NCBI RefSeq assembly: GCF_040732315.1
Contig: NZ_CP160388.1
Coordinates: 2,942,494 to 3,006,493 of the forward strand
Length of the DNA: 64,000 nt
DNA from: Oryzisolibacter sp. LB2S
GTDB lineage: Bacteria; Pseudomonadota; Gammaproteobacteria; Burkholderiales; Burkholderiaceae_C
Direction: 5' to 3'
The notes beneath the pieces were generated by a model. The model was given only the letters and a program-made list of their open reading frames with translations. It was not told the origin of the DNA and did no database searches. The translations under genes were made by a program, and so were the position numbers. Below, piece after piece: positions 1-64,000 of the stretch (positions are counted from its first letter, which is position 1; the number at the start of each line of letters is the position of its first letter).

Positions 1-490
1 CCTGCGTGGACACCACGGCCAGCAGCCAGGCCCCGCTGATGCCCTGGTCCAGCGTGGGCTTGTACCCGCGAATCGTGAAGGCCGTGAAGATGGTGTAGGT
101 GAGCAGCACCCACAGCAGCGCCGCCAGCGCCCACAGGGCAAAGCCCAGCGCCACATCGCCGAGCAGCACGATGGCCTGGCTCGCCAGAATGCCCGTGGCC
201 GCCACCATGGTGAAGTAGCCCATGCCGCGCGCGTGGTCCACCATGTCGCCAAAGAAGCGCCGCGGGTGGCGCCAGGCGCGCAGGCCGAACAGGGCCCAGA
301 GCACCAGATACTGCACGGCGTTGAGCGCCAGCAACGCGCGCGCCAGCAGAGGCCAGCCCTGCATGTCCGCCACAAGCGAGACAATGCCCGTGGCCATGAC
401 CAGGCCGAAATAGGCGGGCGAGAGCTCGCGCAGCCCGCCCTGCCCGCCCTGCCCGGCCTGCCCGGTCGATGTGGCGGCGGGCTCGCTCAA
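1..490 (-). CDS. TDT-family (TehA/SLAC1-like) transporter, partial
   Basis: This is the N-terminal 163 codons of a membrane protein that runs off the left edge of the window. The reverse strand reads ELSPAYFGLVMATGIVSLVA near the start, the characteristic opening of the tellurite-resistance/dicarboxylate transporter (TDT) family, followed by several hydrophobic segments. No ATG precedes the family signature. The likely start is the TTG at 490, which overlaps the selD stop in a TTGA, so the two genes are probably translationally coupled. TDT proteins export or take up small anions such as tellurite, C4-dicarboxylates or sulfite. Coupling to selD hints at an oxyanion substrate, but that is inference. 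The family call is good; the substrate is unknown. Confidence 0.75.
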   Translation of the reverse strand, partial: MSEPAATSTGQAGQGGQGGLRELSPAYFGLVMATGIVSLVADMQGWPLLARALLALNAVQYLVLWALFGLRAWRHPRRFFGDMVDHARGMGYFTMVAATGILASQAIVLLGDVALGFALWALAALLWVLLTYTIFTAFTIRGYKPTLDQGISGAWLLAVVSTQ

Positions 491-1557
491 CGCAGCTCCA
501 GCCGCGCCGGCCCGGCCTGCACGCCGCCGATGACCGCGGCATGGGCAAAGCCCTCGCGCGCGAAGATGGCCAGCACCTCATCCACGCTGTCAGGCGCACA
601 GGCCACGAGCAGCCCGCCCGAGGTCTGCGGGTCGGTGGCGATGGCCTGGACCGTGGCCGGCAGGCCTTCCGCCAGCCGCACGTCCGCGCCATAGCCGGCC
701 CAGTTGCGGCCGCTCGCGCCGGTCACGAAGCCCGCGGCGGCCAGCTCGGCCACGCCGGGCAGCAGCGGCACGCGCGCCCAGTCGATCTGCACCGTGGCCG
801 CGGCGCCGCGCGCCATTTCCAGTCCATGGCCGGCCAGGCCGAAGCCGGTCACATCGGTGATGGCGTGCACGCCGGGCAGCTCGGCCAGCAGCGGCCCGGG
901 GGTGTTCAAACGCGTGGTGCTCGCGATCATCTCGCGGTAATGCGACTCGGACAGCTGCTCTTTCTTGAGCGCCGCCGAGTACACGCCCACACCCAGCGGC
1001 TTGCCCAACACCAGCACATCGCCCGCGCGCGCGCCGGCGTTCCTGCGCACGCGCTCGGGGTGCACCAGGCCCATGGCGACGAGGCCGTAGATGGGCTCGA
1101 CCGAGTCGATCGTGTGCCCGCCCGCAATCGGTATGCCGGCGGCGCGGCATGTGTCCTGGCCGCCGCGCAGAATGGCGCCTATGACATCGAGCGGCAGCTG
1201 GTTCACGGGCATGGCCACCAGGGCCAGCGCCATGATGGGCCGCCCGCCCATGGCGTAGACGTCGCTCAGGGCATTGGTGGCGGCGATGCGGCCAAACTCG
1301 TAAGGGTCGTCCACGATGGGCATGAAGAAGTCCGTGGTCGCGACCAGCGCCTGGCTGTCGTTCAAGCGGTAGACGGCCGCGTCGTCCGCCGTCTCTATGC
1401 CCACCAGCAGCTCCGGCGGCATGAGGCCCGCGGCGCCGCTTTGCTGCAGGATCTGCGACAGCACGCCGGGCGCGATCTTGCAGCCGCAGCCGCCGCCATG
1501 CGACAGCGAGGTGAGACGGGGGACTGCGGAGGACACAGGGGACGCGGGGGCATTCAT
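487..1557 (-). CDS. selD: selenide, water dikinase
   Basis: SelD uses ATP to turn selenide into selenophosphate, the selenium donor for selenocysteine and for 2-selenouridine in tRNA. The protein (356 aa) has the glycine-rich catalytic stretch HGGGCGCK around residues 20-27 with Cys24, Cys26 and Lys27, followed by the AIRS-type ATP-binding body including DFFMPIVDDPYEFGRIAA and a C-terminal TSGGLL motif. Length fits the family (about 350 aa). The ATG at 1557 is preferred over an in-frame TTG at 1572. It is divergent from selU, 58 bp away, and coupled to a downstream TDT transporter. No selA or selB is present here, so within this window selenophosphate is linked only to tRNA selenation. Confidence 0.95.
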   Translation of the reverse strand: MNAPASPVSSAVPRLTSLSHGGGCGCKIAPGVLSQILQQSGAAGLMPPELLVGIETADDAAVYRLNDSQALVATTDFFMPIVDDPYEFGRIAATNALSDVYAMGGRPIMALALVAMPVNQLPLDVIGAILRGGQDTCRAAGIPIAGGHTIDSVEPIYGLVAMGLVHPERVRRNAGARAGDVLVLGKPLGVGVYSAALKKEQLSESHYREMIASTTRLNTPGPLLAELPGVHAITDVTGFGLAGHGLEMARGAAATVQIDWARVPLLPGVAELAAAGFVTGASGRNWAGYGADVRLAEGLPATVQAIATDPQTSGGLLVACAPDSVDEVLAIFAREGFAHAAVIGGVQAGPARLELR

Positions 1558-1615
1558 GGCGGTACGGGACAATCAGGGGTAGAAAAACCGCCGCATCATC
1601 CCAGATTCACCGCCC

Positions 1616-2665
1616 GTGTCCCACCACCGCCCCATACGCCCCGCCGACCGTCACGGCTTCGACGCCATCATCGACGCGCGCTCGCCCGCCGAGTTTGCCG
1701 AGGACCGCATCCCCGGCGCCATCAACTGCCCGGTGCTCGACGATGCCGAGCGCGCCACGGTCGGCACCATCTACGTGCAGCAGGGCGCGTTCGAGGCGCG
1801 GCGCGTGGGCGGTGCCATGGTCGCGGCGAATCTTGCGCGCCACCTGCGCGAGCAGTTCGCCGACAAGCCCCAGGGCTGGCGCCCGCTGATCTACTGCTGG
1901 CGCGGCGGCATGAGAAGCGGCTCCATGGTGCAGTGGCTGCGCCTCGTGGGCTGGGACGCGCAGCAGCTCGCGGGCGGCTACAAGGCCTTTCGCCGGCATG
2001 TGATGGATCAGATCGCGGCGCTGGTGCCGCGGCTTGACCTGCGCGTGCTCGTCGGCGCGACGGGCAGCGCCAAGACGCGCGTGCTGCACGCCCTGGCCAG
2101 CCAGGGCGCCCAGGTGCTGGACCTGGAGCATTGCGCGCGCCACAAGGGCTCGCTGCTGGGCCAGCTTCCCGGTGTGGCCCAGCCCTCGCAAAAGCATTTC
2201 GAGACCCAGATCGCCACGGCGCTCGAGGCCATGGACCTGACGCGCTCCGTCTACGTGGAGGGCGAGAGCGCGCGCATAGGCCGACTGTCCGTGCCCGTGC
2301 CGCTGGTGCAGCACCTGCGCGCGGCCGCCTGCATAGAGATCGAAGCCACGCCCGAGGAGCGCCTGGCCTACCTGCTGCGCGACTACGCCTATCTGGGCGA
2401 CGACCCCGAGGCCCTGGCGAGCCGCCTGGGCGCACTCACCGAGCTGCACGGAAAGGAGGTCGTGCAGCGCTGGCAGGGCTGGGCGCGCACGCGCGAGCTC
2501 GCCCCCCTGTTCGAGGAGCTGATGCGGCTGCACTACGACCCGCATTACGGACGCTCGCAGGCGCGCAACTTCGCGCGCTGGAACGAGCGCCAGCGCGTGG
2601 GCGCGCCGGACCTGTCGCCCGCGGGCATAGAGGCGCTGGCGCGGCAGGTGTTGGTTCTGGGGTGA
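1616..2665 (+). CDS. selU: tRNA 2-selenouridine synthase
   Basis: SelU (MnmH/YbbB) replaces the sulfur of wobble 2-thiouridine in tRNA with selenium, by way of a geranylated intermediate. The N-terminal rhodanese domain has the catalytic loop YCWRGGMRSG (Cys94). A P-loop domain follows with GATGSAKT. At 349 aa it is close to the usual family length. The start is a GTG at 1616. It is divergently paired with selD, its selenium-donor enzyme, and the short shared upstream region probably holds both promoters. A dispersed repeat copy and a small inverted repeat lie just after the stop. Confidence 0.95.
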   Translation: MSHHRPIRPADRHGFDAIIDARSPAEFAEDRIPGAINCPVLDDAERATVGTIYVQQGAFEARRVGGAMVAANLARHLREQFADKPQGWRPLIYCWRGGMRSGSMVQWLRLVGWDAQQLAGGYKAFRRHVMDQIAALVPRLDLRVLVGATGSAKTRVLHALASQGAQVLDLEHCARHKGSLLGQLPGVAQPSQKHFETQIATALEAMDLTRSVYVEGESARIGRLSVPVPLVQHLRAAACIEIEATPEERLAYLLRDYAYLGDDPEALASRLGALTELHGKEVVQRWQGWARTRELAPLFEELMRLHYDPHYGRSQARNFARWNERQRVGAPDLSPAGIEALARQVLVLG

Positions 2666-2675
2666 TATCCGGAAC

Positions 2676-2730
2676 AAAATCCGCCGCTTCCCCAATACCA
2701 GAAAGCGCTGACAGCTACTCTTTTTGATTC
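2676..2730 (+). repeat. Dispersed cagctat repeat, copy 1
   Basis: Member of a family of roughly 55-bp intergenic repeats of the form aa-rich, (c)cgc-ttcc, short variable loop, aagcgct-gacagcta-t-rich. It follows selU directly. Seven further copies lie in the window, near 7212, 19441, 25181, 31485, 38186, 60476 and 63655, all in the same orientation. Confidence 0.7.
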
Positions 2731-2790
2731 AGCGCCCTTCGCTCTCGTGCCGCCGGCGGGGCCAGGCCCGCCCCTCGGCAATGAGCGCGT

Positions 2791-2813
2791 AAATTGGGGT
2801 CAGATTCCAATTT
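2791..2813. repeat. Small inverted repeat (AAATTGG / CCAATTT)
   Basis: A perfect 7-bp inverted repeat, AAATTGG and CCAATTT, encloses the core ggtcagatt and is followed by extra T residues on the plus strand. The motif resembles REP-like elements associated with IS200-type TnpA-REP transposases (inference). The hairpin followed by T residues could also serve as a weak terminator downstream of selU. The rest of 2666-2924 shows no gene. Confidence 0.45.
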
Positions 2814-2924
2814 TTCTGCTCGCCGGAATGCGGTGGCCTGCCCCTCGACAGCCCCGACGCGAATGCCCCCACTCGGACATCCTCAGTTAGTCTTCCATTT
2901 CACAGAACCAAGGAAGGAAACCCC

Positions 2925-3512
2925 GTGAAGTTGAAGATGGCCCCGAATTCGGGTTTTGCGATCCTGCTGCGCTCGCCCTGGTGGGTCAGCTTCGTCATTG
3001 CCGGAGCCATCGTGCTGGCCTGCGGCGCGCTGCTGCCGGCCGATGTCGCGCCGTTTGCCGCCATCGGTGCGCTGCCCATCGTGGTCGTGGGCTGCATCGC
3101 CGCCTGGCGCCAGTGGCTCGCCCCCGGCTCGGCGCGCGTGCAGTCCGCGCTCGATGCCGCGGCCGCCATGCCATGGCGCGACTTTGCCGATCTGCTCGAG
3201 CACGCCTGGAGCGCAGAGGGCCATGCGGTGGAGCGCCTGAGCGGCACACAGGCCGACCTGCGCATTACCCGCGGCGAGCAGACGCTGCTCGTGGCCGCAC
3301 GCCGCTACAAGGCCGCGAGCCATGGCGTGGAGCCGCTGCGCGCGCTGCAGGCCGAGGTGCAGCAGCGGGGTGCGCGCACCGGTGTGTATGTGGTGCTGCA
3401 GGGCCAGGTGAGCGAGCAGGCGCGCGGCTTTGCGCGTGACCAAGGCCTGGCGCTGCTCGAGGGTGAGGCGCTCGCCGCGCTGCTGCTCAAGGCCCCGGCG
3501 CGCAGGACATAG
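2925..3512 (+). CDS. Membrane-anchored Mrr-like restriction endonuclease-fold protein
   Basis: Residues 17-36 and 44-61 form two hydrophobic segments. Residues 80-190 fit the Mrr-type nuclease fold (WRDFADLLEHAW..EGHAVERL, then ADLRI). In active Mrr proteins the fold carries D and QxK. Here Asp111 is kept, but the strand that should read VQCKRWK reads VAARRYK, so Gln becomes Ala and Lys becomes Arg. The nuclease is probably weak or dead, or uses shifted residues. The GTG at 2925 is preceded by a good Shine-Dalgarno (aaggaagg). The patatin gene starts 28 bp downstream, suggesting a two-gene unit. No methylase is adjacent. A role in DNA quality control is possible but unproven. Confidence 0.7.
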   Translation: MKLKMAPNSGFAILLRSPWWVSFVIAGAIVLACGALLPADVAPFAAIGALPIVVVGCIAAWRQWLAPGSARVQSALDAAAAMPWRDFADLLEHAWSAEGHAVERLSGTQADLRITRGEQTLLVAARRYKAASHGVEPLRALQAEVQQRGARTGVYVVLQGQVSEQARGFARDQGLALLEGEALAALLLKAPARRT

Positions 3513-3540
3513 GCGCTGCACGGACACGGACGCCGCCGCC

Positions 3541-4797
3541 ATGGCCACCACCGCCTCGCCCATCGCCACCACAGCCCTGGTGCTCACGGGCGGCGGCGCG
3601 CGCGCGGCCTACCAGGTGGGCGTGCTGCAGGCGGTTGCCGGGCTGCGCGCGGCCTGCGGCCATGTGCATGGCCCGGCGCCCTTTGCCATCTACAGCGGCA
3701 CCTCGGCGGGCGCGATCAACGCAGCCGCCCTGGCCTGCGGCGCGGACCACTTCGACCACGCGGTGCGCGGCATCGCGCGCGTGTGGGCGCATTTCCACGC
3801 GGCCCAGGTCTATCACGCGGACTCGCTGCACGTGATGCGGCGCGGCGCGCACTGGCTCACGCTGCTGTCCCTGGGCTGGGCGCTCACGCGCTGGCGGCAT
3901 GTCCACCCGCATTCGCTGCTCAACAACGCGCCGCTCGGAGAGCTCCTGGAGCGGCTGGTGCCCGTGCAGCGCGTGCCGCACCTGATCCGCGAGGGCCATC
4001 TGCGCGCACTGGTCGTGACGGCGTCGAGCTACCACTCGGGCCAGCATGTGGCGTTCTTCGACGCGGGCGACGCGCAGCGGCCCTGGGCGCGCTCGCTGCG
4101 CATGTCTGCGCGCGGACCCATCACGCAGCAGCATCTGCTGGCCTCGTCGGCCATCCCCCTGGTGTTTCCGGCCGCGGCACTGCCCATCGACGGGCACACC
4201 GAGTATTTCGGCGATGGCTCCATGCGCCAGACCGCGCCGCTGGCGCCCGCCATCCACCTGGGGGCGGACCGGCTGATGGTGGTCGGTACGAGCCGCGCCT
4301 ACGAACCACCTCCACCATGCCCGCCGGGCACCCGCCAGCCCTACCCATCCCTGGCTCAGGTCGCGGGCCATGCGCTGTCCAACATCTTTCTGGATGCGCT
4401 GTCCTCGGACATCGAGCACCTGCAGCACATCAACGAGCTGCTGGCGCTGCGCACACCCGAGGAGCGCGCACATGGCCCGCTGCGCCCGCTCGAGCTGCTC
4501 GTGATGCTGCCCTCGCGCAGCATCGACGACATTGCCGCACGCCACATAGCCGATCTGCCGCGCAGCATCCGCACCCTGCTCGGTGCCCTCGGGGTCAAGG
4601 CCGCTCCAGCGGGCCCGCGCAGCGACAGCAGCGGCAACAACGGCGCCCTGGTCAGCTATCTGCTGTTCGAGCGCGCCTTCACCCGCGAACTCATGGCGCT
4701 GGGCCGCAGCGACACCCTGGCGCGACGCGGCGAGGTCTGCGCCTTCTTCGGCTGGCACGACCGCGGTGATCCGGTGCGCATGGCCTGCTACGCCTGA
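3541..4797 (+). CDS. Patatin-like phospholipase
   Basis: Predicted acyl hydrolase of 418 aa. It has the oxyanion-hole motif GGGARAAY (residues 17-24), the nucleophile elbow GTSAG with Ser55, and the dyad aspartate in FGDGSM (Asp225), which is the complete patatin active site. No signal peptide is visible, so it is probably cytoplasmic or membrane-associated. The ATG at 3541 directly precedes the conserved domain; upstream in-frame codons overlap the preceding gene and are unlikely to be used. The extended C-terminal part, with LEHLQHINELLAL-like helices, is seen in the larger bacterial patatins that act on phospholipids. The physiological substrate is unknown. Confidence 0.85.
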   Translation: MATTASPIATTALVLTGGGARAAYQVGVLQAVAGLRAACGHVHGPAPFAIYSGTSAGAINAAALACGADHFDHAVRGIARVWAHFHAAQVYHADSLHVMRRGAHWLTLLSLGWALTRWRHVHPHSLLNNAPLGELLERLVPVQRVPHLIREGHLRALVVTASSYHSGQHVAFFDAGDAQRPWARSLRMSARGPITQQHLLASSAIPLVFPAAALPIDGHTEYFGDGSMRQTAPLAPAIHLGADRLMVVGTSRAYEPPPPCPPGTRQPYPSLAQVAGHALSNIFLDALSSDIEHLQHINELLALRTPEERAHGPLRPLELLVMLPSRSIDDIAARHIADLPRSIRTLLGALGVKAAPAGPRSDSSGNNGALVSYLLFERAFTRELMALGRSDTLARRGEVCAFFGWHDRGDPVRMACYA

Positions 4798-4861
4798 ACC
4801 CCTTTGTTGAACATCGCGCGCGATGGCCACGCGAGTGTGCGGTTACCATTCGAGGTTTATC

Positions 4862-4876
4862 AACATGTAACATGTT
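4862..4876. promoter_or_regulatory. Perfect 15-bp palindrome upstream of TonB receptor
   Basis: AACATGTAACATGTT is a perfect inverted repeat of 7 bp around a single central A. It ends 9 bp before the receptor start codon. Its position and symmetry suit an operator for a dimeric regulator or a small hairpin in the translation-initiation region. No cognate regulator is identified. Confidence 0.45.
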
Positions 4877-4885
4877 TGGCTGCGC

Positions 4886-7135
4886 ATGCAACAACGGTTT
4901 TACGTCGTGGCGGGTATGCTGGGTTTCCTGGGCCTGACGGCCCAGCCGTTGTGGGCGCAGGACTCGCTCGAAGCCGACGCCCAGCGCCTGGTCGAACTGT
5001 CGCTGCAGGACCTGATAGCAACGCCGGTGGTGACGGCCTCGCGCCAGCAGGAAACGCGCGACCAGACTCCGGCCCAGATCATGGTCATCACGCGCGCGCA
5101 GATCCGCGAACGCCGCTACAGGAATCTGGCCGATCTGCTGCAGGACTTGCCCGGCACGGACTGGCAGGGTGCGACCAAGTCGTCGCAGTTCAACCAGTTC
5201 GCGGTCCAGGGCTATGTGGGCCCGAACAAACTGCTGGTGCTGATGGACGGCGTGCGCATAGGTGCGCCCGCGGGCGGCAACTACCCCGTGGCGAACAATC
5301 TGGCGCTGTACATGGCCAGACAGGTCGAGGTGCTCTACGGCCCTGCGGCCGCGCTCTACGGCGCCGATGCCGTGGCCGGCGTGGTCAACATCATCACCGA
5401 CGCCGGCCGTGGGCCGCAGGGCTCGTGGGCATCACTGGGCACGGGGCGCTTCGGCCACCGCGAGGGCAGCTTCTTCACCGGCCTGGACCAGGCCGGTGAC
5501 CTGCACCTGTCGCTCGGCGGACACTGGCAGCGCGCGGACCGCGCACCGCTGGACAGGTATTACCCGCGTGACTTCGCCGCCGTACCCGCGGTGGTCCATG
5601 GCCAGACCGTCATCCCGGCCGGCCAGCGCGAGGCCTATGCGGGCAACACCGCAAGCCACAGCCTGTATGCGCGCGCCGATTGGCGTGACGACCTCACGCT
5701 GGGGTGGTTTCGCCACAGCTTCACCGGCCTGACGAGTACCGGCGATCCGCCGGCGATGGCCCGCTACCTGACCTCGTCGCAGTGGCAGCCGACGTCCGAC
5801 ACCTTCCATGGCCGCTGGAAGTTCAGGCCCGCGCCGGACATGGAGGCACAGCTGCTGCTGGACCATTCGCACACGGAGGTCGATCCCAGGGCGCGCTACA
5901 ACAACACCTACACCAGATACCAGGACAGCTATTCCTACGAGCTGGGCGAGCGCACCGGAATTGAGCAGAGCCTGCACTGGCGCATCGACGACCGCCAGCA
6001 GCTGCAGGCCGGCCTGGGCTGGCAGAAGTACCGCGCCGTGGAAGCAGCATCGCTGGCCGTGCCCTACGACACCGGCAAGTCCGCGCATGACCAGGGGCTG
6101 TACTACCCGAACACCACGTTGCCGGCGCAGATCCACGACGCCGCCTTCCACAATCTCTCGGCCTATGCGCAACTGCATTCGCAGTGGAGCGACGCCCTGA
6201 GCACCAGCGTCGGCCTGCGCGTCGATCGCCACAGCCGCTATGGGTCGGCCGTCAACCCGCGCCTGGGCATGGTCTACAAGCCGCAGGAGCGGCATGTGTT
6301 CAAGCTGCTCTATGGCGAAGCGTTTCGCGTGCCCTCGCCCGAGGAAAGCCTGGGCGCGCACGGCCGCTTCGACGGCAGCATGGACGCACAGGGCAACTAC
6401 ATAGGCACGAACTTTCGCGTCTCCAACCCCGACCTGAGGCCGGAAAAGTCCCGCACCATCAGCGCCGCCTGGGACTGGCGCCCCACGCCCAGCCTGAACC
6501 TGGTGACGCATGCCTACCACAGTCGCATCACCAACCTGATCGTCACCCAGCAGTCGGGCAACGTGCACGCGATTCCGGGCGCCATCCTGATCCGCCCGGA
6601 AACCAAGGGCAACGCGGGCCGCCAATGGCAACAGGGGCTGGACCTGTCCCTGCAATGGCGCTTTCGCCTCGCAGGCGACTGGGCCGGCGAACTGTGGGGC
6701 AGCGCCAGCTGGATCCACGGCCGCATCGACGAGGGCAATGGCGTGGACTGGGAGATCCCCTACGTGGCACGCCACAAGCTCAAGCTCGGCACCACGCTGC
6801 GCTGGCGCGACCGCTTCAGCATCACGCCCCGGATCCACTGGAGCGGCGATGTGACGAACGGACGCAAGAGGCCTCCTTCCGACCCGCTGCTGCCCCAGGG
6901 CGCATGCCGCAGCAGCACCATGCCCCCGGCACGCTGCAGCACACCGGGCTACACGCTCGTCGATCTGCACCTGGGCTGGCACAGGCTGCTCGGCGGCCGC
7001 GCCACGCTGTGGCTCGACGTGTACAACCTGCTGGACCGGCGCTACTACGCGGCGGGCGGCGCGGGTGAACGCACCTTCTGGGACACGCCGCAGCAGCCAC
7101 GCACCTGGGCGCTGTCGCTGGACTACCGCTTCTGA
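4886..7135 (+). CDS. TonB-dependent outer membrane receptor
   Basis: 749-aa outer membrane receptor. A signal peptide at about 1-25 ends in PLWAQ. The plug domain (around 45-165) contains [21 protein letters not shown] and the [10 protein letters not shown] and [13 protein letters not shown] motifs. A long beta-barrel follows and ends in an aromatic residue (LDYRF), as expected for Bam-dependent insertion. The ligand is not evident. It heads a run of four genes with a YfiR-like protein, a hybrid kinase and a GGDEF regulator, so it may supply a substrate or signal to that pathway. No Fur box is obvious upstream. A palindrome lies just before the start, and the Shine-Dalgarno is weak. Confidence 0.9.
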
Positions 7136-7211
7136 CCATGGCACGGCCAACGCCCTCGGGCCAGGTCCCGATCCGCCAGCCCATGCCGCCGCACGGCATG
7201 CAAGCCATATT

Positions 7212-7266
7212 GGCAAAAATGCCCTCCAGCGCTTGCCTGACATACGTGAGCAGCTATCAAAAATTG
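7212..7266 (+). repeat. Dispersed cagctat repeat, copy 2 (inside the 5' end of an open frame)
   Basis: The copy reads aaaatgccctccagcgcttgc, then a short spacer, then gagcagctatcaaaaatt. It lies within the long frame of the YfiR-like gene, upstream of or overlapping the signal peptide, which argues that the true start of that gene is inside or after the repeat. Confidence 0.65.
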
Positions 7267-7797
7267 CTGTGCCACCTCACGCTCACGGCCCTCATGCTGA
7301 TGCTGCTGACGGGCGGGGCACGGGCACAGCCGGCACCCGTGCCGGAATACGCCGTCAAGTCCGCGCTGCTGTACAAGCTGCCACGCTTCGTCTATCTGCC
7401 GCGTCCGGAGGGCGGCACGCGCATCCAGATGTGCGTGCTGGGCAAGAACCCATTTGGCGGCGCGCTGGCGCGGCTCGCGCAGTCGCCCATCGATGGGCGC
7501 AGCGTGCAGCTGCTGCAGCCCGAGCGGGCGGACCAGGCGCTGGACTGCGACTTCGTCTTCATCGCGCGCAGCGAGAGCGCGCAACTGCGCTCGATACTGG
7601 CCACGCTGGATTGGGCGCCGGTGGTCACGGTCTCGGACATCGAGGGCTTCGCGCGTGCCGGCGGCATGGTCGAGCTGGCCCTGCATCCCGACGACGGCGA
7701 GTCGCTGTCCATTCTGATCAACCGCCGGGCCGCGCAGGCGCACAACATCCGTTTCAATGCGCAGCTGCTGCGCCTGGCCAGGATCGTCGAGCCATGA
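7246..7797 (+). CDS. YfiR-family (DUF4154) periplasmic protein
   Basis: Proteins of the YfiR/DUF4154 family are small periplasmic proteins that, in Pseudomonas, restrain a membrane diguanylate cyclase in response to redox or envelope signals. Visible signatures are [66 protein letters not shown] and [11 protein letters not shown]. The frame is open from 7138, but a dispersed repeat crosses 7212-7266. The GTG at 7246 gives a normal signal peptide ([21 protein letters not shown]); ATG 7198 and ATG 7138 are alternatives. The stop overlaps the kinase start in an ATGA, so the two are coupled. It probably presents a periplasmic signal to the adjacent hybrid kinase. Confidence 0.8.
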
Positions 7798-10700
7798 GCA
7801 CGGTCTGGGCACGCCTGAAACCACGCAGCATTGCCGCCAGGCTCGCCTGGCGGTTCTGCGTCGCCATCATGCTGGCGGCGGGCCTGGTGTTCGTGCTCAT
7901 GCTGCTGCAGCAGCAGCGCCTGATCCGCAGCGAATGGAGCGATGGCCTGCGTGCCCAGGCCCGTCTGATCGCCATCAACAGCCAGGCCGCCCTGGACTTC
8001 CATGATCGCCAGGAGGCTGCACGCCTGCTGCAGGCCGTGCAAAGCAGCCCATCGGTGCTGCGCGCGCGCCTGCTGGTCGCAGGCCATCGCCAGCCGTTTG
8101 CGGAATTCACGCGCCCGGGCAGCACCGTCGCGACGACGCCGGCACCCGGCCATGACGGGCAGGACATGCACTTCGGCCCCGATCAGATCGTCATCTGGGC
8201 CCCGGTCCCGGGCCGCGACGGCACGGCCCAGGCCCATGTCGAACTCGTGGCATCGCTGCAAGGCCTGCGCCAGCTGCTCTGGCGCACGGCGCTCGAGACC
8301 GGCCTGAGCATGGCCGCCCTGCTGCTACTGCTGCTGTGGCTGTCCACCCGCACCGCCAGGCGCATGACCGCACCGCTGAAGCAGCTCAACGCGCTGATGG
8401 CGCGCGCGGCCGACGACCCGGGCCTGAGCGAGCGCATCCCCCTGCGCGGTGAGGATGAGTTCGACCGGCTGGGCCAGAGCCTGAACCAGATGATCGACAG
8501 GCTGCAGGCACGCGACCAGGAGCTGGCGCAATACCACCAGAGCCTGGAGCAGCTGGTGGAGCTGCGCACCCACGCGCTGCTGCAGGCCACCGAGGAGGCG
8601 CAGCACGCGAACCGGGCGAAGTCGGACTTCCTCGCGCGCATGAGCCACGAGATCCGCACGCCCATGAATGCCATCGTCGGCCTGGGCAGGCTGATGCTGG
8701 GCACGCCCCTGTCTGCGCACCAGCGCGACTACCAGGAAAAGGCGCTGGCGGCCTCGGACATGCTGCTCGCGCTCATCAACGACATCCTGGACTATTCGCG
8801 CATCGAGGCCGGCAAGCTGCAGATCGAGCGCATCGCCTTCGACCTGGAGCAGGTGCTGCGCGGCGTCTCCGGCCAGCTCGCGCTGCGCGCGCAGCAAAAA
8901 GGGCTGGAGCTGCTGTTTCGTACCGACGCCGCCGTGCCGCGCCTGCTGCACGGCGATCCCCTGCGCCTGGCGCAGGTGCTGGTCAACCTGTGCAGCAACG
9001 CCGTCAAGTTCACGGAGGCCGGCGAGGTCGTGGTGCACACCCGGGTGCTCGAGCACAGCGAGGGCCAGGTTCTGCTGAAGTTTTCCGTGCGCGACACCGG
9101 CATGGGCATCCCCGGCGATCGTCTGCCACAGCTGTTCACGCCGTTCACCCAGCTCGACGGCTCCATCACCCGGCGCTTCGGCGGCTCGGGCCTGGGGCTG
9201 GCGATCTGCCGGCAGCTCGTGGAGCTCATGGGTGGCCGCATCGGCGTGCAGAGCGAGCCGGGCACGGGCAGCCATTTCAGCTTCACCCTGCCGTTCGCGC
9301 CGGCCAGCGCCGCGCCACTGGGCGTGCAGGGCGGCAATGACGCCGGAACCGGCCTTCATTCCCCGCTGCTTCGGGGCCAGCGCGTGCTCGTGGTCGATGA
9401 CAACGCCAGCGCGCGCGAGATCCTCTGCGCCATGCTGCAGCAGTTCGGCATGCGCGCCGAGGCCGCGCACGACGGCGCGCAGGCGCTCGAACGCCTGCAG
9501 CAGGCCAGCGCCGCGGGCGATGCCTATCGCCTGGTCCTGGTCGACTGGCTCATGCCGGGCATGGACGGTATCGAGACCACGCGCAACATCCAGGCCGCGC
9601 AGCGGCTTGACCGGCTGCCCGCGGTGCTCATGGTCCCCGCCGGAAGCTGCGACCGGCTCAAGGCCGAGGTGGCGCAGGCGGGGCTGCGGCACGTACTGAC
9701 CAAACCCGTCAACGAATCGGCCCTGCACGATGCCATGGTCCAGGCCCTGCAGGGCCAGGACGGCGAGGGCGCGCAGCCGCCCGCAGATGCCCTGCCGCCC
9801 GCCGCCACGCCCGGTCGCCAGGACTTCGGCGCCATCGCCCATGCACGCGTGCTGCTGGTGGATGACGTGGAGCTCAACCGCACCGTGGCCCAGGCATTGC
9901 TGGCCGAAACCGGGGTACGTGTGGACATGGCCACCCATGGCCGCGAAGCGCTCGACAAGGTGCTGGCGACGGCCTACGACCTGGTACTCATGGACATCCA
10001 GATGCCGGAGATGGACGGCCTGACGGCCACGCGCGAGATCCGCCGCCATGCGCACCTGCGCGGCCTGCCCATCATCGCCATGACGGCGCACGCCATGCAC
10101 GGCGACCGCGAGCGCAGCCTGCAGGCCGGCATGCAGGACCACCTGACCAAGCCCATAGACCCCGACGCGCTCCACGCCGCACTGCTGCGCTGGATCGCCC
10201 CGCGCCAGACGGCCCGCGCCACGGGCGGTTCCACCACACCGGCGCCCGCCCCCGAGATACCGTCACTGCCCGGCGTGGACACGGCACGCGGCCTGGAGCA
10301 CACGCTGGGCCGGCCAGAGCTGTACCTGCGCCTGCTCGGCGACTTCGTCCGCGAGTCCGCGAACTGTGGGCAGGCCATCGCGGCCGCCGAGCAGGCCGCG
10401 GACTGGCCGCTGGCGCGACGCTTGGCGCATTCGCTCAAGTCCGCCAGCGCCACCATCGGCGCCACGGAGCTGGCGCAACAGGCGCGGCGGCTCGAGGACG
10501 GCTATGCCCACTGCGAGGCCGCACCTGCGGCGCTGCTGGCCAGCGTCGGCGCGGAGCTCGCGCGCATCTGCGCCCTGCTGCAGCCCCTGGCGGCAGAGCC
10601 GGTGCAACGCCCGCCCGCCCAGGAGCGGGCAACCGCAGGCGACGACGACACGCTGGCCGCATTGCTGACACGACTGCAGCAGCTGCTGGAGCACGACGAT

Positions 10701-10868
10701 GCAGCCGCCCTGCGCGTGCTGCGGCGCCTGCAAGACCACACGAGCGCCCACCCCGCACTGGCCCAGGCCCTGCCCGAGCTGTGCGAGCTGGTGGAAGACA
10801 TCGAGTACGAGCGTGCGCTGCAGCGGCTAGGCCTGCTGCGCACCGAGATGGAACAGAGTCCCGCATGA
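7794..10868 (+). CDS. Hybrid sensor histidine kinase with two receivers and HPt
   Basis: 1024-aa phosphorelay kinase. Order: transmembrane helix (about 22-41), periplasmic or CHASE-like region, second helix (about 168-183), HAMP, HisKA with SHEIRTP (His285), HATPase with [16 protein letters not shown] and GGSGLGLAI, receiver 1 ([10 protein letters not shown], Asp584), receiver 2 ([10 protein letters not shown], Asp734), and a C-terminal HPt ([13 protein letters not shown], His879). Every phosphotransfer residue is present. It overlaps the YfiR-like gene upstream and the GGDEF response regulator downstream by 4 bp each, so the downstream protein is the obvious phospho-acceptor. The likely chain is envelope signal, YfiR-like protein, kinase, HPt, then a change in c-di-GMP (inference). 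Confidence 0.93.
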
Positions 10869-11776
10869 ATCCGCAAGACAGCCCACCCACCCTGCTCATC
10901 GTCGACGACGATAGGCAAAGCCGCCTGCTGCTGACCGAGCTGTTCGAAGGCGAGTACCGCATCATCGCGGCCAAGAACGGCCTGCAGGCCCTCGAGCGCG
11001 CTCGCGCCCACATGCCCGACCTGATCCTGCTGGACGTGCTGATGCCCGAAATGGACGGCATGGCCGTGATCCACGCCCTCAAGCGCGAGGACAGCACGCG
11101 CCACATCCCGGTGATCTTCATCACGGCGCTCGACTCCACGGCCGACGAGGAGCAGGGCCTGGACCTGGGCGCGGTGGACTACATCACCAAGCCCTTCCAC
11201 CCGTCGATCGCGCGCGTGCGCGTGCGCAATCACCTGCAGATCGTGCACCAGCGGCGACTGCTCGAGCAGATCGCCGCGCTCGACGGTCTGACGGGCATTC
11301 CCAACCGGCGCCGCTTCGACGAGGCATTGACCCAGGAATGGAGCCGCTGCCAGCGCCTGGGTGTGCCGCTGTCGCTCATCATCGCCGACGTCGATCAGTT
11401 CAAGCCCTACAACGACAGACTCGGCCATGCGGCCGGCGACCGCGTGCTGCAGGAGATTGCGGTCGCGCTGCGCCAGGGCGCCCGCCGCCCCGGCGATCTC
11501 GCGGCACGCTACGGCGGCGAGGAGTTCGTGCTGCTGCTGCCCGCCACCGATGCGTCACAGGCGCAGCAGCTCGCCGGCGAGCTGCTGCAGCGCCTGAATG
11601 CACGCGGGCTCGCGCATCCGGCATCCAGCGCTGGGCCCTGCGTGACGCTGAGCCTGGGCGGCGCCACGGCCATCCCCGGCAGCAACGAGGTGAACCCCGA
11701 GTTCTTCAGGCGCGCCGATGCCGCGCTCTACCAGGCCAAGGCCCAGGGCGGCGACCGTTGGTGCTGGGCGCCCTAA
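10865..11776 (+). CDS. Response regulator with GGDEF diguanylate cyclase domain
   Basis: 303-aa output protein. An N-terminal receiver ([10 protein letters not shown], phospho-Asp in [13 protein letters not shown], Lys in YITKPF) is joined to a GGDEF domain with [14 protein letters not shown] and the active signature RYGGEEF. A c-di-GMP inhibitory I-site, RPGD, sits exactly five residues before GGEEF, so product feedback is expected. It makes cyclic di-GMP from two GTP in the cytoplasm. The ATG at 10865 overlaps the kinase stop (ATGA); a longer upstream frame would overlap the kinase and is not needed. Last gene of the receptor/YfiR/kinase operon. Confidence 0.93.
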
Positions 11777-11821
11777 AATTGCCGGTTTCGTCCCCGACCT
11801 TGCCAGCCCGAGTCCCTGTTC

Positions 11822-13888
11822 ATGTCCCAACGCAAGCTCTTTGTCACCACGGCCCTGCCTTACGCCAATGGCAACTTCCACATCGGCCACATCATGGAAT
11901 ACATCCAGGCCGACACCTGGGTGCGGGCCCAGCGCATGCAGGGCAATGCGGTGAACTTCGTCGGCGCCGACGACGCCCATGGCGCGCCCATCATGATCGC
12001 GGCCGAGAAGGCCGGCAAGACGCCCCAGCAGTTCGTGGCCGACATCGCCGCCGGGCGCAAGCAGTACCTGGACGGCTTTCACATCGCCTTCGACAACTGG
12101 AGCAACACCGACAGCCCCGAGAACCACGAGCTGTCCAAGCAGATCTACCTGGACCTGAAGAAGGCTGGCTTCATAGAGACGCGCACCATAGAGCAGTTCT
12201 TCGACCCCGAGAAGAACATGTTCCTGCCCGACCGCTTCATCAAGGGCGAATGCCCGCGCTGCCACGCCAAGGACCAATACGGCGACAACTGCGAGGTGTG
12301 CAGCTCGGTCTACGCGCCCACCGACCTCATCAACCCCTACTCGGCGCTCTCGGGCGCCAAGCCGGTGCTCAAGAGCTCGGAGCATTTCTTTTTCAAGCTC
12401 TCCGACCCGCGCTGCGTGGAGTTCCTCAAGGAGTGGACGCAGGACGGCCAGCATGTGCAGGCAGAGGTCGCTGCCAAGATCAAGGAATGGTTTGGCACGC
12501 GCACCAACCCCGACGGCAGCACCAGCGAGGGCCTGGACGACTGGGATATCTCGCGCGACGCGCCCTACTTCGGCATCGAGATCCCCGATGCGCCGGGCAA
12601 GTACTTCTACGTCTGGCTCGACGCGCCCGTGGGCTATCTGGCCTCGCTCAAGAACCTTTTGAACCAGCGCGGCGAGGACTATGACGCCTACATGGCCGAC
12701 CCCGAGCTCGAGCAGTACCACTTCATCGGCAAGGACATCATCACCTTCCACACGCTGTTCTGGCCCGCCATGCTGAAGTTCAGCGGCCGCAAGACGCCGA
12801 CGAAGATCTGCGTGCACGGCTTCATGACCGTGAACAACGGCGAGAAGATGAGCAAGAGCCGCGGCACGGGGCTCGATCCGCTCAAGTACCTGTCCCTGTC
12901 CATGAACCCCGAATGGCTGCGCTACTACCTGGGCGCCAAGCTCAACGGCAGGAACGAGGACATCGACTTCAACCCCGAGGACTTCATGCTGCGCGTGAAC
13001 TCCGACCTGATAGGCAAGTACGTGAACATCGCCTCGCGCGCGGCCGGCTTCATCGCCAAGCGCTTCGGCGGCAGGCTCGGTGCGGTGAGCGCGGACGGCC
13101 AGGCCCTGCTGGCCCAGCTGCGCGCCGCAAAGGACGGCATCGTCGCCGCCTACGAGGCGCGCGACACGGCCCGCGCCGCGCGGGACGTGATGCAGCTGTG
13201 CGACCGCGTGAACGAGTACGTGGACGCCAACAAGCCCTGGGAGCTGGCCAGGCAGGAAGGCCAGGACGCGCGCCTGCACGACGTGTGCACGACCTGCATC
13301 GAGGCCTTCCGCATGCTCACCATCTACTTGAAGCCCATGCTGCCCCAGGTGGCGGCCGAGGTGGCCCGCTTCCTCATCGTGCCCCCAGAGCAGTTTGCCG
13401 ATGTCGAGCGCCCCCTGGGCGCGGGCCACCAGATCGGCCAGTACCAGCACCTGATGCAGCGCGTGACGAGCGAGCAGCTCGACGCCCTGTTCGCCCTGCC
13501 CGAGCCCGTGGTCGAGAAGCCCATGCCCGGCGGCGAGGAGATCGCGCCCGAGATCAAGATCGACGACTTCGCCAAGGTCGACCTGCGCATCGCGAAGATC
13601 GTCGAGTGCAAGGCCGTCGAAGGCTCGACCAAGCTGCTGCAGCTCACGCTGGACGTGGGCGAGGGCAGGATGCGCAACGTGTTCAGCGGCGTCGCCAGCA
13701 TGTACCGGCCCGAGCAGCTCGTGGGCAAGCTCACGGTGCTGGTGGCGAACCTGGCGCCGCGCAAGATGAAGTTCGGCATCAGCGAGGGCATGGTGCTCGC
13801 CGCCAGCCACGCCGACGAGAAGGCCCACCCCGGCATCTACGTGCTCGAGCCCTTCCCCGGCGCGCAGCCCGGCATGCGCATTCACTGA
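11822..13888 (+). CDS. metG: Methionyl-tRNA synthetase
   Basis: Charges initiator and elongator tRNA-Met with methionine. At 688 aa it matches the long dimeric bacterial form. The HIGH motif is at residues 20-23 (FHIGHIMEY). A zinc knuckle begins at Cys144 ([13 protein letters not shown]). KMSKS is at 342-346. A C-terminal EMAP/Trbp111-like tRNA-binding and dimerisation domain starts near residue 580 ([28 protein letters not shown]). Essential housekeeping gene, separated from the upstream signalling operon by 45 bp. Confidence 0.97.
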
Positions 13889-13891
13889 GGC

Positions 13892-14158
13892 ATGCGCCGC
13901 TGCAATCCACGCCCCCTGAGCCTGGGGGCTTTCTTGTGCCTCGCTGCCCTGCTGCCCGGCTGCACGGTGGTGGCCGTGACGGCCACTGCCGTCGGCGTGA
14001 CCGCGTCCGCCGTGGGCCTGGCCGCCGATGCGGCCGTGGGCACGGCCAGGATCGTCGGCAAGGGGGTTGGCAAGGCGGCCGACGCGCTGGCAGACGAGCC
14101 AGAGCCCGCCCCCGAGCCCGCCCCTGCGCCCGAAACACCTGCCGACAGCGCCTCCTGA
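13892..14158 (+). CDS. Small lipoprotein with Ala/Val/Gly-rich helix
   Basis: An 88-aa predicted lipoprotein that starts 3 bp after metG. The signal sequence ends in the lipobox LLPGC, with Cys24 as the lipidation site. A hydrophobic repeat-like segment rich in Val, Ala, Thr and Gly (VTATAVGVTASAVGLAADA) follows, then GKGVGKAADAL, and finally a Pro/Glu-rich tail (EPEPAPEPAPAPE). The combination matches a small betaproteobacterial lipoprotein family (NF038104-like, from memory). Function is unknown. The segment could lie along or in the membrane. Confidence 0.75.
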   Translation: MRRCNPRPLSLGAFLCLAALLPGCTVVAVTATAVGVTASAVGLAADAAVGTARIVGKGVGKAADALADEPEPAPEPAPAPETPADSAS

Positions 14159-14341
14159 CCGCGCGGCGCCACAGGCCCGGCATGGGCCCGTAAAATCGCA
14201 GCCCTTCACCAACCAATCCGCTTGTGCCGCGTGACGGCTAAGAGGGACGCGCCCCGCAACGGGGGGCGCCGCCACCCCCCCATGCCGCCCCAACGCCCAG
14301 GCCCTGCTGGCGTGTTTCGCATTGCCCGCCCCGGAGCCCTC

Positions 14342-14671
14342 ATGCCCTCTGCCCTTCGCCTCAACCGCATCGCCCTGACGCTGCTGCTCGCGCCGCTGGC
14401 GGCGGGCGCGCCGGCGTTCGCGCAGCTGCGCGCGCAGGACGTCTCGGTGCTCGCCGGCACCTGCGTGAACTGCCATGGCCCCGAGGGCCGCGCCAAGGGC
14501 GCCATCCCCAGCCTGCAGGGCCACGGCGCAGGCCATCTGCTGCAGCGCCTGCGCGCGTTTCGCGCCGACCAGGTGCCGGGCGCCACGGTGATGCCGCGCC
14601 TCATGAAGGGCTACGACGACGCGCAGATCGAGGCCCTGGCGCAGTGGTTTGCCGACAAGGAGGGCCGCTGA
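14342..14671 (+). CDS. Class I c-type cytochrome (FCSD cytochrome-subunit-like)
   Basis: 109-aa periplasmic monohaem cytochrome. A signal peptide ends near AFAQ (residue 28). The haem site is CVNCH (Cys41, Cys44, His45), with candidate axial Met in ATVMPRLM. Its stop overlaps the start of the flavoprotein gene (TGATG), the arrangement of flavocytochrome c sulfide dehydrogenase, where the cytochrome accepts electrons from the FAD subunit. FccA proteins are often dihaem; this short form resembles SoxE or single-haem FccA. The ATG at 14342 is chosen over an upstream GTG (14222) because the signal peptide begins there. The 180 bp upstream show no gene. Confidence 0.85.
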   Translation: MPSALRLNRIALTLLLAPLAAGAPAFAQLRAQDVSVLAGTCVNCHGPEGRAKGAIPSLQGHGAGHLLQRLRAFRADQVPGATVMPRLMKGYDDAQIEALAQWFADKEGR

Positions 14672-15930
14672 TGTCCTGCACCCGACGCACCATGCTCGCC
14701 AGCGCCCTGGCGCTGCCCGCCTTCGTCCATGCCCGCGCGGGCGCCGCCCATGTGGTGGTCGTGGGCGGGGGCTTTGGCGGCGCCACGGCCGCGCGCTACC
14801 TGCGCGAGCGCGCGTCCCAGGTGCGCGTGACGCTGATCGAGCCGGCCGAGCGCTTTGTCACCTGCCCGTTCTCCAACCTCTACCTGGCCGGCCTGCGCCG
14901 CTGGGACAGCCTGGTCCACGGCTACGACGGCCTGCGCGCCGCGGGCGTAGAGGTAATTCATGCGCGCGCCGACGATGTGGACAGCACCGCGCGCACGCTG
15001 CGCCTGTCCACGGGCCAGCTGCTGCGCTGGGACCGCCTGGTGCTCTCGCCCGGAGTGGACATGCGCTGGGGCGCCCTCGAGGGCTATGACGAGGCCGCGG
15101 CCGAGCGCGCGCCGCATGCCTGGAAGGCCGGCCCGCAGACGCAGCTGCTGCGCCGCCAGCTCGAGGCCATGCCCGATGGCGGGCGCTTTGTGATGGTGAT
15201 TCCGGACAACCCCTTCCGCTGCCCGCCCGGCCCCTACGAGCGCGCGGCGATGGTGGCGCATTACCTCAAGCACCACAAGCCGCGCAGCAAAGTGCTGCTG
15301 CTCGACGCCAAGGACAGCTTCTCCAAGCAGGCGCTGTTCCAGCAGGGCTGGAAGGCGCTGTACGGCGACATGATCGAGTGGGTCAAACAGTCCGACGACG
15401 GGCAGGTGATGCGCGTGGACGCGGCCAGGCTGGAAGTGGAGACCGCCTTCGGCACGCGCCACCGGGCCGACGTGCTCAACGTCATCCCGCCGCAAAAGGC
15501 CGGCCTCATCGCCGCGCGCGCGGGCGTGACGGACGCGAGCGGCTGGGTGCCCGTGAAGGACGAGAGCTTCGAGTCGCGCCAGGTGGCGGGCATCTACGCG
15601 CTGGGCGACGCGACCATCGCCGCGCCCATGCCCAAATCGGGCTTCGCGGCCAACACCCAGGGCAAGGTGGCGGCCGCCGCCATTGCGGCCGACCTGCTGG
15701 GGCAGGAGCCGCCCGTGGCCGCCTATGCCAACACCTGCTACAGCCTGATCGGGCCGGGCTACGGCATCTCGGTGGCGGGCGTGTACCGCGCCGAGGGCGG
15801 CAGGCTGGTCGAGCCCGCGGGCTCGGGCGGCGTGAGCCCGCTCGACGGCAGCGCCGACTACCGCGCGGCCGAGGCGCGCTACGGCGAGGACTGGTACGCG
15901 GCCATCTCCGCCGACATCTGGGATAGATAA
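14671..15930 (+). CDS. Sulfide dehydrogenase (flavocytochrome c) flavoprotein subunit
   Basis: 419-aa FccB/SoxF-type flavoprotein. An N-terminal twin-Arg-like signal (CTRRTMLASALALPAF) precedes the FAD motif VVVVGGGFGGATAARYL. Both cysteines expected for the FCSD redox disulfide are visible: Cys65 in VTCPFSN and Cys356 in NTCYSLIGPGYG. A second dinucleotide-fold region and YALGDAT are also present. It oxidises sulfide (or a related sulfane) to sulfur in the periplasm and passes electrons to the overlapping cytochrome gene product. A diverged paralogue lies 1.2 kb downstream. Confidence 0.9.
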   Translation: MSCTRRTMLASALALPAFVHARAGAAHVVVVGGGFGGATAARYLRERASQVRVTLIEPAERFVTCPFSNLYLAGLRRWDSLVHGYDGLRAAGVEVIHARADDVDSTARTLRLSTGQLLRWDRLVLSPGVDMRWGALEGYDEAAAERAPHAWKAGPQTQLLRRQLEAMPDGGRFVMVIPDNPFRCPPGPYERAAMVAHYLKHHKPRSKVLLLDAKDSFSKQALFQQGWKALYGDMIEWVKQSDDGQVMRVDAARLEVETAFGTRHRADVLNVIPPQKAGLIAARAGVTDASGWVPVKDESFESRQVAGIYALGDATIAAPMPKSGFAANTQGKVAAAAIAADLLGQEPPVAAYANTCYSLIGPGYGISVAGVYRAEGGRLVEPAGSGGVSPLDGSADYRAAEARYGEDWYAAISADIWDR

Positions 15931-16102
15931 ATGCACAACCCCCTGTGGCGCTACGCGCCTTCCCCCTTCACTCGCATCGCTGCGCGCTGCGGGAAGAGGT
16001 ACGCCGCCAGTGCGGCGGGGCGGCCCTTGCACGGCGGCCACTGGCTTGGCTCGCGCCAGTCTCAAAGGCCGCATGCAACTCGCGGCGCGGTGGAGCACTG
16101 AC
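15931..16102 (+). repeat. Long intergenic repeat family, copy A
   Basis: The spacer between the flavoprotein and the YeeE gene is a copy of a roughly 110-160-bp repeat. Shared blocks are cccctg-ggcgct-cgcgccttccccc, gacgccagtg-ggggcggcccttgcacggcg, and a terminal ggagcactga. A second copy is at about 18456-18600, and a third lies in reverse orientation at about 62530-62694. In this copy the terminal block ends 2 bp before the probable start codon of the next gene and seems to provide its Shine-Dalgarno. Confidence 0.7.
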
Positions 16103-17125
16103 GTGTTGCTCTGGGCCGGATTCCTCATGGGCTGCGCCTTTGGCGTGGCCGCGCGGCTGGGGCGCTTCTGCCTGCTGCGCGGCCTGCGCGAGGCGCCCGC
16201 CCTGCGCGCCTTTGCGCTGGCGCTGGCCGTGGCGCTGCTGGCCTCGCAGGCGCTGGCCTGGGCAGGGCTGGCCGACCTGGGCACGGCGCAGGTGGTGCGC
16301 GCGCGCTTCTCGCTGCCCGGCGCGTTCGTGGGCGGCCTGCTGTTCGGCGCGGGCATGGCGCTGGCGCGCAACTGCGGCGCGCGCGCCCTGGTGCTGCTCG
16401 CGGGCGGCAACCTGCGCGCGCTGGTCGTCCTGCTGTGCCTGGGCCTGGCGGCGCAGGCCACGCTGACGGGCGTGCTCGCCCCCCTGCGCCAGTGGCTGCA
16501 GGGCTGGGGCATGGTGCAGCTCGAACACGCGGCGCTGCCGCAATGGCTGGCGGCCCAGGGCCTGCCGCCGGGCGCGGCCACGCTGGGCGCTGCGGCCCTG
16601 CCCGCGCTGGCGCTTGCGGCCTATGCGCTGCGCCAGGTGCGCGGCAACGGCGTGGCGCTGGCGTGCGCCGCCGTCATAGGCGCGCTGGTGGCGGCGCTCT
16701 GGTGGGTCACGGCCCAGCTGGCAGACCCGTTCGAGCCCGTGCCGCTCACCTCGCTGAGCTTCATCGGCCCCGTGGCCGAGGGGCTGCTCTACCTGCAACT
16801 GGCGGTGGGCCGCACATTCAACCTGGGCCCGGCCATCGTGGCGGGCACGCTGGCCGGGGCCTGCGTCACCGCGCTCGTCACGCGCACCGCGCGCTGGGAG
16901 GGTTTCGACAGCCCCGCACGCCTGGCCGCATCGGCCGGCGGCGGGCTCTTGATGGGCCTGGGCGGCGTGCTCGCCGTGGGCTGCTCCATCGGCCAGGGGC
17001 TGTCGGGCCTGTCCACGCTGGCGTTTGCCAGCCTGCCCGCCTGCGCGGGCATCGTGGCGGGCGCGCTGCTCGTCCTCTCTTTTCTGAACCGATCACCCCA
17101 AGGAGATCTCCATGCAACGTCGTAG
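16103..17125 (+). CDS. YeeE/YedE-family sulfur-compound transporter
   Basis: 340-aa polytopic inner membrane protein. It carries both halves of the YeeE signature: GGLLFGAGMALARNCGAR..LAGGNLRAL near residue 80, and GGVLAVGCSIGQGLSG near residue 290. Conserved cysteines within these motifs relay thiosulfate in characterised YeeE/TsuA transporters. The GTG at 16103 is preferred because it is preceded by ggtggag and gives a hydrophobic start; ATG 16073 in the same frame would encode ten residues from the upstream repeat. Setting between two FCSD flavoproteins and soxYZ supports import or export of a sulfur intermediate. Confidence 0.88.
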   Translation: MLLWAGFLMGCAFGVAARLGRFCLLRGLREAPALRAFALALAVALLASQALAWAGLADLGTAQVVRARFSLPGAFVGGLLFGAGMALARNCGARALVLLAGGNLRALVVLLCLGLAAQATLTGVLAPLRQWLQGWGMVQLEHAALPQWLAAQGLPPGAATLGAAALPALALAAYALRQVRGNGVALACAAVIGALVAALWWVTAQLADPFEPVPLTSLSFIGPVAEGLLYLQLAVGRTFNLGPAIVAGTLAGACVTALVTRTARWEGFDSPARLAASAGGGLLMGLGGVLAVGCSIGQGLSGLSTLAFASLPACAGIVAGALLVLSFLNRSPQGDLHATS

Positions 17126-18455
17126 CTTTCTCATCACCCCGCCCGCGCTTGCGCTGTGCGCTGCGGCCGGCGGCATCGCCGGCACCGCGCTGGCCGCGCC
17201 GGCCGTCATCAGCCCACAGGCGCGCATCCTGCCGCGCCAGGGCAAGGCGCCACGCATCGTGATCTGCGGCGGCGGCTGGGGGGGGCTCACCGCCGCGCGC
17301 TACCTGCGCGAGCTGATCCCGAATGCCGACGTGGTGGTGCTCGAGCGCAACCCCACGTTCTGGTCCGGCCCCATGAGCAACAAGTGGCTCGTCGACATCG
17401 TGGGCACGGACTTCGTGCAGCACGACATGCTGCGCCCGGCCAACCGATACGGCTACCAGCTGCTGCAGACCGAGGTGACGGGCTTTGAGCGCGACAAGAA
17501 GCTGGTGCGCACGGCGCTCGGCCTGATCGAATACGACTACCTCATCCTCTCGGGCGGCATACGCGACGCCTGGGATGCCTGGTACGGCGACGACCAGCGC
17601 GCCATCGAGCACACGCGCCGCCACTTCGCCAGCGCCTACATCCCCAACCAGCAGATGTTCGCGCTCAAGCAGCGCGTGAAGGATTTCAAGGGCGGCACGC
17701 TGGTGATGACGCTGCCGCCGCCGCCGCACCGCTGCCCGCCCTCGCCCTACGAGCGCGCCTGCCTGATCGCCTCGCACATCAAGAAGAACAAGATTCCGGG
17801 CAAGATCGTCATCCTCGACCCCAAGCCCAAGATCGCCCCCATAGGCGTGGGCTACAAGCAGGCCTTCGACGAGCTCTACCCGGACATCATCACCCACGTG
17901 CCCAACGCACGCGTGCAGGAGGTCGACCCGTTCAACAAGCGCATCAAGACCAGCGCCGGCGAACTCAGGTTCGACGAGGCCATTCTGATGCCGCCGCACC
18001 AGGCCGCCGACATGGTCTGGCACGCGGGCCTGATCGGAAAGGACGCCACCACCGGCAAGCCCACGGGCTGGGCCGACATGCACCCGCGCCTGTTCCACGC
18101 GCACAGCGATGACAGCGTGTACTTCGTGGGCGACCTCATGGGCGCCATCTCGCCACAGTTTGGCCATTACCCCAAGAGCGGCCATGTGGCCAACTACATC
18201 GGCCAGATCGTCGCCAAGAACATCGCCCAGCGCGTGGCCGGCAAGGAGGTGACGCCGCTGCTGCCCGACAACCTGTGCTACATGATGGTCAACACCGAGC
18301 CGCAGGAGGAAATCTCCGTCAAGTTCGAGTACGAGGTGGACGCCAAGGGCCAGGTCAACCAGACGCAGATCGACATGGACGTGCGCTCGGCCGACATGGT
18401 GCAGGAAGACTTCGCCTGGGCGCGCAGCAAGTTCGCCGACTTCCTCGCGATTTGA
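17112..18455 (+). CDS. FCSD/SoxF-like flavoprotein lacking the first redox cysteine
   Basis: 447-aa exported flavoprotein related to the upstream FCSD subunit. The signal region (QRRSFLITPPALAL) resembles a Tat signal, and the FAD motif is IVICGGGWGGLTAARYL. At the position where the first flavoprotein has TCPFSN, this one has SGPMSN, so Cys is replaced by Gly86. The second cysteine remains (Cys389 in NLCYMM). A strong Shine-Dalgarno (aaggagat) precedes ATG 17112, which overlaps the end of the YeeE gene. It may dock SoxYZ or act on a different sulfur species, or use another thiol. No dedicated cytochrome partner is adjacent. Confidence 0.85.
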   Translation: MQRRSFLITPPALALCAAAGGIAGTALAAPAVISPQARILPRQGKAPRIVICGGGWGGLTAARYLRELIPNADVVVLERNPTFWSGPMSNKWLVDIVGTDFVQHDMLRPANRYGYQLLQTEVTGFERDKKLVRTALGLIEYDYLILSGGIRDAWDAWYGDDQRAIEHTRRHFASAYIPNQQMFALKQRVKDFKGGTLVMTLPPPPHRCPPSPYERACLIASHIKKNKIPGKIVILDPKPKIAPIGVGYKQAFDELYPDIITHVPNARVQEVDPFNKRIKTSAGELRFDEAILMPPHQAADMVWHAGLIGKDATTGKPTGWADMHPRLFHAHSDDSVYFVGDLMGAISPQFGHYPKSGHVANYIGQIVAKNIAQRVAGKEVTPLLPDNLCYMMVNTEPQEEISVKFEYEVDAKGQVNQTQIDMDVRSADMVQEDFAWARSKFADFLAI

Positions 18456-18600
18456 GGACAAGCCCCTGAGCCGCTGCACGGCTTCCCCCTTCTCTCGGCT
18501 TCGCCGGAAAGGGGGACGACGCCAGTGGCCTGGCAAAGCCAGCTCCACGGCGTCTGCTGGCCTGGGCCGCGCCAGTTTCAAGCGCCAAGGGCCGTGCCAT
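18456..18600 (+). repeat. Long intergenic repeat family, copy B
   Basis: The spacer between the second flavoprotein and soxY repeats the blocks of copy A: cccctgagccgctgcacggc, ttcccccttctctcgg, gggggacgacgccagtgg, then cacggcgtctgctggcctgg and cgcgccagtttcaa. It lacks the terminal ggagcactga block seen in copies A and C. Confidence 0.7.
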
Positions 18601-18618
18601 ACCGACCTAACGATTGAC

Positions 18619-19101
18619 ATGCAACGACATCCCACCCGCAGAACCCTGATGGCAGCCAGCGCCGCCGCGCTGGCCCTGCCCGCCCTGGCCCAGCCGCAGG
18701 GCAAGACGCCGCTGACCAATGCCGCGCTGGCGCCCAACCCGGCCGAGTTCCGCAAGGCCATGGCCGACTTCACCCAGGGACGCAAGCCCCAGGCGGAGGG
18801 CCTGGAGCTGGACGTACCCACGCTGGCCGACAACCCCTCGGCCGTGCCGGTCAAGGTCAAGGTCACGCTGCCTATCACGGAGCGTGACTGGTGCGAGGAG
18901 CTCATCGTGCTGGCCGACCTCAACCCCTCGCCGCTGGCCTGCCGCCTGCAGTTCACCCCCGCGGCCGGCACGGCCGAGGCATCGGTGCGCGTGCGCCTGT
19001 CGCAGTCGCAGACGGTGCACGCGCTGGCGCGCATGAAGAGCGGCAGGCTGCTCGCGGCCAGCCATGCGGTGACCGTGGCCGCCAGCGGCTGCGGCATGTG
19101 A
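18619..19101 (+). CDS. soxY: Thiosulfate-oxidation carrier protein SoxY
   Basis: SoxY carries sulfur intermediates covalently on a cysteine at the end of a flexible C-terminal arm, in a complex with SoxZ. The protein (160 aa) has a Tat-like signal (TRRTLMAASAAALALPALA), the SoxY core (LELDVPTLADNPSAVPVKV, ERDWCEELIVLADLN) and the carrier cysteine near the end in SGCGM. This is a variant of the usual GGCGG tail. soxZ follows 10 bp downstream with a Shine-Dalgarno overlapping the soxY stop. soxXA, soxB and soxCD are not in the window. Confidence 0.93.
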   Translation: MQRHPTRRTLMAASAAALALPALAQPQGKTPLTNAALAPNPAEFRKAMADFTQGRKPQAEGLELDVPTLADNPSAVPVKVKVTLPITERDWCEELIVLADLNPSPLACRLQFTPAAGTAEASVRVRLSQSQTVHALARMKSGRLLAASHAVTVAASGCGM

Positions 19102-19111
19102 GGAGCGGCTC

Positions 19112-19441
19112 ATGAAACAGAAACCACCGCGCGTCTGGATCAGCAACGCCACGCCGAAGAGGGGCGAGCCGCTGCGCGTGCGCGCGCAGATCGAGCATGT
19201 CATGGAAAGCGGCCTGCGCCGCGACGAGGCGGGCAAAATCCGCCCGCGCAACATCGTCACCCGCTTCGAGGCCCGCCTGGGCCAGACCCTGCTGTTCGCC
19301 TGGGAGCCGGGTATCTCCATCGCGCAGAACCCCTACATCGAGTTCACCTTCCTCGCGCGCGAGAGCGGCGAGCTGCGCCTGCACTGGAAGGACGACACAG
19401 GCCAGACCACGAGCGCCGGCAAGGCGATCGAGGTGATTTGA
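19112..19441 (+). CDS. soxZ: Thiosulfate-oxidation protein SoxZ
   Basis: 109-aa immunoglobulin-fold partner of SoxY. Typical segments are RVWISNATPKRGEPLRVRAQIEHVME, AWEPGISIAQNPYIEFTF and a C-terminal Trp-Lys-Asp-Asp strand (LHWKDDTGQT). It has no signal peptide of its own; SoxYZ is normally exported as a complex on the SoxY signal. Translation probably follows soxY (aggagcgg 6 bp before ATG). Last gene of the sulfur cluster; the following AraC gene is convergent. Confidence 0.93.
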   Translation: MKQKPPRVWISNATPKRGEPLRVRAQIEHVMESGLRRDEAGKIRPRNIVTRFEARLGQTLLFAWEPGISIAQNPYIEFTFLARESGELRLHWKDDTGQTTSAGKAIEVI

Positions 19442-19505
19442 ATTTGAATCAAATCAGGCCCTAGCGCTTATGCAGCAAGCGCTGCAAGCTATATTTTAAA
19501 TAGTA
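19441..19505 (+). repeat. Dispersed cagctat repeat, copy 3
   Basis: The copy abuts the soxZ stop: aaatcaggccctagcgctta, a short loop, then caagcgctgcaagctatatt. It lies between convergent genes (soxZ and the AraC gene). The self-complementary agcgctt/aagcgct arms with the following A/T-rich tail could act as a shared terminator. Confidence 0.65.
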
Positions 19506-19514
19506 CTCCACACA

Positions 19515-20543
19515 TCAGGCGTGCCGCGCGCGCCACTGCGCCGGCGTGGTTCCCGTCCAGCGCCTGAAGGCGCGCCAGAACACCGCGGGCTCGGCAAAGC
19601 CCAGGGCCTGGCCAATGTCGGCCAGCGGACGCGCGGTATGGGCCACGGCCTGCAGTGCGGCGTCGCGGCGCACGCCGTCGAGCAATTCGGCAAAGCTCAC
19701 GCCCTGGGCCCGCATGCGCCGCGCCAGCGTGCGTTCGCTCACGCCCAGCGCGCGCGCGGCCTCGGCGCGCGTGGGCACGCGGCTGGCCAGGGCGCCGGCC
19801 ATCCAGGCGCGCAGCTCCTGCACCAGCGCCCCGCCGTGCGACAGGCCCGCCAGGTGCGCGGCCGCCTCGCGCTGGTGCGTGCGCGCGCGGTGCCGGTCGG
19901 CATGCGGCAGGGGCGCATCGAGCAGCGCGTTGTCGAGCAACAGGCCGTTGAAGGCCTGCTCGAACGCCACGGGGCAGGCAAACACCTCGCGATAGCCGGC
20001 CAGCGGCCCCACGCGCGCGTGGCTGAACTGCACCTGCTGCGGCCGCACGCCACCCAAGCTAGCGCCCGCAGTGCCACCCCCCATGGCGCCGCCGATGAAG
20101 GCCAGCACCGCGGCCAGCACCGCCTCCACCTGGTGCGGGCTGAAGGCCAGCGTGCCCTGGCGCGCGTGGTAGATGAGCCAGCTCGCGCGCTCGCCGTTCA
20201 CCATCTGCAGCCGCCCGCCATCGCTGATCAGGCGCTGGAACTTCTGCACCGCGGCGATGGCCTCGCGCAGCGTGGCGCTGGCCTGCAGCAGCTCGCCCAC
20301 CACGTTGAAGTTGGCCGGCCCCACCTGGCTGCCGGCCTTGAGGCCAAAGCCCGCGTCCTGCGTGGCCTGCACGGCCGCGCGCCACAGCCGCGTGATGTGA
20401 TCTATGGGCCAGCGCTGCTGCTGCAGCGCGTCGGGCGCGATGCCGGCCTGCGCGAGCAGCTGCTCGCGCACCACGCCCAGGCGCGCGGCGGCGTCCAGCA
20501 CGGTGTTCACCCAGCTCATGGAGACGGTGGCCTGCAGGGTCAT
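19515..20543 (-). CDS. AraC-family transcriptional regulator
   Basis: 342-aa regulator. The N-terminal arabinose-binding-like domain (about 20-220, with QVGPANFNVVGELLQASATLREAI) belongs to the OruR/MmsR-type AraC proteins. The C-terminal double helix-turn-helix (about 245-335) contains ARALGVSERTLARRMRAQGVSF and ADIGQALGFAEPAVFWRAFRRWTGTTPAQWR. It lies 10 bp downstream of, and probably in one unit with, the membrane hydrolase gene at 20554-21567, and faces the sox genes. Its target is not clear; candidates include the catabolic genes to the right. Confidence 0.9.
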   Translation of the reverse strand: MTLQATVSMSWVNTVLDAAARLGVVREQLLAQAGIAPDALQQQRWPIDHITRLWRAAVQATQDAGFGLKAGSQVGPANFNVVGELLQASATLREAIAAVQKFQRLISDGGRLQMVNGERASWLIYHARQGTLAFSPHQVEAVLAAVLAFIGGAMGGGTAGASLGGVRPQQVQFSHARVGPLAGYREVFACPVAFEQAFNGLLLDNALLDAPLPHADRHRARTHQREAAAHLAGLSHGGALVQELRAWMAGALASRVPTRAEAARALGVSERTLARRMRAQGVSFAELLDGVRRDAALQAVAHTARPLADIGQALGFAEPAVFWRAFRRWTGTTPAQWRARHA

Positions 20544-20553
20544 GACCTGGCCC

Positions 20554-21567
20554 TCAACGCGGCGGCGCTACCTGTTCGCCCCGGATGCGCCGCGCGAGCC
20601 AGGCCAGCGCCGGCGCTACAGGCCCGGCGCCGCCCACGGCCTGCGCCACCGGCAGCGCACGAAAGTCCGAGCCGCGCTGTGCCACGACAAAGGCAAAGCT
20701 GTAATGCGGCTCCTGCCCCATGCGCAGGTCGGTGATCACCAGCTGGCCGCCGGCACTCTCGTGCAGCTTGTAAAAGCCATGGCTGAAGCGCCTGATGCGC
20801 TGCGCGCCGTCGATGGCGGCCGCCGCCGCCTCCAGGCGCGCGCCGCGGTCAAAGCGGTCAAAGCGCATGGGCCCGGGCGCATCGAGCAGGCCATGAAAGC
20901 CCTCGTAGTAGCTGTCGTCATCCATGGCCACCACGCGCCACAGCAGCATGGACAGCGGCGCGGGCGTGACCAGCACGCGCTCAGGATGAACGCCCTGCTC
21001 CGCCAGGCTGGCGCGCGCCAGGCTCTGCACCCGCGCCTGCAGCCCCACACCGGCCAGGAGCACCGCCGTGCCCAGCGCCAGCCCCCACAGATTGGCGCGC
21101 TGACCACGCGCATCGCCCCGGCGCACGAGCACCACCGCCAGGCCGACGAGCCACGGAAGCGTCACGGCCGGGTCGATGATGAACACGCTGCCCAGCGCCA
21201 CGGGGTAGTCGGTAAACGGCAGCAGCAACTGCGTGCCATAGACCGTGAACGCGTCGAGCAGGGGATGGGTGACCAAGGCCAGCCACAGCGCCAGCCACCA
21301 GCGCCGCCACTGCCCCCATTCGCCCTGCACGCGCGCCACCAGCCAGGCAAACGGAAGCAAGAACAGCGTGAGCCAGAACAGCGCATGGCTTTCGGCGCGG
21401 TGCAGCACCATGTTGAGAATCGGGTCGCCATGGGCGATAAACACGTCCAGATCGGGCAGCGTGCCGGCCACGCCGCCCCACAGCGCGGCCTTCCACGCGG
21501 CCGTGCGCCGGCGCATCACGGCCACGCCGACGGCAGCGCCGAGCACCACTTGCGTCAGTGAATCCAT
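20554..21567 (-). CDS. Membrane-bound metal-dependent hydrolase (YbcI/DUF457-like)
   Basis: 337-aa protein with an N-terminal DSLTQVVLGAAVGVA, then GTLPDLDVFI with metal-ligand-type Asp residues, HRAESHALFWLTL and a HPLLDAFTVYGTQLL segment. These His/Asp clusters on transmembrane helices are typical of the LexA-regulated YbcI/YdjM hydrolase family. About five hydrophobic helices are visible in the first 190 residues. A soluble C-terminal domain of roughly 150 residues follows. The ATG at 21567 is chosen; a TTG two codons upstream is possible. Substrate unknown; some relatives are linked to phospholipid or DNA-damage responses. Confidence 0.75.
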   Translation of the reverse strand: MDSLTQVVLGAAVGVAVMRRRTAAWKAALWGGVAGTLPDLDVFIAHGDPILNMVLHRAESHALFWLTLFLLPFAWLVARVQGEWGQWRRWWLALWLALVTHPLLDAFTVYGTQLLLPFTDYPVALGSVFIIDPAVTLPWLVGLAVVLVRRGDARGQRANLWGLALGTAVLLAGVGLQARVQSLARASLAEQGVHPERVLVTPAPLSMLLWRVVAMDDDSYYEGFHGLLDAPGPMRFDRFDRGARLEAAAAAIDGAQRIRRFSHGFYKLHESAGGQLVITDLRMGQEPHYSFAFVVAQRGSDFRALPVAQAVGGAGPVAPALAWLARRIRGEQVAPPR

Positions 21568-21635
21568 GGGCAAGGAACTCTGCTGGTTTTCATCACGCTC
21601 CGTGGAATTGTTTGCGTCTTTGAAAACCGCAGAGT

Positions 21636-22034
21636 CTATCCAGCCACACGCTGCACGATGTCCTCCAGCGCCTTACCCAGCTGCGTCACAGCGGCATCAA
21701 GCGCCGCACCCAGCCCATGGCGCTGTGCGATCCACGTGGGAGCGTTGTAGGTCAACTGGGTGCTGCCTTGCGCGTCCACCCACACCAGGATGCGCAGCGG
21801 CAAGTCCAGCCCCGCCTCCTGGTTGGCCGCCATCAGCGGCGTGCCGCCGCGCGGGTTGCCAAAGATGAGCACCGTGGTATCGCGCAGCTCCAGTCCCACG
21901 TTGCGCGCCGCCACGCCATGGGGTATCTGCGCCAGCAAGGTGATGCCACGCTCCTTGATGGCCTGAGTCAGGCGGGTAATGGTTTCATCAAAGGAATAGA
22001 TGCTGGTGCAGCGCACCAATCCTTGTTCGTTCAT
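21636..22034 (-). CDS. DUF302-domain protein
   Basis: 132-aa cytoplasmic protein that matches DUF302: SFDETITRLTQAIKERGITLLAQIPH, VLIFGNPRGGTPLMAANQEAGLDLPLRILVW, and a C-terminal ALDAAVTQLGKAL. The family has a simple alpha/beta fold and unknown biochemistry, and is often found beside sulfur or redox genes. It is the last gene of the hydratase-like operon, 15 bp after the beta-like subunit, which suggests an accessory or maturation role (inference). Confidence 0.85.
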   Translation of the reverse strand: MNEQGLVRCTSIYSFDETITRLTQAIKERGITLLAQIPHGVAARNVGLELRDTTVLIFGNPRGGTPLMAANQEAGLDLPLRILVWVDAQGSTQLTYNAPTWIAQRHGLGAALDAAVTQLGKALEDIVQRVAG

Positions 22035-22049
22035 GGCATTGCTCCCGTC

Positions 22050-22379
22050 TTATTCCTGCTGAAAGCGCGCGGCGACTTCGTCCATTTTTCTCGCCAGCTC
22101 GCCCGGCGTGAGGATGCCCTTTTCAAACAGGATGTTGCTGAAGGCCACGATCCAGCGCTCGTAGTAGTTCAGCGCGTTGACCAGCTCGGTGCCTAGGGCC
22201 TCCACACCCCGGCGTTTTTCCTCGGTATTGATGATTTTGTGAAAGTCCAACACGTCGGCCAGGGCATGACAGCGCTTTTCCCAGGGAAACAACTCATGAT
22301 CGGCGCGATCGAGCGGGGGCGCATCGGCGCCGCCGATGTCGTTGGGCAGACGCGTGACCAGGTGGGCGGTGTCTGTCAT
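22050..22379 (-). CDS. Thiocyanate hydrolase beta-like / nitrile hydratase beta N-terminal half
   Basis: 109-aa protein equivalent to the N-terminal helical half of nitrile hydratase beta: LPNDIGGAD, ELFPWEKRCHALADVL, then the helix NALNYYERWIVAFSNILFEKGILTPGELARKMDEV. In ordinary nitrile hydratases this half is fused to an SH3-like half. In thiocyanate hydrolase the two halves are separate subunits, as here (the SH3 half is at 23050-23403). It lies 2 bp downstream of the metal-binding subunit gene, so co-translation is likely. Confidence 0.8.
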   Translation of the reverse strand: MTDTAHLVTRLPNDIGGADAPPLDRADHELFPWEKRCHALADVLDFHKIINTEEKRRGVEALGTELVNALNYYERWIVAFSNILFEKGILTPGELARKMDEVAARFQQE

Positions 22380-22381
22380 GT

Positions 22382-23053
22382 TCAGGCCTTTGCGGGAGGA
22401 GCGACGGTGACGACGCCGATCATGGCGTCGCGGGTGACAAGGGCAGCCAGCTGATTCTCATTCAGGCTGTCAGTGCCCGCGGGGCGCTGCGGCAGCACCA
22501 TGAAGCGCACGATGGAGGTGGAGTCGTGCACGTGGATGGCCACATCGTCTGGGATGTAGGTGCCGAACTCCGCCAGCAAAGAGCGTGGCTCTTTCACAGC
22601 GCGCGCGCGGTAGGGTTTGAGTTTGTACCAGTCCGGCGGCAAACCGAGCACGGCGCGTGGGTAACAAGAGCACAGGGTGCAGACGATGAGGTTGTGCACT
22701 TGGTCGGTGTTCTCGACCACGATCAGTTCGGTGTCGTCGTAGAAGCTGATACCCATTTCCTCGCAACCGGTGCGTCCGTTGGCCAAGAGGCGCGCCTTGA
22801 ACGCGGGATCGACCCAGGCGCGGGCGACGATGCGCGCGCCCTGCGCCGGTGTGCGCGAGTCCAACACCTCAATCTGGCGGCGGATTTCGTCGGGCTCGAT
22901 TAGCTTGCGCTCGGCCAGCAGTTCGCTGATGGCGATTTCCATGATCTCGTAATAGCCTGGTGGACGCAGGTCCGGCGCGCTGGGGCGGTGCGGGTGTTTG
23001 TGGTCATGACCGTGATCGTCATGATCCTGGCCGTGGGAATGTGCAGCGCTCAT
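22382..23053 (-). CDS. Thiocyanate hydrolase gamma-like / Co-type nitrile hydratase alpha subunit
   Basis: 223-aa metal-binding subunit. The cobalt-site motif VCTLCSCY is present with Cys125, Cys128 and Cys130; in this family Cys128 and Cys130 are oxidised post-translationally. The next residues are Pro-Arg (Arg133), as in thiocyanate hydrolase gamma, whereas most nitrile hydratases have Pro-Trp. The first 22 residues contain eight histidines, a possible cobalt-loading tail also known from thiocyanate hydrolase. The C-terminal half (RPAGTDSLNENQLAALVTRD) is conserved. Two reactions are possible: thiocyanate to carbonyl sulfide and ammonia, or nitrile to amide. Context beside sulfur-oxidation genes favours thiocyanate (inference). 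Confidence 0.85.
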   Translation of the reverse strand: MSAAHSHGQDHDDHGHDHKHPHRPSAPDLRPPGYYEIMEIAISELLAERKLIEPDEIRRQIEVLDSRTPAQGARIVARAWVDPAFKARLLANGRTGCEEMGISFYDDTELIVVENTDQVHNLIVCTLCSCYPRAVLGLPPDWYKLKPYRARAVKEPRSLLAEFGTYIPDDVAIHVHDSTSIVRFMVLPQRPAGTDSLNENQLAALVTRDAMIGVVTVAPPAKA

Positions 23054-23403
23054 ACCTGGATCTCCTCCAGCCAGTTCTCAAAAACCTCTACGTGCAGCCT
23101 GTCCTTGGGCGAGCCGGCGTATTGCGGCCAGATCGTGGTCATGAGCAGGCTCAGGCGGTAGTAATGACGGCGCTTGCCGGCATTGCGGCCGTAGGCCTCT
23201 TCCTCGTTATCGACGGCGGCAGGTTCGATCACCTTTTCCACCACGCCCTGCTTGCCACGCAGGTAGATGGGCACGCGGTAGTGGCCAATAGGCTGGCGCG
23301 CAAGGATCCGCACCATGGTGCCGGGTGCAAAGCGCGCTGCTTCACCCAAAGCCAGCACGATGGGCGGTGCAGCAATGCCTGGTGGTGTTCGAGCGTGGTG
23401 CAT
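23050..23403 (-). CDS. Thiocyanate hydrolase alpha-like / nitrile hydratase beta C-terminal (SH3) half
   Basis: 117-aa protein with the SH3-like barrel of nitrile hydratase beta: FAPGTMVRILARQPIGHYRV, YLRGKQGVVEKVIEP, and a C-terminal HVEVFENWLEE. The ATG at 23403 is chosen because caggagcaca gives a good Shine-Dalgarno 6-7 bp upstream; the frame stays open further upstream without conserved sequence. The stop overlaps the gamma-like gene start by 4 bp. Gene order is SH3 half, metal subunit, helical half, DUF302. A separate activator gene (P15K/P14K type) was not recognised nearby. Confidence 0.82.
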   Translation of the reverse strand: MHHARTPPGIAAPPIVLALGEAARFAPGTMVRILARQPIGHYRVPIYLRGKQGVVEKVIEPAAVDNEEEAYGRNAGKRRHYYRLSLLMTTIWPQYAGSPKDRLHVEVFENWLEEIQV

Positions 23404-23488
23404 GGTGTGCTCCTGATGAACCTGCCTGCGTTGTACCCCTTGCCGAAGCAACGCGCCAGCAGACTTACACCATCTCGAAGTGACCTGC

Positions 23489-23520
23489 AAAGTCAATTCG
23501 ATAGTCCTCTAAAGTCAATT
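23489..23520. promoter_or_regulatory. Direct repeat operator candidate in divergent promoter region
   Basis: Two identical copies of AAAGTCAATT occur at 23489-23498 and 23511-23520. Their spacing is 22 bp, close to two helical turns. They lie in the 163-bp region between the divergent hydratase-like operon and the flavoprotein gene. The geometry suits tandem binding by a regulator on one DNA face. Confidence 0.5.
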
Positions 23521-23566
23521 TCAACAGGGCGTTACCCGCTATCTTTGCCCCCAGGAGACAACTGGA

Positions 23567-25174
23567 ATGGCAACGACAGCATCCGACACCCTGGTCATCG
23601 GCGGCGGCCTGGCGGGCATCGTCACGGCACTGGAGCTGCTGCGCGCGGGAAAAACCGTCACGCTCATCGACCGCGACAGCCCTGAGCGTTTTGGCGGCCT
23701 GGCCCTTTGGGCCTTTGGCGGCATGGCGCTGGTGGGAACGCCCCTGCAGGCCAAGATGAAGATTGCCGACAGCCCTGAGCGGGCGCTGGCCGACTGGCAG
23801 CGCTTTGGCGAGCTGGCTCCCGATGACCACTGGCCCCAGCAATGGGCGCGTTACTACGTGGAGCAGTCGCGGCCGCAGGTGTACGACTGGCTGCTAGGGG
23901 AAGGCATCAAGTTCATGCCCGCCGTGAACCTGGTCGAGCGCGGCATGAACGGCGACGGCAACAGCGTGCCGCGCTACCACATCGTCTGGGGCACCTCGCG
24001 CTTTCTCACGCTGCGGCTCATCGAGCAGATGCACGCCGCGGGCCAGGGCGGGCGGCTCAAGGTGCTGCACGGCCACCGCGTCACGCAGCTGGACCACGCG
24101 GGCGGGCGCATCGCCGGCGCCGTGGCGGTGGATGAGGCCACGGGGCGCGAGCGGCGTTTGTCTGCCGCCACCGTGGTGCTGGCCATGGGCGGCATCAACG
24201 GCAGCCATGAGGAGGCGCGGCGCAACTGGCCTGCCGGGCGGCCGCTGCCCAAAACCATGCTCAACGGCGCCCACCCCTTTGCCGACGGGCGCATGCACCA
24301 CTGGGCCGCGGACCAGCTGGGCGCGCGCATCACGCACGCGGGCGAGATGTGGAACTACGCGGCGGGCATCCCGCACCCGTTTCCGCATTTTCCGGGCCAT
24401 GGGCTTTCCTTGATTCCGTGCAAGTCGGCCCTGTGGCTCAACCACCGGGGCGAGCGCATGGGCCCCGAGCCCCTGGTCACGGGTTTTGACACCCATTGGC
24501 TGTGCCAGCAGGTGGCCGCGCAGGAGAAGCCCTGGACCTGGCAGCTCTTGAACCGTCGCATCGCGCTCAAGGAATTTGCCGTCTCCGGCGCCGAGCACAA
24601 CCCGCGCATCCGCGACCGGCAGTTTCTGCGCTTTGTGAAGGAGACGCTGCTGGGCAACCACCGCCTGGTCGATCAGATGGCCGCGCAAAGCCCGCATTTC
24701 ATCGTGGCCGACACGCTGGCCGAGCTGGCCGCGAAGATGAACGCGCTCACGGCCTCGCACGACATCCGCGTCGAGCAGTTGCAGTCCATCGTGAACGCCT
24801 GGGACGGCCTGTTTGCCCCCGGCGGCCAGCCCGAGAGCGACACCCAGGTGCGCCGCATCCTGCAAGCGCGGCAATGGAAACCAGACAGCCTGCGCACCTG
24901 CAAGCCCGCGCCGCTGCAAAGGCCGGGCGCGGGGCCGTTCATTGCCATCCAGACCCAGCTGATTACGCGCAAAAGCCTGGGCGGGCTGCAGACCGATTTG
25001 CACAGCCGCGTGCTGGGGGCAGATGGCCAGCCGATCGACGGCCTGTACTGCGTGGGCGAGGCGGCGGGCTTTGGCGGCGGCGGGGCTGCAGGCAAGCGAT
25101 CGCTGGAGGGCACCTTCTTGCCCGGCTGCATCCTCACGGCGCGGGCGGCGGCGCGGCATGTCGCCGCGGGTTGA
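23567..25174 (+). CDS. FAD-binding dehydrogenase (KsdD/fumarate-reductase-like)
   Basis: 535-aa flavoprotein. An N-terminal dinucleotide motif TLVIGGGLAGIVTALELLRAG binds FAD. The C-terminus has the family signature GLYCVGEAAGFGGGGAAGKRSLEGTFLPGC. The middle cap domain (YHIVWGTSRFLTLRLIEQM, WNYAAGIPHPFPHFPGHG) belongs to the group annotated as FAD-binding dehydrogenases related to 3-ketosteroid delta-1-dehydrogenase and fumarate reductase. No signal peptide is seen. Shine-Dalgarno aggaga lies before ATG 23567. It leads a long run of same-strand oxidoreductases, separated from the next by a repeat copy. Substrate unknown. Confidence 0.85.
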   Translation: MATTASDTLVIGGGLAGIVTALELLRAGKTVTLIDRDSPERFGGLALWAFGGMALVGTPLQAKMKIADSPERALADWQRFGELAPDDHWPQQWARYYVEQSRPQVYDWLLGEGIKFMPAVNLVERGMNGDGNSVPRYHIVWGTSRFLTLRLIEQMHAAGQGGRLKVLHGHRVTQLDHAGGRIAGAVAVDEATGRERRLSAATVVLAMGGINGSHEEARRNWPAGRPLPKTMLNGAHPFADGRMHHWAADQLGARITHAGEMWNYAAGIPHPFPHFPGHGLSLIPCKSALWLNHRGERMGPEPLVTGFDTHWLCQQVAAQEKPWTWQLLNRRIALKEFAVSGAEHNPRIRDRQFLRFVKETLLGNHRLVDQMAAQSPHFIVADTLAELAAKMNALTASHDIRVEQLQSIVNAWDGLFAPGGQPESDTQVRRILQARQWKPDSLRTCKPAPLQRPGAGPFIAIQTQLITRKSLGGLQTDLHSRVLGADGQPIDGLYCVGEAAGFGGGGAAGKRSLEGTFLPGCILTARAAARHVAAG

Positions 25175-25180
25175 ATTGGA

Positions 25181-25236
25181 ATAAAAAAAACGGCTCCAGC
25201 GCCCGCCCCTAAAGCGCTGGCAGCTATCAATAGTCA
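25181..25236 (+). repeat. Dispersed cagctat repeat, copy 4
   Basis: The copy reads aaaaaaaacggctccagcgc, a short spacer, then aaagcgctggcagctatcaa, filling most of the gap between the flavoprotein and GMC oxidoreductase genes. Same orientation as all other copies. Confidence 0.7.
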
Positions 25237-25249
25237 AGCAGGAGCATCT

Positions 25250-26851
25250 ATGGAATTTGACTACATCGTCGTCGGCGCCGGTTCGGCCGGCTGCGTGGTG
25301 GCCAGCCGGCTGAGCGAGGACCCGGGCGTGAGCGTCTGCCTGATCGAGGCCGGTGGGCCCGACAGCAGCGTGCTCACCCGCGCGCCGCTGGGCTTTGTGG
25401 CCGAGGCGCAGCTCAAGAAGAATTCCGTGCACTACCACACCGTGCCTCAGCCGGGGCTGAACGGCCGGCGCGGCTTTCAGCCACGCGGGCGCGTGCTGGG
25501 CGGCAGCAGCTCGGTCAACGCCATGGTCTACTGCCGCGGCCATCGCAGCGACTACGACCATTGGGCAGAGCTGGGCAACCCCGGCTGGGACTACGACAGC
25601 GTGCTGCCGCTGTTCAAAAAGGCCGAGGACAGCGCCTGCTTTGGCGCGGGCGACTACCACGGCGTGGGCGGCCCGCTGGGCGTGGACTGGCTGCGCAGCG
25701 GCATGGGCTCCACCCAGGCGTTCCTGCAGGCCTGCGAGCAGGCAGGCGTGCCGCGCACGCCCGACTACAACGGCGCGCAGCAGGACGGCTGCTGGCCCGC
25801 GCAGGTGACGCAGCGCGGGGGCGAGCGCTGCAGCGCCGCGCGCGCCTACCTCACGCCCAACCTCCAGCGGCCCAATCTGACGATATTGACGCACGCGCCC
25901 TCGCTGCGTCTGGCCTGGGATGGGCGGCGCGCCGCGGGCATGCACATCGTGCAGGGCGGCCAGGAGCGCCTGGTGCGCGCGCGCCGCGAGGTGATTCTGA
26001 GCGCCGGCGCCTACGGCTCGCCGCAGCTGCTGATGTGCTCGGGCGTGGGCCCGGCCGACCAGCTGCGCTCCCATGGCATCGCCGTGCAGCACGCCCTGCC
26101 CGGCGTGGGCCAGAACCTGCAGGACCACATCACCGCATCGCTCAACTGGCGCAGCCTGCGGGCCGAGGGCTGCCTGGGCATCAGCCCCGGCGGCGCGTGG
26201 CAGATGCTGCGCGGCATAGGGCAGTGGCGGCGCGAGCGCAGCGGCCTCATCACCAGCAACGTGGCCGAGGCCGGCGCCTTTCTGCGCACCGACGACCAGG
26301 TGCACGCGGCCGACATCGAGCTCGAGTTCGTCGTCGCCATGGTCGAGGACCACAGCCGCAAGCTCTACCTGGGCCATGGCTTCGGCCTGCATGTCACGCT
26401 CACGCGGCCCGAGAGCCGCGGCGAGGTGCGCCTCACAAGCGCCGACGCGCGCGACAGCCTGGCCATCGACCCGCGCTACTACAGCCACCCCGACGACCTG
26501 CCGCGCCTGGTCAAGGGCGTGCAGAAGTCGCTTGAGATCATGCATGCGCCGGCCATGACGCCCTGGCGCGGCGCCATGCTGCGGCCGATCGCCGCCAACG
26601 ACCCCGAGGGCATTGCCGCAGAGATGCGCGCCAGCAGCGACACCGAATACCACCCCGTGGGCACCTGCCGCATGGGGCCCGCGAGCGATGCCAGCGCCGT
26701 CGTCGGCGCCGACCTGCGCGTGCATGGCGTCGATGGCCTGCGCGTGGCCGATGCGTCCATCATGCCGCGCATCACCACCGGCAACACCAACGCGCCCACC
26801 ATCATGATCGGCGAGAAATGCGCGGCCCTGGTGCGCGCAGGCCAGCGATGA
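25250..26851 (+). CDS. GMC-family oxidoreductase (alcohol dehydrogenase type)
   Basis: 533-aa FAD enzyme of the glucose-methanol-choline family, which oxidises primary alcohols to aldehydes. FAD motif YIVVGAGSAGCVVASRLSED at the N-terminus, GMC signature 1 (RGRVLGGSSSVNAMVYCRG), signature 2 (GAYGSPQLLMCSGVG), and the C-terminal active-site blocks HPVGTCRMG (His468) and GNTNAPTIMIGEK. It resembles AlkJ/BetA-type membrane-associated dehydrogenases. The gene overlaps the SDR downstream by 4 bp, and an aldehyde dehydrogenase follows, so alcohol-to-acid oxidation is the evident theme. Confidence 0.92.
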   Translation: MEFDYIVVGAGSAGCVVASRLSEDPGVSVCLIEAGGPDSSVLTRAPLGFVAEAQLKKNSVHYHTVPQPGLNGRRGFQPRGRVLGGSSSVNAMVYCRGHRSDYDHWAELGNPGWDYDSVLPLFKKAEDSACFGAGDYHGVGGPLGVDWLRSGMGSTQAFLQACEQAGVPRTPDYNGAQQDGCWPAQVTQRGGERCSAARAYLTPNLQRPNLTILTHAPSLRLAWDGRRAAGMHIVQGGQERLVRARREVILSAGAYGSPQLLMCSGVGPADQLRSHGIAVQHALPGVGQNLQDHITASLNWRSLRAEGCLGISPGGAWQMLRGIGQWRRERSGLITSNVAEAGAFLRTDDQVHAADIELEFVVAMVEDHSRKLYLGHGFGLHVTLTRPESRGEVRLTSADARDSLAIDPRYYSHPDDLPRLVKGVQKSLEIMHAPAMTPWRGAMLRPIAANDPEGIAAEMRASSDTEYHPVGTCRMGPASDASAVVGADLRVHGVDGLRVADASIMPRITTGNTNAPTIMIGEKCAALVRAGQR

Positions 26852-27693
26852 GCGGCCACCGCTACCCCTGGAAGCACGGCGCCCCGCGCACCGTCTTCAT
26901 CACCGGCGCCAGCAGCGGCATAGGGCGCGACATGGCGCGGCGCCTGGCGGCCGAGGGCGCGAGCATCGCCCTGTTCAACCGCTCCGCCGCCGAGGACGTG
27001 CTGGCCGAGCTGCGCGCCGCCGCCCGCAGCGCCGATCAAGGCTTTGCCTGCTACCGCGCCGACGTGGCCGATGCCCGCGCCATCGAAGCCGCCGTGGCCC
27101 AGGCGGTGCGGGACATGGGCGTGCCCGATCTGGCGATTCACAGCGCGGGCGTGCTGCACAACGGGCCATTGCTTCAGTCCAGCGCGCAGGACTTCGAGCG
27201 CGTCATCGACATCAACCTCAAGGGCTCGCGCCATTTCGCGGCCGCCGTGCTGCCGCATATGCGCGCGGGCAGCCAGATCGCCTTCATCGCGTCGCTGGCC
27301 GCACTCACGGGCAACTTTGGCTACACCGCCTACTGCGCGTCCAAGTACGGCGTGCGGGGTTTCGCCGAGGCGCTGCGCTACGAGCTGAAGCTGCAGGGCA
27401 TAGCCGTCAGCCTGTGCTGCCCCGGCGAGATCATGACGCCCATGGTGGCGCAGGAAAAGCAGCACATGCACCCCGTATCCGCCGCCATGAAGGCCTTTGC
27501 CGGCAGCAGCACGCTCGACGTGTCGGTGCCCGCACTTTTGCGCGGCATTGCGCGGCGTGAATTCGAGATCACCGACACCCCCAAGGCGGCGCTGACCGCC
27601 TTTCTCTCGCGCCACCTGCCGGGCCTGGCGCGTGCCGTGGGCGACCGCATTGCCCGCAGCGCCCAACAGAAACTGCAGAAAGGACAGCCATGA
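26848..27693 (+). CDS. Short-chain dehydrogenase/reductase
   Basis: 281-aa SDR. The NAD(P)-binding motif TGASSGIG lies at residues 19-26, the NAG-equivalent at HSAGVLHNG, and the catalytic YxxxK at Tyr162-Lys166 (YCASK). The ATG at 26848 overlaps the GMC stop (ATGA), and the 3' end overlaps the aldehyde dehydrogenase start (ATGA), so the three genes are coupled. The long C-terminal helix region (LTAFLSRHLPGLARAVGDRI) resembles classical SDRs such as 3-oxoacyl or sphingosine-type reductases. Probable role: interconversion of a carbonyl and alcohol in the same pathway. Confidence 0.9.
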   Translation: MSGHRYPWKHGAPRTVFITGASSGIGRDMARRLAAEGASIALFNRSAAEDVLAELRAAARSADQGFACYRADVADARAIEAAVAQAVRDMGVPDLAIHSAGVLHNGPLLQSSAQDFERVIDINLKGSRHFAAAVLPHMRAGSQIAFIASLAALTGNFGYTAYCASKYGVRGFAEALRYELKLQGIAVSLCCPGEIMTPMVAQEKQHMHPVSAAMKAFAGSSTLDVSVPALLRGIARREFEITDTPKAALTAFLSRHLPGLARAVGDRIARSAQQKLQKGQP

Positions 27694-29180
27694 CCGCCAA
27701 CCCACCCAGCACCGCCTGGAAGGCCATGCACAGCCCCGAACACCTGCCCGGGCACCTGCCCGCCAATCTGCGCGACTGCTTTGCCGCGCAGCAGGCGGCC
27801 TTTGCCCAGAACCGCTACCCCAGCTTGCAAGAGCGCCGCGCCGACCTGCGCGCCCTGCACCGCCTGCTGGTTGAAAACCGCGACGCGCTGGTCGACGCCG
27901 TAAACCGCGACTTTGGCTGCCGCAGCCATTTTGAAACCCAGTTTGCCGAGCTGCTGCAGGGCCAGGAGGCGGCACTCGACGCCATACGCCGACTGCCGCG
28001 CTGGATGAAAAAGCAAAAGCGCCACCTGGACGTGACGCAGTACCCGCTGGCCAGCGCCTTTGTGCAGCCCCAGCCGCTGGGCGTGATCGGCATCGTTGCG
28101 CCGTGGAACTTTCCCATCGCCATGGTGGTGCAGCCGCTCATAGGCGCGCTGGCCGCGGGTAACCGCGCCATGGTCAAGATGTCGGAAAACTCCGAACGCC
28201 TGGCGCGCCTGCTGCAGCAGCTGCTGCCCAGATACTTTGCTGCCGACAAGGTGAGCCTCTTTGCCGACAGCGACGCGGGGCCGGGCCAGTCGGTCGGGCC
28301 GCTGTTCACGCAGTTGCCGTTCAACCACCTGTTCTTTACCGGCTCGCCGCAAACCGGCAAGGCGGTGATGGCCAATGCTGCCGCCAACCTGACCCCGGTG
28401 ACGCTGGAGCTGGGCGGCAAGTCCCCCGCCATCGTCGCGCCCGGCTACGCCATGCACAAGGCGGCCGAGCGCATTCTGTGGGTCAAGATGCTCAACGCCG
28501 GGCAGATCTGCACCAACGTGGACTACATGTTCGTGCCCGCCGGCCAGGAGCAGGCCTTCATCGAAGCGGCGCAGCGCATCGTCGCGCAGCGCTACCCCGA
28601 TCTTTTGAACGGCGACTACACCGCCATCATCGACCAGCGCCAGTACGACCGCCTGCAGGCCATGCTGGCCGACGCGGTAGCCCAGGGCGCCCAGGTCGTG
28701 CCGCTGGCGCCGAGCCAACAGGGCGATGCGGCGCGGCGGATCATGCCCCCTGTGGCGCTCCTCAATGTGCACGACGGCATGCAGGTCATGCAGCGCGAGA
28801 TCTTTGGCCCGCTGCTGCCCATCCTCAGCTACCAAACCCACGACGAGGTGCTGCGCTACATCAACGACCGGCCGCACCCGCTCGCGCTCTACCTGTTCAG
28901 CGACGACAAGGCGCTGCAGCAGCAGTATCTGCAGCAAACGCTCTCGGGCGGCGTCACGCTCAACGACACGCTGCTCCACGTGGGCCAGCACAGCCTGCCC
29001 TTTGGCGGCGTGGGCAACAGCGGCATGGGCCACTACCACGGCTTTGAAGGGTTCCTGACCTTCTCCAAGCTGCGCCCGGTGTTCCGCCAGGGGCCACTGC
29101 GCACGGTGGACTTCTTGATGCCGCCCTACCAGGGCATGGCGCGCAGGATGCTGGACGTGATGTTCTGGCGCAACCGCTGA
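27690..29180 (+). CDS. Aldehyde dehydrogenase (coniferyl-aldehyde dehydrogenase type)
   Basis: 496-aa NAD(P)-dependent aldehyde dehydrogenase. The catalytic cysteine is Cys274 in NAGQICTN and the general base is Glu240 in TLELGGKSP. The PWNFP motif and the FTGSPQTGK cofactor segment are present. The C-terminal half (FGGVGNSGMGHYHGFEGFLTFS) places it in the CALDH subfamily that acts on aromatic and medium-chain aldehydes. It oxidises the aldehyde expected from the GMC enzyme to a carboxylic acid. Coupled to the SDR by a 4-bp overlap. Confidence 0.9.
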   Translation: MTANPPSTAWKAMHSPEHLPGHLPANLRDCFAAQQAAFAQNRYPSLQERRADLRALHRLLVENRDALVDAVNRDFGCRSHFETQFAELLQGQEAALDAIRRLPRWMKKQKRHLDVTQYPLASAFVQPQPLGVIGIVAPWNFPIAMVVQPLIGALAAGNRAMVKMSENSERLARLLQQLLPRYFAADKVSLFADSDAGPGQSVGPLFTQLPFNHLFFTGSPQTGKAVMANAAANLTPVTLELGGKSPAIVAPGYAMHKAAERILWVKMLNAGQICTNVDYMFVPAGQEQAFIEAAQRIVAQRYPDLLNGDYTAIIDQRQYDRLQAMLADAVAQGAQVVPLAPSQQGDAARRIMPPVALLNVHDGMQVMQREIFGPLLPILSYQTHDEVLRYINDRPHPLALYLFSDDKALQQQYLQQTLSGGVTLNDTLLHVGQHSLPFGGVGNSGMGHYHGFEGFLTFSKLRPVFRQGPLRTVDFLMPPYQGMARRMLDVMFWRNR

Positions 29181-29250
29181 CATGGCGCAATTCACGACTT
29201 CCGCCGATGCACAACCCTCCGCCATCCCCGCCAAGGCGATGCACACCCCT

Positions 29251-29403
29251 CCGTCATCCCCGCGAAGGCGGGGATCCAGAAACGCTCCAGACCGCTCATG
29301 GACGACAGCCATGGATCCCCGCCTTCGCGGGGATGACGGTTACAGCAACGTGGCGGGCGCCACTGACGGCGGCCACGGATCCCCGCGTTCGCGGAGATGA
29401 CGG
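29251..29403. repeat. Cluster of palindromic cgtcatccccgcg repeats
   Basis: Three copies of a near-perfect palindrome (ccgtcatccccgcgaaggcg plus ggatcca) lie at 29251-29279, 29312-29339 (inverted) and 29376-29403 (inverted, imperfect). The first two form a large inverted pair with about 30 bp between. A degenerate half copy precedes them near 29220. The region 29181-29464 holds no gene apart from these repeats. Related copies lie at 60579-60605 and 61281-61369. Confidence 0.75.
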
Positions 29404-29464
29404 GCCGGCCCTCACGACGTGATCCGCAGATAGACATCCAACGCACAACGACAGGAGACAAAAA

Positions 29465-30346
29465 ATGCAAGGAGACATCGCATCGAGCCTGCTGCTGCCG
29501 CTGATCCTGGCCTGCATCATGTTCTCGCTCGGCCTGGGCCTCGCGCCCGCGGATTTCAAGCGCATCTTCACCCAGCCGCGCGCGCTCATCGTGGGCGTGG
29601 TCTGCCATTTCGTGCTGCTGCCGCTGGCCTGCTACGCCATGCTCAGCCTGTGGGGGATTACCGGCGTGTTTGCCGTGGGCTTCATGATTCTGGCGGCCTG
29701 CCCCACGGGCAGCACGTCCAACCTGCTGACCTATCTGGCGCGCGGCGACGTGGCCCTGGCCGTGAGCTTCACGGCAGTGGCCAGCGTGGCCACCATCTTC
29801 ACCCTGCCGCTGATCGTGACCTGGGCGCTGGGCCATTACCTGGGCGCGGCGCGCGCGGTGGACGTGCCCGTGGGCCTGATGATGGGCCAGGTAGCCCTGG
29901 TGCTGGGCCTGCCCGTCAGCCTGGGCATGGCCGCACGCTGGCGCTGGCCGGCCTGGGCGCAGCGCTTTGAGCCGCGCGCCACGCGCATCGCCACCGTGCT
30001 GTTCGTGCTCATCGTGCTGCTGGCCGTGGTCAAGAACTGGGCGCTGCTGGTGGCCAACTTCAGCAGCCTGGCGCCCTTTGCCCTGCTGCTCAACCTGACC
30101 ATGCTGGCCGTGGGCTTTGCCGTGGCGGCGCTGGCCCGGCTGTCCCGCCGTCAATCCGTCACGCTGGGGATCGAGACCGCCGTGCAGAACGCCGCCCTGG
30201 CGCTGGTGATCGCCAGCACCGTGCTCAAGGAAGACGCCATGGCCATCCCCGGCGCGCTCTACGGCGTGCTGATGTACGCGGGCGGCCTGCTGTTTGCCTT
30301 CACCGTGCGCCGCCTCGGCCCGACCGCGCAGGTGGCCCCATGCTGA
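29465..30346 (+). CDS. Bile acid:sodium symporter (BASS) family transporter
   Basis: 293-aa inner membrane protein with nine to ten hydrophobic helices. Family signatures are the early FSLGLGLAPADFKRIFTQP and the helix-crossover motifs ILAACPTGSTSNLLTYLARGDVALAVS and GIETAVQNAALALVIAS. BASS proteins import organic anions with sodium. A Shine-Dalgarno (aggag) precedes ATG 29465. Its end overlaps the 2-hydroxyacid dehydrogenase start, so it probably imports that enzyme's substrate, an organic acid. Confidence 0.88.
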   Translation: MQGDIASSLLLPLILACIMFSLGLGLAPADFKRIFTQPRALIVGVVCHFVLLPLACYAMLSLWGITGVFAVGFMILAACPTGSTSNLLTYLARGDVALAVSFTAVASVATIFTLPLIVTWALGHYLGAARAVDVPVGLMMGQVALVLGLPVSLGMAARWRWPAWAQRFEPRATRIATVLFVLIVLLAVVKNWALLVANFSSLAPFALLLNLTMLAVGFAVAALARLSRRQSVTLGIETAVQNAALALVIASTVLKEDAMAIPGALYGVLMYAGGLLFAFTVRRLGPTAQVAPC

Positions 30347-31503
30347 GCTACCCCGCCACCGCCACCGACTGGCGCCAGCGGGCAAGAAGCCGTCTGCCGC
30401 GCTTTCTGTTCGACTACGTGGACGGCGGCGCGGGCGCCGAGGCCACGCTGGCCGCCAACGTGCAGGACTTTGCCGCGCTGCGCCTGCGCCAGCGCGTGCT
30501 GGTGGACGTGGCCCAGGTCGATACGCGCAGCCAGATCGCGGGGCAAGACTGCGCCCTGCCGCTGGCGCTCGCGCCCATCGGCCTGGCGGGCATGATGGCG
30601 CGCCGTGGCGAGGCGCAGGCCGCGCGCGCGGCCGCCGCCGTGGGCGTGCCGTTCACCCTCTCCACGGTGGGCATCTGCCCGCTGGCCGAGGTGACGGCCG
30701 CCGCCGGGCAAGCGCCCTGGTTTCAGCTCTACATGCTGCGCGACCGGGGGGCCGTGCAGGCGCTCTTGCAACAGGCCTGGGACGCGGGCAGCCGCACGCT
30801 GGTCTTCACCGTCGATCTGCCCACCACCGGCCTGCGCCACCGCGACACGCGCAACGGCCTGGCGCATGGCGGCGCGCGCTCGGCCCTGCTGCGCGCGGGC
30901 CAGGTGCTGGCGCGCCCGGGCTGGGTGCGGCGCGTGGCCCTGGGCGGCAAGCCGCTGACCTTTGGCAACCTGGCCGCCCAGGTGCCGGGCGGGCGCGACC
31001 TGAATGCCTTCAAGGCCTGGGTGGACGCGCAGTTCGACGCCAGCGTGACCTGGCGCGACATCGCCTGGCTGCGCGGCCAGTGGAAGGGGCGTTTGCTCAT
31101 CAAGGGCGTGCTCGACGCGCACGACGCCCAGGCCGCCGTGGACAGCGGCGCCGACGGCATCGTGGTCTCCAACCACGGTGGGCGCCAGCTCGACGGCGCG
31201 CCGTCCACCGCGCGCGCCCTGCCCGCGATTGCCCAGGCGCTCGCCGGGCGCACCGAGCTGCTGGTCGATGGCGGCATACGCAGCGGCGTCGATGTGTTCA
31301 AGGCCCTGGCGCTGGGCGCGCGCGGCGTGCTAGTGGGCCGGCCCTGGGTCTGGGCGCTGGCCGGCCGCGGCGAGGCCGGCGTGCGCCAGCTGCTCGCTAC
31401 CTGGCAGCGCGAGCTGGCCGTGACCATGATGCTGGCCGGCGTCACCCGCGTTGCCGAGATCAGCCACCGCCATTTCGATAATCCAAGCCAAACAGGCCTC
31501 TAA
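30340..31503 (+). CDS. FMN-dependent alpha-hydroxy-acid dehydrogenase
   Basis: 387-aa TIM-barrel flavoenzyme of the lactate/mandelate/glycolate group. Visible features are the N-terminal PRFLFDYVDGGAG, LPLALAPIGLAGMMARRGE, the substrate/FMN motif SNHGGRQLDG with catalytic His279, and LLVDGGIRSGVDVFKALALGA. It oxidises an L-2-hydroxyacid to a 2-oxoacid and passes electrons to quinone, cytochrome or oxygen. The last residues and stop lie within a dispersed repeat. Downstream comes a ThDP decarboxylase, the pairing seen in mandelate pathways. LldD-type lactate dehydrogenase or mandelate dehydrogenase are both possible. Confidence 0.9.
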   Translation: MLSYPATATDWRQRARSRLPRFLFDYVDGGAGAEATLAANVQDFAALRLRQRVLVDVAQVDTRSQIAGQDCALPLALAPIGLAGMMARRGEAQAARAAAAVGVPFTLSTVGICPLAEVTAAAGQAPWFQLYMLRDRGAVQALLQQAWDAGSRTLVFTVDLPTTGLRHRDTRNGLAHGGARSALLRAGQVLARPGWVRRVALGGKPLTFGNLAAQVPGGRDLNAFKAWVDAQFDASVTWRDIAWLRGQWKGRLLIKGVLDAHDAQAAVDSGADGIVVSNHGGRQLDGAPSTARALPAIAQALAGRTELLVDGGIRSGVDVFKALALGARGVLVGRPWVWALAGRGEAGVRQLLATWQRELAVTMMLAGVTRVAEISHRHFDNPSQTGL

Positions 31504-31538
31504 CGCCCACCAAACAAGCGCAACCAGCTATTACATTA
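31485..31538 (+). repeat. Dispersed cagctat repeat, copy 5
   Basis: The copy reads gccaaacaggcctctaacgc, a short spacer, then acaagcgcaaccagctatta. It supplies the last codons and the TAA stop of the hydroxyacid dehydrogenase and ends just before the Shine-Dalgarno (aggag) of the next gene. Confidence 0.65.
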
Positions 31539-31547
31539 GGAGCATTC

Positions 31548-33203
31548 ATGAACGGCGCACAAGCCCTGATCAAGACCCTGGCCGACGCCGGCGTCGAGCT
31601 GTGTTTTTCCAACCCCGGCACCAGCGAGATGCACTTCGTCGCCGCGCTCGATTCCGAGCCGCGCATGCGCGCCGTGCTCGCGCTGTTCGAGGGCGTGGCC
31701 ACGGGCGCGGCCGACGGCTACGCGCGCATGGCCGGCAAACCCGCGGCCGTGCTCTTGCACCTGGGCTGCGGCCTGGGCAACGGTCTGGCCAATCTGCACA
31801 ACGCGCGCAAGGGCAAGGTGCCGGTGGTCAACATCGTGGGTGACCACGCCACCACCCACACCCAGTACGACGCGCAGCTGCAGAGCGACATCGAAACCGT
31901 GGCGCGCAACGTCTCGCCCGGCTTTGTGCGCACGTCCAGGAGCACGGCGCAGCTGGGCGAGGACGCGGTGGACGCCATAGTGGCAGCACGCGGCCTGCCG
32001 GGCCAGGTGGCCACGCTGATACTGCCGGCCGACGTGTCCTGGGGCGAGGGCGGCCAGCCCTGCGCCATGCCCACGCTGGCGCCGGCCCCGGTGGCATCGG
32101 ACACCACGGTGCAGACGATCGCCCACGCCATTCGCAGCGGCAAGAAAACCGCCCTGCTGCTCGGCGGCCAGGCGCTGCGCGAGCCCGCCCTGCTGGCCGC
32201 CGCGCGCATTGCCGCGCACAGCGGCGTGCAGCTGCTGGCCGAATGCTTTCCCACGCGCATGGAGCGCGGCGCGGGCCTGCCGTTTGTGGAGCGCATCGCC
32301 TACCTGGCCGAGATGGCGGGCGTGCAGCTGGCCCCCATCGAACAACTGATTCTTGTGGACGCCAAGGCGCCCGTGTCCTTCTTTGCCTACCCCGGCAAAA
32401 AGAGCTACCTGGTGCCCGAGACCTGTGAGCTGCACACCCTGGCCGCGCCCGATCAAAACGCCGCCGCCAGCCTGGAGCAACTCGCCGCCGCGCTGGGCGC
32501 AGGCGCTGCCCAACCCCGCCTGCAGGCACCCCAGCGCCCTGGCCGCCCCACGGGCAAGCTGACCGCGCCCAAGGTCTGCAAGGCCGTGGGCGCATTGCTG
32601 CCGGACAACGCCATCGTCATCGACGAGGCCATCACCAGCGGCCTGATGCTGGGCGTGATGACCCAAGGCGCCCCACGCCACGACCTGATCACGCTGACGG
32701 GCGGCGCCATAGGCCAGGGCCTGCCGAACGCCGTGGGCGCGGCCATTGCCTGCCCCGACCGCCCGGTGATCGCGCTGATCGGCGATGGCACGGCCATGTA
32801 CACCATCCAGGCGCTGTGGACCATGGCGCGGGAAAACCTCAACGTCACGGCCATCATCTTCAACAACGCCAGTTACTCAGTGCTCAATGTGGAGCTCGAC
32901 CGCGTGGGCGCGGACGAGGCCGGCCCCAAGGCCAAGTCGCAGCTCGACCTGCATGGCCCGGTGCTCAACTTTGCGCAGCTGGCCCAGGGCATGGGCGTGC
33001 ACGCGGCGCGCACCCACACGGCCGAGGATTTTTGCCAGGCGCTGGAATACGCCCTGGGCCAGAGCGGGCCGCACCTGATCGAGGCCATGGTGCCCGAGTC
33101 GCTCTCGGGCACCAAACGCAAGGTACTGCCTTGGCTGCTCAAGTCCCTGCCCAGCCTGCCGCAGCCGGTGGCGCAGGCGCTCAAGCGCAAGATCGCGCCA
33201 TAG
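31548..33203 (+). CDS. ThDP-dependent decarboxylase/acetolactate synthase-like enzyme
   Basis: 551-aa thiamine diphosphate enzyme. N-terminal Pyr domain: CFSNPGTSEMHFVAALD, with the ThDP-activating glutamate Glu48 in LFEGVATGAADGYARM. C-terminal PP domain: the metal-binding GDG..NN motif, starting at Gly412 (IGDGTAMYTIQALW) and ending in FNNASYS. It is annotated in relatives as acetolactate synthase large subunit, but no small subunit or ilv gene is present. Behind a hydroxyacid dehydrogenase, a benzoylformate-decarboxylase-like role (2-oxoacid to aldehyde plus CO2) is more plausible. Substrate inferred only from context. Confidence 0.85.
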   Translation: MNGAQALIKTLADAGVELCFSNPGTSEMHFVAALDSEPRMRAVLALFEGVATGAADGYARMAGKPAAVLLHLGCGLGNGLANLHNARKGKVPVVNIVGDHATTHTQYDAQLQSDIETVARNVSPGFVRTSRSTAQLGEDAVDAIVAARGLPGQVATLILPADVSWGEGGQPCAMPTLAPAPVASDTTVQTIAHAIRSGKKTALLLGGQALREPALLAAARIAAHSGVQLLAECFPTRMERGAGLPFVERIAYLAEMAGVQLAPIEQLILVDAKAPVSFFAYPGKKSYLVPETCELHTLAAPDQNAAASLEQLAAALGAGAAQPRLQAPQRPGRPTGKLTAPKVCKAVGALLPDNAIVIDEAITSGLMLGVMTQGAPRHDLITLTGGAIGQGLPNAVGAAIACPDRPVIALIGDGTAMYTIQALWTMARENLNVTAIIFNNASYSVLNVELDRVGADEAGPKAKSQLDLHGPVLNFAQLAQGMGVHAARTHTAEDFCQALEYALGQSGPHLIEAMVPESLSGTKRKVLPWLLKSLPSLPQPVAQALKRKIAP

Positions 33204-33302
33204 ACCAAGACCAGCCCAAACCTGCCCGATAGGCCAGGCACCGCGCCACCTGCCCTGGCCTGGCAGGCACCCATGCCGACCCGTCGCAATCAACTTCTCA
33301 AA

Positions 33303-33335
33303 TAAAACTCGTTCTCATTTGCATTAAAATGCGCA
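33303..33335. promoter_or_regulatory. Probable Fur box
   Basis: An A/T-rich stretch containing actcgttctcatttgcatta lies about 100 bp upstream of the siderophore receptor. Read on the other strand it gives taatgcaaatgagaacgagt, close to the GATAAT-type hexamer array bound by Fur. The surrounding 33204-33419 has no gene. It would give iron repression of the receptor/PepSY operon. Confidence 0.6.
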
Positions 33336-33419
33336 TTGTGCATCGGACGATGCAATTCACTGAGGTGCTGCCATCGCGCAGCACCTTTTTCATTGCGGCT
33401 GACAGAACAGGTTCCACAC

Positions 33420-35603
33420 ATGGGGATGGAGAAAACAATCGCGCGGGATAGAACGGGCATGGCGCTCAACAGGCTCAGCCTGTGCATGGCGATGGCGCTG
33501 CCCGCCATGGCGGCGGCGCAACAGGCGGTCGGCACGCTGCCGGCCGTTCAGGTGCAGTCCGAGGTCGCCAGCGACACCACCGAAGGCAGCGGCCAATACA
33601 GTACGGCCGGCAAGTCCAGCACCGCCACGCCGCTGGGCCTGGCGCTGCGCGACACGCCGCAGTCGGTCTCCGTGGTCACGCAGCAGCGCATCGAGGACCA
33701 AGGCCTGGCGACGATCACCGACGTGGTCAACAACGCCACTGGCGTCTCCGTCAACCAGTACGAAACCCATCGTGCGCAGTTCACCGCGCGCGGCTTTGAC
33801 ATCAACACACTGATGATCGACGGCGTGCCCACCTCGTGGGAGCAGGCCTGGAGCTCGGGCGAGGCCATGACCAGCCTGGCCATCTACGACCGTGTCGAGG
33901 TGGTGCGCGGCGCCACCGGTCTGACCACCGGCGCGGGCGACCCGTCGGCCGCCATCAACCTGGTGCGCAAGCGCGCGCACAGCAAGGAGTTCACCGGCCA
34001 AGCCGAGCTGGAGCTGGGCAGCTGGAGCCAGCGCCGTGCCATGGTCGACCTGTCCACGCCGCTCAACCAGGCCAAAACCGTGCGCGGCCGCGTGGTGGCC
34101 GAGGCCAGCAGCAAGGACAGCCATATCGACCTGCTGCACGACGACAGCAAGACGCTGTTTGCCACCGTCGAGGCCGACCTGACGGCACGCACGCAGCTGC
34201 GCGCCGGCCTGAGCCGCCAGGACAACGACACCCGCGGCGCCATGTGGGGCGGCCTGCCCGTCTGGTTTGCCGATGGCAGCCGCGCCGAGTGGGACCGATC
34301 CAAGACCACCTCGGCCGACTGGGTGCGCTGGGACTCGGTGACCGACACGGCCTTTGCCGCGCTTGAGCACCAGTTCGACAACGGCTGGAAGCTCGGCGCC
34401 ACCTACAACCGCAGCAAGCGCAAGGCCGACTCGCGGCTGCTGTACCTGCTGGGCGCGCCCGACCGCAGCTCCGGCCTGGGTATGTTCACCTGGCCCGGCT
34501 CGTACAAGGTGGCGACCACGCAGGACGACCTGGGCCTGCAGGCCAGCGGCCCATTCGAATGGCTGGGCCGCAGGCACGAGCTGGCCCTGGGCTTCACCCA
34601 CTCCAAGCAGAAGTTCAACGCCGACAGCCGTGCGGCCAGCGGCGGCCTGGCGCCCGACTTCAACAACTGGGACGGTTCCTACCCCGAGCCCACCTGGGCC
34701 CCCTTGAGCTACTACGGCGACCACACCGTGACGCAGAACGCCGTCTATGGCGCCGTGCGCCTGCATGTGGCCGAGCCGCTGCGCGTGATTGCCGGCGCAC
34801 GCCTGACGCGCTACGAGCGTTCGGGTGACGACGCCTTCTCCGCGCCCTTCAGCATGAAATTCAGCCACGAGGTGACGCCCTACCTCGGCATGGTGTACGA
34901 CCTGAGCGACGCCGTGTCGGCCTACGCCAGCTACACCAGCATCTTCCAGCCGCAGCAGGAACGCGACATCCACGGCAACTACCTCGACCCCATCGAGGGC
35001 AAGAGCTTCGAGCTGGGCGCCAAGGGCGAATTCATGGACGGGCGCCTGCACGCGTCGGCCGCTGTGTTCCATATCAAGCAGCAGAACCTGGCGCAGAGCA
35101 CGGGCCAGAACATCCCCGGCACGGTGCCGCCAGAGACGGCCTACCGCGCCGCCGACGGCGCCAAGAGCCGCGGCTTCGAGCTCGAGCTCAGCGGCGAGCT
35201 GGCACGCGGCTGGAACATGACGGCCAGCTACACGCAGTTCAAGGCCACCGACGCCGATGGCGCCGACGTCAACAGCATCTACCCGCGCCGGCTGCTCAAG
35301 CTGTTCACCACCTACCGCCTGCCCGGCGCATGGAACCAGCTGACGCTGGGCGGCGGCGTGACCTGGCAGGGCAAGACCCACACCGACGCCCTCACCCCGC
35401 TGGGCGCGCCCGAGCGCATCCAGCAGAACGCCTACGCCCTGGTGGGCCTGATGGCACGCTACGACCTGAGCCGCCAGCTGTCGCTGCAGCTCAACGTGAA
35501 CAACGTGACCGACAAGTCCTACTACGGCATGTTCGCGGCCTTCAGCCAGTTCACCTACGGCGCACCACGCAACGCCACGGTGGCGCTGCGCTACAAGTTC
35601 TGA
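33420..35603 (+). CDS. TonB-dependent siderophore receptor
   Basis: 727-aa ferric-siderophore receptor. A signal peptide (around 14-37, MALNRLSLCMAMALPAMAAAQQ) precedes a plug domain with LRDTPQSVSVVTQQRIEDQGL and GFDINTLMIDGVPTSW, then YDRVEVVRGATGLTTGAGDPSAAINLVRKR, typical of the FhuE/FpvA group. The barrel ends in a terminal Phe (VALRYKF). The ATG at 33420 is chosen, with ATG 33426 and 33459 as alternatives. It is followed after 30 bp by a PepSY membrane protein, and a Fur box lies upstream. Takes up an Fe(III)-siderophore across the outer membrane with TonB energy. Confidence 0.92.
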   Translation: MGMEKTIARDRTGMALNRLSLCMAMALPAMAAAQQAVGTLPAVQVQSEVASDTTEGSGQYSTAGKSSTATPLGLALRDTPQSVSVVTQQRIEDQGLATITDVVNNATGVSVNQYETHRAQFTARGFDINTLMIDGVPTSWEQAWSSGEAMTSLAIYDRVEVVRGATGLTTGAGDPSAAINLVRKRAHSKEFTGQAELELGSWSQRRAMVDLSTPLNQAKTVRGRVVAEASSKDSHIDLLHDDSKTLFATVEADLTARTQLRAGLSRQDNDTRGAMWGGLPVWFADGSRAEWDRSKTTSADWVRWDSVTDTAFAALEHQFDNGWKLGATYNRSKRKADSRLLYLLGAPDRSSGLGMFTWPGSYKVATTQDDLGLQASGPFEWLGRRHELALGFTHSKQKFNADSRAASGGLAPDFNNWDGSYPEPTWAPLSYYGDHTVTQNAVYGAVRLHVAEPLRVIAGARLTRYERSGDDAFSAPFSMKFSHEVTPYLGMVYDLSDAVSAYASYTSIFQPQQERDIHGNYLDPIEGKSFELGAKGEFMDGRLHASAAVFHIKQQNLAQSTGQNIPGTVPPETAYRAADGAKSRGFELELSGELARGWNMTASYTQFKATDADGADVNSIYPRRLLKLFTTYRLPGAWNQLTLGGGVTWQGKTHTDALTPLGAPERIQQNAYALVGLMARYDLSRQLSLQLNVNNVTDKSYYGMFAAFSQFTYGAPRNATVALRYKF

Positions 35604-35633
35604 GACTGAGCACCGCCCACGAAGCAAGCCACC

Positions 35634-36785
35634 ATGCAAGCCAAGACCCTCAAGACCTGGACCTGGGTGCACAAGTGGAGCAGCCTGGTCTGCACCGTGT
35701 TCATGCTGCTCCTGTGCATCACCGGCCTGCCGCTGATCTTTCACCACGAGCTCGGCCACCTGCTGGGCACCGAGGTCGAGGCGCCCGCCATGCCGGCCGA
35801 CACGCCGCGCGTGAGCCTGGACCGCGTGCTGGAGGTGGCGCGTGCCGAGCACCCCGACCGCGTGGTGCAGTTCGCCTCGCAGTCCGACGACGACCCCCAC
35901 CTGTGGTTCGTCACCATGACGCCCACGCCCGCGCCCACCGATGATTTCCGCTCCGTCGTCATCGATGCGCGCACCGGCGCCGTGCTGGGCCAGCCGCGTT
36001 TTGACCAGGGCTTCATGTGGGTCATGTTCAAGCTGCACGTGGACCTGTTCGCAGGCCTGGCCGGCAAGCTGTTCCTGGGCTTCATGGGCTTGTTGCTGCT
36101 GGTGGCCATCGTGAGCGGTGCCGTGCTCTACAGCCCGTTCATGCGCAAGCTGGACTTTGGCACCGTGCGCCGCGAGCGCACCACGCGCCTCAAATGGCTG
36201 GACCTGCACAACCTGCTGGGCGTGGTCACGCTGGTGTGGCTGTTCGTGGTCGGCGGCACGGGCATGATCAACACGTGGGCCGACCTGCTCATCAAGTACT
36301 GGCAGTACGACCAGTTGAGCGGCCTGCTCGCGCCCTACCAGGGCCAGCCCACCGTGCCGGTGGCTGAGCGCGCCTCGGTGCAGCAGGGGCTTGATGTGGC
36401 CCTGGCACAGGCGCCGGACACGCAGCTGTCCTTCATCGCCTTCCCCGGCACGGCGTTCTCCAGCCCGCACCACCACACCTTCTTCCTGCGCGGCAGCGAG
36501 GCCTTCACCTCGCGCCTGCTGCAGCCCGTGCTGATCGACGCCCAGACCAACGCCGTCACGGCCGCACCGCACCTGCCCTGGTACCTGACGGCGCTACTCG
36601 TGTCGCAGCCGCTGCACTTTGGCGACTATGGCGGGCGCATCATGCAGATCGTCTGGGCGGTGCTGGACATTCTCTCCATCATCGTGCTGGGCAGCGGCCT
36701 GTACCTGTGGCTGGCCAAGCGGCCCGAAAGCGCACGCCAGGCGATCAAGCAATCCACTCCCGACGAAGGAACGGTCACCCCATGA
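35634..36785 (+). CDS. PepSY-associated transmembrane protein (iron-regulated)
   Basis: 383-aa inner membrane protein of the PepSY-TM family. It has an opening helix after KTWTWVHKWSSLVCTVFML, a second helix pair (LGFMGLLLLVAIVSGAVLYSPF and LGVVTLVWLFVVGGTGMI), and a C-terminal helix (WAVLDILSIIVLGSGLYLWL). Conserved His residues in HKW, HVDL and LDLHN are consistent with the reductase-like function proposed for the family, release of iron from siderophores at the inner membrane. It sits between the siderophore receptor and a small membrane protein, overlapping the latter by 4 bp. Confidence 0.88.
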   Translation: MQAKTLKTWTWVHKWSSLVCTVFMLLLCITGLPLIFHHELGHLLGTEVEAPAMPADTPRVSLDRVLEVARAEHPDRVVQFASQSDDDPHLWFVTMTPTPAPTDDFRSVVIDARTGAVLGQPRFDQGFMWVMFKLHVDLFAGLAGKLFLGFMGLLLLVAIVSGAVLYSPFMRKLDFGTVRRERTTRLKWLDLHNLLGVVTLVWLFVVGGTGMINTWADLLIKYWQYDQLSGLLAPYQGQPTVPVAERASVQQGLDVALAQAPDTQLSFIAFPGTAFSSPHHHTFFLRGSEAFTSRLLQPVLIDAQTNAVTAAPHLPWYLTALLVSQPLHFGDYGGRIMQIVWAVLDILSIIVLGSGLYLWLAKRPESARQAIKQSTPDEGTVTP

Positions 36786-36967
36786 ACCAGGACAACTCCT
36801 TGAGCACGCGCGCCATCTGGGGCTGGCCCATCGCCCTGGGACTGCTGACCACCATAGGCCTGGTCGGCGCCCTGTTCAGCGACGACGGCCTGGGCGACCT
36901 GCTCGCCGGGCTGTGCCTGTGGGCGCCGGCCCTGGCCTGCCTGTGGTGGGGCTGGCTGCGCCGCTGA
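36782..36967 (+). CDS. Small membrane protein of the PepSY/siderophore operon
   Basis: 61-aa protein with two hydrophobic stretches (IALGLLTTIGLVGALF and a Trp-rich LCLWAPALACLWWGWL). The ATG overlaps the PepSY gene stop (ATGA), so translation is coupled and the protein is probably a partner of the PepSY membrane protein. No domain is recognised. Similar small proteins occur in this position in related Burkholderiales (recollection, not checked). Confidence 0.75.
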   Translation: MNQDNSLSTRAIWGWPIALGLLTTIGLVGALFSDDGLGDLLAGLCLWAPALACLWWGWLRR

Positions 36968-36983
36968 ACCCTCGCGGGCGCCG

Positions 36984-37385
36984 CTACAGATGGGCGCCGA
37001 ACTCCGGCGCCTGCTGCCAGCGCTCGTGCAGGCCATCGACGCGCACGATGGTCAGTCGCGACAGCTCCTCCTCGGACACGCCCTCCAGGCAGCCGATGTT
37101 CACGCCATACATCCTGCCCATGGGCGTATCGTTGCCCACGCCGAAGGGGCGCACGCCGCAATGCCGACAGAAGAAATGCTGGTTCTTGCGCGTGTGGAAC
37201 AGGTACTCGGTCAGCTCCTGCTCCCCGGCCAGCACGCGCAGCCCGCCCTCGCGCGCGATGGCGGGCCAGAAGCGCGTGCGCCGGCAGATCGAGCAGTTGC
37301 AGCGGTAGGTCGGCTGGTCCAGGTCCAGATCGGCCTCGAAACGCACGGCCCCGCAATGGCAGGAGCCCTGGTAGGTCTTGAGCAT
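36984..37385 (-). CDS. GFA-family (glutathione-dependent formaldehyde-activating-like) protein
   Basis: 133-aa zinc protein. It has the three cysteine clusters of the GFA fold: CHCGAVRFEAD near the N-terminus, CNCSICRRTRF, and FFCRHCGVRPFG. The ATG at 37385 has a good Shine-Dalgarno (aaggag). The family was named for S-hydroxymethylglutathione formation, but most members have unknown substrates. It is convergent with the PepSY operon. No formaldehyde dehydrogenase lies nearby. Confidence 0.88.
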   Translation of the reverse strand: MLKTYQGSCHCGAVRFEADLDLDQPTYRCNCSICRRTRFWPAIAREGGLRVLAGEQELTEYLFHTRKNQHFFCRHCGVRPFGVGNDTPMGRMYGVNIGCLEGVSEEELSRLTIVRVDGLHERWQQAPEFGAHL

Positions 37386-37429
37386 CGCCTTCTCCTTGCC
37401 GGCTGCGCCGGCGCACGAAACATCAGGGA

Positions 37430-37927
37430 TCAGGGGCCGTCCGGCAGCTTCTCGGCGCTGTAGCTCCTGACCACCCTGCCCTGCTGGTCGAAGACGGCGA
37501 TGAACTCCATGCGCCGCGTGCCGTCGGCCCAGTTCCATTCCCATTCGGTCTGCTGCTTGAGCGCATAGGGGATCTGGCGCGCGGGCTTGCCCAGCAGGCG
37601 GCGCACCTGCTCCTCGCCCATGCCGGGCTGGATCTTCTCGAAGTGGTGCGGCGCGAGCACCTGCTGCAATGCCGTCATCTTGCCGCCCGGGCCTATGGTG
37701 ATCATGTAGTTGCGCTGGCCCGCGGGCTGGCGGTTGTACTCCAGCGTGTGGCCGCCGTCGGCCTCGGGCCAGATGCGCTCGGGCTCGCCAAAGCGCGCGC
37801 GCACGTCGGCCTCGGTGGACACGTCCTCCTCCAGTTCGCGGATGCGCTGGTCGTCACAGCCGGCCAGCGACAGCAGGGCCAGGGCGCCGGCACTCAGGGC
37901 CGTGGTGATGCGGGTCATGAGGTTCAT
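37430..37927 (-). CDS. SmpA/BamE-domain lipoprotein
   Basis: 165-aa predicted outer membrane lipoprotein. Lipobox LSLAGC gives a lipidated Cys near residue 24. Two repeats of the SmpA/OmlA type are visible, EADVRARFGEPERIW and GEEQVRRLLGKPARQIPY, the latter being the core BamE signature. The domain occurs in BamE, which stabilises the outer membrane protein insertion complex, and in other envelope lipoproteins. The double-repeat length suggests a BamE relative rather than canonical BamE. Monocistronic on the minus strand and divergent from the DUF3460 gene. Confidence 0.8.
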   Translation of the reverse strand: MNLMTRITTALSAGALALLSLAGCDDQRIRELEEDVSTEADVRARFGEPERIWPEADGGHTLEYNRQPAGQRNYMITIGPGGKMTALQQVLAPHHFEKIQPGMGEEQVRRLLGKPARQIPYALKQQTEWEWNWADGTRRMEFIAVFDQQGRVVRSYSAEKLPDGP

Positions 37928-37972
37928 GGGTGGGTGTCGCTAAAATCGCGGGTTCTGAGAGGTTAACCGTCC

Positions 37973-38188
37973 ATGAACATTTTCCGCCGTCCCGACTACC
38001 AATCCGAAGTCACCCAGTTCATCGAGCAGCTCAAGAGCAAGAAGCCCGAGCTCGATGCACAGCAGCGGGCGGGCCGCGCCCTGCTCTGGGACAAGGACGT
38101 GGACCGCGAACTCTGGGCCGAGTACCGCGCAGGTCGCGTCAAGCAAAAGCCCTACGTGTACTACTCGTACAGCGAAAAGCAGGCATAA
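37973..38188 (+). CDS. DUF3460 family protein
   Basis: 71-aa charged protein (NIFRRPDYQSEVTQFIEQLK, ALLWDKDVDRELWAEYRAG, a Tyr-rich YVYYSYSEK tail). It matches the betaproteobacterial DUF3460 family, of unknown function. It lies 63 bp upstream of scpA in the same direction, separated by a repeat copy. The conserved proximity suggests a link to chromosome segregation or merely shared transcription. Confidence 0.85.
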   Translation: MNIFRRPDYQSEVTQFIEQLKSKKPELDAQQRAGRALLWDKDVDRELWAEYRAGRVKQKPYVYYSYSEKQA

Positions 38189-38240
38189 AAACGGCCTCCA
38201 GCGCTTGTCAGAAAAGCGCTGACAGCTATTCATAACATAG
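38186..38240 (+). repeat. Dispersed cagctat repeat, copy 6
   Basis: The most complete copy: taaaaacggcctccagcgct, tgtcag, then aaaagcgctgacagctattc. The arms agcgctt and aagcgct can pair around a short loop. It lies between DUF3460 and scpA and includes the DUF3460 stop codon. Confidence 0.75.
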
Positions 38241-38251
38241 CAATACAAGGC

Positions 38252-39088
38252 ATGAGCAGGGCCAGCGACCCGCCAGCCGCCGACGCTGCCATGCCCGAGG
38301 TGGTCGATCAGGTGGCGCTGGCGCGCCTCTACGGCGAGCCGCTGTTCGCCCTGCCCCAGGATCTGTACATCCCGCCCGATGCGCTGGAGGTGTTCCTCGA
38401 GGCCTTCGAGGGCCCGCTCGATCTGCTGCTCTACCTGATACGCAAGCAGAACTTCAACATCCTGGACATCCCCATGGTGGATGTCACGCGCCAATACCTC
38501 GGCTATGTGGACGAGATCCGCAGCCGCAATCTGGAGCTGGCGGCCGAGTACCTCTTGATGGCGGCCATGCTGATCGAGATCAAGTCGCGCATGCTGCTGC
38601 CGCCGCGCAAGCAGGAGGGTGGCGCCGAGCCCGAGGACCCGCGCGCCGAGCTGGTGCGCCGCCTGCTCGAATACGAGCAGATCAAGCTCGCCGCCCTGCG
38701 CCTGAATCAGGTGCCGCAGTACGGGCGCGACTTCATCCGCGCCAACGTGTACATAGAGCAAAGCCTGCAGCCGCGCTTTCCCGACGTGGACGTGGCCGAG
38801 CTGCAGCAGGCCTGGCGCGACATCCTCCGGCGCGCCAAGCTCGTGCAGCACCACCGCATCACGCGCGAGGAGCTCTCGGTGCGCGAGTACATGAGCCATG
38901 TGCTCAAGGCCCTGCAGGGGCGGCGCTTCACCCCGTTCGAGGACCTGTTCCAGCCCGAGAAGGGCAGCACCGTGCTGGTGGTGACCTTCATCGCGCTGCT
39001 GGAGCTGGCCAAGGAAACCCTGATCGAGATCACCCAGGCCGAGGCCTTTGCGCCGATCTACGTGCGCCTGGCCTACACCCCGGCCTGA
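38252..39088 (+). CDS. scpA: Segregation and condensation protein A
   Basis: 278-aa kleisin that bridges the SMC dimer in the bacterial condensin complex. The N-terminal kleisin helix region contains EAFEGPLDLLLYLIRKQNFNILDIPM, followed by AAEYLLMAAMLIEIKSRMLLPP. The C-terminal winged-helix part ends near QAEAFAPIYVRLA. It acts on the chromosome in the cytoplasm with Smc and ScpB. scpB is not adjacent here. Core gene placed beside DUF3460. Confidence 0.95.
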   Translation: MSRASDPPAADAAMPEVVDQVALARLYGEPLFALPQDLYIPPDALEVFLEAFEGPLDLLLYLIRKQNFNILDIPMVDVTRQYLGYVDEIRSRNLELAAEYLLMAAMLIEIKSRMLLPPRKQEGGAEPEDPRAELVRRLLEYEQIKLAALRLNQVPQYGRDFIRANVYIEQSLQPRFPDVDVAELQQAWRDILRRAKLVQHHRITREELSVREYMSHVLKALQGRRFTPFEDLFQPEKGSTVLVVTFIALLELAKETLIEITQAEAFAPIYVRLAYTPA

Positions 39089-39094
39089 ACCGAT

Positions 39095-39640
39095 TCAGGC
39101 GCCGTGGCGCAGCTTGACGGCCGGGAAGTCCACCGGCACGGCCAGCGCCAGGTTCACATAGTTGGTGAACAGGTTCAGCGCCACATGGGCCAGGATCTCG
39201 ACCACCGCCTCGTCGCCGAAGCCGGCATCGCGCAGTGCCTGCACATCGGCCTCGCTCACGCGGCCACGCTCGGCCACCACCTTGAGCGCAAAGCGCAGCG
39301 CGGCCTGCGTGCGGGCGTCGGCCGACTCACCGAGCTGGGCCGCGGCCATCTCCTCGGCGCTGGCGCCGGCCTTGCGGCCCAGCGCCGTGTGCGCCGCCAG
39401 GCAGTAGGCGCAGCCATTGCGGTCGGCCACGGCCACGGCGATCTGCTCGCCCAGGCGCGCGCCCAACGTGCCGCCGCCCAGGGCGCCGAATGAGCCCCAC
39501 ATGCTCCTGAGCGCCGCCGGTGAATTGGCAACGGCACGAAACATCGCAGGCGTGGTGCCAAAGGCACCGTGGATCTCGTCGAGCAGCGCCTTGCGGTCGG
39601 CGCTGGTGTCGCTGCGATCGATGAGGGGAACGCGGTTCAT
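39095..39640 (-). CDS. Carboxymuconolactone decarboxylase / AhpD-like protein
   Basis: 181-aa helical protein with the AhpD redox motif CAYCLAAH (CxxC followed by His). Flanking helices GARLGEQIAVAVADRNG and VVEILAHVALNLFTNYVNLAL are typical of the alkylhydroperoxidase subgroup often beside AraC regulators. The ATG at 39640 has aaggagat upstream. It is divergent from the AraC gene at 39741, with a 100-bp shared promoter region. Probable thiol peroxidase or reductase activity in oxidative stress. Confidence 0.9.
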   Translation of the reverse strand: MNRVPLIDRSDTSADRKALLDEIHGAFGTTPAMFRAVANSPAALRSMWGSFGALGGGTLGARLGEQIAVAVADRNGCAYCLAAHTALGRKAGASAEEMAAAQLGESADARTQAALRFALKVVAERGRVSEADVQALRDAGFGDEAVVEILAHVALNLFTNYVNLALAVPVDFPAVKLRHGA

Positions 39641-39740
39641 GGCAAATCTCCTTGAGGACTGCGGTGGAACATGCTGGCAGTGTCCGCCTCCCATGCGTAC
39701 CATTGGACGCAATCCGTCCGCGATACTTTGCACATCGTCC

Positions 39741-40610
39741 ATGAACCCCAAAGCACCCGAGCCTGGCGACGTGGATCGCCTGTCCGCCCTGCTGGAGCGC
39801 TTTCGCGTGCACGCCCACCTGTTTCACGCCGGGCCGCTGTGCGGCGTGACGCATTTCGCGGCCGCGCCGGGGCGCGCCTTCCTGCATGTGCTCAGGCAGG
39901 GGCAGATGCAGGTCACGCACCGGCCGCGCAGCGGCGCACCGCGCCGGCTGCAGCTCTGCGAGCCCACGCTGCTCTTCTACCCGCGCCCGCTCGAGCATGA
40001 CTTTCACAACGCGCCGCAGGAGGGCAGCGACTTCGTCTGCGCCACGCTGGACTTCGATGGCGGCGAGCGCCATCCGCTGGTGCAGGCCCTGCCCGCCTTT
40101 GTGGCGCTGCCGATTGCCGAGGTCGCGGGCATAGAGCACACCCTGGCCCTGCTGTTCGCCGAGACCGAGCGCGTGCGCTGCGGCCAGCGCCTGCTGGCCG
40201 GCCGACTGTTCGAGGTGTTGCTGCTGCAGCTGCTGCGCTGGCTGATGGACCACCCCGAGGCAGGCGCCATCGAGACCGGCCTGCTCGCCGGCCTGGCCCA
40301 CCCCCGCCTGGCGCGTGCGCTCACCGGCCTGCACGAGCGGCCCGGCCACGACTGGACGCTGGCCACCATGGCGCAGGCCGCGGGCATGTCGCGCAGCGCC
40401 TTTGCCGCACAGTTCCACGCCACGCTCGGCATCACGCCGGGCGCCTATCTGCTGGCCTGGCGCGTGTCGCTGGCACAGACGCTGCTGCGCCAGGGCCAGC
40501 GCGTGCAGCAGGTCAGCGACCAGCTGGGCTACGCGAGCGCGGCGGCCTTCTCGCGCGCGTTTGCCCAGGCCGTCGGCGCCCCGCCGCGCGACTGGCTCAG
40601 GCAGCAGTGA
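39741..40610 (+). CDS. AraC-family transcriptional regulator (cupin type)
   Basis: 289-aa regulator. The N-terminal part resembles the cupin-like sensor domain of the AraC group annotated with Cupin_6 (FHAGPLCGVTHFAAAPGRAFLHVL). The C-terminal HTH pair contains LATMAQAAGMSRSAFAAQFHATLGITPGAYL and VSDQLGYASAAAFSRAFAQAVGAPPRDW. Divergent from the AhpD-like gene, which it very likely controls, an arrangement common for this pair. Confidence 0.9.
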   Translation: MNPKAPEPGDVDRLSALLERFRVHAHLFHAGPLCGVTHFAAAPGRAFLHVLRQGQMQVTHRPRSGAPRRLQLCEPTLLFYPRPLEHDFHNAPQEGSDFVCATLDFDGGERHPLVQALPAFVALPIAEVAGIEHTLALLFAETERVRCGQRLLAGRLFEVLLLQLLRWLMDHPEAGAIETGLLAGLAHPRLARALTGLHERPGHDWTLATMAQAAGMSRSAFAAQFHATLGITPGAYLLAWRVSLAQTLLRQGQRVQQVSDQLGYASAAAFSRAFAQAVGAPPRDWLRQQ

Positions 40611-40692
40611 CCCAGAAGGCAGTGACCCCGGTGACGAGTCCGGCACCCATGGCCGTCTCTACAATGCACGCTCCCTTTGCCCGCACCGCACC

Positions 40693-42276
40693 ATGGCATC
40701 GCTAGATTTCGACGTACTCATCGTAGGCAGCGGCCTCGCCGGCCTGTCCGCCGCCCTGCAGCTGGCGCCCACGCACCGCGTGGCCGTGATCACCAAGCGC
40801 GAGCTCCAGGACGGCTCGAGCAACTGGGCCCAGGGCGGCATTGCCGCCGTGCTGGCCGACGACGACAGCTTTGCCGCACATATCGAGGACACGCTGGTCG
40901 CCGGCGCCGGCCTGTGCGACATGTCCACCACGCGCTTCGTGGTGGAGAACGCGCCCGCCGCCATCGGCTGGCTGCGCGCGCTGGGCGTGCCCTTCACGCT
41001 CGAGGGCGAGGAGCTGCACCTCACGCGCGAGGGCGGCCACAGCGCACGGCGCATCGTCCATGCCACCGACGCCACGGGCGCCGCCGTGCAAAAGACGCTG
41101 ATCGAGGTGGTGCGCAGCACGCCCGGCATCACGGTGTTCGAGCACCACACGCTGGTGGACCTGATCACCACGCGCAAGCTCGGCCTGGCGGGCCAGCCAC
41201 GCTGCGTGGGCCTGTACGCGCTGGACGAGGCGAGCGACACGGTCAAGACCTTCCGCGCGCCCCACACCATCCTGGCCACGGGCGGCGCGGGCAAGGTCTA
41301 CCTCTACACCACCAACCCCGACACGGCCACGGGCGACGGCATCGCCGCCGCCTGGCGCGCGGGCTGCCGCGTGGGCAACATGGAGTTCGTGCAGTTCCAC
41401 CCCACGGGCCTGTACCACCCGCACGAGAAGTCCTTTCTGATCAGCGAGGCCGTGCGCGGCGAGGGCGGGCAACTCAAGCTGCCCGACGGAACGCGCTTCA
41501 TGCCCGCGCACGATGCGCGTGCCGAGCTCGCGCCGCGCGACGTGGTGGCGCGCGCCATCGACTTCGAGATGAAGAAGCACGGCCTGGACTGCGTGCACCT
41601 CGACATCTCGCACCAAAGCCCGGAGTTTCTGCACGAGCACTTCCCCAACATCCTCGCGCATTGCGCGGGCCTGGGCATAGACATCACGCGCGCGCCCATA
41701 CCCGTCGTGCCCACGGCGCATTTCACCTGCGGCGGCGTGCTCACCGACCTGTCGGGTCGCACCGACCTCGCGGGCCTGCTGGCCGTGGGCGAAGTGGCCT
41801 ACACCGGCCTGCACGGTGCCAACCGCCTGGCCAGCAACTCGCTGCTCGAATGCCTGGTGTTTTCACGCGCCGCCTGCGCCCATATCGGCCAGGCGCAGCC
41901 GGCCAAATCGCCCGCGCTGCCGGACTGGGACGACAGCCGCGTGAGCGACGCCGACGAATCCGTCGTCATCTCACACAACTGGGACGAGCTGCGCCGCTTC
42001 ATGTGGGACTACGTGGGCATAGTTCGCACCAACAAGCGCCTGGAGCGCGCCGCGCACCGCATCGCGCTGCTGCAGGACGAGATCGCCGAGTTCTACGCGA
42101 ACTTCCACGTCACGCGCGACCTGCTGGAGCTGCGCAACCTCGTGCAGGTGGCCGACCTGATCGTGCAAAGCGCCCAGATGCGCCACGAAAGCCGCGGCCT
42201 GCACTTCAGCCGCGATTGGCCCGAAATGGCCGCCCCGGCCGCGCCGACCATTCTGGTGCCGCGGGTCAGCCGATAG
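40693..42276 (+). CDS. nadB: L-aspartate oxidase
   Basis: 527-aa FAD enzyme that oxidises L-aspartate to iminoaspartate, the first step of de novo NAD synthesis. FAD motif DVLIVGSGLAGLSAALQL, SSNWAQGGIAAVL, the active-site block EFVQFHPTGLYHP, the RGEGG motif, and the C-terminal FAD segment NRLASNSLLECLVF. Length is normal. The partner genes nadA and nadC are at the right end of the window, about 19 kb away. It is the last core gene before the low-GC island. Confidence 0.96.
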   Translation: MASLDFDVLIVGSGLAGLSAALQLAPTHRVAVITKRELQDGSSNWAQGGIAAVLADDDSFAAHIEDTLVAGAGLCDMSTTRFVVENAPAAIGWLRALGVPFTLEGEELHLTREGGHSARRIVHATDATGAAVQKTLIEVVRSTPGITVFEHHTLVDLITTRKLGLAGQPRCVGLYALDEASDTVKTFRAPHTILATGGAGKVYLYTTNPDTATGDGIAAAWRAGCRVGNMEFVQFHPTGLYHPHEKSFLISEAVRGEGGQLKLPDGTRFMPAHDARAELAPRDVVARAIDFEMKKHGLDCVHLDISHQSPEFLHEHFPNILAHCAGLGIDITRAPIPVVPTAHFTCGGVLTDLSGRTDLAGLLAVGEVAYTGLHGANRLASNSLLECLVFSRAACAHIGQAQPAKSPALPDWDDSRVSDADESVVISHNWDELRRFMWDYVGIVRTNKRLERAAHRIALLQDEIAEFYANFHVTRDLLELRNLVQVADLIVQSAQMRHESRGLHFSRDWPEMAAPAAPTILVPRVSR

Positions 42277-42292
42277 TGAGCAATATGCTCAC
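42276..42292. promoter_or_regulatory. Perfect inverted repeat at the nadB/island junction
   Basis: GTGAGCAATATGCTCAC is a perfect 7-bp inverted repeat around ATA, overlapping the nadB stop by one base. There is no T-tract, so it is a poor terminator. It lies about 130 bp upstream of the methylase start and may be an operator for the island's first gene or a junction relic. Nothing else is recognised in 42293-42420. Confidence 0.4.
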
Positions 42293-42420
42293 CATCTCCG
42301 CCGTTGCCCTGATGGACGAAAACAGCCACCAGGTGCAACTGCGGTGCATGGTACTGAGACAGTCCCTCCGACACCGTCGCAAACCAATTCTTCCGATGTT
42401 GTGTAACGTACCTCATCAAT

Positions 42421-44058
42421 ATGCCAAGAACACCCGTTCCGATCATTGACCTCTTTGCGGGCCCGGGAGGACTTGGAGAGGGCTTTGCCTCCCTGAAGGG
42501 TCACGACAAGCAACCATTCTTCGAGATCGGACTCTCCATTGAAAAGACAGAGGTAGCGCACCGCACGCTGATGCTGCGTGCTGCGTTCCGACGCCTGCGT
42601 GGCACCAAGGATGTCAGGCACTACTACAGCTTCGTGCGTGGCGAAATCGACGAGGCAACCTTCCGCAGCATCCCTGCCGTGGCTCAGGCCTTCAAACACG
42701 CCGCCCGGGAAGCGCGATGCCTGGAGCTCGGCAAATCCGATGAGGCCGGCATCGACGCGGAAATACGTACGGCACTCAACGGACAGAAGACCTGGGTGCT
42801 CATCGGAGGCCCTCCCTGCCAAGCCTATTCTCTGGCCGGGCGTGCCCGGCGCGCCAATGACAAGGACTTCCACAAGGATGAAAAACACTTCCTGTACAAG
42901 GAATACCTGCGGATCATCCGAGTGCACAAACCGACCATCTTTGTAATGGAGAACGTCAAGGGACTGCTGTCGTCCAGCCATTCCGGCAGCCCCATGTTCG
43001 AAAGAATCCTTGCGGATCTCGCTTCGCCTGCGGAGGGACTCGAGTACGAAATCCGCTCCTTTACAAAAAGGGGGAACAGCGACACCCTGGAACCCGAGGA
43101 CTATCTGATTCATTCGGAGCGATATGGCGTACCACAAAGCAGGCACCGAGTGATTCTATTTGGCGTTCTCAAGGGATCAGGGGCGCCACAGCACCAACTG
43201 CTTGTCCCTGTATCGACTCCCGTGACTGTCGGTGATGCCATCGGCAATCTGCCGAAAATTCGCAGCAAGCTGTCCCGAGGAGATTCGGAGCTGACCTGGC
43301 GAAACGCAGTCCACGCAGCACCCTCCTATATTCACGGTTGGGGATTTGCAATCGAGTCGGCAGTGATCGAAAGAATGCAGACGCTGATCGCCGAAACGAC
43401 CAGTTCAGACACAGGCGGCGCCTTCATGGCGCAGCACGAAGGCAAGCAAGGCAATCCAAGCGAACTGGAGCAATGGCTTCACGATCGCAATCTGGGGGGC
43501 GTGTGCCAGCATGAAGCGCGGGCACACATGGCATCCGATCTGGCGCGCTACTTCTTTGCTGCAACCTTTGCCGAGTTGCAGAAGTACTCCCCTCGTCTGG
43601 ACGTATTTCCTCCCAAGCTGCTGCCGGATCATCACAACCTGCGTGGCGACAACAAAGCCGATGCAATCCCGTTCAAGGATCGCTTCCGCGTACAGTGCAA
43701 GAACGATCCTGCAACCACGGTGGTCGCACATATCGCCAAGGATGGTCACTACTACATTCACTACGATCCCAGGCAATGCAGAAGCCTGACCGTCAGGGAA
43801 GCTGCACGCCTGCAGACGTTTCCGGACAATTACTACTTCGCCGGCAACCGGACGGAGCAATACACCCAGGTCGGCAATGCGGTGCCGCCACTGCTTGCGC
43901 ACAAGCTGGCCAGGATTGTGCGAAGCCTGCTCAACGAAATGAACAGAAACAGACGTCGGCAAGTCAAGGGGCGAATGAATCACAAGCCAAGGATGACCAC
44001 AGGGTGCAGCCCATCCGGACAGCAAGCTCAGGTACCGTTATTTGCCGAAGCGAGCTGA
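42421..44058 (+). CDS. DNA cytosine-5 methyltransferase
   Basis: 545-aa C5 methylase. Motif I IIDLFAGPGGLGEG at the N-terminus, motif IV GGPPCQAYSLAG with catalytic Cys133, motif VI in FVMENVKGLL, motif VIII QSRHRVILFG, a large target-recognition region (about 250-450), motif IX around LTVREAARLQTFPD and motif X QVGNAVPPLLA. It transfers methyl from SAM to cytosine C5. Base composition is lower in GC than nadB. The 3' end overlaps the convergent vsr gene by 31 bp. In this setting it would protect self DNA or act as the modification arm of the downstream operon. Recognition sequence unknown. Confidence 0.93.
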   Translation: MPRTPVPIIDLFAGPGGLGEGFASLKGHDKQPFFEIGLSIEKTEVAHRTLMLRAAFRRLRGTKDVRHYYSFVRGEIDEATFRSIPAVAQAFKHAAREARCLELGKSDEAGIDAEIRTALNGQKTWVLIGGPPCQAYSLAGRARRANDKDFHKDEKHFLYKEYLRIIRVHKPTIFVMENVKGLLSSSHSGSPMFERILADLASPAEGLEYEIRSFTKRGNSDTLEPEDYLIHSERYGVPQSRHRVILFGVLKGSGAPQHQLLVPVSTPVTVGDAIGNLPKIRSKLSRGDSELTWRNAVHAAPSYIHGWGFAIESAVIERMQTLIAETTSSDTGGAFMAQHEGKQGNPSELEQWLHDRNLGGVCQHEARAHMASDLARYFFAATFAELQKYSPRLDVFPPKLLPDHHNLRGDNKADAIPFKDRFRVQCKNDPATTVVAHIAKDGHYYIHYDPRQCRSLTVREAARLQTFPDNYYFAGNRTEQYTQVGNAVPPLLAHKLARIVRSLLNEMNRNRRRQVKGRMNHKPRMTTGCSPSGQQAQVPLFAEAS

Positions 44059-44489
44059 CCAATTTCCAGGACGTCTGAGTCACCGTGCAACCACCCTTCC
44101 ACCGCTCGTGCTGCGCCTTCGGGCGACCGCTTCAGGGCGCACTCCCAGACGATGGCCACACGCCAACCAAGGGAGCGGAGTTGTTCCACATGTCGTCGGT
44201 CACGATCGACATTGCCGAGAAACTTCTGGCGCCAGAAATCTGCATTGGCTTGAGGAGTGGTTGTGTAACGACACCCATCATGCCGGTGCCAGAAGCAGCC
44301 GTGAACAAACACCACGGCACGGTACTTCGGGAATACAAGATCCGGTGTACCAGGCAGCGTTCCGACATGAAGTCGATAGCGCAATCCCTTGGCAAAGAGA
44401 AACGAGCGAAGCGTGCGTTCCGGCCAGGTGTTCTTGCCGCGAATACCCGACATCATGCGGCTGCGTTGGGGGGAAGTAGCTAGTTGCAT
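44028..44489 (-). CDS. vsr: Very short patch repair (Vsr) endonuclease
   Basis: 153-aa Vsr nuclease. Signatures are SPQRSRMMSGIRGKNTWPE, RYRLHVGTLPGTPDLVFP with catalytic Asp50, VVFVHGCFWHRH with His63 and His68, and FWRQKFLGNVDRDRR. It nicks 5' of T in T:G mismatches created by deamination of 5-methylcytosine, so it accompanies the C5 methylase. ATG 44489 is chosen because the conserved domain begins just after it. The gene is convergent with the methylase, with overlapping 3' ends. Confidence 0.92.
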   Translation of the reverse strand: MQLATSPQRSRMMSGIRGKNTWPERTLRSFLFAKGLRYRLHVGTLPGTPDLVFPKYRAVVFVHGCFWHRHDGCRYTTTPQANADFWRQKFLGNVDRDRRHVEQLRSLGWRVAIVWECALKRSPEGAARAVEGWLHGDSDVLEIGQLASANNGT

Positions 44490-44558
44490 GATGCTTGTGC
44501 GATCGGTTGCATGTCGTCGGATATCGCCCGCCGCAGCCCCTCGGACAGTGCCATCAGC

Positions 44559-44573
44559 GACAGACAATCTGTC
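44559..44573. promoter_or_regulatory. Nested inverted repeats upstream of vsr and the sigma gene
   Basis: GACAGACAATCTGTC is a perfect 6-bp inverted repeat around CAA. A wider pair, CGGACAG (44542-44548) and CTGTCCG (44569-44575), overlaps it. They lie in the 307-bp divergent region 44490-44796 between vsr and the sigma-ankyrin gene. A regulator of both directions could bind here. I see no gene in the region; a Shine-Dalgarno (gggaggg) lies upstream of ATG 44797. Confidence 0.4.
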
Positions 44574-44796
44574 CGATGTGCAACATACGCCTATCCTGAC
44601 ATTTGGACAGCGCTTGAAGACGCATGGCAGTTAAACACCACCATACATGCCGACTCTCGTAGAATTTGTAACCAACAGTCAACCAAGAACGAGTGAGCAC
44701 GTAGGTAGATCCTGTGCCTGACCGTAGCTTGCGAAAACGCAGCTGCTGTGCAATGAGCAACGCCCGAATATTCCCAGGGAGGGGAATCCTTTCCAA

Positions 44797-47139
44797 ATGA
44801 ATGAACAAACTACGGCCAATGCCCGGCCCCTCAACCACTTCCTGAGAATGGCCGTCGTGGCGGGCGTGAAAAGCGCACTTCAACTCCACATCACCCGGGG
44901 TGACGACCTCAACGCACGTGATGCCAACGGCATGACACCCCTCATGCTCGCGGCGGCGCGCAACAATCCAGCGATCTGCAAGCAACTGCTGGACGCCGGT
45001 GTTCATCACGGACTGGTCGACCCCACAGGCAAGACGGCCCTGGAAATAGCCATCGCCGCCGGTTCGGATGCTGCAGCAGCCATCCTTGCCGCAACATGCG
45101 GACAAAGGTCCATCGCAACCCTAGAGCCACAGAGTTGGGTTCGGGTCGCTCCGGAGTTGCTCACGGAGCCTGTTCTGCCGTCGGTCAACACCATTGCGGT
45201 GGCCACATCGAACCATTCTGAAGAGACAACCTCCCAACCCACCGCGCACGAATCCACGGTCGCACATACGTCGATCGAGGCACCAATACCATTCTCTGCG
45301 GGCGCAAACACAGTGGACACCGGCGCGTTCGATCTCTCTGGCTGGGAAGCAGAAAGCGAACCAAGTCGTCCTGAGATCAACCACGTGGTAGTGGATGCGG
45401 CCCGCGCGATCCAGACCGCCATCACTGCTCACAGGCCGATCGATTCCTCGGCGGAATGGGACGACATCGAAATAGACCTGCCCGAGGCAGTGCCGCCACT
45501 GGTTCGCGCGGACAACATCGAAGGCCGAGCAAAGCTGCGACTGCTACTGCTCAGGGCACTGCGCGAGGGCAGCGTGCCAGCGCTGAATGTGCAGTCCCTG
45601 GCATCGAATGACGATCATTCCGCCAATCCAGAAGCCGAGGCGTACGTGACCATGGTCATCAACGACCTTGGTGCCGAGGTGGACGAGCGTCTCGAATACT
45701 CCGGATCTCTCGAGGTATTCGTCAATCCAGAAGAGACATCCGACGAGAAAGAAATCCTCGACCAGGCTCTCGCCATGATCGATGGCGCGACATCACGCCG
45801 TCATTTGCCGCTGTTGATCTACCAACGCGAATTCCAGCAACTGAAGTTGCTCTCTGCAGAGGAGGAAATACTGCTTGCAAAGGCGATGGAGGCCGCCCTG
45901 GAATCTGCGCTCGATGCACTGTCAACCTGGCCCGATGGCATCAATCGGACGTTGGCAGCGGGCGCCGACGCCATCACTGGCTCGCGACCGCTTGCCTCCA
46001 TCTCGGTTGGCGGCGCTACCGGCCCCGGATTGACGGCGGCAGACAACCTGGACACCGAAATACCAGGACAAATGAATTGCGAGGGCGCAACAGACGAGAA
46101 CGACGAGCGTACTGATGAGCCATTGATCGCCATTGGCAGCTCCGCCTTCGTCGACGCACATCGACGGTTGACCCTGCTCATGGAAGGGAGTGACCCTGCG
46201 GAGGCATCGACCAAACAAATACGCCAGGCGCTTGCAGATATGCGTCTCGACCGCCGCTTCCTCCTGGAACTGGGCGATACAGCCAACGGTTCAGGGCGCT
46301 GCCCTGGATATGAAAAGGCGATGTCTGCATTCAGAAGAGCCAGGGATCGGATGACTGCGGCCAATCTGAAGCTGGCCTTTTTCCACGCGAAGAAGCACCT
46401 CTACAGTGGCGAGCCACTGGACGATCTGACACAGGAGGGAAACATCGGCTTGCTCAAGGCAGTCGACCGCTACGACTGGCGCCGCGGCTTTCGGTTCTCG
46501 ACCTACGCCACCTGGTGGATACGCCAGCAGATCGGTCGTTACATCGCCGACAAGGCCAGAACCATACGAGTACCGGTTCACATCCACGAAAAAATCCAGC
46601 TGCTGGCACGCTCGACACAGTCTCTCGAAGAGACTGCCGGTCGCGAGCCGACAGTCGATGAGTTGGCCATGCGTACCGGGATGCCATCCGAGACCGTCGC
46701 AAAACTACTGCGCATCTCACCCGAGCCCCTTCCCATCGACGAGCACACCATAGATGAAATGATCGCCATCGACGCACGCGAAGGCTACACGGCGCCGGAT
46801 CCCGCAGACCTTGTCAACGCCATGCAGCGGGAGAAGGCTCTCGCGAGCTACATCTCATCCTTGCGAACAAAGGGGCAAAAGGCCGAAAAAGTCCTGCGGC
46901 TGCGGTTTGGCATCGGAGTCCACGATGCACTGACTCTGGACGAGATCGGCAAGCGATTCGATGTGACACGGGAACGAATCCGGCAGATCGAGGCCAAGGC
47001 AATCACACACCTCAAGCACCCCGCCCGACTGGAACCCTTCGCGCGTGCTGTGCTGGGTACGGCGCCCAATGCAAGCACCACCGCTCGCAAAAGGGATGCA
47101 AAAGTCCTGACAAATCCATCGAAGGTGCATGAAGAGTGA
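44797..47139 (+). CDS. Ankyrin-repeat / sigma-70 fusion protein
   Basis: 780-aa protein. Residues about 17-100 look like two to three ankyrin repeats (DLNARDANGMTPLMLAAARN, VDPTGKTALEIAIAAGS). A long acidic linker follows (about 100-380). The C-terminal half is an RpoD-like sigma factor: region 1.2 (LPLLIYQREFQQLKLLSAEEE), regions 2.1-2.4 (from about 519, DDLTQEGNIGLLKAVDRYDW and FRFSTYATWWIRQQIGRYIA), region 3 (REPTVDELAMRTGM) and region 4.2 (about 710-745, EIGKRFDVTRERIRQIEAKA). The sigma part is housekeeping-like, but region 1.1 is absent and replaced by ankyrins. The stop overlaps the GHKL ATPase start (GTGA), so it belongs to the operon. It could switch the system on in response to a partner or phage signal (inference). 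Confidence 0.88.
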   Translation: MNEQTTANARPLNHFLRMAVVAGVKSALQLHITRGDDLNARDANGMTPLMLAAARNNPAICKQLLDAGVHHGLVDPTGKTALEIAIAAGSDAAAAILAATCGQRSIATLEPQSWVRVAPELLTEPVLPSVNTIAVATSNHSEETTSQPTAHESTVAHTSIEAPIPFSAGANTVDTGAFDLSGWEAESEPSRPEINHVVVDAARAIQTAITAHRPIDSSAEWDDIEIDLPEAVPPLVRADNIEGRAKLRLLLLRALREGSVPALNVQSLASNDDHSANPEAEAYVTMVINDLGAEVDERLEYSGSLEVFVNPEETSDEKEILDQALAMIDGATSRRHLPLLIYQREFQQLKLLSAEEEILLAKAMEAALESALDALSTWPDGINRTLAAGADAITGSRPLASISVGGATGPGLTAADNLDTEIPGQMNCEGATDENDERTDEPLIAIGSSAFVDAHRRLTLLMEGSDPAEASTKQIRQALADMRLDRRFLLELGDTANGSGRCPGYEKAMSAFRRARDRMTAANLKLAFFHAKKHLYSGEPLDDLTQEGNIGLLKAVDRYDWRRGFRFSTYATWWIRQQIGRYIADKARTIRVPVHIHEKIQLLARSTQSLEETAGREPTVDELAMRTGMPSETVAKLLRISPEPLPIDEHTIDEMIAIDAREGYTAPDPADLVNAMQREKALASYISSLRTKGQKAEKVLRLRFGIGVHDALTLDEIGKRFDVTRERIRQIEAKAITHLKHPARLEPFARAVLGTAPNASTTARKRDAKVLTNPSKVHEE

Positions 47140-48635
47140 CGGGAACCACGCGCAAGGCACCGCCGCATGCGATGGCGATGCTGGAATCCCTCCGAGGTCT
47201 GGGCTATTCGACAGCGACGGCTTTGGCCGACATCGTTGACAACAGCATCTCGGCCGGAGCCAGAGAGGTCCGGATCGATTTCCTGTGGGAGGGGGCCAAC
47301 AGCCGCGTGCTGATCCTCGACGACGGGCGCGGCATGAGCGACCCCGAACTCGAAGGAGCCATGCGGCTCGGCGACAAGAACCCCTTGACTCAACGCGCGG
47401 CAGATGACCTTGGACGCTTCGGAATGGGGTTGAAAACTGCGTCGCTCTCACAGTGTCGGCGGCTGACCGTCGCCAGCACAAAGGACGGCAAGCGAAGCTG
47501 TCTGCGCTGGGATCTCGATGAGTTGGCAGCCACTCCACAAAGCGATTGGCTGCTTTTTGAAGGACCTGCCGAAGGTTCCGAACAGTACCTAGCCCCCCTC
47601 GACGGCAAGGCTGCCGGGACGCTGGTGCTCTGGGAGCAGCTCGACCGGATCATCACCACTGGCTACACGGTCGACGACTTCCTGGCAATGACAGTAGTGG
47701 TCGAAGCACATTTGGCCATGGTCTTCCATCGCCTGCTGCAAGGTTCTCGCGCACGAATGAGGCTGTTCATCAACAACCGTCCCATCGCTCCCTGGGATCC
47801 ATTCATGTCAGGTCATCCTGCCAAGCCGTGGATCTCGCCACCCGCAGCCATGCAGACGGACGCGGGACTGGTTACGGCACAGTGCCATGTCCTGCCCCAC
47901 CACGACAAGCTGACAAAGGACGAGTTCAGGAAAAACGAAGGCCCAGCGGGCTGGACTGCGCAGCAGGGCTTTTACGTCTACCGCAACGAACGGCTCCTGG
48001 TAGCCGGCGGCTGGCTCGGACTCGGCAACTCGAAAGCGTGGAACCGCGAAGATGCCCACCGCCTTGCGCGCATTCAACTCGACATTCCCAACACGGCCGA
48101 TGCCGACTGGAAGATCGACGTGCGCAAGTCAATCGCCCGCCCCCCCGTCGCACTGCGCCAGTGGCTGACCCGTCTGGCTGAAGATACGCGTGAGCGCGCC
48201 CGCCGGGTATTCGCCTATCGCGGAGCACCAATGCCCACGCAGCGCAACACCCCCATCGCACAGGCCTGGAGAGTAGACCATACGAAGGACGGGATCCGCT
48301 ATCGGATCGAGCCAACTCACCCTGCAATTGCGGCCGTCTTGAACAGCGCTGGCGACCTGGAGCCTTTGGTCAAGGCAATGTTGCGGGTAATCGAGGAGTC
48401 GGTACCAGTCCAACGGATCTGGCTCGACACAGCCGAGAACAAGGACACCCCAAAGACAGGCTTCACGAGCGACCCGCCTGCAGCTGTGGCAGCCGTATTG
48501 GCAACGATCTTCGCCGACATGGTCGGCCGGCGAGGCATGTCCGCCGAGATTGCAAAGCAGTCACTGCTGTCAACCGAGCCATTCCAAAACTATCCATTGC
48601 TGGTCGCGCAGCTTGACGACCCCACAAGGATCTAG
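47136..48635 (+). CDS. MORC/MutL-like GHKL ATPase
   Basis: 499-aa ATPase of the Hsp90/MutL fold. N-box ADIVDNSISAGA (residues 31-42, Asp in place of the more usual Glu), motif II LDDGRGMSDPE (about 61), and the ATP-lid motif DLGRFGMGLKTASLSQ (about 90-105). A MutL-type S5-like domain follows, with KIDVRKSIARPP as the likely Lys contact. Comparative genomics has linked such prokaryotic MORC-like ATPases with Z1, AIPR and nuclease genes in predicted restriction-like systems. GTG start at 47136 overlaps the sigma stop. The Z1 gene begins 27 bp downstream. Confidence 0.88.
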   Translation: MTGTTRKAPPHAMAMLESLRGLGYSTATALADIVDNSISAGAREVRIDFLWEGANSRVLILDDGRGMSDPELEGAMRLGDKNPLTQRAADDLGRFGMGLKTASLSQCRRLTVASTKDGKRSCLRWDLDELAATPQSDWLLFEGPAEGSEQYLAPLDGKAAGTLVLWEQLDRIITTGYTVDDFLAMTVVVEAHLAMVFHRLLQGSRARMRLFINNRPIAPWDPFMSGHPAKPWISPPAAMQTDAGLVTAQCHVLPHHDKLTKDEFRKNEGPAGWTAQQGFYVYRNERLLVAGGWLGLGNSKAWNREDAHRLARIQLDIPNTADADWKIDVRKSIARPPVALRQWLTRLAEDTRERARRVFAYRGAPMPTQRNTPIAQAWRVDHTKDGIRYRIEPTHPAIAAVLNSAGDLEPLVKAMLRVIEESVPVQRIWLDTAENKDTPKTGFTSDPPAAVAAVLATIFADMVGRRGMSAEIAKQSLLSTEPFQNYPLLVAQLDDPTRI

Positions 48636-48662
48636 GCCAACAAATAACAATAGGGAGAATCA

Positions 48663-50423
48663 ATGCCAGAGTTCAGCACACTGACTGCGACGACACTCAA
48701 CATCGCACAGAGCTTGCTCATTGCGGAAAAAGACAAGGGGCCAATTACCACCACCTTGATCACCGAGAAGGTGACACTCGCAGCATCGGTGGTCGCACCG
48801 GGCAGCGAAGACACCATAGACAAGGCAGCGGCCTGTGCCGAGCTGATACGGCGATTCAGTCTGTGGATTGGGCAGGACACTGCGCTCTCCGACACAACCG
48901 GCCATGAACCCTGGCTCAATGCAGCACGCAAGAAGAGCTGGCGATACTGGCCACGATACCGTGACATGCTGGATCGGAAAATGTCGGCGACAGCTGTCGA
49001 TGCCGTGGACATCTCCACGGATCGTATCCTCGGACTCATGGAGGATCCCAACCGTGGGGGCGCCTGGGATCGGCGCGGCTTGGTGGTGGGCCATGTCCAG
49101 TCCGGAAAGACTGCAAACTACTCCGGCCTGATATGCAAGGCGGCGGACTCTGGCTACAAGATCATCATCGTTCTGGCGGGTCTGCACAACAACCTGCGCT
49201 CGCAGACGCAGATTCGCCTCGAAGAGGGTTTTCTTGGCTACGAAACCTCGGCTACGGGCGACATCGTCAAGCTGATCGGCGTCGGAGAACAAGGCCGCGA
49301 CTTCGAGATCAAGCCCAACTGCGCAACCAACCGTACCAACGCCGGCGACTTCAACACCAGGATCGCGAGGCACCTGGCCATCTCTCCGGAAGAGCGCCCT
49401 TGGCTCTTTGTAGTCAAGAAACACAAAATTGTCTTGGAGCGACTGCTCAAGTGGATCCGCAGCCATGTCGCAGACACCACCGACGAACAAGGCAAGCGCT
49501 TCGTCTCGAACCTGCCGTTGCTGCTGATCGACGACGAGGCCGACCACGCATCGGTGGACACCGGCGAGCAGCACATCGACGCCGATGGCAAGCCCGATGA
49601 GGATCACGAGCCCAAGGCAATCAACAGCAGGATCCGCAAGATCCTCAACATCTTCGCCAAGAAGGCCTACGTCGGCTACACCGCAACGCCGTTCGCAAAT
49701 ATCTTCATCCACCGACAGAACGAAACACCCGAAGAAGGCCCCGACCTCTTCCCGCAGTCGTTCATCGTCAACCTGGCCGCGCCATCCAACTATGTTGGCC
49801 CAGCACGTGTCTTCGGATTGCGAACCCCGGAAGGACGCAGCGGCCTGCCACTCACGCGAGTTTTCCAGGATCACGCCAGCAAAGATGAGCGCGGGGGCTG
49901 GATGCCTCCGAAGCACAAAAAAGACCACACGCCACGCCACATGGGGCAGGACGAGATACCGCCCTCTTTGCGCGAGGCCATCCAAGCCTTCGTCCTGGCG
50001 TGCGCGGCCCGGGAGGTTCGCGGTCAAGCGGCGCAGCACTCATCAATGCTCGTTCACGTTACACGCTTCACACTCGTCCAAAAGGAAGTCCACCGCCAGG
50101 TCGAGGACTTCGTCCAGAAAATGAAGCTGCGAATCACTCGCTGCATCGACCATGAGGCGCTGATTGATCAGTTGCGTGAGCTTTGGGAATCCGACTTTGT
50201 TCCTACCACCGAGGCAATCGCCACCAAACTGACCGAATCCGAGGAGCAGCCTTCCTCAACGCCGTGGGCCGAAGTCCTCGCCAAGCTGCCTGACGTCCTG
50301 TCAGACATCGATGTGCGCATGGTGAACGGTCAAGCGAAAGATGCACTTGACTACGCAGAGCAAGGTGCAAGAGGACTCAAAGTCATCGCCATCGGTGGCG
50401 TGTTGATTTCCACGCAGAAGTGA
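48663..50423 (+). pseudogene. Z1-domain ATPase, N-terminal part (split by IS21 element)
   Basis: First 579 codons of a Z1 endonuclease/helicase-like ATPase. Walker A VGHVQSGKTANY is at about 143-153 and Walker B LLLIDDEADHAS at about 286-297, followed by a motif III-like YVGYTATPFANIF. The frame enters the insertion sequence after IAIGG and ends seven codons later. The fragment therefore lacks motif V (GGDKLARGLTLEG) and motif VI (GRWFGY). Shine-Dalgarno tagggaga before ATG 48663. Without the insertion the frame joins the distal part exactly, giving about 959 aa. The product as it stands is probably inactive. Confidence 0.9.
50394..50400. repeat. IS21 target-site duplication, left copy
   Basis: GGTGGCG directly precedes the element and is repeated at 52902-52908 directly after it. 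The 7-bp length fits IS21-family insertions (4-8 bp). Confidence 0.9.
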
Positions 50424-50508
50424 CCCACTAACCCCCAGGATTTCCATCCAAACCTGACCCACGTACTAACCCTAACCTGCTGCTTTGTTGAGCAGCAGGA
50501 GACCAGGA

Positions 50509-52035
50509 GTGATAGACGTGGCAACACTGAGTGTCATCAGGCGCTGGGCCCTGCGAGAGCAGCTGTCCATCAGGGAGATCGCCCGCCGCACGGGCCTCTC
50601 GCGCAACACCATCCGCAAGTACCTGCGCGCAGGCGAGGCCGAGCCGCACTATGCCAAGCGGGTCAGTCCATCCAAGCTAGATCCCTTCGCCTTGAAGCTC
50701 GCCGGCTGGCTCAAGACGGAAGCTGGCCGATCCCGCAAGCAGCGGCGCACCATCAAGCAGATGTACCTGGATCTGCAGGCGCTCGGTTATGGCGGCTCCT
50801 ACAACCGTGTGGCGGCCTTCGCCCGCCTCTGGCACGAGCAGCGCCTTGTGGCCCAGCAGACCACTGGCCGCGGCACCTTCGTTCCCCTGACCTTCGGCCC
50901 GGGTGAGGCCTTCCAGTTCGACTGGAGCGAGGACTGGGCTGTTCTCGCTGGCGTGCGCACCAAGCTGCAGGTAGCCCACTTCAAGCTCAGCCACAGCCGA
51001 GCGTTCTACCTGCGCGCCTACCCCCTGCAGACGCACGAGATGCTGTTCGATGCCCACAACCATGCATTCGTAGTCCTGGGTGGCGTGCCCCGTCGAGGCA
51101 TCTACGACAACATGCGCACCGCTGTAGACCGGGTGCGCCGTGGCAAAGAGCGCGACGTCAATGCGCGCTTTGCGGCCATGGTCAGCCACTTCCTGTTCGA
51201 GGCCGAGTTCTGCAATCCGGCGTCGGGCTGGGAGAAGGGCCAAGTGGAGAAGAACGTGCGCGATGCCCGCCATCGCCTGTGGCAGGTGGTGCCGCCATTC
51301 CTAAGCCTGTCCGATCTCAATGCCTGGCTTGAAGAGCGCTGCGTGGCGCTGTGGCACGAGATCGAGCACGGCAAGCTGCCGGGCACCGTCGCGGATGTCT
51401 GGGCTCAAGAGAAGGCAACCTTGATGCCGATGCCCCGGCCCTTCGATGGCTTTGTGGAGCACACCAAGCGCGTCTCACCCACCTGCTTGGTCCACTTCGA
51501 GCGCAATCGCTACAGCGTGCCGGCGCCGTATGCCAATCGACCGGTGAGCCTGCGGGTCTATGCCGATCGCCTGGTGGTCGCTGCCGAAGGCCAGATCATC
51601 TGTGAACACCAGCGCCTGATCGAGCGCAACCACCATGGCGCTGGGCAGACCGTCTATGACTGGCGCCACTACCTGGCGGTGCTGCAGCGCAAACCAGGAG
51701 CTTTGCGCAACGGCGCCCCATTCCTGGAGCTACCAGCGGCCTTCAAGCGACTGCAGGCCACCTTGCTCAAGCAACCCGGCGGCGACCGGGAGATGGTGGA
51801 GGTACTGGCTCTCGTGCTGCACCACGATGAACAGGCTGTGCTCGCTGCAGTGGAGTTGGCACTGGAGTCAGGGGCTGCCAGCAAGACGCACATCCTGAAC
51901 GTGCTGCACCGCTTGCTGGACGGCAAGCCCGCTCCAGCACCGGTCACATCGCCGCAGGCCCTCAAGCTGGCGGTGGAACCCCAAGCCAATGTGCGTCGTT
52001 ACGACCAATTGAGGGAGGTGCGCTATGCGTCATGA
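50509..52035 (+). CDS. istA: IS21-family transposase IstA
   Basis: 508-aa DDE transposase. N-terminal HTH ([24 protein letters not shown]), then a catalytic core beginning with [12 protein letters not shown] (first Asp), [13 protein letters not shown] (second Asp) and [19 protein letters not shown] (Glu region). A beta-barrel-like C-terminal domain follows. GTG 50509 is chosen; GTG 50518, preceded by aggag, is equally plausible. It overlaps istB by 11 bp, the usual translational coupling. Confidence 0.93.
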
Positions 52036-52828
52036 CCCTGCCATCGCTTCTATCGTGATCATGCTGCGCGAGCTCAAGATGCACGGCATGGCCCAGGCGG
52101 TTGCGGAGCTGGCCGAGCAAGGTGCACCGGCCTTCGACGCCGCACAGCCCATCCTGTCCCAACTGCTCAAAGCCGAGACCGCCGAGCGCGAAGTGCGCTC
52201 GGTGGCCTACCAGATCAAGGTGGCCAGGTTCCCTGCATACCGGGACCTAGCGGGCTTTGACTTCAGCCACAGCGAGGTTAACGAGGCACTGGTACGCCAG
52301 TTGCACCGCTGCGAATTCTTGGAGAACGCCAACAACGTGGTGCTGGTGGGTGGACCGGGTACGGGCAAGACCCACATTGCCACGGCCCTCGGGGTGCAAG
52401 CCATTGAGCACCATCACCGCAGGGTGCGGTTCTTCTCCACGGTGGAGCTGGTCAATGCACTGGAAGAGGAGAAGGCCCAGGGCAAGCCGGGGCAGATCGC
52501 GCACCGCCTGGCCTATGCTGACCTGGTGATCCTGGATGAGCTGGGCTACCTGCCGTTCAGTACGTCAGGAGGAGCTTTGCTGTTCCACCTGCTGTCCAAG
52601 CTGTACGAGCGCACGAGCGTCGTGATCACCACCAACCTGAGCTTTAGCGAGTGGGCCAATGTGTTCGGAGATGCCAAGATGACCACGGCGCTGCTGGACC
52701 GGCTCACGCATCACTGCCATATTCTGGAAACCGGCAACGACAGCTACAGGTTCAAGAACAGCTCCGCACAGCAATCACCACAGACCACCAGAAAGGAGAA
52801 GGCGGCCAAGAACTTATCCACAACGTGA
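52025..52828 (+). CDS. istB: IS21-family helper ATPase IstB
   Basis: 267-aa AAA+ ATPase related to DnaC. Walker [13 protein letters not shown] near residue 113, Walker [13 protein letters not shown] near residue 170, sensor region [13 protein letters not shown]. It assembles with IstA for target selection and strand transfer. The C-terminal Ser/Thr/Lys-rich tail continues to 52828. Starts within the end of istA. Confidence 0.93.
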
Positions 52829-52901
52829 GCGTGAAGCTCACGAACCAGGGTGGGTCAAGATTCGATGGAAATGGTGGGTCAGCTTTGCATGGAAATCAAC
52901 A

Positions 52902-52908
52902 GGTGGCG
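52902..52908. repeat. IS21 target-site duplication, right copy
   Basis: GGTGGCG directly after the element, identical to 50394-50400. Confidence 0.9.
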
Positions 52909-54050
52909 ACAAGCTCGCGCGCGGGCTGACGCTGGAAGGCCTGTGTACCAGTTACTTCGTGCGCACCACGAAGATGTATGACACGCTGATGCAGATGGGC
53001 CGCTGGTTCGGCTACCGACCGGGGTACATCGACCTCTGTCGCCTCTACACCACTGAGGATCTCATCGAGTGGTTTGGACATATCGCCGATGCATCCGAGG
53101 AACTGCGAGAGGAGTTTGATGCAATGGCCGAGAGCGGCGCAACGCCACGGGACTATGGCCTGCGCGTGCAGTCCCATCCGATCCTTCTGGTGACTTCGCC
53201 CCTGAAGATGCGAACAGCCAAGAACCTGCAGCTTTCGTTCAGTGGAGACTTGCTCGAAACCGTTTCCATACACAACGACAATGAGGTTCTCGATCGGAAC
53301 CTGGAAGCCGTGAACAGGCTCATTGCGGCATGTGGTACGCCGGACGAGATCAATCCAAGCCGCATTCGTGGATCCCTGGAGCAACAGTGGGAGGGCTTTC
53401 TCTGGAACGAAGTTCCGGCCGACCACATTACCGACTTTCTCGAATCCTTCACTACCCACCCAAAGGCCCGCAAGGTCAACAGCACACTCCTGCGTGATTT
53501 CATCCACACCATGACTGAGACAGGCGAACTGACGTCCTGGACGGTTGCCCTGCTGGGTGGCGGTGAAGGCGGCAATCACACTTTCCCCGGCGGACTGACC
53601 ATCAAGGCCATGCCCAAGCGCAGCGCCGACAAGGACATCGCAGACAGATACGCGATTGGGCGATTGCTGTCGCCCCGCGACGAAGCAATCGATTTGGACA
53701 ATGCCGCTTGGGCCGCGGCACTGGAACGCACCAGAAATATGTTCAACCCCGACGCAGGCCGCCAGAAGAATGGCGCAAAACCCAGCACGCCTGATGCACC
53801 CAACGGTCCATCGATCCGCTACATACGTGGCAAGGGATGTGCATCCAATGGCATCGCACCGTCTCCGGAGCGTGGCCTCCTGCTGCTCTACCCTCTCGAT
53901 CCCCAGCAGTCGGGTAGCACTGCACTGGCCGGGCGAAAGGATCCGGTCATGGCGTTCGGTGTCAGCTTCCCGTCGAGTGACTCCGGCGTGAAGGTTGAAT
54001 ACGCGGTCGACCACCTGCTCTGGGCGAGCGAATATGGCCCTGCTGAATGA
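52908..54050 (+). pseudogene. Z1-domain ATPase, C-terminal part (separated by IS21 element)
   Basis: Last 380 codons of the Z1 protein. It opens with DKLARGLTLEGLC (motif V) and continues to MQMGRWFGYRPGYIDLCRLY, the arginine-finger motif VI characteristic of the Z1 C-terminal domain. It has no original start, but an in-frame GTG at 52959 and ATG at 52974 could allow some re-initiation; such a product would lack the nucleotide-binding half. The stop overlaps the DUF4420 gene start by 17 bp, so downstream genes may still be translated if transcribed from the element or an internal promoter. Confidence 0.9.
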
Positions 54051-55038
54051 CGACATCGAGCTCGTTTGGAGCTCATTACGGGACAGCACGGACGCTTCGG
54101 GCTGGCGCAGTATCTCCATCGCGACGATTGGGTCATGCTCATTGCTTGCCGGTCTGAGTTTCCCGGAAAGGAACGAGGCGCTCCTGGCAAGTTTTTCGTC
54201 GGACGTGATCCCCGCAGCGGAGAATCTCCCCGAAGGTCAGGGCTTCACGGTCTCACGGGTGACCCACCACAGCGACAGTCACAATTGGATCGCGCTCACG
54301 CGCAGCGCGCATGGCAGCTTGGAGCTTTTCTCAGCCATGGTGGTAGACGTGGTCCACGCGATGGCCACCGAGTCCGGAGCCAACGAGAAGCGGCTGCTGC
54401 ATGTCTTCCTTGCACGTATCCGTGCCTGGCAGGAATTCATGCGCAAAGGCGCTCAGTTCCTGAGCCCAGAGGCCGAAATCGGTTTGGTGGGTGAACTTGC
54501 TGTCCTGCGAGCCATCATCGACGCTGGTGTGCCAATGGCAGCTGCCGTCGAATCGTGGGTCGGGCCGCTCAACGGCATTCAGGACTTCGAGCTCGGCACT
54601 GGATCCATTGAGGTCAAGGCGACACTCTCGACCGCAGGTTTTCCTGCCAAGATCGGCTCGCTGGGGCAGCTCGATGATTCTGTGCGACAACCGCTGTTCC
54701 TTGCCGGGGTGCGACTGCGCCAGACCGAATCCGGACAAAGCCTGCCTGAGCTGGTGGCTGAGATTCGCAATGCGGCCGAAGACGACGCAAAGGCCATGCG
54801 TCTGCTCGGCGAGCGAATGATCGCCGCAGGCTACCTCGATGTCCACGCGAACCGCCATATCCGCCGCTTCACGCTGACAGACATTTGGGTCGTCGAGGTC
54901 AATGACGATTTCCCTCGTCTGACGCCGGGCAAAGTGCCGCTGGGCGTCACGAATGTCACCTATGAAATTGATCTGAACAAGGTTGCGGTGCCAAGCACTC
55001 CAACCGCCGATGCATTGAAACGATTGGGAGTCATATGA
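54034..55038 (+). CDS. DUF4420 PD-(D/E)XK nuclease-like protein
   Basis: 334-aa protein with a predicted restriction endonuclease fold. Candidate catalytic residues are Glu154 (LVGELAVLRA), Asp184 (GIQDFEL) and the E-x-K pair Glu193-Lys195 (SIEVKAT). The segment SPEAEIGLVGEL followed by VESWVGP is the DUF4420 hallmark. In MORC-Z1 loci this is the likely DNA-cutting subunit. ATG 54034 is chosen; it overlaps the end of Z1. The stop overlaps the AIPR gene by 4 bp. All catalytic residues look intact despite the disrupted Z1 gene upstream. Confidence 0.87.
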   Translation: MALLNDDIELVWSSLRDSTDASGWRSISIATIGSCSLLAGLSFPERNEALLASFSSDVIPAAENLPEGQGFTVSRVTHHSDSHNWIALTRSAHGSLELFSAMVVDVVHAMATESGANEKRLLHVFLARIRAWQEFMRKGAQFLSPEAEIGLVGELAVLRAIIDAGVPMAAAVESWVGPLNGIQDFELGTGSIEVKATLSTAGFPAKIGSLGQLDDSVRQPLFLAGVRLRQTESGQSLPELVAEIRNAAEDDAKAMRLLGERMIAAGYLDVHANRHIRRFTLTDIWVVEVNDDFPRLTPGKVPLGVTNVTYEIDLNKVAVPSTPTADALKRLGVI

Positions 55039-56840
55039 GTTCAAGCCTGCCCGAGTTCCTGCGCGAGACGCGATCCGCCATCAAGTCTCAAATGCGCGAG
55101 GGTGCACTCTACGAAGAACTGGTTTTCGCCAGCATTGTGATGGATCACATGTCGGAGATCGGCATGACCTTTGAACCCGTCGAGTGCCACTACGAAGGCA
55201 GCGTGGAGAGAGCCATCCTGCGGCTGAGCGGTTACTCCATCTCCGACGACACCGAGCAACTCGATCTGTTCGTGAGCCTGTACGCCGGCGTCGATGAACC
55301 CACGCCCATCCCTGATTCGGAAACCATGACTGCGGCGGAACGCTGCCTGCGCTTCCTGACGCTGTGCGCTGAAGGGAAGCTTGCCCAACGGCTGGACCAG
55401 TCCAGTGACGTGGCCTCGCTGGCCAGTACCCTGCAGCACATCTACAACGACCTTGAGCAGATTCGCATCTACGTCATCACAGACAGGGTGGCCAAGTCCA
55501 AGAGTTTCAGGACTCGTGAAATCAGCGGGAAGGCCGTACGTCTTGAGGTGATGGACATCGAACGGCTGTACCGTCATACATCGGAAGGGAAACCACGCGA
55601 CGAGTTGGTGGTCAACTTCAAGGAGGTGGCCGGATCGCCGCTGCCCTGCATCTACGTGCCAAGCGAAAACGATGAATACGACTACGCAATGACTGCGTTT
55701 CCCGGCGAAGCGTTGCGGCTTCTCTATGAAAAGTTCGGAGCCCGCCTGCTGGAAGCAAACGTCCGATCCTTTCTGAGCGTAAGAGGCAAGAGCGTGAACG
55801 CCGGAATCCAATCAACACTGCGCAATGCACCGGAGCGTTTCATGGCCTACAACAACGGGATTGTTGTCGTGGCCGACGAGATGGTGCTAGGGGAGACCCT
55901 GCAAGGCGGGCAAGGCATTGCCTGGCTCAAAGGATTGCAGATCGTCAACGGCGGCCAAACGACGGCGTCGCTCTATTTCACCAAGAAGAAATACCCAGGG
56001 ACGGATCTGAGTCGTGTCCGGGTACCGGCAAAAATCATCGTCATGAAAACGCAGGACGCGATTCAGGAGGAAGCGCTGGTGTCGGACATATCCCGTTACG
56101 CGAACAGCCAGAACGCGGTGCGCCAATCCGACCTCTCTGCCAACAAACCATTTCATGTCGAAATCGAACGACTTTCCCGTTCTGTCTATTGTCCCGACGG
56201 AGTAAGCCAGTGGTTTTATGAACGTGCTGCGGGCAGCTACAACACCCTGCTCGCGCGCGAAGGGAGCACACCTGCCCGCCTCAAGGCGCTGAAGGACGCC
56301 ATTCCCGCCTCACGACGCATCACGAAGACAGACCTCGCCAAATATCTCAACGCCTGGGCCTGCAAGCCGGACATAGTCAGCATGGGTTCGCAAAAGAACT
56401 TCGATCGATTCATGGCCGCGCTCTCTCCCACCGACAACCAAGAGGTTGTGCTGCCAACAGTGGCCGACTACAAGGCCATGATCGCCAAGGCCAAGCTGTA
56501 TCGTGATACGCAGAAAATGCTTCGTTCGATGTTTCAAGCCTTTCAGGCCAACATTACGGCGTACACGATCTCTGTACTTTCCGAGAAGTTGGGTTCACGC
56601 ATCGACCTTGATCAAATCTGGCTGAAGCAAGCCGTGTCGCCACAGCTCATGAACCAGATCGCCACCTGGGCCAAGGAAGTCAACGACACGCTTCACGCCA
56701 CCTCTGGTGGGCGTATGGTGTCCGAGTGGGCCAAGCGCCCGGAGTGCAAGGATGCAGTGCTGAGTGCAGCCTATTCGGAACCCGCTGACCACATTCCCGA
56801 AGTGATGTCCATCCGGACACCAACAAGTGCAGGCAGATAG
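55035..56840 (+). CDS. AIPR (abortive phage infection) family protein
   Basis: 601-aa protein. The AIPR core (about 240-520) contains ERFMAYNNGIVVVADEM, LKGLQIVNGGQTTASLYFTK, VRVPAKIIVM, then ISRYANSQNAVRQSDLSANK and SQWFYERAAGSY, all typical of the AIPR family named from phage abortive-infection genes. The N-terminal 200 residues form a separate alpha/beta region (FASIVMDHMSEIGMTFEP). It is the last gene of the coupled sigma/GHKL/Z1/DUF4420/AIPR operon. Its exact biochemical role is not established; it is a recurrent partner of MORC-Z1 and other nuclease systems. Confidence 0.9.
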   Translation: MSSSLPEFLRETRSAIKSQMREGALYEELVFASIVMDHMSEIGMTFEPVECHYEGSVERAILRLSGYSISDDTEQLDLFVSLYAGVDEPTPIPDSETMTAAERCLRFLTLCAEGKLAQRLDQSSDVASLASTLQHIYNDLEQIRIYVITDRVAKSKSFRTREISGKAVRLEVMDIERLYRHTSEGKPRDELVVNFKEVAGSPLPCIYVPSENDEYDYAMTAFPGEALRLLYEKFGARLLEANVRSFLSVRGKSVNAGIQSTLRNAPERFMAYNNGIVVVADEMVLGETLQGGQGIAWLKGLQIVNGGQTTASLYFTKKKYPGTDLSRVRVPAKIIVMKTQDAIQEEALVSDISRYANSQNAVRQSDLSANKPFHVEIERLSRSVYCPDGVSQWFYERAAGSYNTLLAREGSTPARLKALKDAIPASRRITKTDLAKYLNAWACKPDIVSMGSQKNFDRFMAALSPTDNQEVVLPTVADYKAMIAKAKLYRDTQKMLRSMFQAFQANITAYTISVLSEKLGSRIDLDQIWLKQAVSPQLMNQIATWAKEVNDTLHATSGGRMVSEWAKRPECKDAVLSAAYSEPADHIPEVMSIRTPTSAGR

Positions 56841-56945
56841 CACTTACAGGCTCCAGCGACGTTCTGCGCCAAATGCCACGCCCTGCGGCCATGGCTGCCA
56901 AAGTCCACGGCACACCGCCCTGCCGTTTGCATAATCCACCACGGT

Positions 56946-56961
56946 CCGGGCGCCAGCCCGG
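56946..56961. terminator. GC hairpin at right edge of island
   Basis: CCGGGC-gcca-GCCCGG forms a stable 6-bp stem with a 4-nt loop about 105 bp after the AIPR stop and 70 bp before the tautomerase. No T-run follows, so it may be a pause or Rho-dependent site only. The rest of 56841-57030 has high GC like the core and no gene. Confidence 0.35.
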
Positions 56962-57030
56962 AGCCTTCGGCTACAGGCCTTGCGCGCTTGCAGGGCCCCA
57001 TCCTCACAACCTTGTTCCAGAAAGCACCCC

Positions 57031-57393
57031 ATGCCCCATCTGACCGTCGAATACAGCCCCAACCTGAACGCCTTCCCCGAGGGGCAGGCCGCCGCCGAGC
57101 TCAATGCGGCTGTGTGCGCCAGCCCCGAGGTGCTGGACGAGGCCGATCTCAAGACCCGCTTTGTGCGCTGTGCGCCCACGTTTCAGGTCGGCACCGTGCC
57201 GACGGGCCGCGCCTTTGTGCACGCGCAGCTGCGCCTGCTCTCGGGCCGCAGCCCCGAGGCCAAGCAGGACCTGGCCAACCGCATCGCCCAGGTGCTGCGC
57301 CGCCTCACGCCGCGCCCCGCGGGCGTGATGGTGCAGCTGAGCGTGGAGATCGTGGACATGGACCGCCCGTCCTACATCAAGGAGCGGCTGTAG
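57031..57393 (+). CDS. 5-carboxymethyl-2-hydroxymuconate isomerase-like tautomerase
   Basis: 120-aa member of the tautomerase superfamily (CHMI group). It begins MPHLTVEYSPNL, so the catalytic N-terminal proline is exposed after Met removal. RAFVHAQLRLLSGRSPEAKQ and VQLSVEIVDMDRPSYIKERL match the HpcD family. Family members isomerise hydroxymuconate-type intermediates in homoprotocatechuate breakdown; no other hpc genes are nearby, so it may be a stand-alone enzyme. First core gene right of the island. Confidence 0.85.
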   Translation: MPHLTVEYSPNLNAFPEGQAAAELNAAVCASPEVLDEADLKTRFVRCAPTFQVGTVPTGRAFVHAQLRLLSGRSPEAKQDLANRIAQVLRRLTPRPAGVMVQLSVEIVDMDRPSYIKERL

Positions 57394-57488
57394 GCGTCGC
57401 CGGCGCAGCGCCGCCCGACAGGCGCCGGGCGGCGGTGAGGGCGCACACAAGGGCGGTAAAAACGGCGGCATTGCGCCGCCGCGCGCCA

Positions 57489-58526
57489 TCAGAAGTTGTG
57501 GCGAATGCCGATCTCGTAGCCCGTCAGGGACTTGCCCGCGGCTGGTGTCGGGCTCAGTGACGAGGCCAGCTTGCGCGTGGCGGCGCCGTCGTTGTTCATG
57601 CGTGCCACGGCGCCATAGATCTCGGTGCGCTTGGAGAGCTGGTAGCCATAGCCGAGCGCAAAGCGCTGGGAATCGTTGTCGCTCTTCTTGTCGTTGTAGT
57701 CGGTGTAGGCCGCGCGCAGCTCGCCCGCGCCCAGCTTCATCTTCACGCCGACGCTGTAGAGGTCCACGCGCTTGCCGGCGCCACGCTCGGAGGCAATCAG
57801 CACCATGGGCGTGAAGTCACCGATCTTGTAGGACGCGCCGAGGTTCATGGCCTTGTAGTCCACGCCCGCGGCCGTCGTGCCGCCGCGCGTCACGCCATAG
57901 GCGACGGCCACGTTCAACGGCCCGTTGCCATAGCCCAGGCGCAGGCCCGTGGCGCTCTTGAGGCTGTTGTCGCCCGCCTCCTCGCCAAAGCTGTGAGCCA
58001 CCTGGCCATAGAAGCCGCCGAGCTTGGGCAACACATAGGCGACGCTGTTGGAGAAGCGCTTGGGCGCGCTGCCCTCGGCCGTGCCCGCGGCGGAGCTGCC
58101 GACCAGGTTGTGGGCGTTGATGCCGCCCATGCCGCTGTCGCCAAAGGCATGGAAGGTCTCCAGATTCAGATAGGTCGGCGTCTTGTCGCGGCCCAGGCGC
58201 AACTCACCGAAGTTGCCCATCAGGCTCAAGGTGGAGCGGCGGTCGAACTTGAAGCCCCCGCTCGTGCCATCGTCGACGTTCACGCCGCCCTCGAGCCAGA
58301 ACCCCGCCTTGAGGCCGCCGCCGAGGTCTTCCACCCCGCGAAAACCCAGGCGGCTGCTGGAGTTGCCGCCATTGGCCATGCCGGTGACGCTCTTGCCCGA
58401 GGTCGAGATGCGGCCGACGGAGGCATCGACGACGCCGAAAAGGGTCACGTTGGAGCCTTGAGCCGCCGCACCCGCGGTCGCCGTGAGTGCCGCAAGGGCC
58501 AAAATTGCTTGTTTCATGCTGTTCAT
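57489..58526 (-). CDS. Gram-negative porin (betaproteobacterial trimeric type)
   Basis: 345-aa outer membrane general porin. The signal peptide MKQAILALAALTATAGAAAQ is followed by SNVTLFGVVDASVG, the standard first strand of Bordetella/Comamonas-type porins. Other motifs are SSRLGFRGVEDLGGGLKAGFWLEGG, GELRLGRDKTPTY and a C-terminal strand ending IGIRHNF with terminal Phe. ATG 58526 or ATG 58517 start the protein. A 14-bp palindrome lies 120 bp upstream. Forms 16-stranded trimeric channels. Confidence 0.93.
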   Translation of the reverse strand: MNSMKQAILALAALTATAGAAAQGSNVTLFGVVDASVGRISTSGKSVTGMANGGNSSSRLGFRGVEDLGGGLKAGFWLEGGVNVDDGTSGGFKFDRRSTLSLMGNFGELRLGRDKTPTYLNLETFHAFGDSGMGGINAHNLVGSSAAGTAEGSAPKRFSNSVAYVLPKLGGFYGQVAHSFGEEAGDNSLKSATGLRLGYGNGPLNVAVAYGVTRGGTTAAGVDYKAMNLGASYKIGDFTPMVLIASERGAGKRVDLYSVGVKMKLGAGELRAAYTDYNDKKSDNDSQRFALGYGYQLSKRTEIYGAVARMNNDGAATRKLASSLSPTPAAGKSLTGYEIGIRHNF

Positions 58527-58648
58527 GGATTGGAATGAAAGGGAACAGCCGGTAGGAGCGATGCGCGCTGCGCGCAGCCTCCACGCCCGGCCAGCCACCC
58601 GCGGTGGGGCCGGGCCCATTGAACAGCCCGAATGTGACAATTCAGGGT

Positions 58649-58662
58649 AATCCCTAGGGATT
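58649..58662. promoter_or_regulatory. 14-bp perfect palindrome in porin upstream region
   Basis: AATCCCTAGGGATT is a perfect palindrome located between the pabBC stop (58664) and the porin start (58526), followed on the minus strand by an A/T-rich stretch. It is a good candidate operator for the porin promoter. No binding protein is identified. Confidence 0.45.
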
Positions 58663-58663
58663 G

Positions 58664-60472
58664 CTAAGGCTTGTCCGCCGGTGGTTGCGGGTTGTGCTCC
58701 AGCGTGGCATCGAGCCACCCCCGCAGGCTGTTGATGAAGGCCCAGGCCTGCACGCGCGGCACATCCTGCAGGCGCACGACCGCCTCGCTCACGCGGCCCT
58801 GCTGCAGCGCCACGGCGCGGCCCACGCCGGGCAGCAGGCCACAGGCAAGCGGCGGTGTGACCCAGCGGCCACCCAGCAGCGCGGCGATGTTGCCGAAGGT
58901 GGTTTCGGTGAGCTCGCCGGCTTCGTTGTAGAGGATGGTGTCGAAGACTCCGCTGCCCGGCTGCGGCGCAAAGGCCGCGTAGTGCGCGCGGCGCGTGGTC
59001 TTGTGGCGCACCCATTCCCCGTGCGCGGCGGCAAAGGGGCGATCGGCCAACGCCAGGCGCACCGGCGTGGGCGTGGCGGCCAGGGCGAAGGCCTCGGCGC
59101 GCGGCGCGCCTTCGGCATCGACCAGCAGGCGCACGCGCCAATCGCCATGCGGATGGGCGGCGGCCAGCGCGTCCAGGCAGGCGGCCACGCGCGCGCCGTC
59201 CCAGGGGTAGCCGAAATGGGCGGCGGCCTCGCGCATGCGCGCCAGATGCGCGTCGCGGTGGCGCGGCCGGCCATCGTGCAGGCCCAGGGTCTCCAGCAGG
59301 TCGAAGGGGGCGCTCGCGCGCTCGACGAAGGCGCGCTTGGCGGCCCATTCGCGCCATTCGGCGCTGGCGTCGGCGCCCCAGACGATGCCACTGCCTATGC
59401 CGCAGCGCGCCTGGCCCGCGTGCAGCTCCAGCGTGCGTATGGGCACGTTGAAGGTGGCGGCGATGGCGCCGGGGGCGCCGGCGGGGTCGGGCCGCACGAG
59501 GCCCAGGGCGCCGCAGTACACGCCGCGCGGGCCGGATTCGAGCGCGCGGATGGCGCGCATGGCCTCGACCTTGGGCGCGCCCGTGACCGAGCCGCAGGGA
59601 AACAGCGCGGCAAACACGTCGGCCAGGCGCGTGCCCGCGCGCGTGCGCGCCGCCACGTCGGAGGTCATCTGCCACACGGTGGGCAGCCGCTCGGTGTGGA
59701 AGAGGCGCGGCACGCGCACGCTGTGCGGCTCGGCTATGCGCGAGAGGTCGTTGCGCAGCAGGTCCACGATCATCACGTTCTCGGCGCGCTCCTTGGCGCT
59801 GGCACGCAGACGCGCGGCCTGCTCGGCGTCCTGCTCGGGCGTGGCGCCGCGCGCGGCCGTGCCCTTCATGGGGCGGGTGAGGATGTCGCCCCTGCCGTCG
59901 GGCGCGGCGTGCCAGTCGAAGAACAGCTCGGGCGAGACGGACAGCAGCTCGCCCCCCGCGCCGTCGTCGATATGCGCGGCGTAGCCGCCCGGCTGGGCGC
60001 GCCGCAGCGCGGCGAACAGCGCGCGGGTGTCACCCTCCATGCGGCCGTGCAGCGGCGCGGTGTAGTTGACCTGGTAGTAGCGGCCCGCGCCAATGCCCTG
60101 CTGGATCTGCGCCAGGGCGGCGTCGAAGTCGGCACGTGCGAGGCCCTCGTCCCAGTCGATGCGGGCCTGGCCCGCGGGCGCATCGGCCGGCCAGGGCGCG
60201 GGCGCGTCGTACACGGCAAACCAGGCGAGCGGCGGGCAGCCCTGGGGCTGGGCGTGCACGGCAAGCGCCGCATCGAAGGCGGGCGCGGCCTCGTAGCGCA
60301 GCCAGCCGATGCACCACTGGCCGGCACGGGCGGCGGCCTCCACCGCATCGAGCACGGCGCGCACCTCGCCCGGCCGCTGCGCCGCCAGCGTGCGCAGCGG
60401 CCGCGCAAAGGCATGGCGCAGGCGCGCCGCATCGGGTGCCTGAGGATTCGCGAAGTCGATCAGGGAATACAA
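58664..60472 (-). CDS. pabBC: Fused aminodeoxychorismate synthase component I / aminodeoxychorismate lyase
   Basis: 602-aa bifunctional enzyme for p-aminobenzoate, a folate precursor. Residues about 90-390 are a chorismate-binding domain: YYQVNYTAPL, TRPMKGTAARGATPEQD, ERAENVMIVDLLRNDLSRIA, CGSVTGAPKVEAM and GIGSGIVWGADA. Residues about 400-600 are a PLP aminotransferase class IV lyase, with the probable Schiff-base Lys in VRHKTTRRAHY, then DTILYNEAGELTETTFGNI and LLPGVGR. The fusion joins PabB and PabC, so only a PabA glutaminase is still needed from elsewhere. Minus strand, upstream of the porin. Confidence 0.92.
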   Translation of the reverse strand: MYSLIDFANPQAPDAARLRHAFARPLRTLAAQRPGEVRAVLDAVEAAARAGQWCIGWLRYEAAPAFDAALAVHAQPQGCPPLAWFAVYDAPAPWPADAPAGQARIDWDEGLARADFDAALAQIQQGIGAGRYYQVNYTAPLHGRMEGDTRALFAALRRAQPGGYAAHIDDGAGGELLSVSPELFFDWHAAPDGRGDILTRPMKGTAARGATPEQDAEQAARLRASAKERAENVMIVDLLRNDLSRIAEPHSVRVPRLFHTERLPTVWQMTSDVAARTRAGTRLADVFAALFPCGSVTGAPKVEAMRAIRALESGPRGVYCGALGLVRPDPAGAPGAIAATFNVPIRTLELHAGQARCGIGSGIVWGADASAEWREWAAKRAFVERASAPFDLLETLGLHDGRPRHRDAHLARMREAAAHFGYPWDGARVAACLDALAAAHPHGDWRVRLLVDAEGAPRAEAFALAATPTPVRLALADRPFAAAHGEWVRHKTTRRAHYAAFAPQPGSGVFDTILYNEAGELTETTFGNIAALLGGRWVTPPLACGLLPGVGRAVALQQGRVSEAVVRLQDVPRVQAWAFINSLRGWLDATLEHNPQPPADKP

Positions 60473-60475
60473 GGA

Positions 60476-60530
60476 AAAACCACTTCAAGCGCCCGCCAGT
60501 CAAGTGCAGGCAGCTATAAATTCAAAAGCA
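60476..60530 (+). repeat. Dispersed cagctat repeat, copy 7
   Basis: The copy reads aaaaccacttcaagcgcccg, short spacer, then aagtgcaggcagctataaat, just upstream of pabBC (which is on the minus strand). A degenerate copy of the cgtcatccccgcg palindrome follows at 60579-60605. The stretch 60473-60761 contains only these repeats and a terminator. Confidence 0.65.
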
Positions 60531-60696
60531 AATGCACGGACAGCGATGTCTGTTGATGAGCCGCACCCGCGGTGGCACCTGGATCGCGTTCGCGAGGATG
60601 ACGGGCTCTGAAGACATTGCATGCCGTGGCCGGACAAATCAACAGTTATCGCTACTTGAGCCAAAGCAAACCATTCATGGCACACCTGCCGCCGGC

Positions 60697-60725
60697 CAAA
60701 AAAAGCGCCCGCGTTGGCGGGCGCC
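60697..60725 (-). terminator. Rho-independent terminator of the DUF4148 gene
   Basis: On the minus strand an 8-bp GC stem (gcgcccgc / gcgggcgc) with a 4-nt loop is followed by seven T residues. It lies about 40 bp after the DUF4148 stop codon, the classic position. Confidence 0.85.
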
Positions 60726-60761
60726 TGTGGGGACCGGGTCCGACCGGATGTGCGGGCGGGC

Positions 60762-61073
60762 TCATTGGCGCGGCATGTTCTGGTATTGGACCACGGACTC
60801 GCGCCGGGTCTGGCCGGCGCGCAGCTGCTCATAGCGCGCGAGGGCAGCACGGTAGTCGCCCACGTATTCCCGGTCGATCTCGGACGATGACGCGGGCCAG
60901 AAGCTCAGGCCGGCGCGGTGCCAATTCTCAAGGTCGGCCAGCACTTCGGCGCGGCTCAGGCCCATGCCGGTCGCGGCCTGCCCCGTGGGTGCGGCAGCGC
61001 TGTCGCCCTGGGCCATGGCGAAACCCGTCATACCCCCGAGCATGGCCGCCAAAAGCATCAAGCGATTTTGCAT
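60762..61073 (-). CDS. DUF4148-like small exported protein
   Basis: 103-aa protein with a signal peptide (QNRLMLLAAMLGGMTGFAMAQ) and a mature region containing LSRAEVLADLENWHRAGLSF and DYRAALARYEQLRAGQ, in the pattern of the DUF4148 family abundant in Burkholderiales. Function unknown; periplasmic location predicted. ATG 61073 starts the signal peptide directly. A strong terminator follows. The 337 bp upstream (61074-61410) hold its promoter and a pair of palindromic repeats, but no gene. Confidence 0.8.
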   Translation of the reverse strand: MQNRLMLLAAMLGGMTGFAMAQGDSAAAPTGQAATGMGLSRAEVLADLENWHRAGLSFWPASSSEIDREYVGDYRAALARYEQLRAGQTRRESVVQYQNMPRQ

Positions 61074-61280
61074 AGCACATCCTTTCCACTCCGTTGACAA
61101 CACAAACCACGATTGACAAATTCAGCAATCGCGATTAGACGGATTGAAAACTATGCGCCTTCCAAGGGCCTTGATGTGGCATTTTTTTACCGATCCAGGC
61201 AAGCGGCGTAACCGGACATGACGGACATCAAGCGGGCGGTGCGGGGCCCCTGCCCTGGATTACGGCCTGCGCCCTTGGCC

Positions 61281-61369
61281 CCGTCATCCCCGCGCAAGCG
61301 GGGATCCACAGCGGTGACGAATCAACTGGTTGTGTGGCACCTGGATCCCCGCTTGCGCGGGGATGACGG
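61281..61369. repeat. Inverted pair of cgtcatccccgcg palindromes
   Basis: Copies at 61281-61309 (forward) and 61342-61369 (inverted) are near-identical and separated by 32 bp, forming a long potential cruciform between the DUF4148 and nadA genes. Same family and architecture as the pair at 29251-29339. They may double as a terminator region after nadA. Confidence 0.75.
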
Positions 61370-61410
61370 TGGGCTTTGCAGGCGTCGCTACTGGAGCCAC
61401 CAAACCAGCA

Positions 61411-62529
61411 TCACGCCGCACCCAGATGCGGCACGAGCGCGCCGGTCGGCTGGCCGTTCTTGAGCGCAGCCGTGAAGGCCAGCATGCGGTCGATGGGCTG
61501 GCGCGCGCGCGGGATGATGGCCGGGTCCACGTGGATGGCGTTGGCGCCCGTCTCGAGCACGCGCGCCACGTCGGCCAGGCCGTTCATGGCCATCCAGGGG
61601 CAGTGGGCGCAGCTCTTGCAGGTGGCGCTGTTGCCGGCGGTGGGCGCCTCGTAGAAGGTCTTGCCCGGGTTGAGCTGGCGCAGCTTGTGCATCATGCCCT
61701 TGTCGGTGGCGACGATGAACTCGGTGGCGTCGAGCTCGCGCGCGGCCTTGAGGATGGCGCTGGTCGAGCCCACGGCGTCGGCCAGGGCGATGACCTCGGC
61801 CGGGCTCTCGGGGTGCACCAGCACCTTGGCCTGGGGGTGCTCTTTTTTCAGCAGCTCGAGCTCGAGCGCCTTGAACTCGTCGTGCACGATGCAGGCGCCG
61901 TTCCAGAACACCATGTCGGCGCCGGTCTCGCGCCGGATGTAGTCGCCCAGATGGCGGTCGGGCGCCCAGAGGATCTTGTGGCCCGCGTCCTTGAGCGCGC
62001 GCACGATGTCGAGCGCGCAGCTCGATGTGACCAACCAGTCCGAGCGCGCCTTCACGGCCGCGCTGGTGTTGGCATAGACGACAACGGTGCGGTCCGGGTG
62101 CTGGTCGCAGAAGGCGCTGAACTCGTCGACCGGGCAGCCCAGGTCCAGCGAGCAGGTGGCGTCCAGGTCGGGCATGAGCACGGTCTTCTCGGGCGAGAGG
62201 ATCTTGGCCGTCTCGCCCATGAAGCGCACGCCGCTCACCACCAGCGTCTGGGCCGCATGGTCACGGCCAAAGCGCGCCATTTCCAGCGAATCGCTGACGA
62301 TGCCGCCCGTTTCCTCGGCCAGGTCCTGCAGGTCCGGGTGCACGTAGTAGTGCGAGACCATGACGGCGTTCTTCTCTTTCAGCAGGCGGCGGATCTTGTC
62401 CTTGAGCAGCGCGCGCTCGGCCGGCGACGGCTCGGGCGGCACGCGCGCCCAGGCGTGCTTGGTGGAGCAGACGGCGCCCTCGGCAGGCTGCTCGTACTCG
62501 ACTTCTTTGATGGTCATCGGGGTATTCAT
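61411..62529 (-). CDS. nadA: Quinolinate synthase
   Basis: 372-aa [4Fe-4S] enzyme that condenses iminoaspartate (from NadB) with dihydroxyacetone phosphate to quinolinate. Conserved blocks are [50 protein letters not shown] with a cluster Cys, SSCALDIV, and [17 protein letters not shown] with the C-terminal cluster Cys. ATG 62529 is preceded by aaggagcactga, a Shine-Dalgarno that is part of a long repeat (copy C). An internal ATG at 62517 is less likely. nadC lies upstream on the same strand. Confidence 0.96.
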
Positions 62530-62694
62530 TTCAGTGCTCCTTCTGCCCACGCCCCATGCAACCGGCACGCGCCAGGCCAGCAGACGCCGTGCAAGGGCCG
62601 CCCCGCAGCACTGGCGTCGTCCCCCTGCCCGCAGCGCGCAGCGCCGCGAGAGCGGGGGGAAGGCGCGCAGCGCCTCAGGGGGGTGTTGTCAGTG
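62530..62694 (-). repeat. Long intergenic repeat family, copy C
   Basis: The spacer between nadC and nadA is an inverted copy of the repeat at 15931-16102: ccccctgaggcgctgcgcgc, gggggacgacgccagtgctg, ggggcggcccttgcacggcg, tctgctggcctggcgcg, then aaggagcactga. As in copy A, the terminal block places a Shine-Dalgarno right before the next gene, here nadA. Confidence 0.7.
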
Positions 62695-63540
62695 CTCCAT
62701 CTCCTCCAGGCGCATGGAAAAGTCCGTGGCCTTCACGTCCTTGGTCAGCGCTCCAATGGAGATGCGGTCCACGCCGGTTTCTGCAAGGGCGCGCACGCTC
62801 TCGAGCGTCACGCCGCCGGAGATTTCCAGCACGGCGCGCCCGGCGTTGATCTGCACGGCCTCGCGCAGCTGCGCCAGCGGCATGTTGTCCAGCAGCACCA
62901 TCCTGGCGCCCGCATCCAGCGCCTCGCGCAGCTGATCCAAGGTCTCCACCTCGATCTCGATGAAGGCGGCGCGCGCGGCCACGGCCTCGGTGGCGCGCAG
63001 CACGGGGGTCACGCCGCCGGCGGCGGCGATGTGGTTTTCCTTGATCAGCACGGCGTCGTGCAGGCCGATGCGGTGGTTCACGCCGCCGCCCACATGCACG
63101 GCGTACTTCTGCGCCAGGCGCAGGCCGGGGATGGTCTTGCGCGTGTCCACGATCTGCGCGCGCGTGCCCTGGACGGCCGCCACGTACACGGCGGTCTTGG
63201 TGGCCACGGCCGAGAGCAGCTGCAGAAAGTTGATGGCCGTGCGCTCGGCCGACAGCAGCGCACGCGCGTCGCCCTCGGCCTCCAGTACCACCTGGTCGGC
63301 GGCGCAGCGCTGGCCCTCGGCCACATGCCAGGTGATGCGCACATCGGGGTCGAGCGCGCGCAGCGCGGCCTCGGCCCAGGGGGCGCCGCAGATCACGGCG
63401 GACTCGCGCGCCAGGATGCGCGCACGCGCACGGCGGCCTTGGGGCACCAGGGCGGCGGTCAGGTCACCGCTGCCCACATCTTCTTGCAGCGCGCGTTGCA
63501 CGTCTTCGCGCACCTGCGCGGCAATGGAATCGGGAGTCAT
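62689..63540 (-). CDS. nadC: Nicotinate-nucleotide pyrophosphorylase (carboxylating)
   Basis: 283-aa quinolinate phosphoribosyltransferase, the third step of NAD synthesis. Motifs are [69 protein letters not shown] and [12 protein letters not shown]. It produces nicotinate mononucleotide from quinolinate and PRPP. ATG 63540 is chosen; the GTG directly upstream (63543) is possible. It is transcribed toward nadA, with the long repeat between them. Confidence 0.96.
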
Positions 63541-63654
63541 CACGGGGTCACAGTCGTTCTGTACGGGGGGCCCAAGGATAGCCGCATGGCAGGGGGTGCC
63601 TCATGCGCATGGGCAAATCCCCATGGGGGCGCATGGCACGCACGCATGGCTTCA

Positions 63655-63712
63655 AGCAAAAATCGGCCCCAGTGCCCGTCCATCAAGCGCAAGCAGCTAT
63701 CAAAAGAAAAGC
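63655..63712 (+). repeat. Dispersed cagctat repeat, copy 8
   Basis: The copy reads caaaaatcggccccagtgcc, short spacer, then caagcgcaagcagctatcaa, in the divergent region between nadC and panB. The remaining sequence of 63541-63817 contains no recognised gene. Confidence 0.7.
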
Positions 63713-63817
63713 ATCACAGGCAATGACGCCCATCGCGTGCATGGCCATGGGCCACACCGGCCAGGGAATGCGCCTAGACTCCCGGCATTTTTCAGCCCGC
63801 GCCACGAAAGACCGATC

Positions 63818-64000
63818 ATGACCAGTGCCAACACCGCACCCGGGACGCCCTACGGCACGATACCGCCCGCCTCTCCCCTGCCCCAGCGCCGCCCCATCAG
63901 CCTGCCGCGCCTGGCGCAGATGCGCGCGGCCGGCGAGAAGATCACCATGCTCACCGCCTACGACGCCACCTTTGCCGCCGTGGCCGACGCGGCCGGGGTG
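63818..64000 (+). CDS. panB: 3-methyl-2-oxobutanoate hydroxymethyltransferase, partial
   Basis: First 61 codons of PanB, cut by the window edge. After a variable Pro-rich N-terminus comes [33 protein letters not shown], the conserved start of ketopantoate hydroxymethyltransferase, the first committed step of pantothenate synthesis using methylene-tetrahydrofolate. Divergent from nadC. It recalls the folate-related pabBC nearby. Confidence 0.9.

Follow-up and report, generated by a model that had tools for sequence, protein, structure and literature searches.

An IS21-family insertion in mzaC of a Mza-type operon from Oryzisolibacter sp. LB2S: a probable loss-of-function allele

A five-gene operon related to MzaABCDE

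MzaABCDE is said to have been first reported by Gao et al. 2020. The system is represented by the PADLOC profiles MzaA-E and the NCBIfam families NF041931-NF041935, and a passage of PMC9523054 terms it a 'validated' anti-phage system. Full-text searching returned a thin literature on Mza, and in these searches PMC9122126 was without any Mza match. A further group of related systems are the MORC/paraMORC restriction-modification operons of the third type, which, in the available text of PMC2292703, combine a GHKL ATPase, an SF2 helicase with the motif DThhQXuRhFG and a restriction-fold nuclease, in neighbourhoods that include cytosine methylases, Vsr and AIPR proteins.

The locus described here lies in the window, that is, the whole stretch of 64,000 nucleotides that was analysed (contig NZ_CP160388.1, positions 2,942,494 to 3,006,493). 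It has the five genes of MzaABCDE in the same order and on one strand, with the same domains (sigma/ankyrin, GHKL, Z1, PD-(D/E)XK and AIPR), and this is also the annotated gene order in E. coli M19. All five genes match their PADLOC profiles strongly, but none reaches the NCBIfam equivalog cut-off: mzaA scores 499.7 bits against 800, mzaB 767.6 against 850, the two halves of mzaC 886.6 and 382.2 against 1500, mzaD 375.9 against 420 and mzaE 935.2 against 1050. Further, mzaC is split by an insertion sequence, which sets the locus apart from MzaABCDE systems. The locus is a diverged homolog of MzaABCDE and a putative anti-phage operon, which we call "Mza-type" because all five genes remain below the equivalog cut-offs.

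Genes for a C5-cytosine methyltransferase and a Vsr-type nicking endonuclease adjoin the operon (Table 1), whereas neither is annotated in the inspected stretches of E. coli M19. Both neighbours occur in 39 of 47 long GTDB loci, drawn from the best 80 of 555 relatives, where presence of a gene was a tblastn match at E<=1e-8. The window has the GHKL ATPase, SF2 helicase and restriction-fold nuclease of the third-type MORC operons as well as the genes of their neighbourhoods, and DTLMQMGRWFG is its counterpart of the published helicase motif. The difference is MzaA, a sigma/ankyrin protein; neither 'sigma factor' nor 'ankyrin' was found in the available text of PMC2292703.

Table 1. Features of the Mza-type locus and of the inserted element (window coordinates).
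Feature	Coordinates	Strand	Size or support
C5-cytosine DNA methyltransferase, adjoins operon	42421..44058	+	PF00145 E 4.5e-43; TIGR00675 138 bits, cut-off 100.65
Vsr-type nicking endonuclease	44028..44567	-	PF03852 E 3.9e-28; PADLOC Vsr E 6.5e-34
mzaA-like, ankyrin repeats and sigma-70 regions 2-4	44797..47139	+	Pfam; PADLOC MzaA E 3.7e-74
mzaB-like, GHKL (MutL/MORC-type) ATPase	47136..48635	+	PADLOC MzaB E 3e-203
mzaC-like 5' fragment	48663..50423	+	PADLOC MzaC profile positions 12-580
Target duplication GGTGGCG, left copy	50394-50400		7 bp
IS21-family element	50401..52901	+	2,501 bp
Left terminal inverted repeat	50401..50428	+	28 nt, 86% complementary
istA transposase	50485..52035	+	NF033546 324.8 bits, cut-off 160
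istB helper ATPase	52025..52828	+	NF038214 288.4 bits, cut-off 200; Pfam PF01695 E 1.6e-80
Right terminal inverted repeat	52874..52901	-	28 nt, 86% complementary
Target duplication GGTGGCG, right copy	52902-52908		7 bp
mzaC-like 3' fragment	52902..54050	+	PADLOC MzaC profile positions 578-952
mzaD-like, PD-(D/E)XK nuclease (DUF4420)	54034..55038	+	PF14390 E 2.7e-78 (longer reading from 53995)
mzaE-like, AIPR protein	55035..56840	+	PF10592 E 2.4e-94

Geometry of the insertion and the two parts of mzaC

The element lies inside the Z1-domain SF2 ATPase gene, mzaC. Paired terminal repeats, TG...CA ends and a 7-bp target duplication place it in the IS21 family; it also has additional inner end repeats, and istA and istB are both open, the start of the latter overlapping the end of the former. 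Target duplications of IS21-family elements are 4-8 bp long, and at this site no flanking repeat longer than 7 bp was found when lengths of 3-14 bp were tried. For IS21 itself, a passage of PMC10122671 gives 5 bp. A second copy in the same genome is identical over 2,501 bp and has no target duplication; from this identity, the element appears to have been mobile in recent time. The identity of the two copies dates their last exchange, not necessarily the insertion into mzaC.

Removal of the element and one duplication leaves a frame that is open over 959 codons, with IAIGG joined to DKLARGLTLEG. Since a perfect duplication, paired ends and a restored frame occur jointly, we regard a chance origin of this arrangement as excluded. 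A preliminary description of this DNA had given the same ends and duplication, which are exact to the base, and the same uninterrupted frame. It had also placed the break in motif V, which agrees with a 5' fragment that lacks both the remainder of that loop and DTLMQMGRWFG, and had considered the neighbouring genes intact, as they are, all being open and matching their profiles. It had named two observations that would speak against it, further inactivating mutations and an assembly artefact at the junctions. The operon has none of the former, there being no internal stop in mzaA, mzaB, either half of mzaC, mzaD or mzaE, and the latter is unlikely at this copy of the element, as flanks brought together by misassembly would have no duplication and no reading frame in common.

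The 5' fragment of mzaC consists of 579 native codons and seven codons of the IS end, followed by a stop, and contains GHVQSGKT (49089-49112) and DDEAD (49530-49544). The 3' fragment carries the rest of the loop that we take to be motif V, the sequence DTLMQMGRWFG (52980-53012), presumably motif VI, and the C-terminal domain; beyond the nearest in-frame stop on its upstream side, a GTG at 52959 is the first codon that could serve as its start, and the ATG of mzaD sits within its 3' end. In a predicted model of a homolog, the break falls between the strands at 572-577 and 590-595; this model is of moderate quality (mean pLDDT 71.6, with 129 residues under 50), and we took from it only the local order of strands. 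The solved structures matched at E<=0.001 number 17, and their titles name SF2-type ATPases or complexes containing one throughout; of this result we used only the class of the matches, as the Foldseek TM-scores of these top 17 are low (0.14-0.24 by query). With the break located in the motif-V loop, neither fragment is predicted to contain a whole ATPase, and the insertion very probably inactivates mzaC. The genome has no second mzaC, the two halves being its only matches to MzaC.

A simple promoter/terminator scan of 50200-53200 found no sigma-70-like promoter and, at the left junction, three hairpins that overlap one another, a number near chance (3 against a mean of 1.8). Genes downstream of the insertion need not be silent, since IS21 elements can generate outward fusion promoters, as stated in a passage of PMC9330008.

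We consider it very likely that mzaC of this Mza-type operon received an IS21-family element through the ordinary IstA/IstB reaction and that the result is a loss-of-function allele, not an evolved switch. The usual reaction would have left the 7-bp duplication and severed from each other, within the motif-V loop, the two halves that together form the Z1/SF2 ATPase, with the Walker motifs retained in the 5' fragment and motif VI and the C-terminal domain in the 3' fragment. A working MzaC would then not be produced, and the restriction-like arm MzaB-E would be off; the methyltransferase and Vsr genes, which lie apart from it, remain intact.

Age of the insertion and alternative explanations

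In the homologs, mzaC is continuous. The 25 genomes of the family with a MzaC match (own included) comprise 13 homologs above 960 bits, which were aligned, and 11 lower-scoring ones, which were dropped. The break region is uninterrupted in all 13 full-length homologs at the protein level and in the three loci inspected at the DNA level (L037, L039, L036). The gene is also uninterrupted in the best 80 of 555 GTDB relatives, where the ranking is biased towards full-length copies, and in 17 of 18 distinct Mza-grade genes from two draws, the 18th being that of the window. Alignment A2 holds 11 of the 13 full-length homologs and alignment A3 34 of the 80 GTDB loci. DNA matches occur in two of seven same-genus genomes, the own one and one other (G004), whose mzaC is of a distant, uninterrupted type with 54% identity. 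Searches for the exact empty-site 42-mer in IMG/VR viral contigs and, by megablast, for mzaC 5' DNA in plasmids returned no match; distant MzaC relatives are found on plasmids in 28 records at E<=1e-50.

The claim of the preliminary description that the insertion is recent is well supported by the sequence. Residues invariant in the 13 intact homologs are kept at 100 of 100 positions in the C-terminal half of mzaC and at 203 of 209 in the N-terminal half, no further lesion is present, and in comparison with Simplicispira lacusdiani the dN/dS of the two halves (N-terminal 0.059/0.835, C-terminal 0.091/0.769) lies within the range of the neighbours mzaB (0.088/0.841), mzaD (0.134/0.804) and mzaE (0.078/1.240). 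Relative-rate results vary with the outgroup chosen. With three outgroups, window-only to sister-only changes were 29:4, 20:12 and 23:6 in the C-terminal half and 14:13, 14:11 and 17:11 in the N-terminal half, the latter with little lean; they were 31:15, 28:10 and 26:14 in mzaD, 39:11, 32:17 and 32:17 in mzaE, and 31:5, 22:11 and 18:17 in mzaB, where the outcome depends on the outgroup. L039 groups with L037, and chi-square values using L039 were set aside. The lean of the C-terminal half towards the window lineage would count weakly against a recent insertion, but mzaD and mzaE lean as well.

An analogous situation is found in E. coli, where 9 of 55 mza operons are split in mzaB by an IS421/IS186-type element, at a single position throughout, in both orientations, in two operon alleles and in six haplotype groups. 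The sample comprised all nine IS-bearing operons, 12 of the 46 uninterrupted genomes (M19, which is L114, and L126-L136) and the second operon of ES5. Two of the six groups have empty counterparts with identity over 9,201 bp (OkiPb01701 and OkiPb01676/01690; LR9-2 and PD4). IS-bearing and empty alleles thus coexist within E. coli, and the idea of switching is therefore testable. The insertion site is of the type GGGG(N6/N7)CCCC, at which IS186-type elements insert according to a passage of PMC6925257; of three other copies of the element, two have perfect GGG...CCC duplications and the third has one that differs at 1 of 12 bases. This known target preference explains the position in mzaB. A second consensus target, in mzaE, is occupied in none of the nine IS-bearing operons. 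As controls we used two defence blocks, in which interruptions of genes and spacers were counted alike: the 8.4-kb block adjacent to mza was IS-interrupted in 3 and the hhe block in 8 of 60 listed genomes. These were the best 60 of 613 and of 312 matching records, of which 131 and 259, respectively, cover >=80% of the query, and such best-first listings favour uninterrupted copies.

A doubtful possibility is that the window insertion was favoured by selection, Mza being costly through self-restriction or the blocking of useful plasmids and phages, with IS insertion as the usual escape route. In S. epidermidis, selection against CRISPR yielded IS256 insertions as well as IS-borne deletions, as described in part of PMC3784566, and the E. 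coli insertions, recurring across haplotype groups and sparing the mzaE target, would fit; in the 31 mza strains among the 60 genomes listed for the adjacent block, mza was split in 5 and the adjacent block interrupted in 0 (Fisher p=0.053, for strains that are not independent). The argument from this excess is weakened because the GGGG(N6/7)CCCC site is present in mza and absent from both control blocks, so that target preference alone can explain it; moreover, hhe and mza do not differ in their frequency of interruption (p=0.79), and a single insertion in a single genome cannot demonstrate selection. The suggestion of a reversible off-switch, in which some members of a population would regain MzaC through precise excision of the element, found no support at this locus and is very improbable. 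A target duplication permits precise excision in principle, the identical empty and IS-bearing E. coli operons are what gain or loss would yield, and a passage of PMC3784566 cites phase variation by insertion and excision of IS256. Yet any IS insertion with a target duplication leaves the same geometry, the E. coli pairs cannot tell repeated gain from loss, and neither the same-genus genomes nor IMG/VR supplied an empty allele of the same species. No report of precise excision of an IS21 element was found among the matching papers listed; the available text of PMC9330008 describes precise excision for IS629 and, for IS21 elements, adjacent deletions. The broader proposal that Mza operons are repeatedly IS-silenced, and perhaps restored, within species, with the window as an independent case of such switching of a costly defence at the population level, we consider improbable.

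That the operon was already in decay, with the IS as one among several lesions, is highly unlikely. The family is patchy, with 25 of 398 family genomes matching MzaC at E<=1e-30 (own included), several genes show somewhat more changes in the window lineage, and there are six departures from invariant residues, in the N-terminal half only; against these stand the open frames, the 303 of 309 invariant residues retained and a dN/dS indicative of purifying selection, on which grounds old decay was rejected. It is equally hard to credit, and we would rate it exceedingly unlikely, that both fragments of mzaC are expressed and that their products come together as an ATPase, whether functional or altered. 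The insertion is co-oriented with mzaC, and the frame of the GTG at 52959 is open back to a stop at 52680, but the cut inside the motif-V loop, the IS-derived tail of the 5' fragment and the outcome of the promoter scan speak against it.

Comparison with known insertions

A simple transposition into mzaC would make the window locus a natural knockout of a Mza-type operon, clean and probably recent, in which the other genes are spared, and thus a useful null allele. It also warns that annotation may still credit a genome with Mza when the operon is split. If the population reading were true, E. coli strains whose operons differ only by one IS in mzaB would permit direct measurement of what Mza costs, how well it protects and whether it reverts. 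IS186-type insertion as described in PMC6925257 bears on those strains and not on the IS21 element of the window.

The nearest relative of this element, annotated as ISAlsp1 (istA)/ISThsp10 (istB) on a Delftia acidovorans plasmid, has 92.0% identity over the full length, and copies of IS1600 have about 79.7%. Both share with it two overlapping genes and related ends; the plasmid copy differs in 8% of its sequence and in its insertion site. Natural IS insertions into cas genes, and into 12 further defence clusters, have been published in PMC10359306, whose available text has no match to 'mza'. The IS-inactivated CRISPR-Cas and other defence loci described in parts of PMC10359306 and PMC3784566 involve a different IS and a different defence system, but have, like the window, an insertion sequence with its target duplication inside a defence gene. 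The insertion into mzaC is an ordinary event of an already known kind.

The IS21 insertion in mzaC

The preliminary description of a defence ATPase gene split by an IS21 element was accurate: the ends of the element and its perfect 7-bp target duplication were confirmed, as was the open frame of 959 codons obtained when the flanks are joined without it. The genome is a single contig of 3.84 Mb. PADLOC profiles give MzaA-E names to all five operon genes and NCBIfam does the same, yet each gene scores under its NCBIfam equivalog cut-off, and we therefore label the operon Mza-type. Its first gene (44797-47139) is mzaA-like; the product is a sigma-70 factor that carries an ankyrin domain at its N-terminus. 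A C5-methyltransferase related to that of the window (42421-44567 region) and/or a Vsr gene accompanies Mza-type operons, on either side of them; among the loci fetched from GTDB relatives (L034-L113), both genes occur in 39 of the 47 longer than 20 kb and at least one in 45.

Features of the Mza-type region, the two IS21 copies and the E. coli mzaB insertion
Feature	Position	Length or count	Content
Mza-type region with flanking genes	42421 to 56840		C5-methyltransferase, divergent Vsr endonuclease, five co-oriented genes
Five-gene run (domains in order)			sigma/ankyrin, GHKL ATPase, Z1 ATPase, PD-(D/E)XK, AIPR; co-oriented
IS21-type element	50401-52901	2,501 bp	istA and istB, paired ends, perfect 7-bp duplication; cuts third operon gene
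Second IS21 copy	L004:7823-10323 (own genome, C1:2491822-2494322)		identical over 2,501 bp
IS421-annotated (IS421/IS186-type) element in mzaB	~2936-4324 of each of L116-L124; L114:6399 (E. coli loci)	9/55 mza operons

The gene is broken directly behind the GG of IAIGGDKLARGLTLEG, a point that a structure model predicted for the Simplicispira protein places in the loop joining strands 572-577 and 590-595; we take this loop to be motif V. The 17 best solved-structure matches to this model are SF2-type ATPases, judged by title. The 3' fragment carries DTLMQMGRWFG, the counterpart of the DThhQXuRhFG motif described by Iyer et al. (PMC2292703). The window's own genome has no second mzaC. The insertion site is uninterrupted in the closest intact relatives found, Simplicispira lacusdiani and Comamonas composti (87% and 85% identity in the MzaC protein).

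The element would have entered mzaC via the ordinary IstA/IstB reaction, in which IstB is reported to be needed for correct target duplications (PMC10122671). The geometry had been called exact and reversible; it is exact, but a normal insertion sequence footprint is uninformative on reversal. The 5' product would be a truncated MzaC that keeps both Walker motifs and lacks a complete second ATPase half, and the 3' fragment may or may not be translated. Since the start of mzaD sits within the end of mzaC, its translation may be coupled to that of mzaC and hence reduced; against this, outward fusion promoters are reported to arise from IS21 elements (PMC9330008). No promoter-like site turned up at the insertion in a simple scan. 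Next to a restriction-like arm that is presumably disabled, the methyltransferase and Vsr genes are intact, a combination that the cell should tolerate.

Age of the insertion and mobility of the element

The claim that the insertion is recent is well supported by the sequence comparisons. Of 309 aligned columns identical across 13 intact MzaC homologs, 209 lie in the N-terminal half, where the window retains 203, and 100 in the C-terminal half, where it retains all 100; neither half has an extra stop, and the dN/dS values of both against Simplicispira lie inside the range of the neighbours mzaB, mzaD and mzaE. By a rough calculation assuming 2.2 non-synonymous sites per codon, there is a 95% probability that a fragment drifting neutrally to more than ~1.4% substitution per site would no longer have all of those 100 residues. 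Relative-rate counts (window-only:sister-only) lean little in the N-terminal half (14:13, 14:11, 17:11) and more towards the window in the C-terminal half (29:4, 20:12, 23:6); this lean also appears in mzaD, mzaE and partly mzaB, so that the counts are mixed overall.

That the two IS21 copies are identical means that the element has moved recently, but does not by itself date the mzaC insertion. The second copy interrupts a gene with a ParB_N domain in its 5' part (34.4 bits, cut-off 26.3), in the vicinity of an integrase, a DUF2326 gene and an ABC-3C gene. It lacks a target duplication, and its flank has probably suffered a deletion; adjacent deletions have been described for ISPve1, of the IS21 family (PMC9330008).

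Mza operons in relatives

Eighteen distinct Mza-grade genes (>960 bits, or the split gene itself) came from two draws, of 398 genomes of the family and 399 of the order; only that of the window is split. The best 80 of 555 GTDB loci are all close to full length, in a ranking that favours full-length copies. Compared with window positions 47136-56840, a same-genus locus (L092, genome G004) has 76% identity in MzaB and 86% in MzaE, but only 54% in MzaC, and L091, L089, L086 and L110 are similarly mosaic. MzaC identity is lowest at residues 721-780 and 841-900, as if the C-terminal part had been exchanged or had evolved separately.

E. coli has mza operon matches in 56 of 5,426 genomes, with most of the operon in 55. 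Strain ES5 (L115, NZ_CM184343.1 241016-261044) carries two complete operons in tandem, ~6% divergent; in 2EC1 (L125) mzaE alone is left, adjoining a remnant of ISEc52 (IS3 family).

The mzaB hot spot and the question of selection

In E. coli, all nine mzaB insertions occupy one identical position, in both orientations and in two operon alleles ~6% apart, with a 12-bp duplication that reads GGGAACGCTCCC in six and GGGCACTCTCCC in three; there must therefore have been at least three insertions. The element copies are identical or 1 base apart and are present in six haplotype groups. In two of these, filled and empty operons are identical over 9,201 bp (OkiPb01701 against OkiPb01676/01690; LR9-2 against PD4), and AH21 and Z142-1 are 1 base apart. 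The genes mzaA, mzaC, mzaD and mzaE are open in the nine IS-bearing operons, except for mzaE of 214-4 (stop at codon 570). Z142-1 has an additional ISKpn26 element at the mzaA start. Of all by-products of the analysis this hot spot is the one most readily put to use, because natural empty/filled pairs allow a test of the idea that such insertions are selected or act as a reversible off-switch.

Selection on Mza may contribute to its interruption by ISs. Against it, the mzaB target is GGGGN6CCCC, a type of site for which IS186 has a reported preference (PMC6925257), and three other copies of the element have GGG...CCC duplications, one with one mismatch. Such sites occur in mzaB and mzaE of the E. 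coli operon, occupied only in mzaB; neither of two control defence blocks, other E. coli defence loci, has one. Even so, other ISs interrupt the control blocks in 3/60 and 8/60 of the genomes listed (best 60 of 613 and best 60 of 312 records), from which the 9/55 of mza differs with p=0.07 and 0.79, respectively, in strains that are not independent.

Insertion sequences thus commonly interrupt defence loci, and published cases concern cas as well as 12 other defence clusters (PMC10359306). The split mzaC of the window is a further case of this already known type of event.
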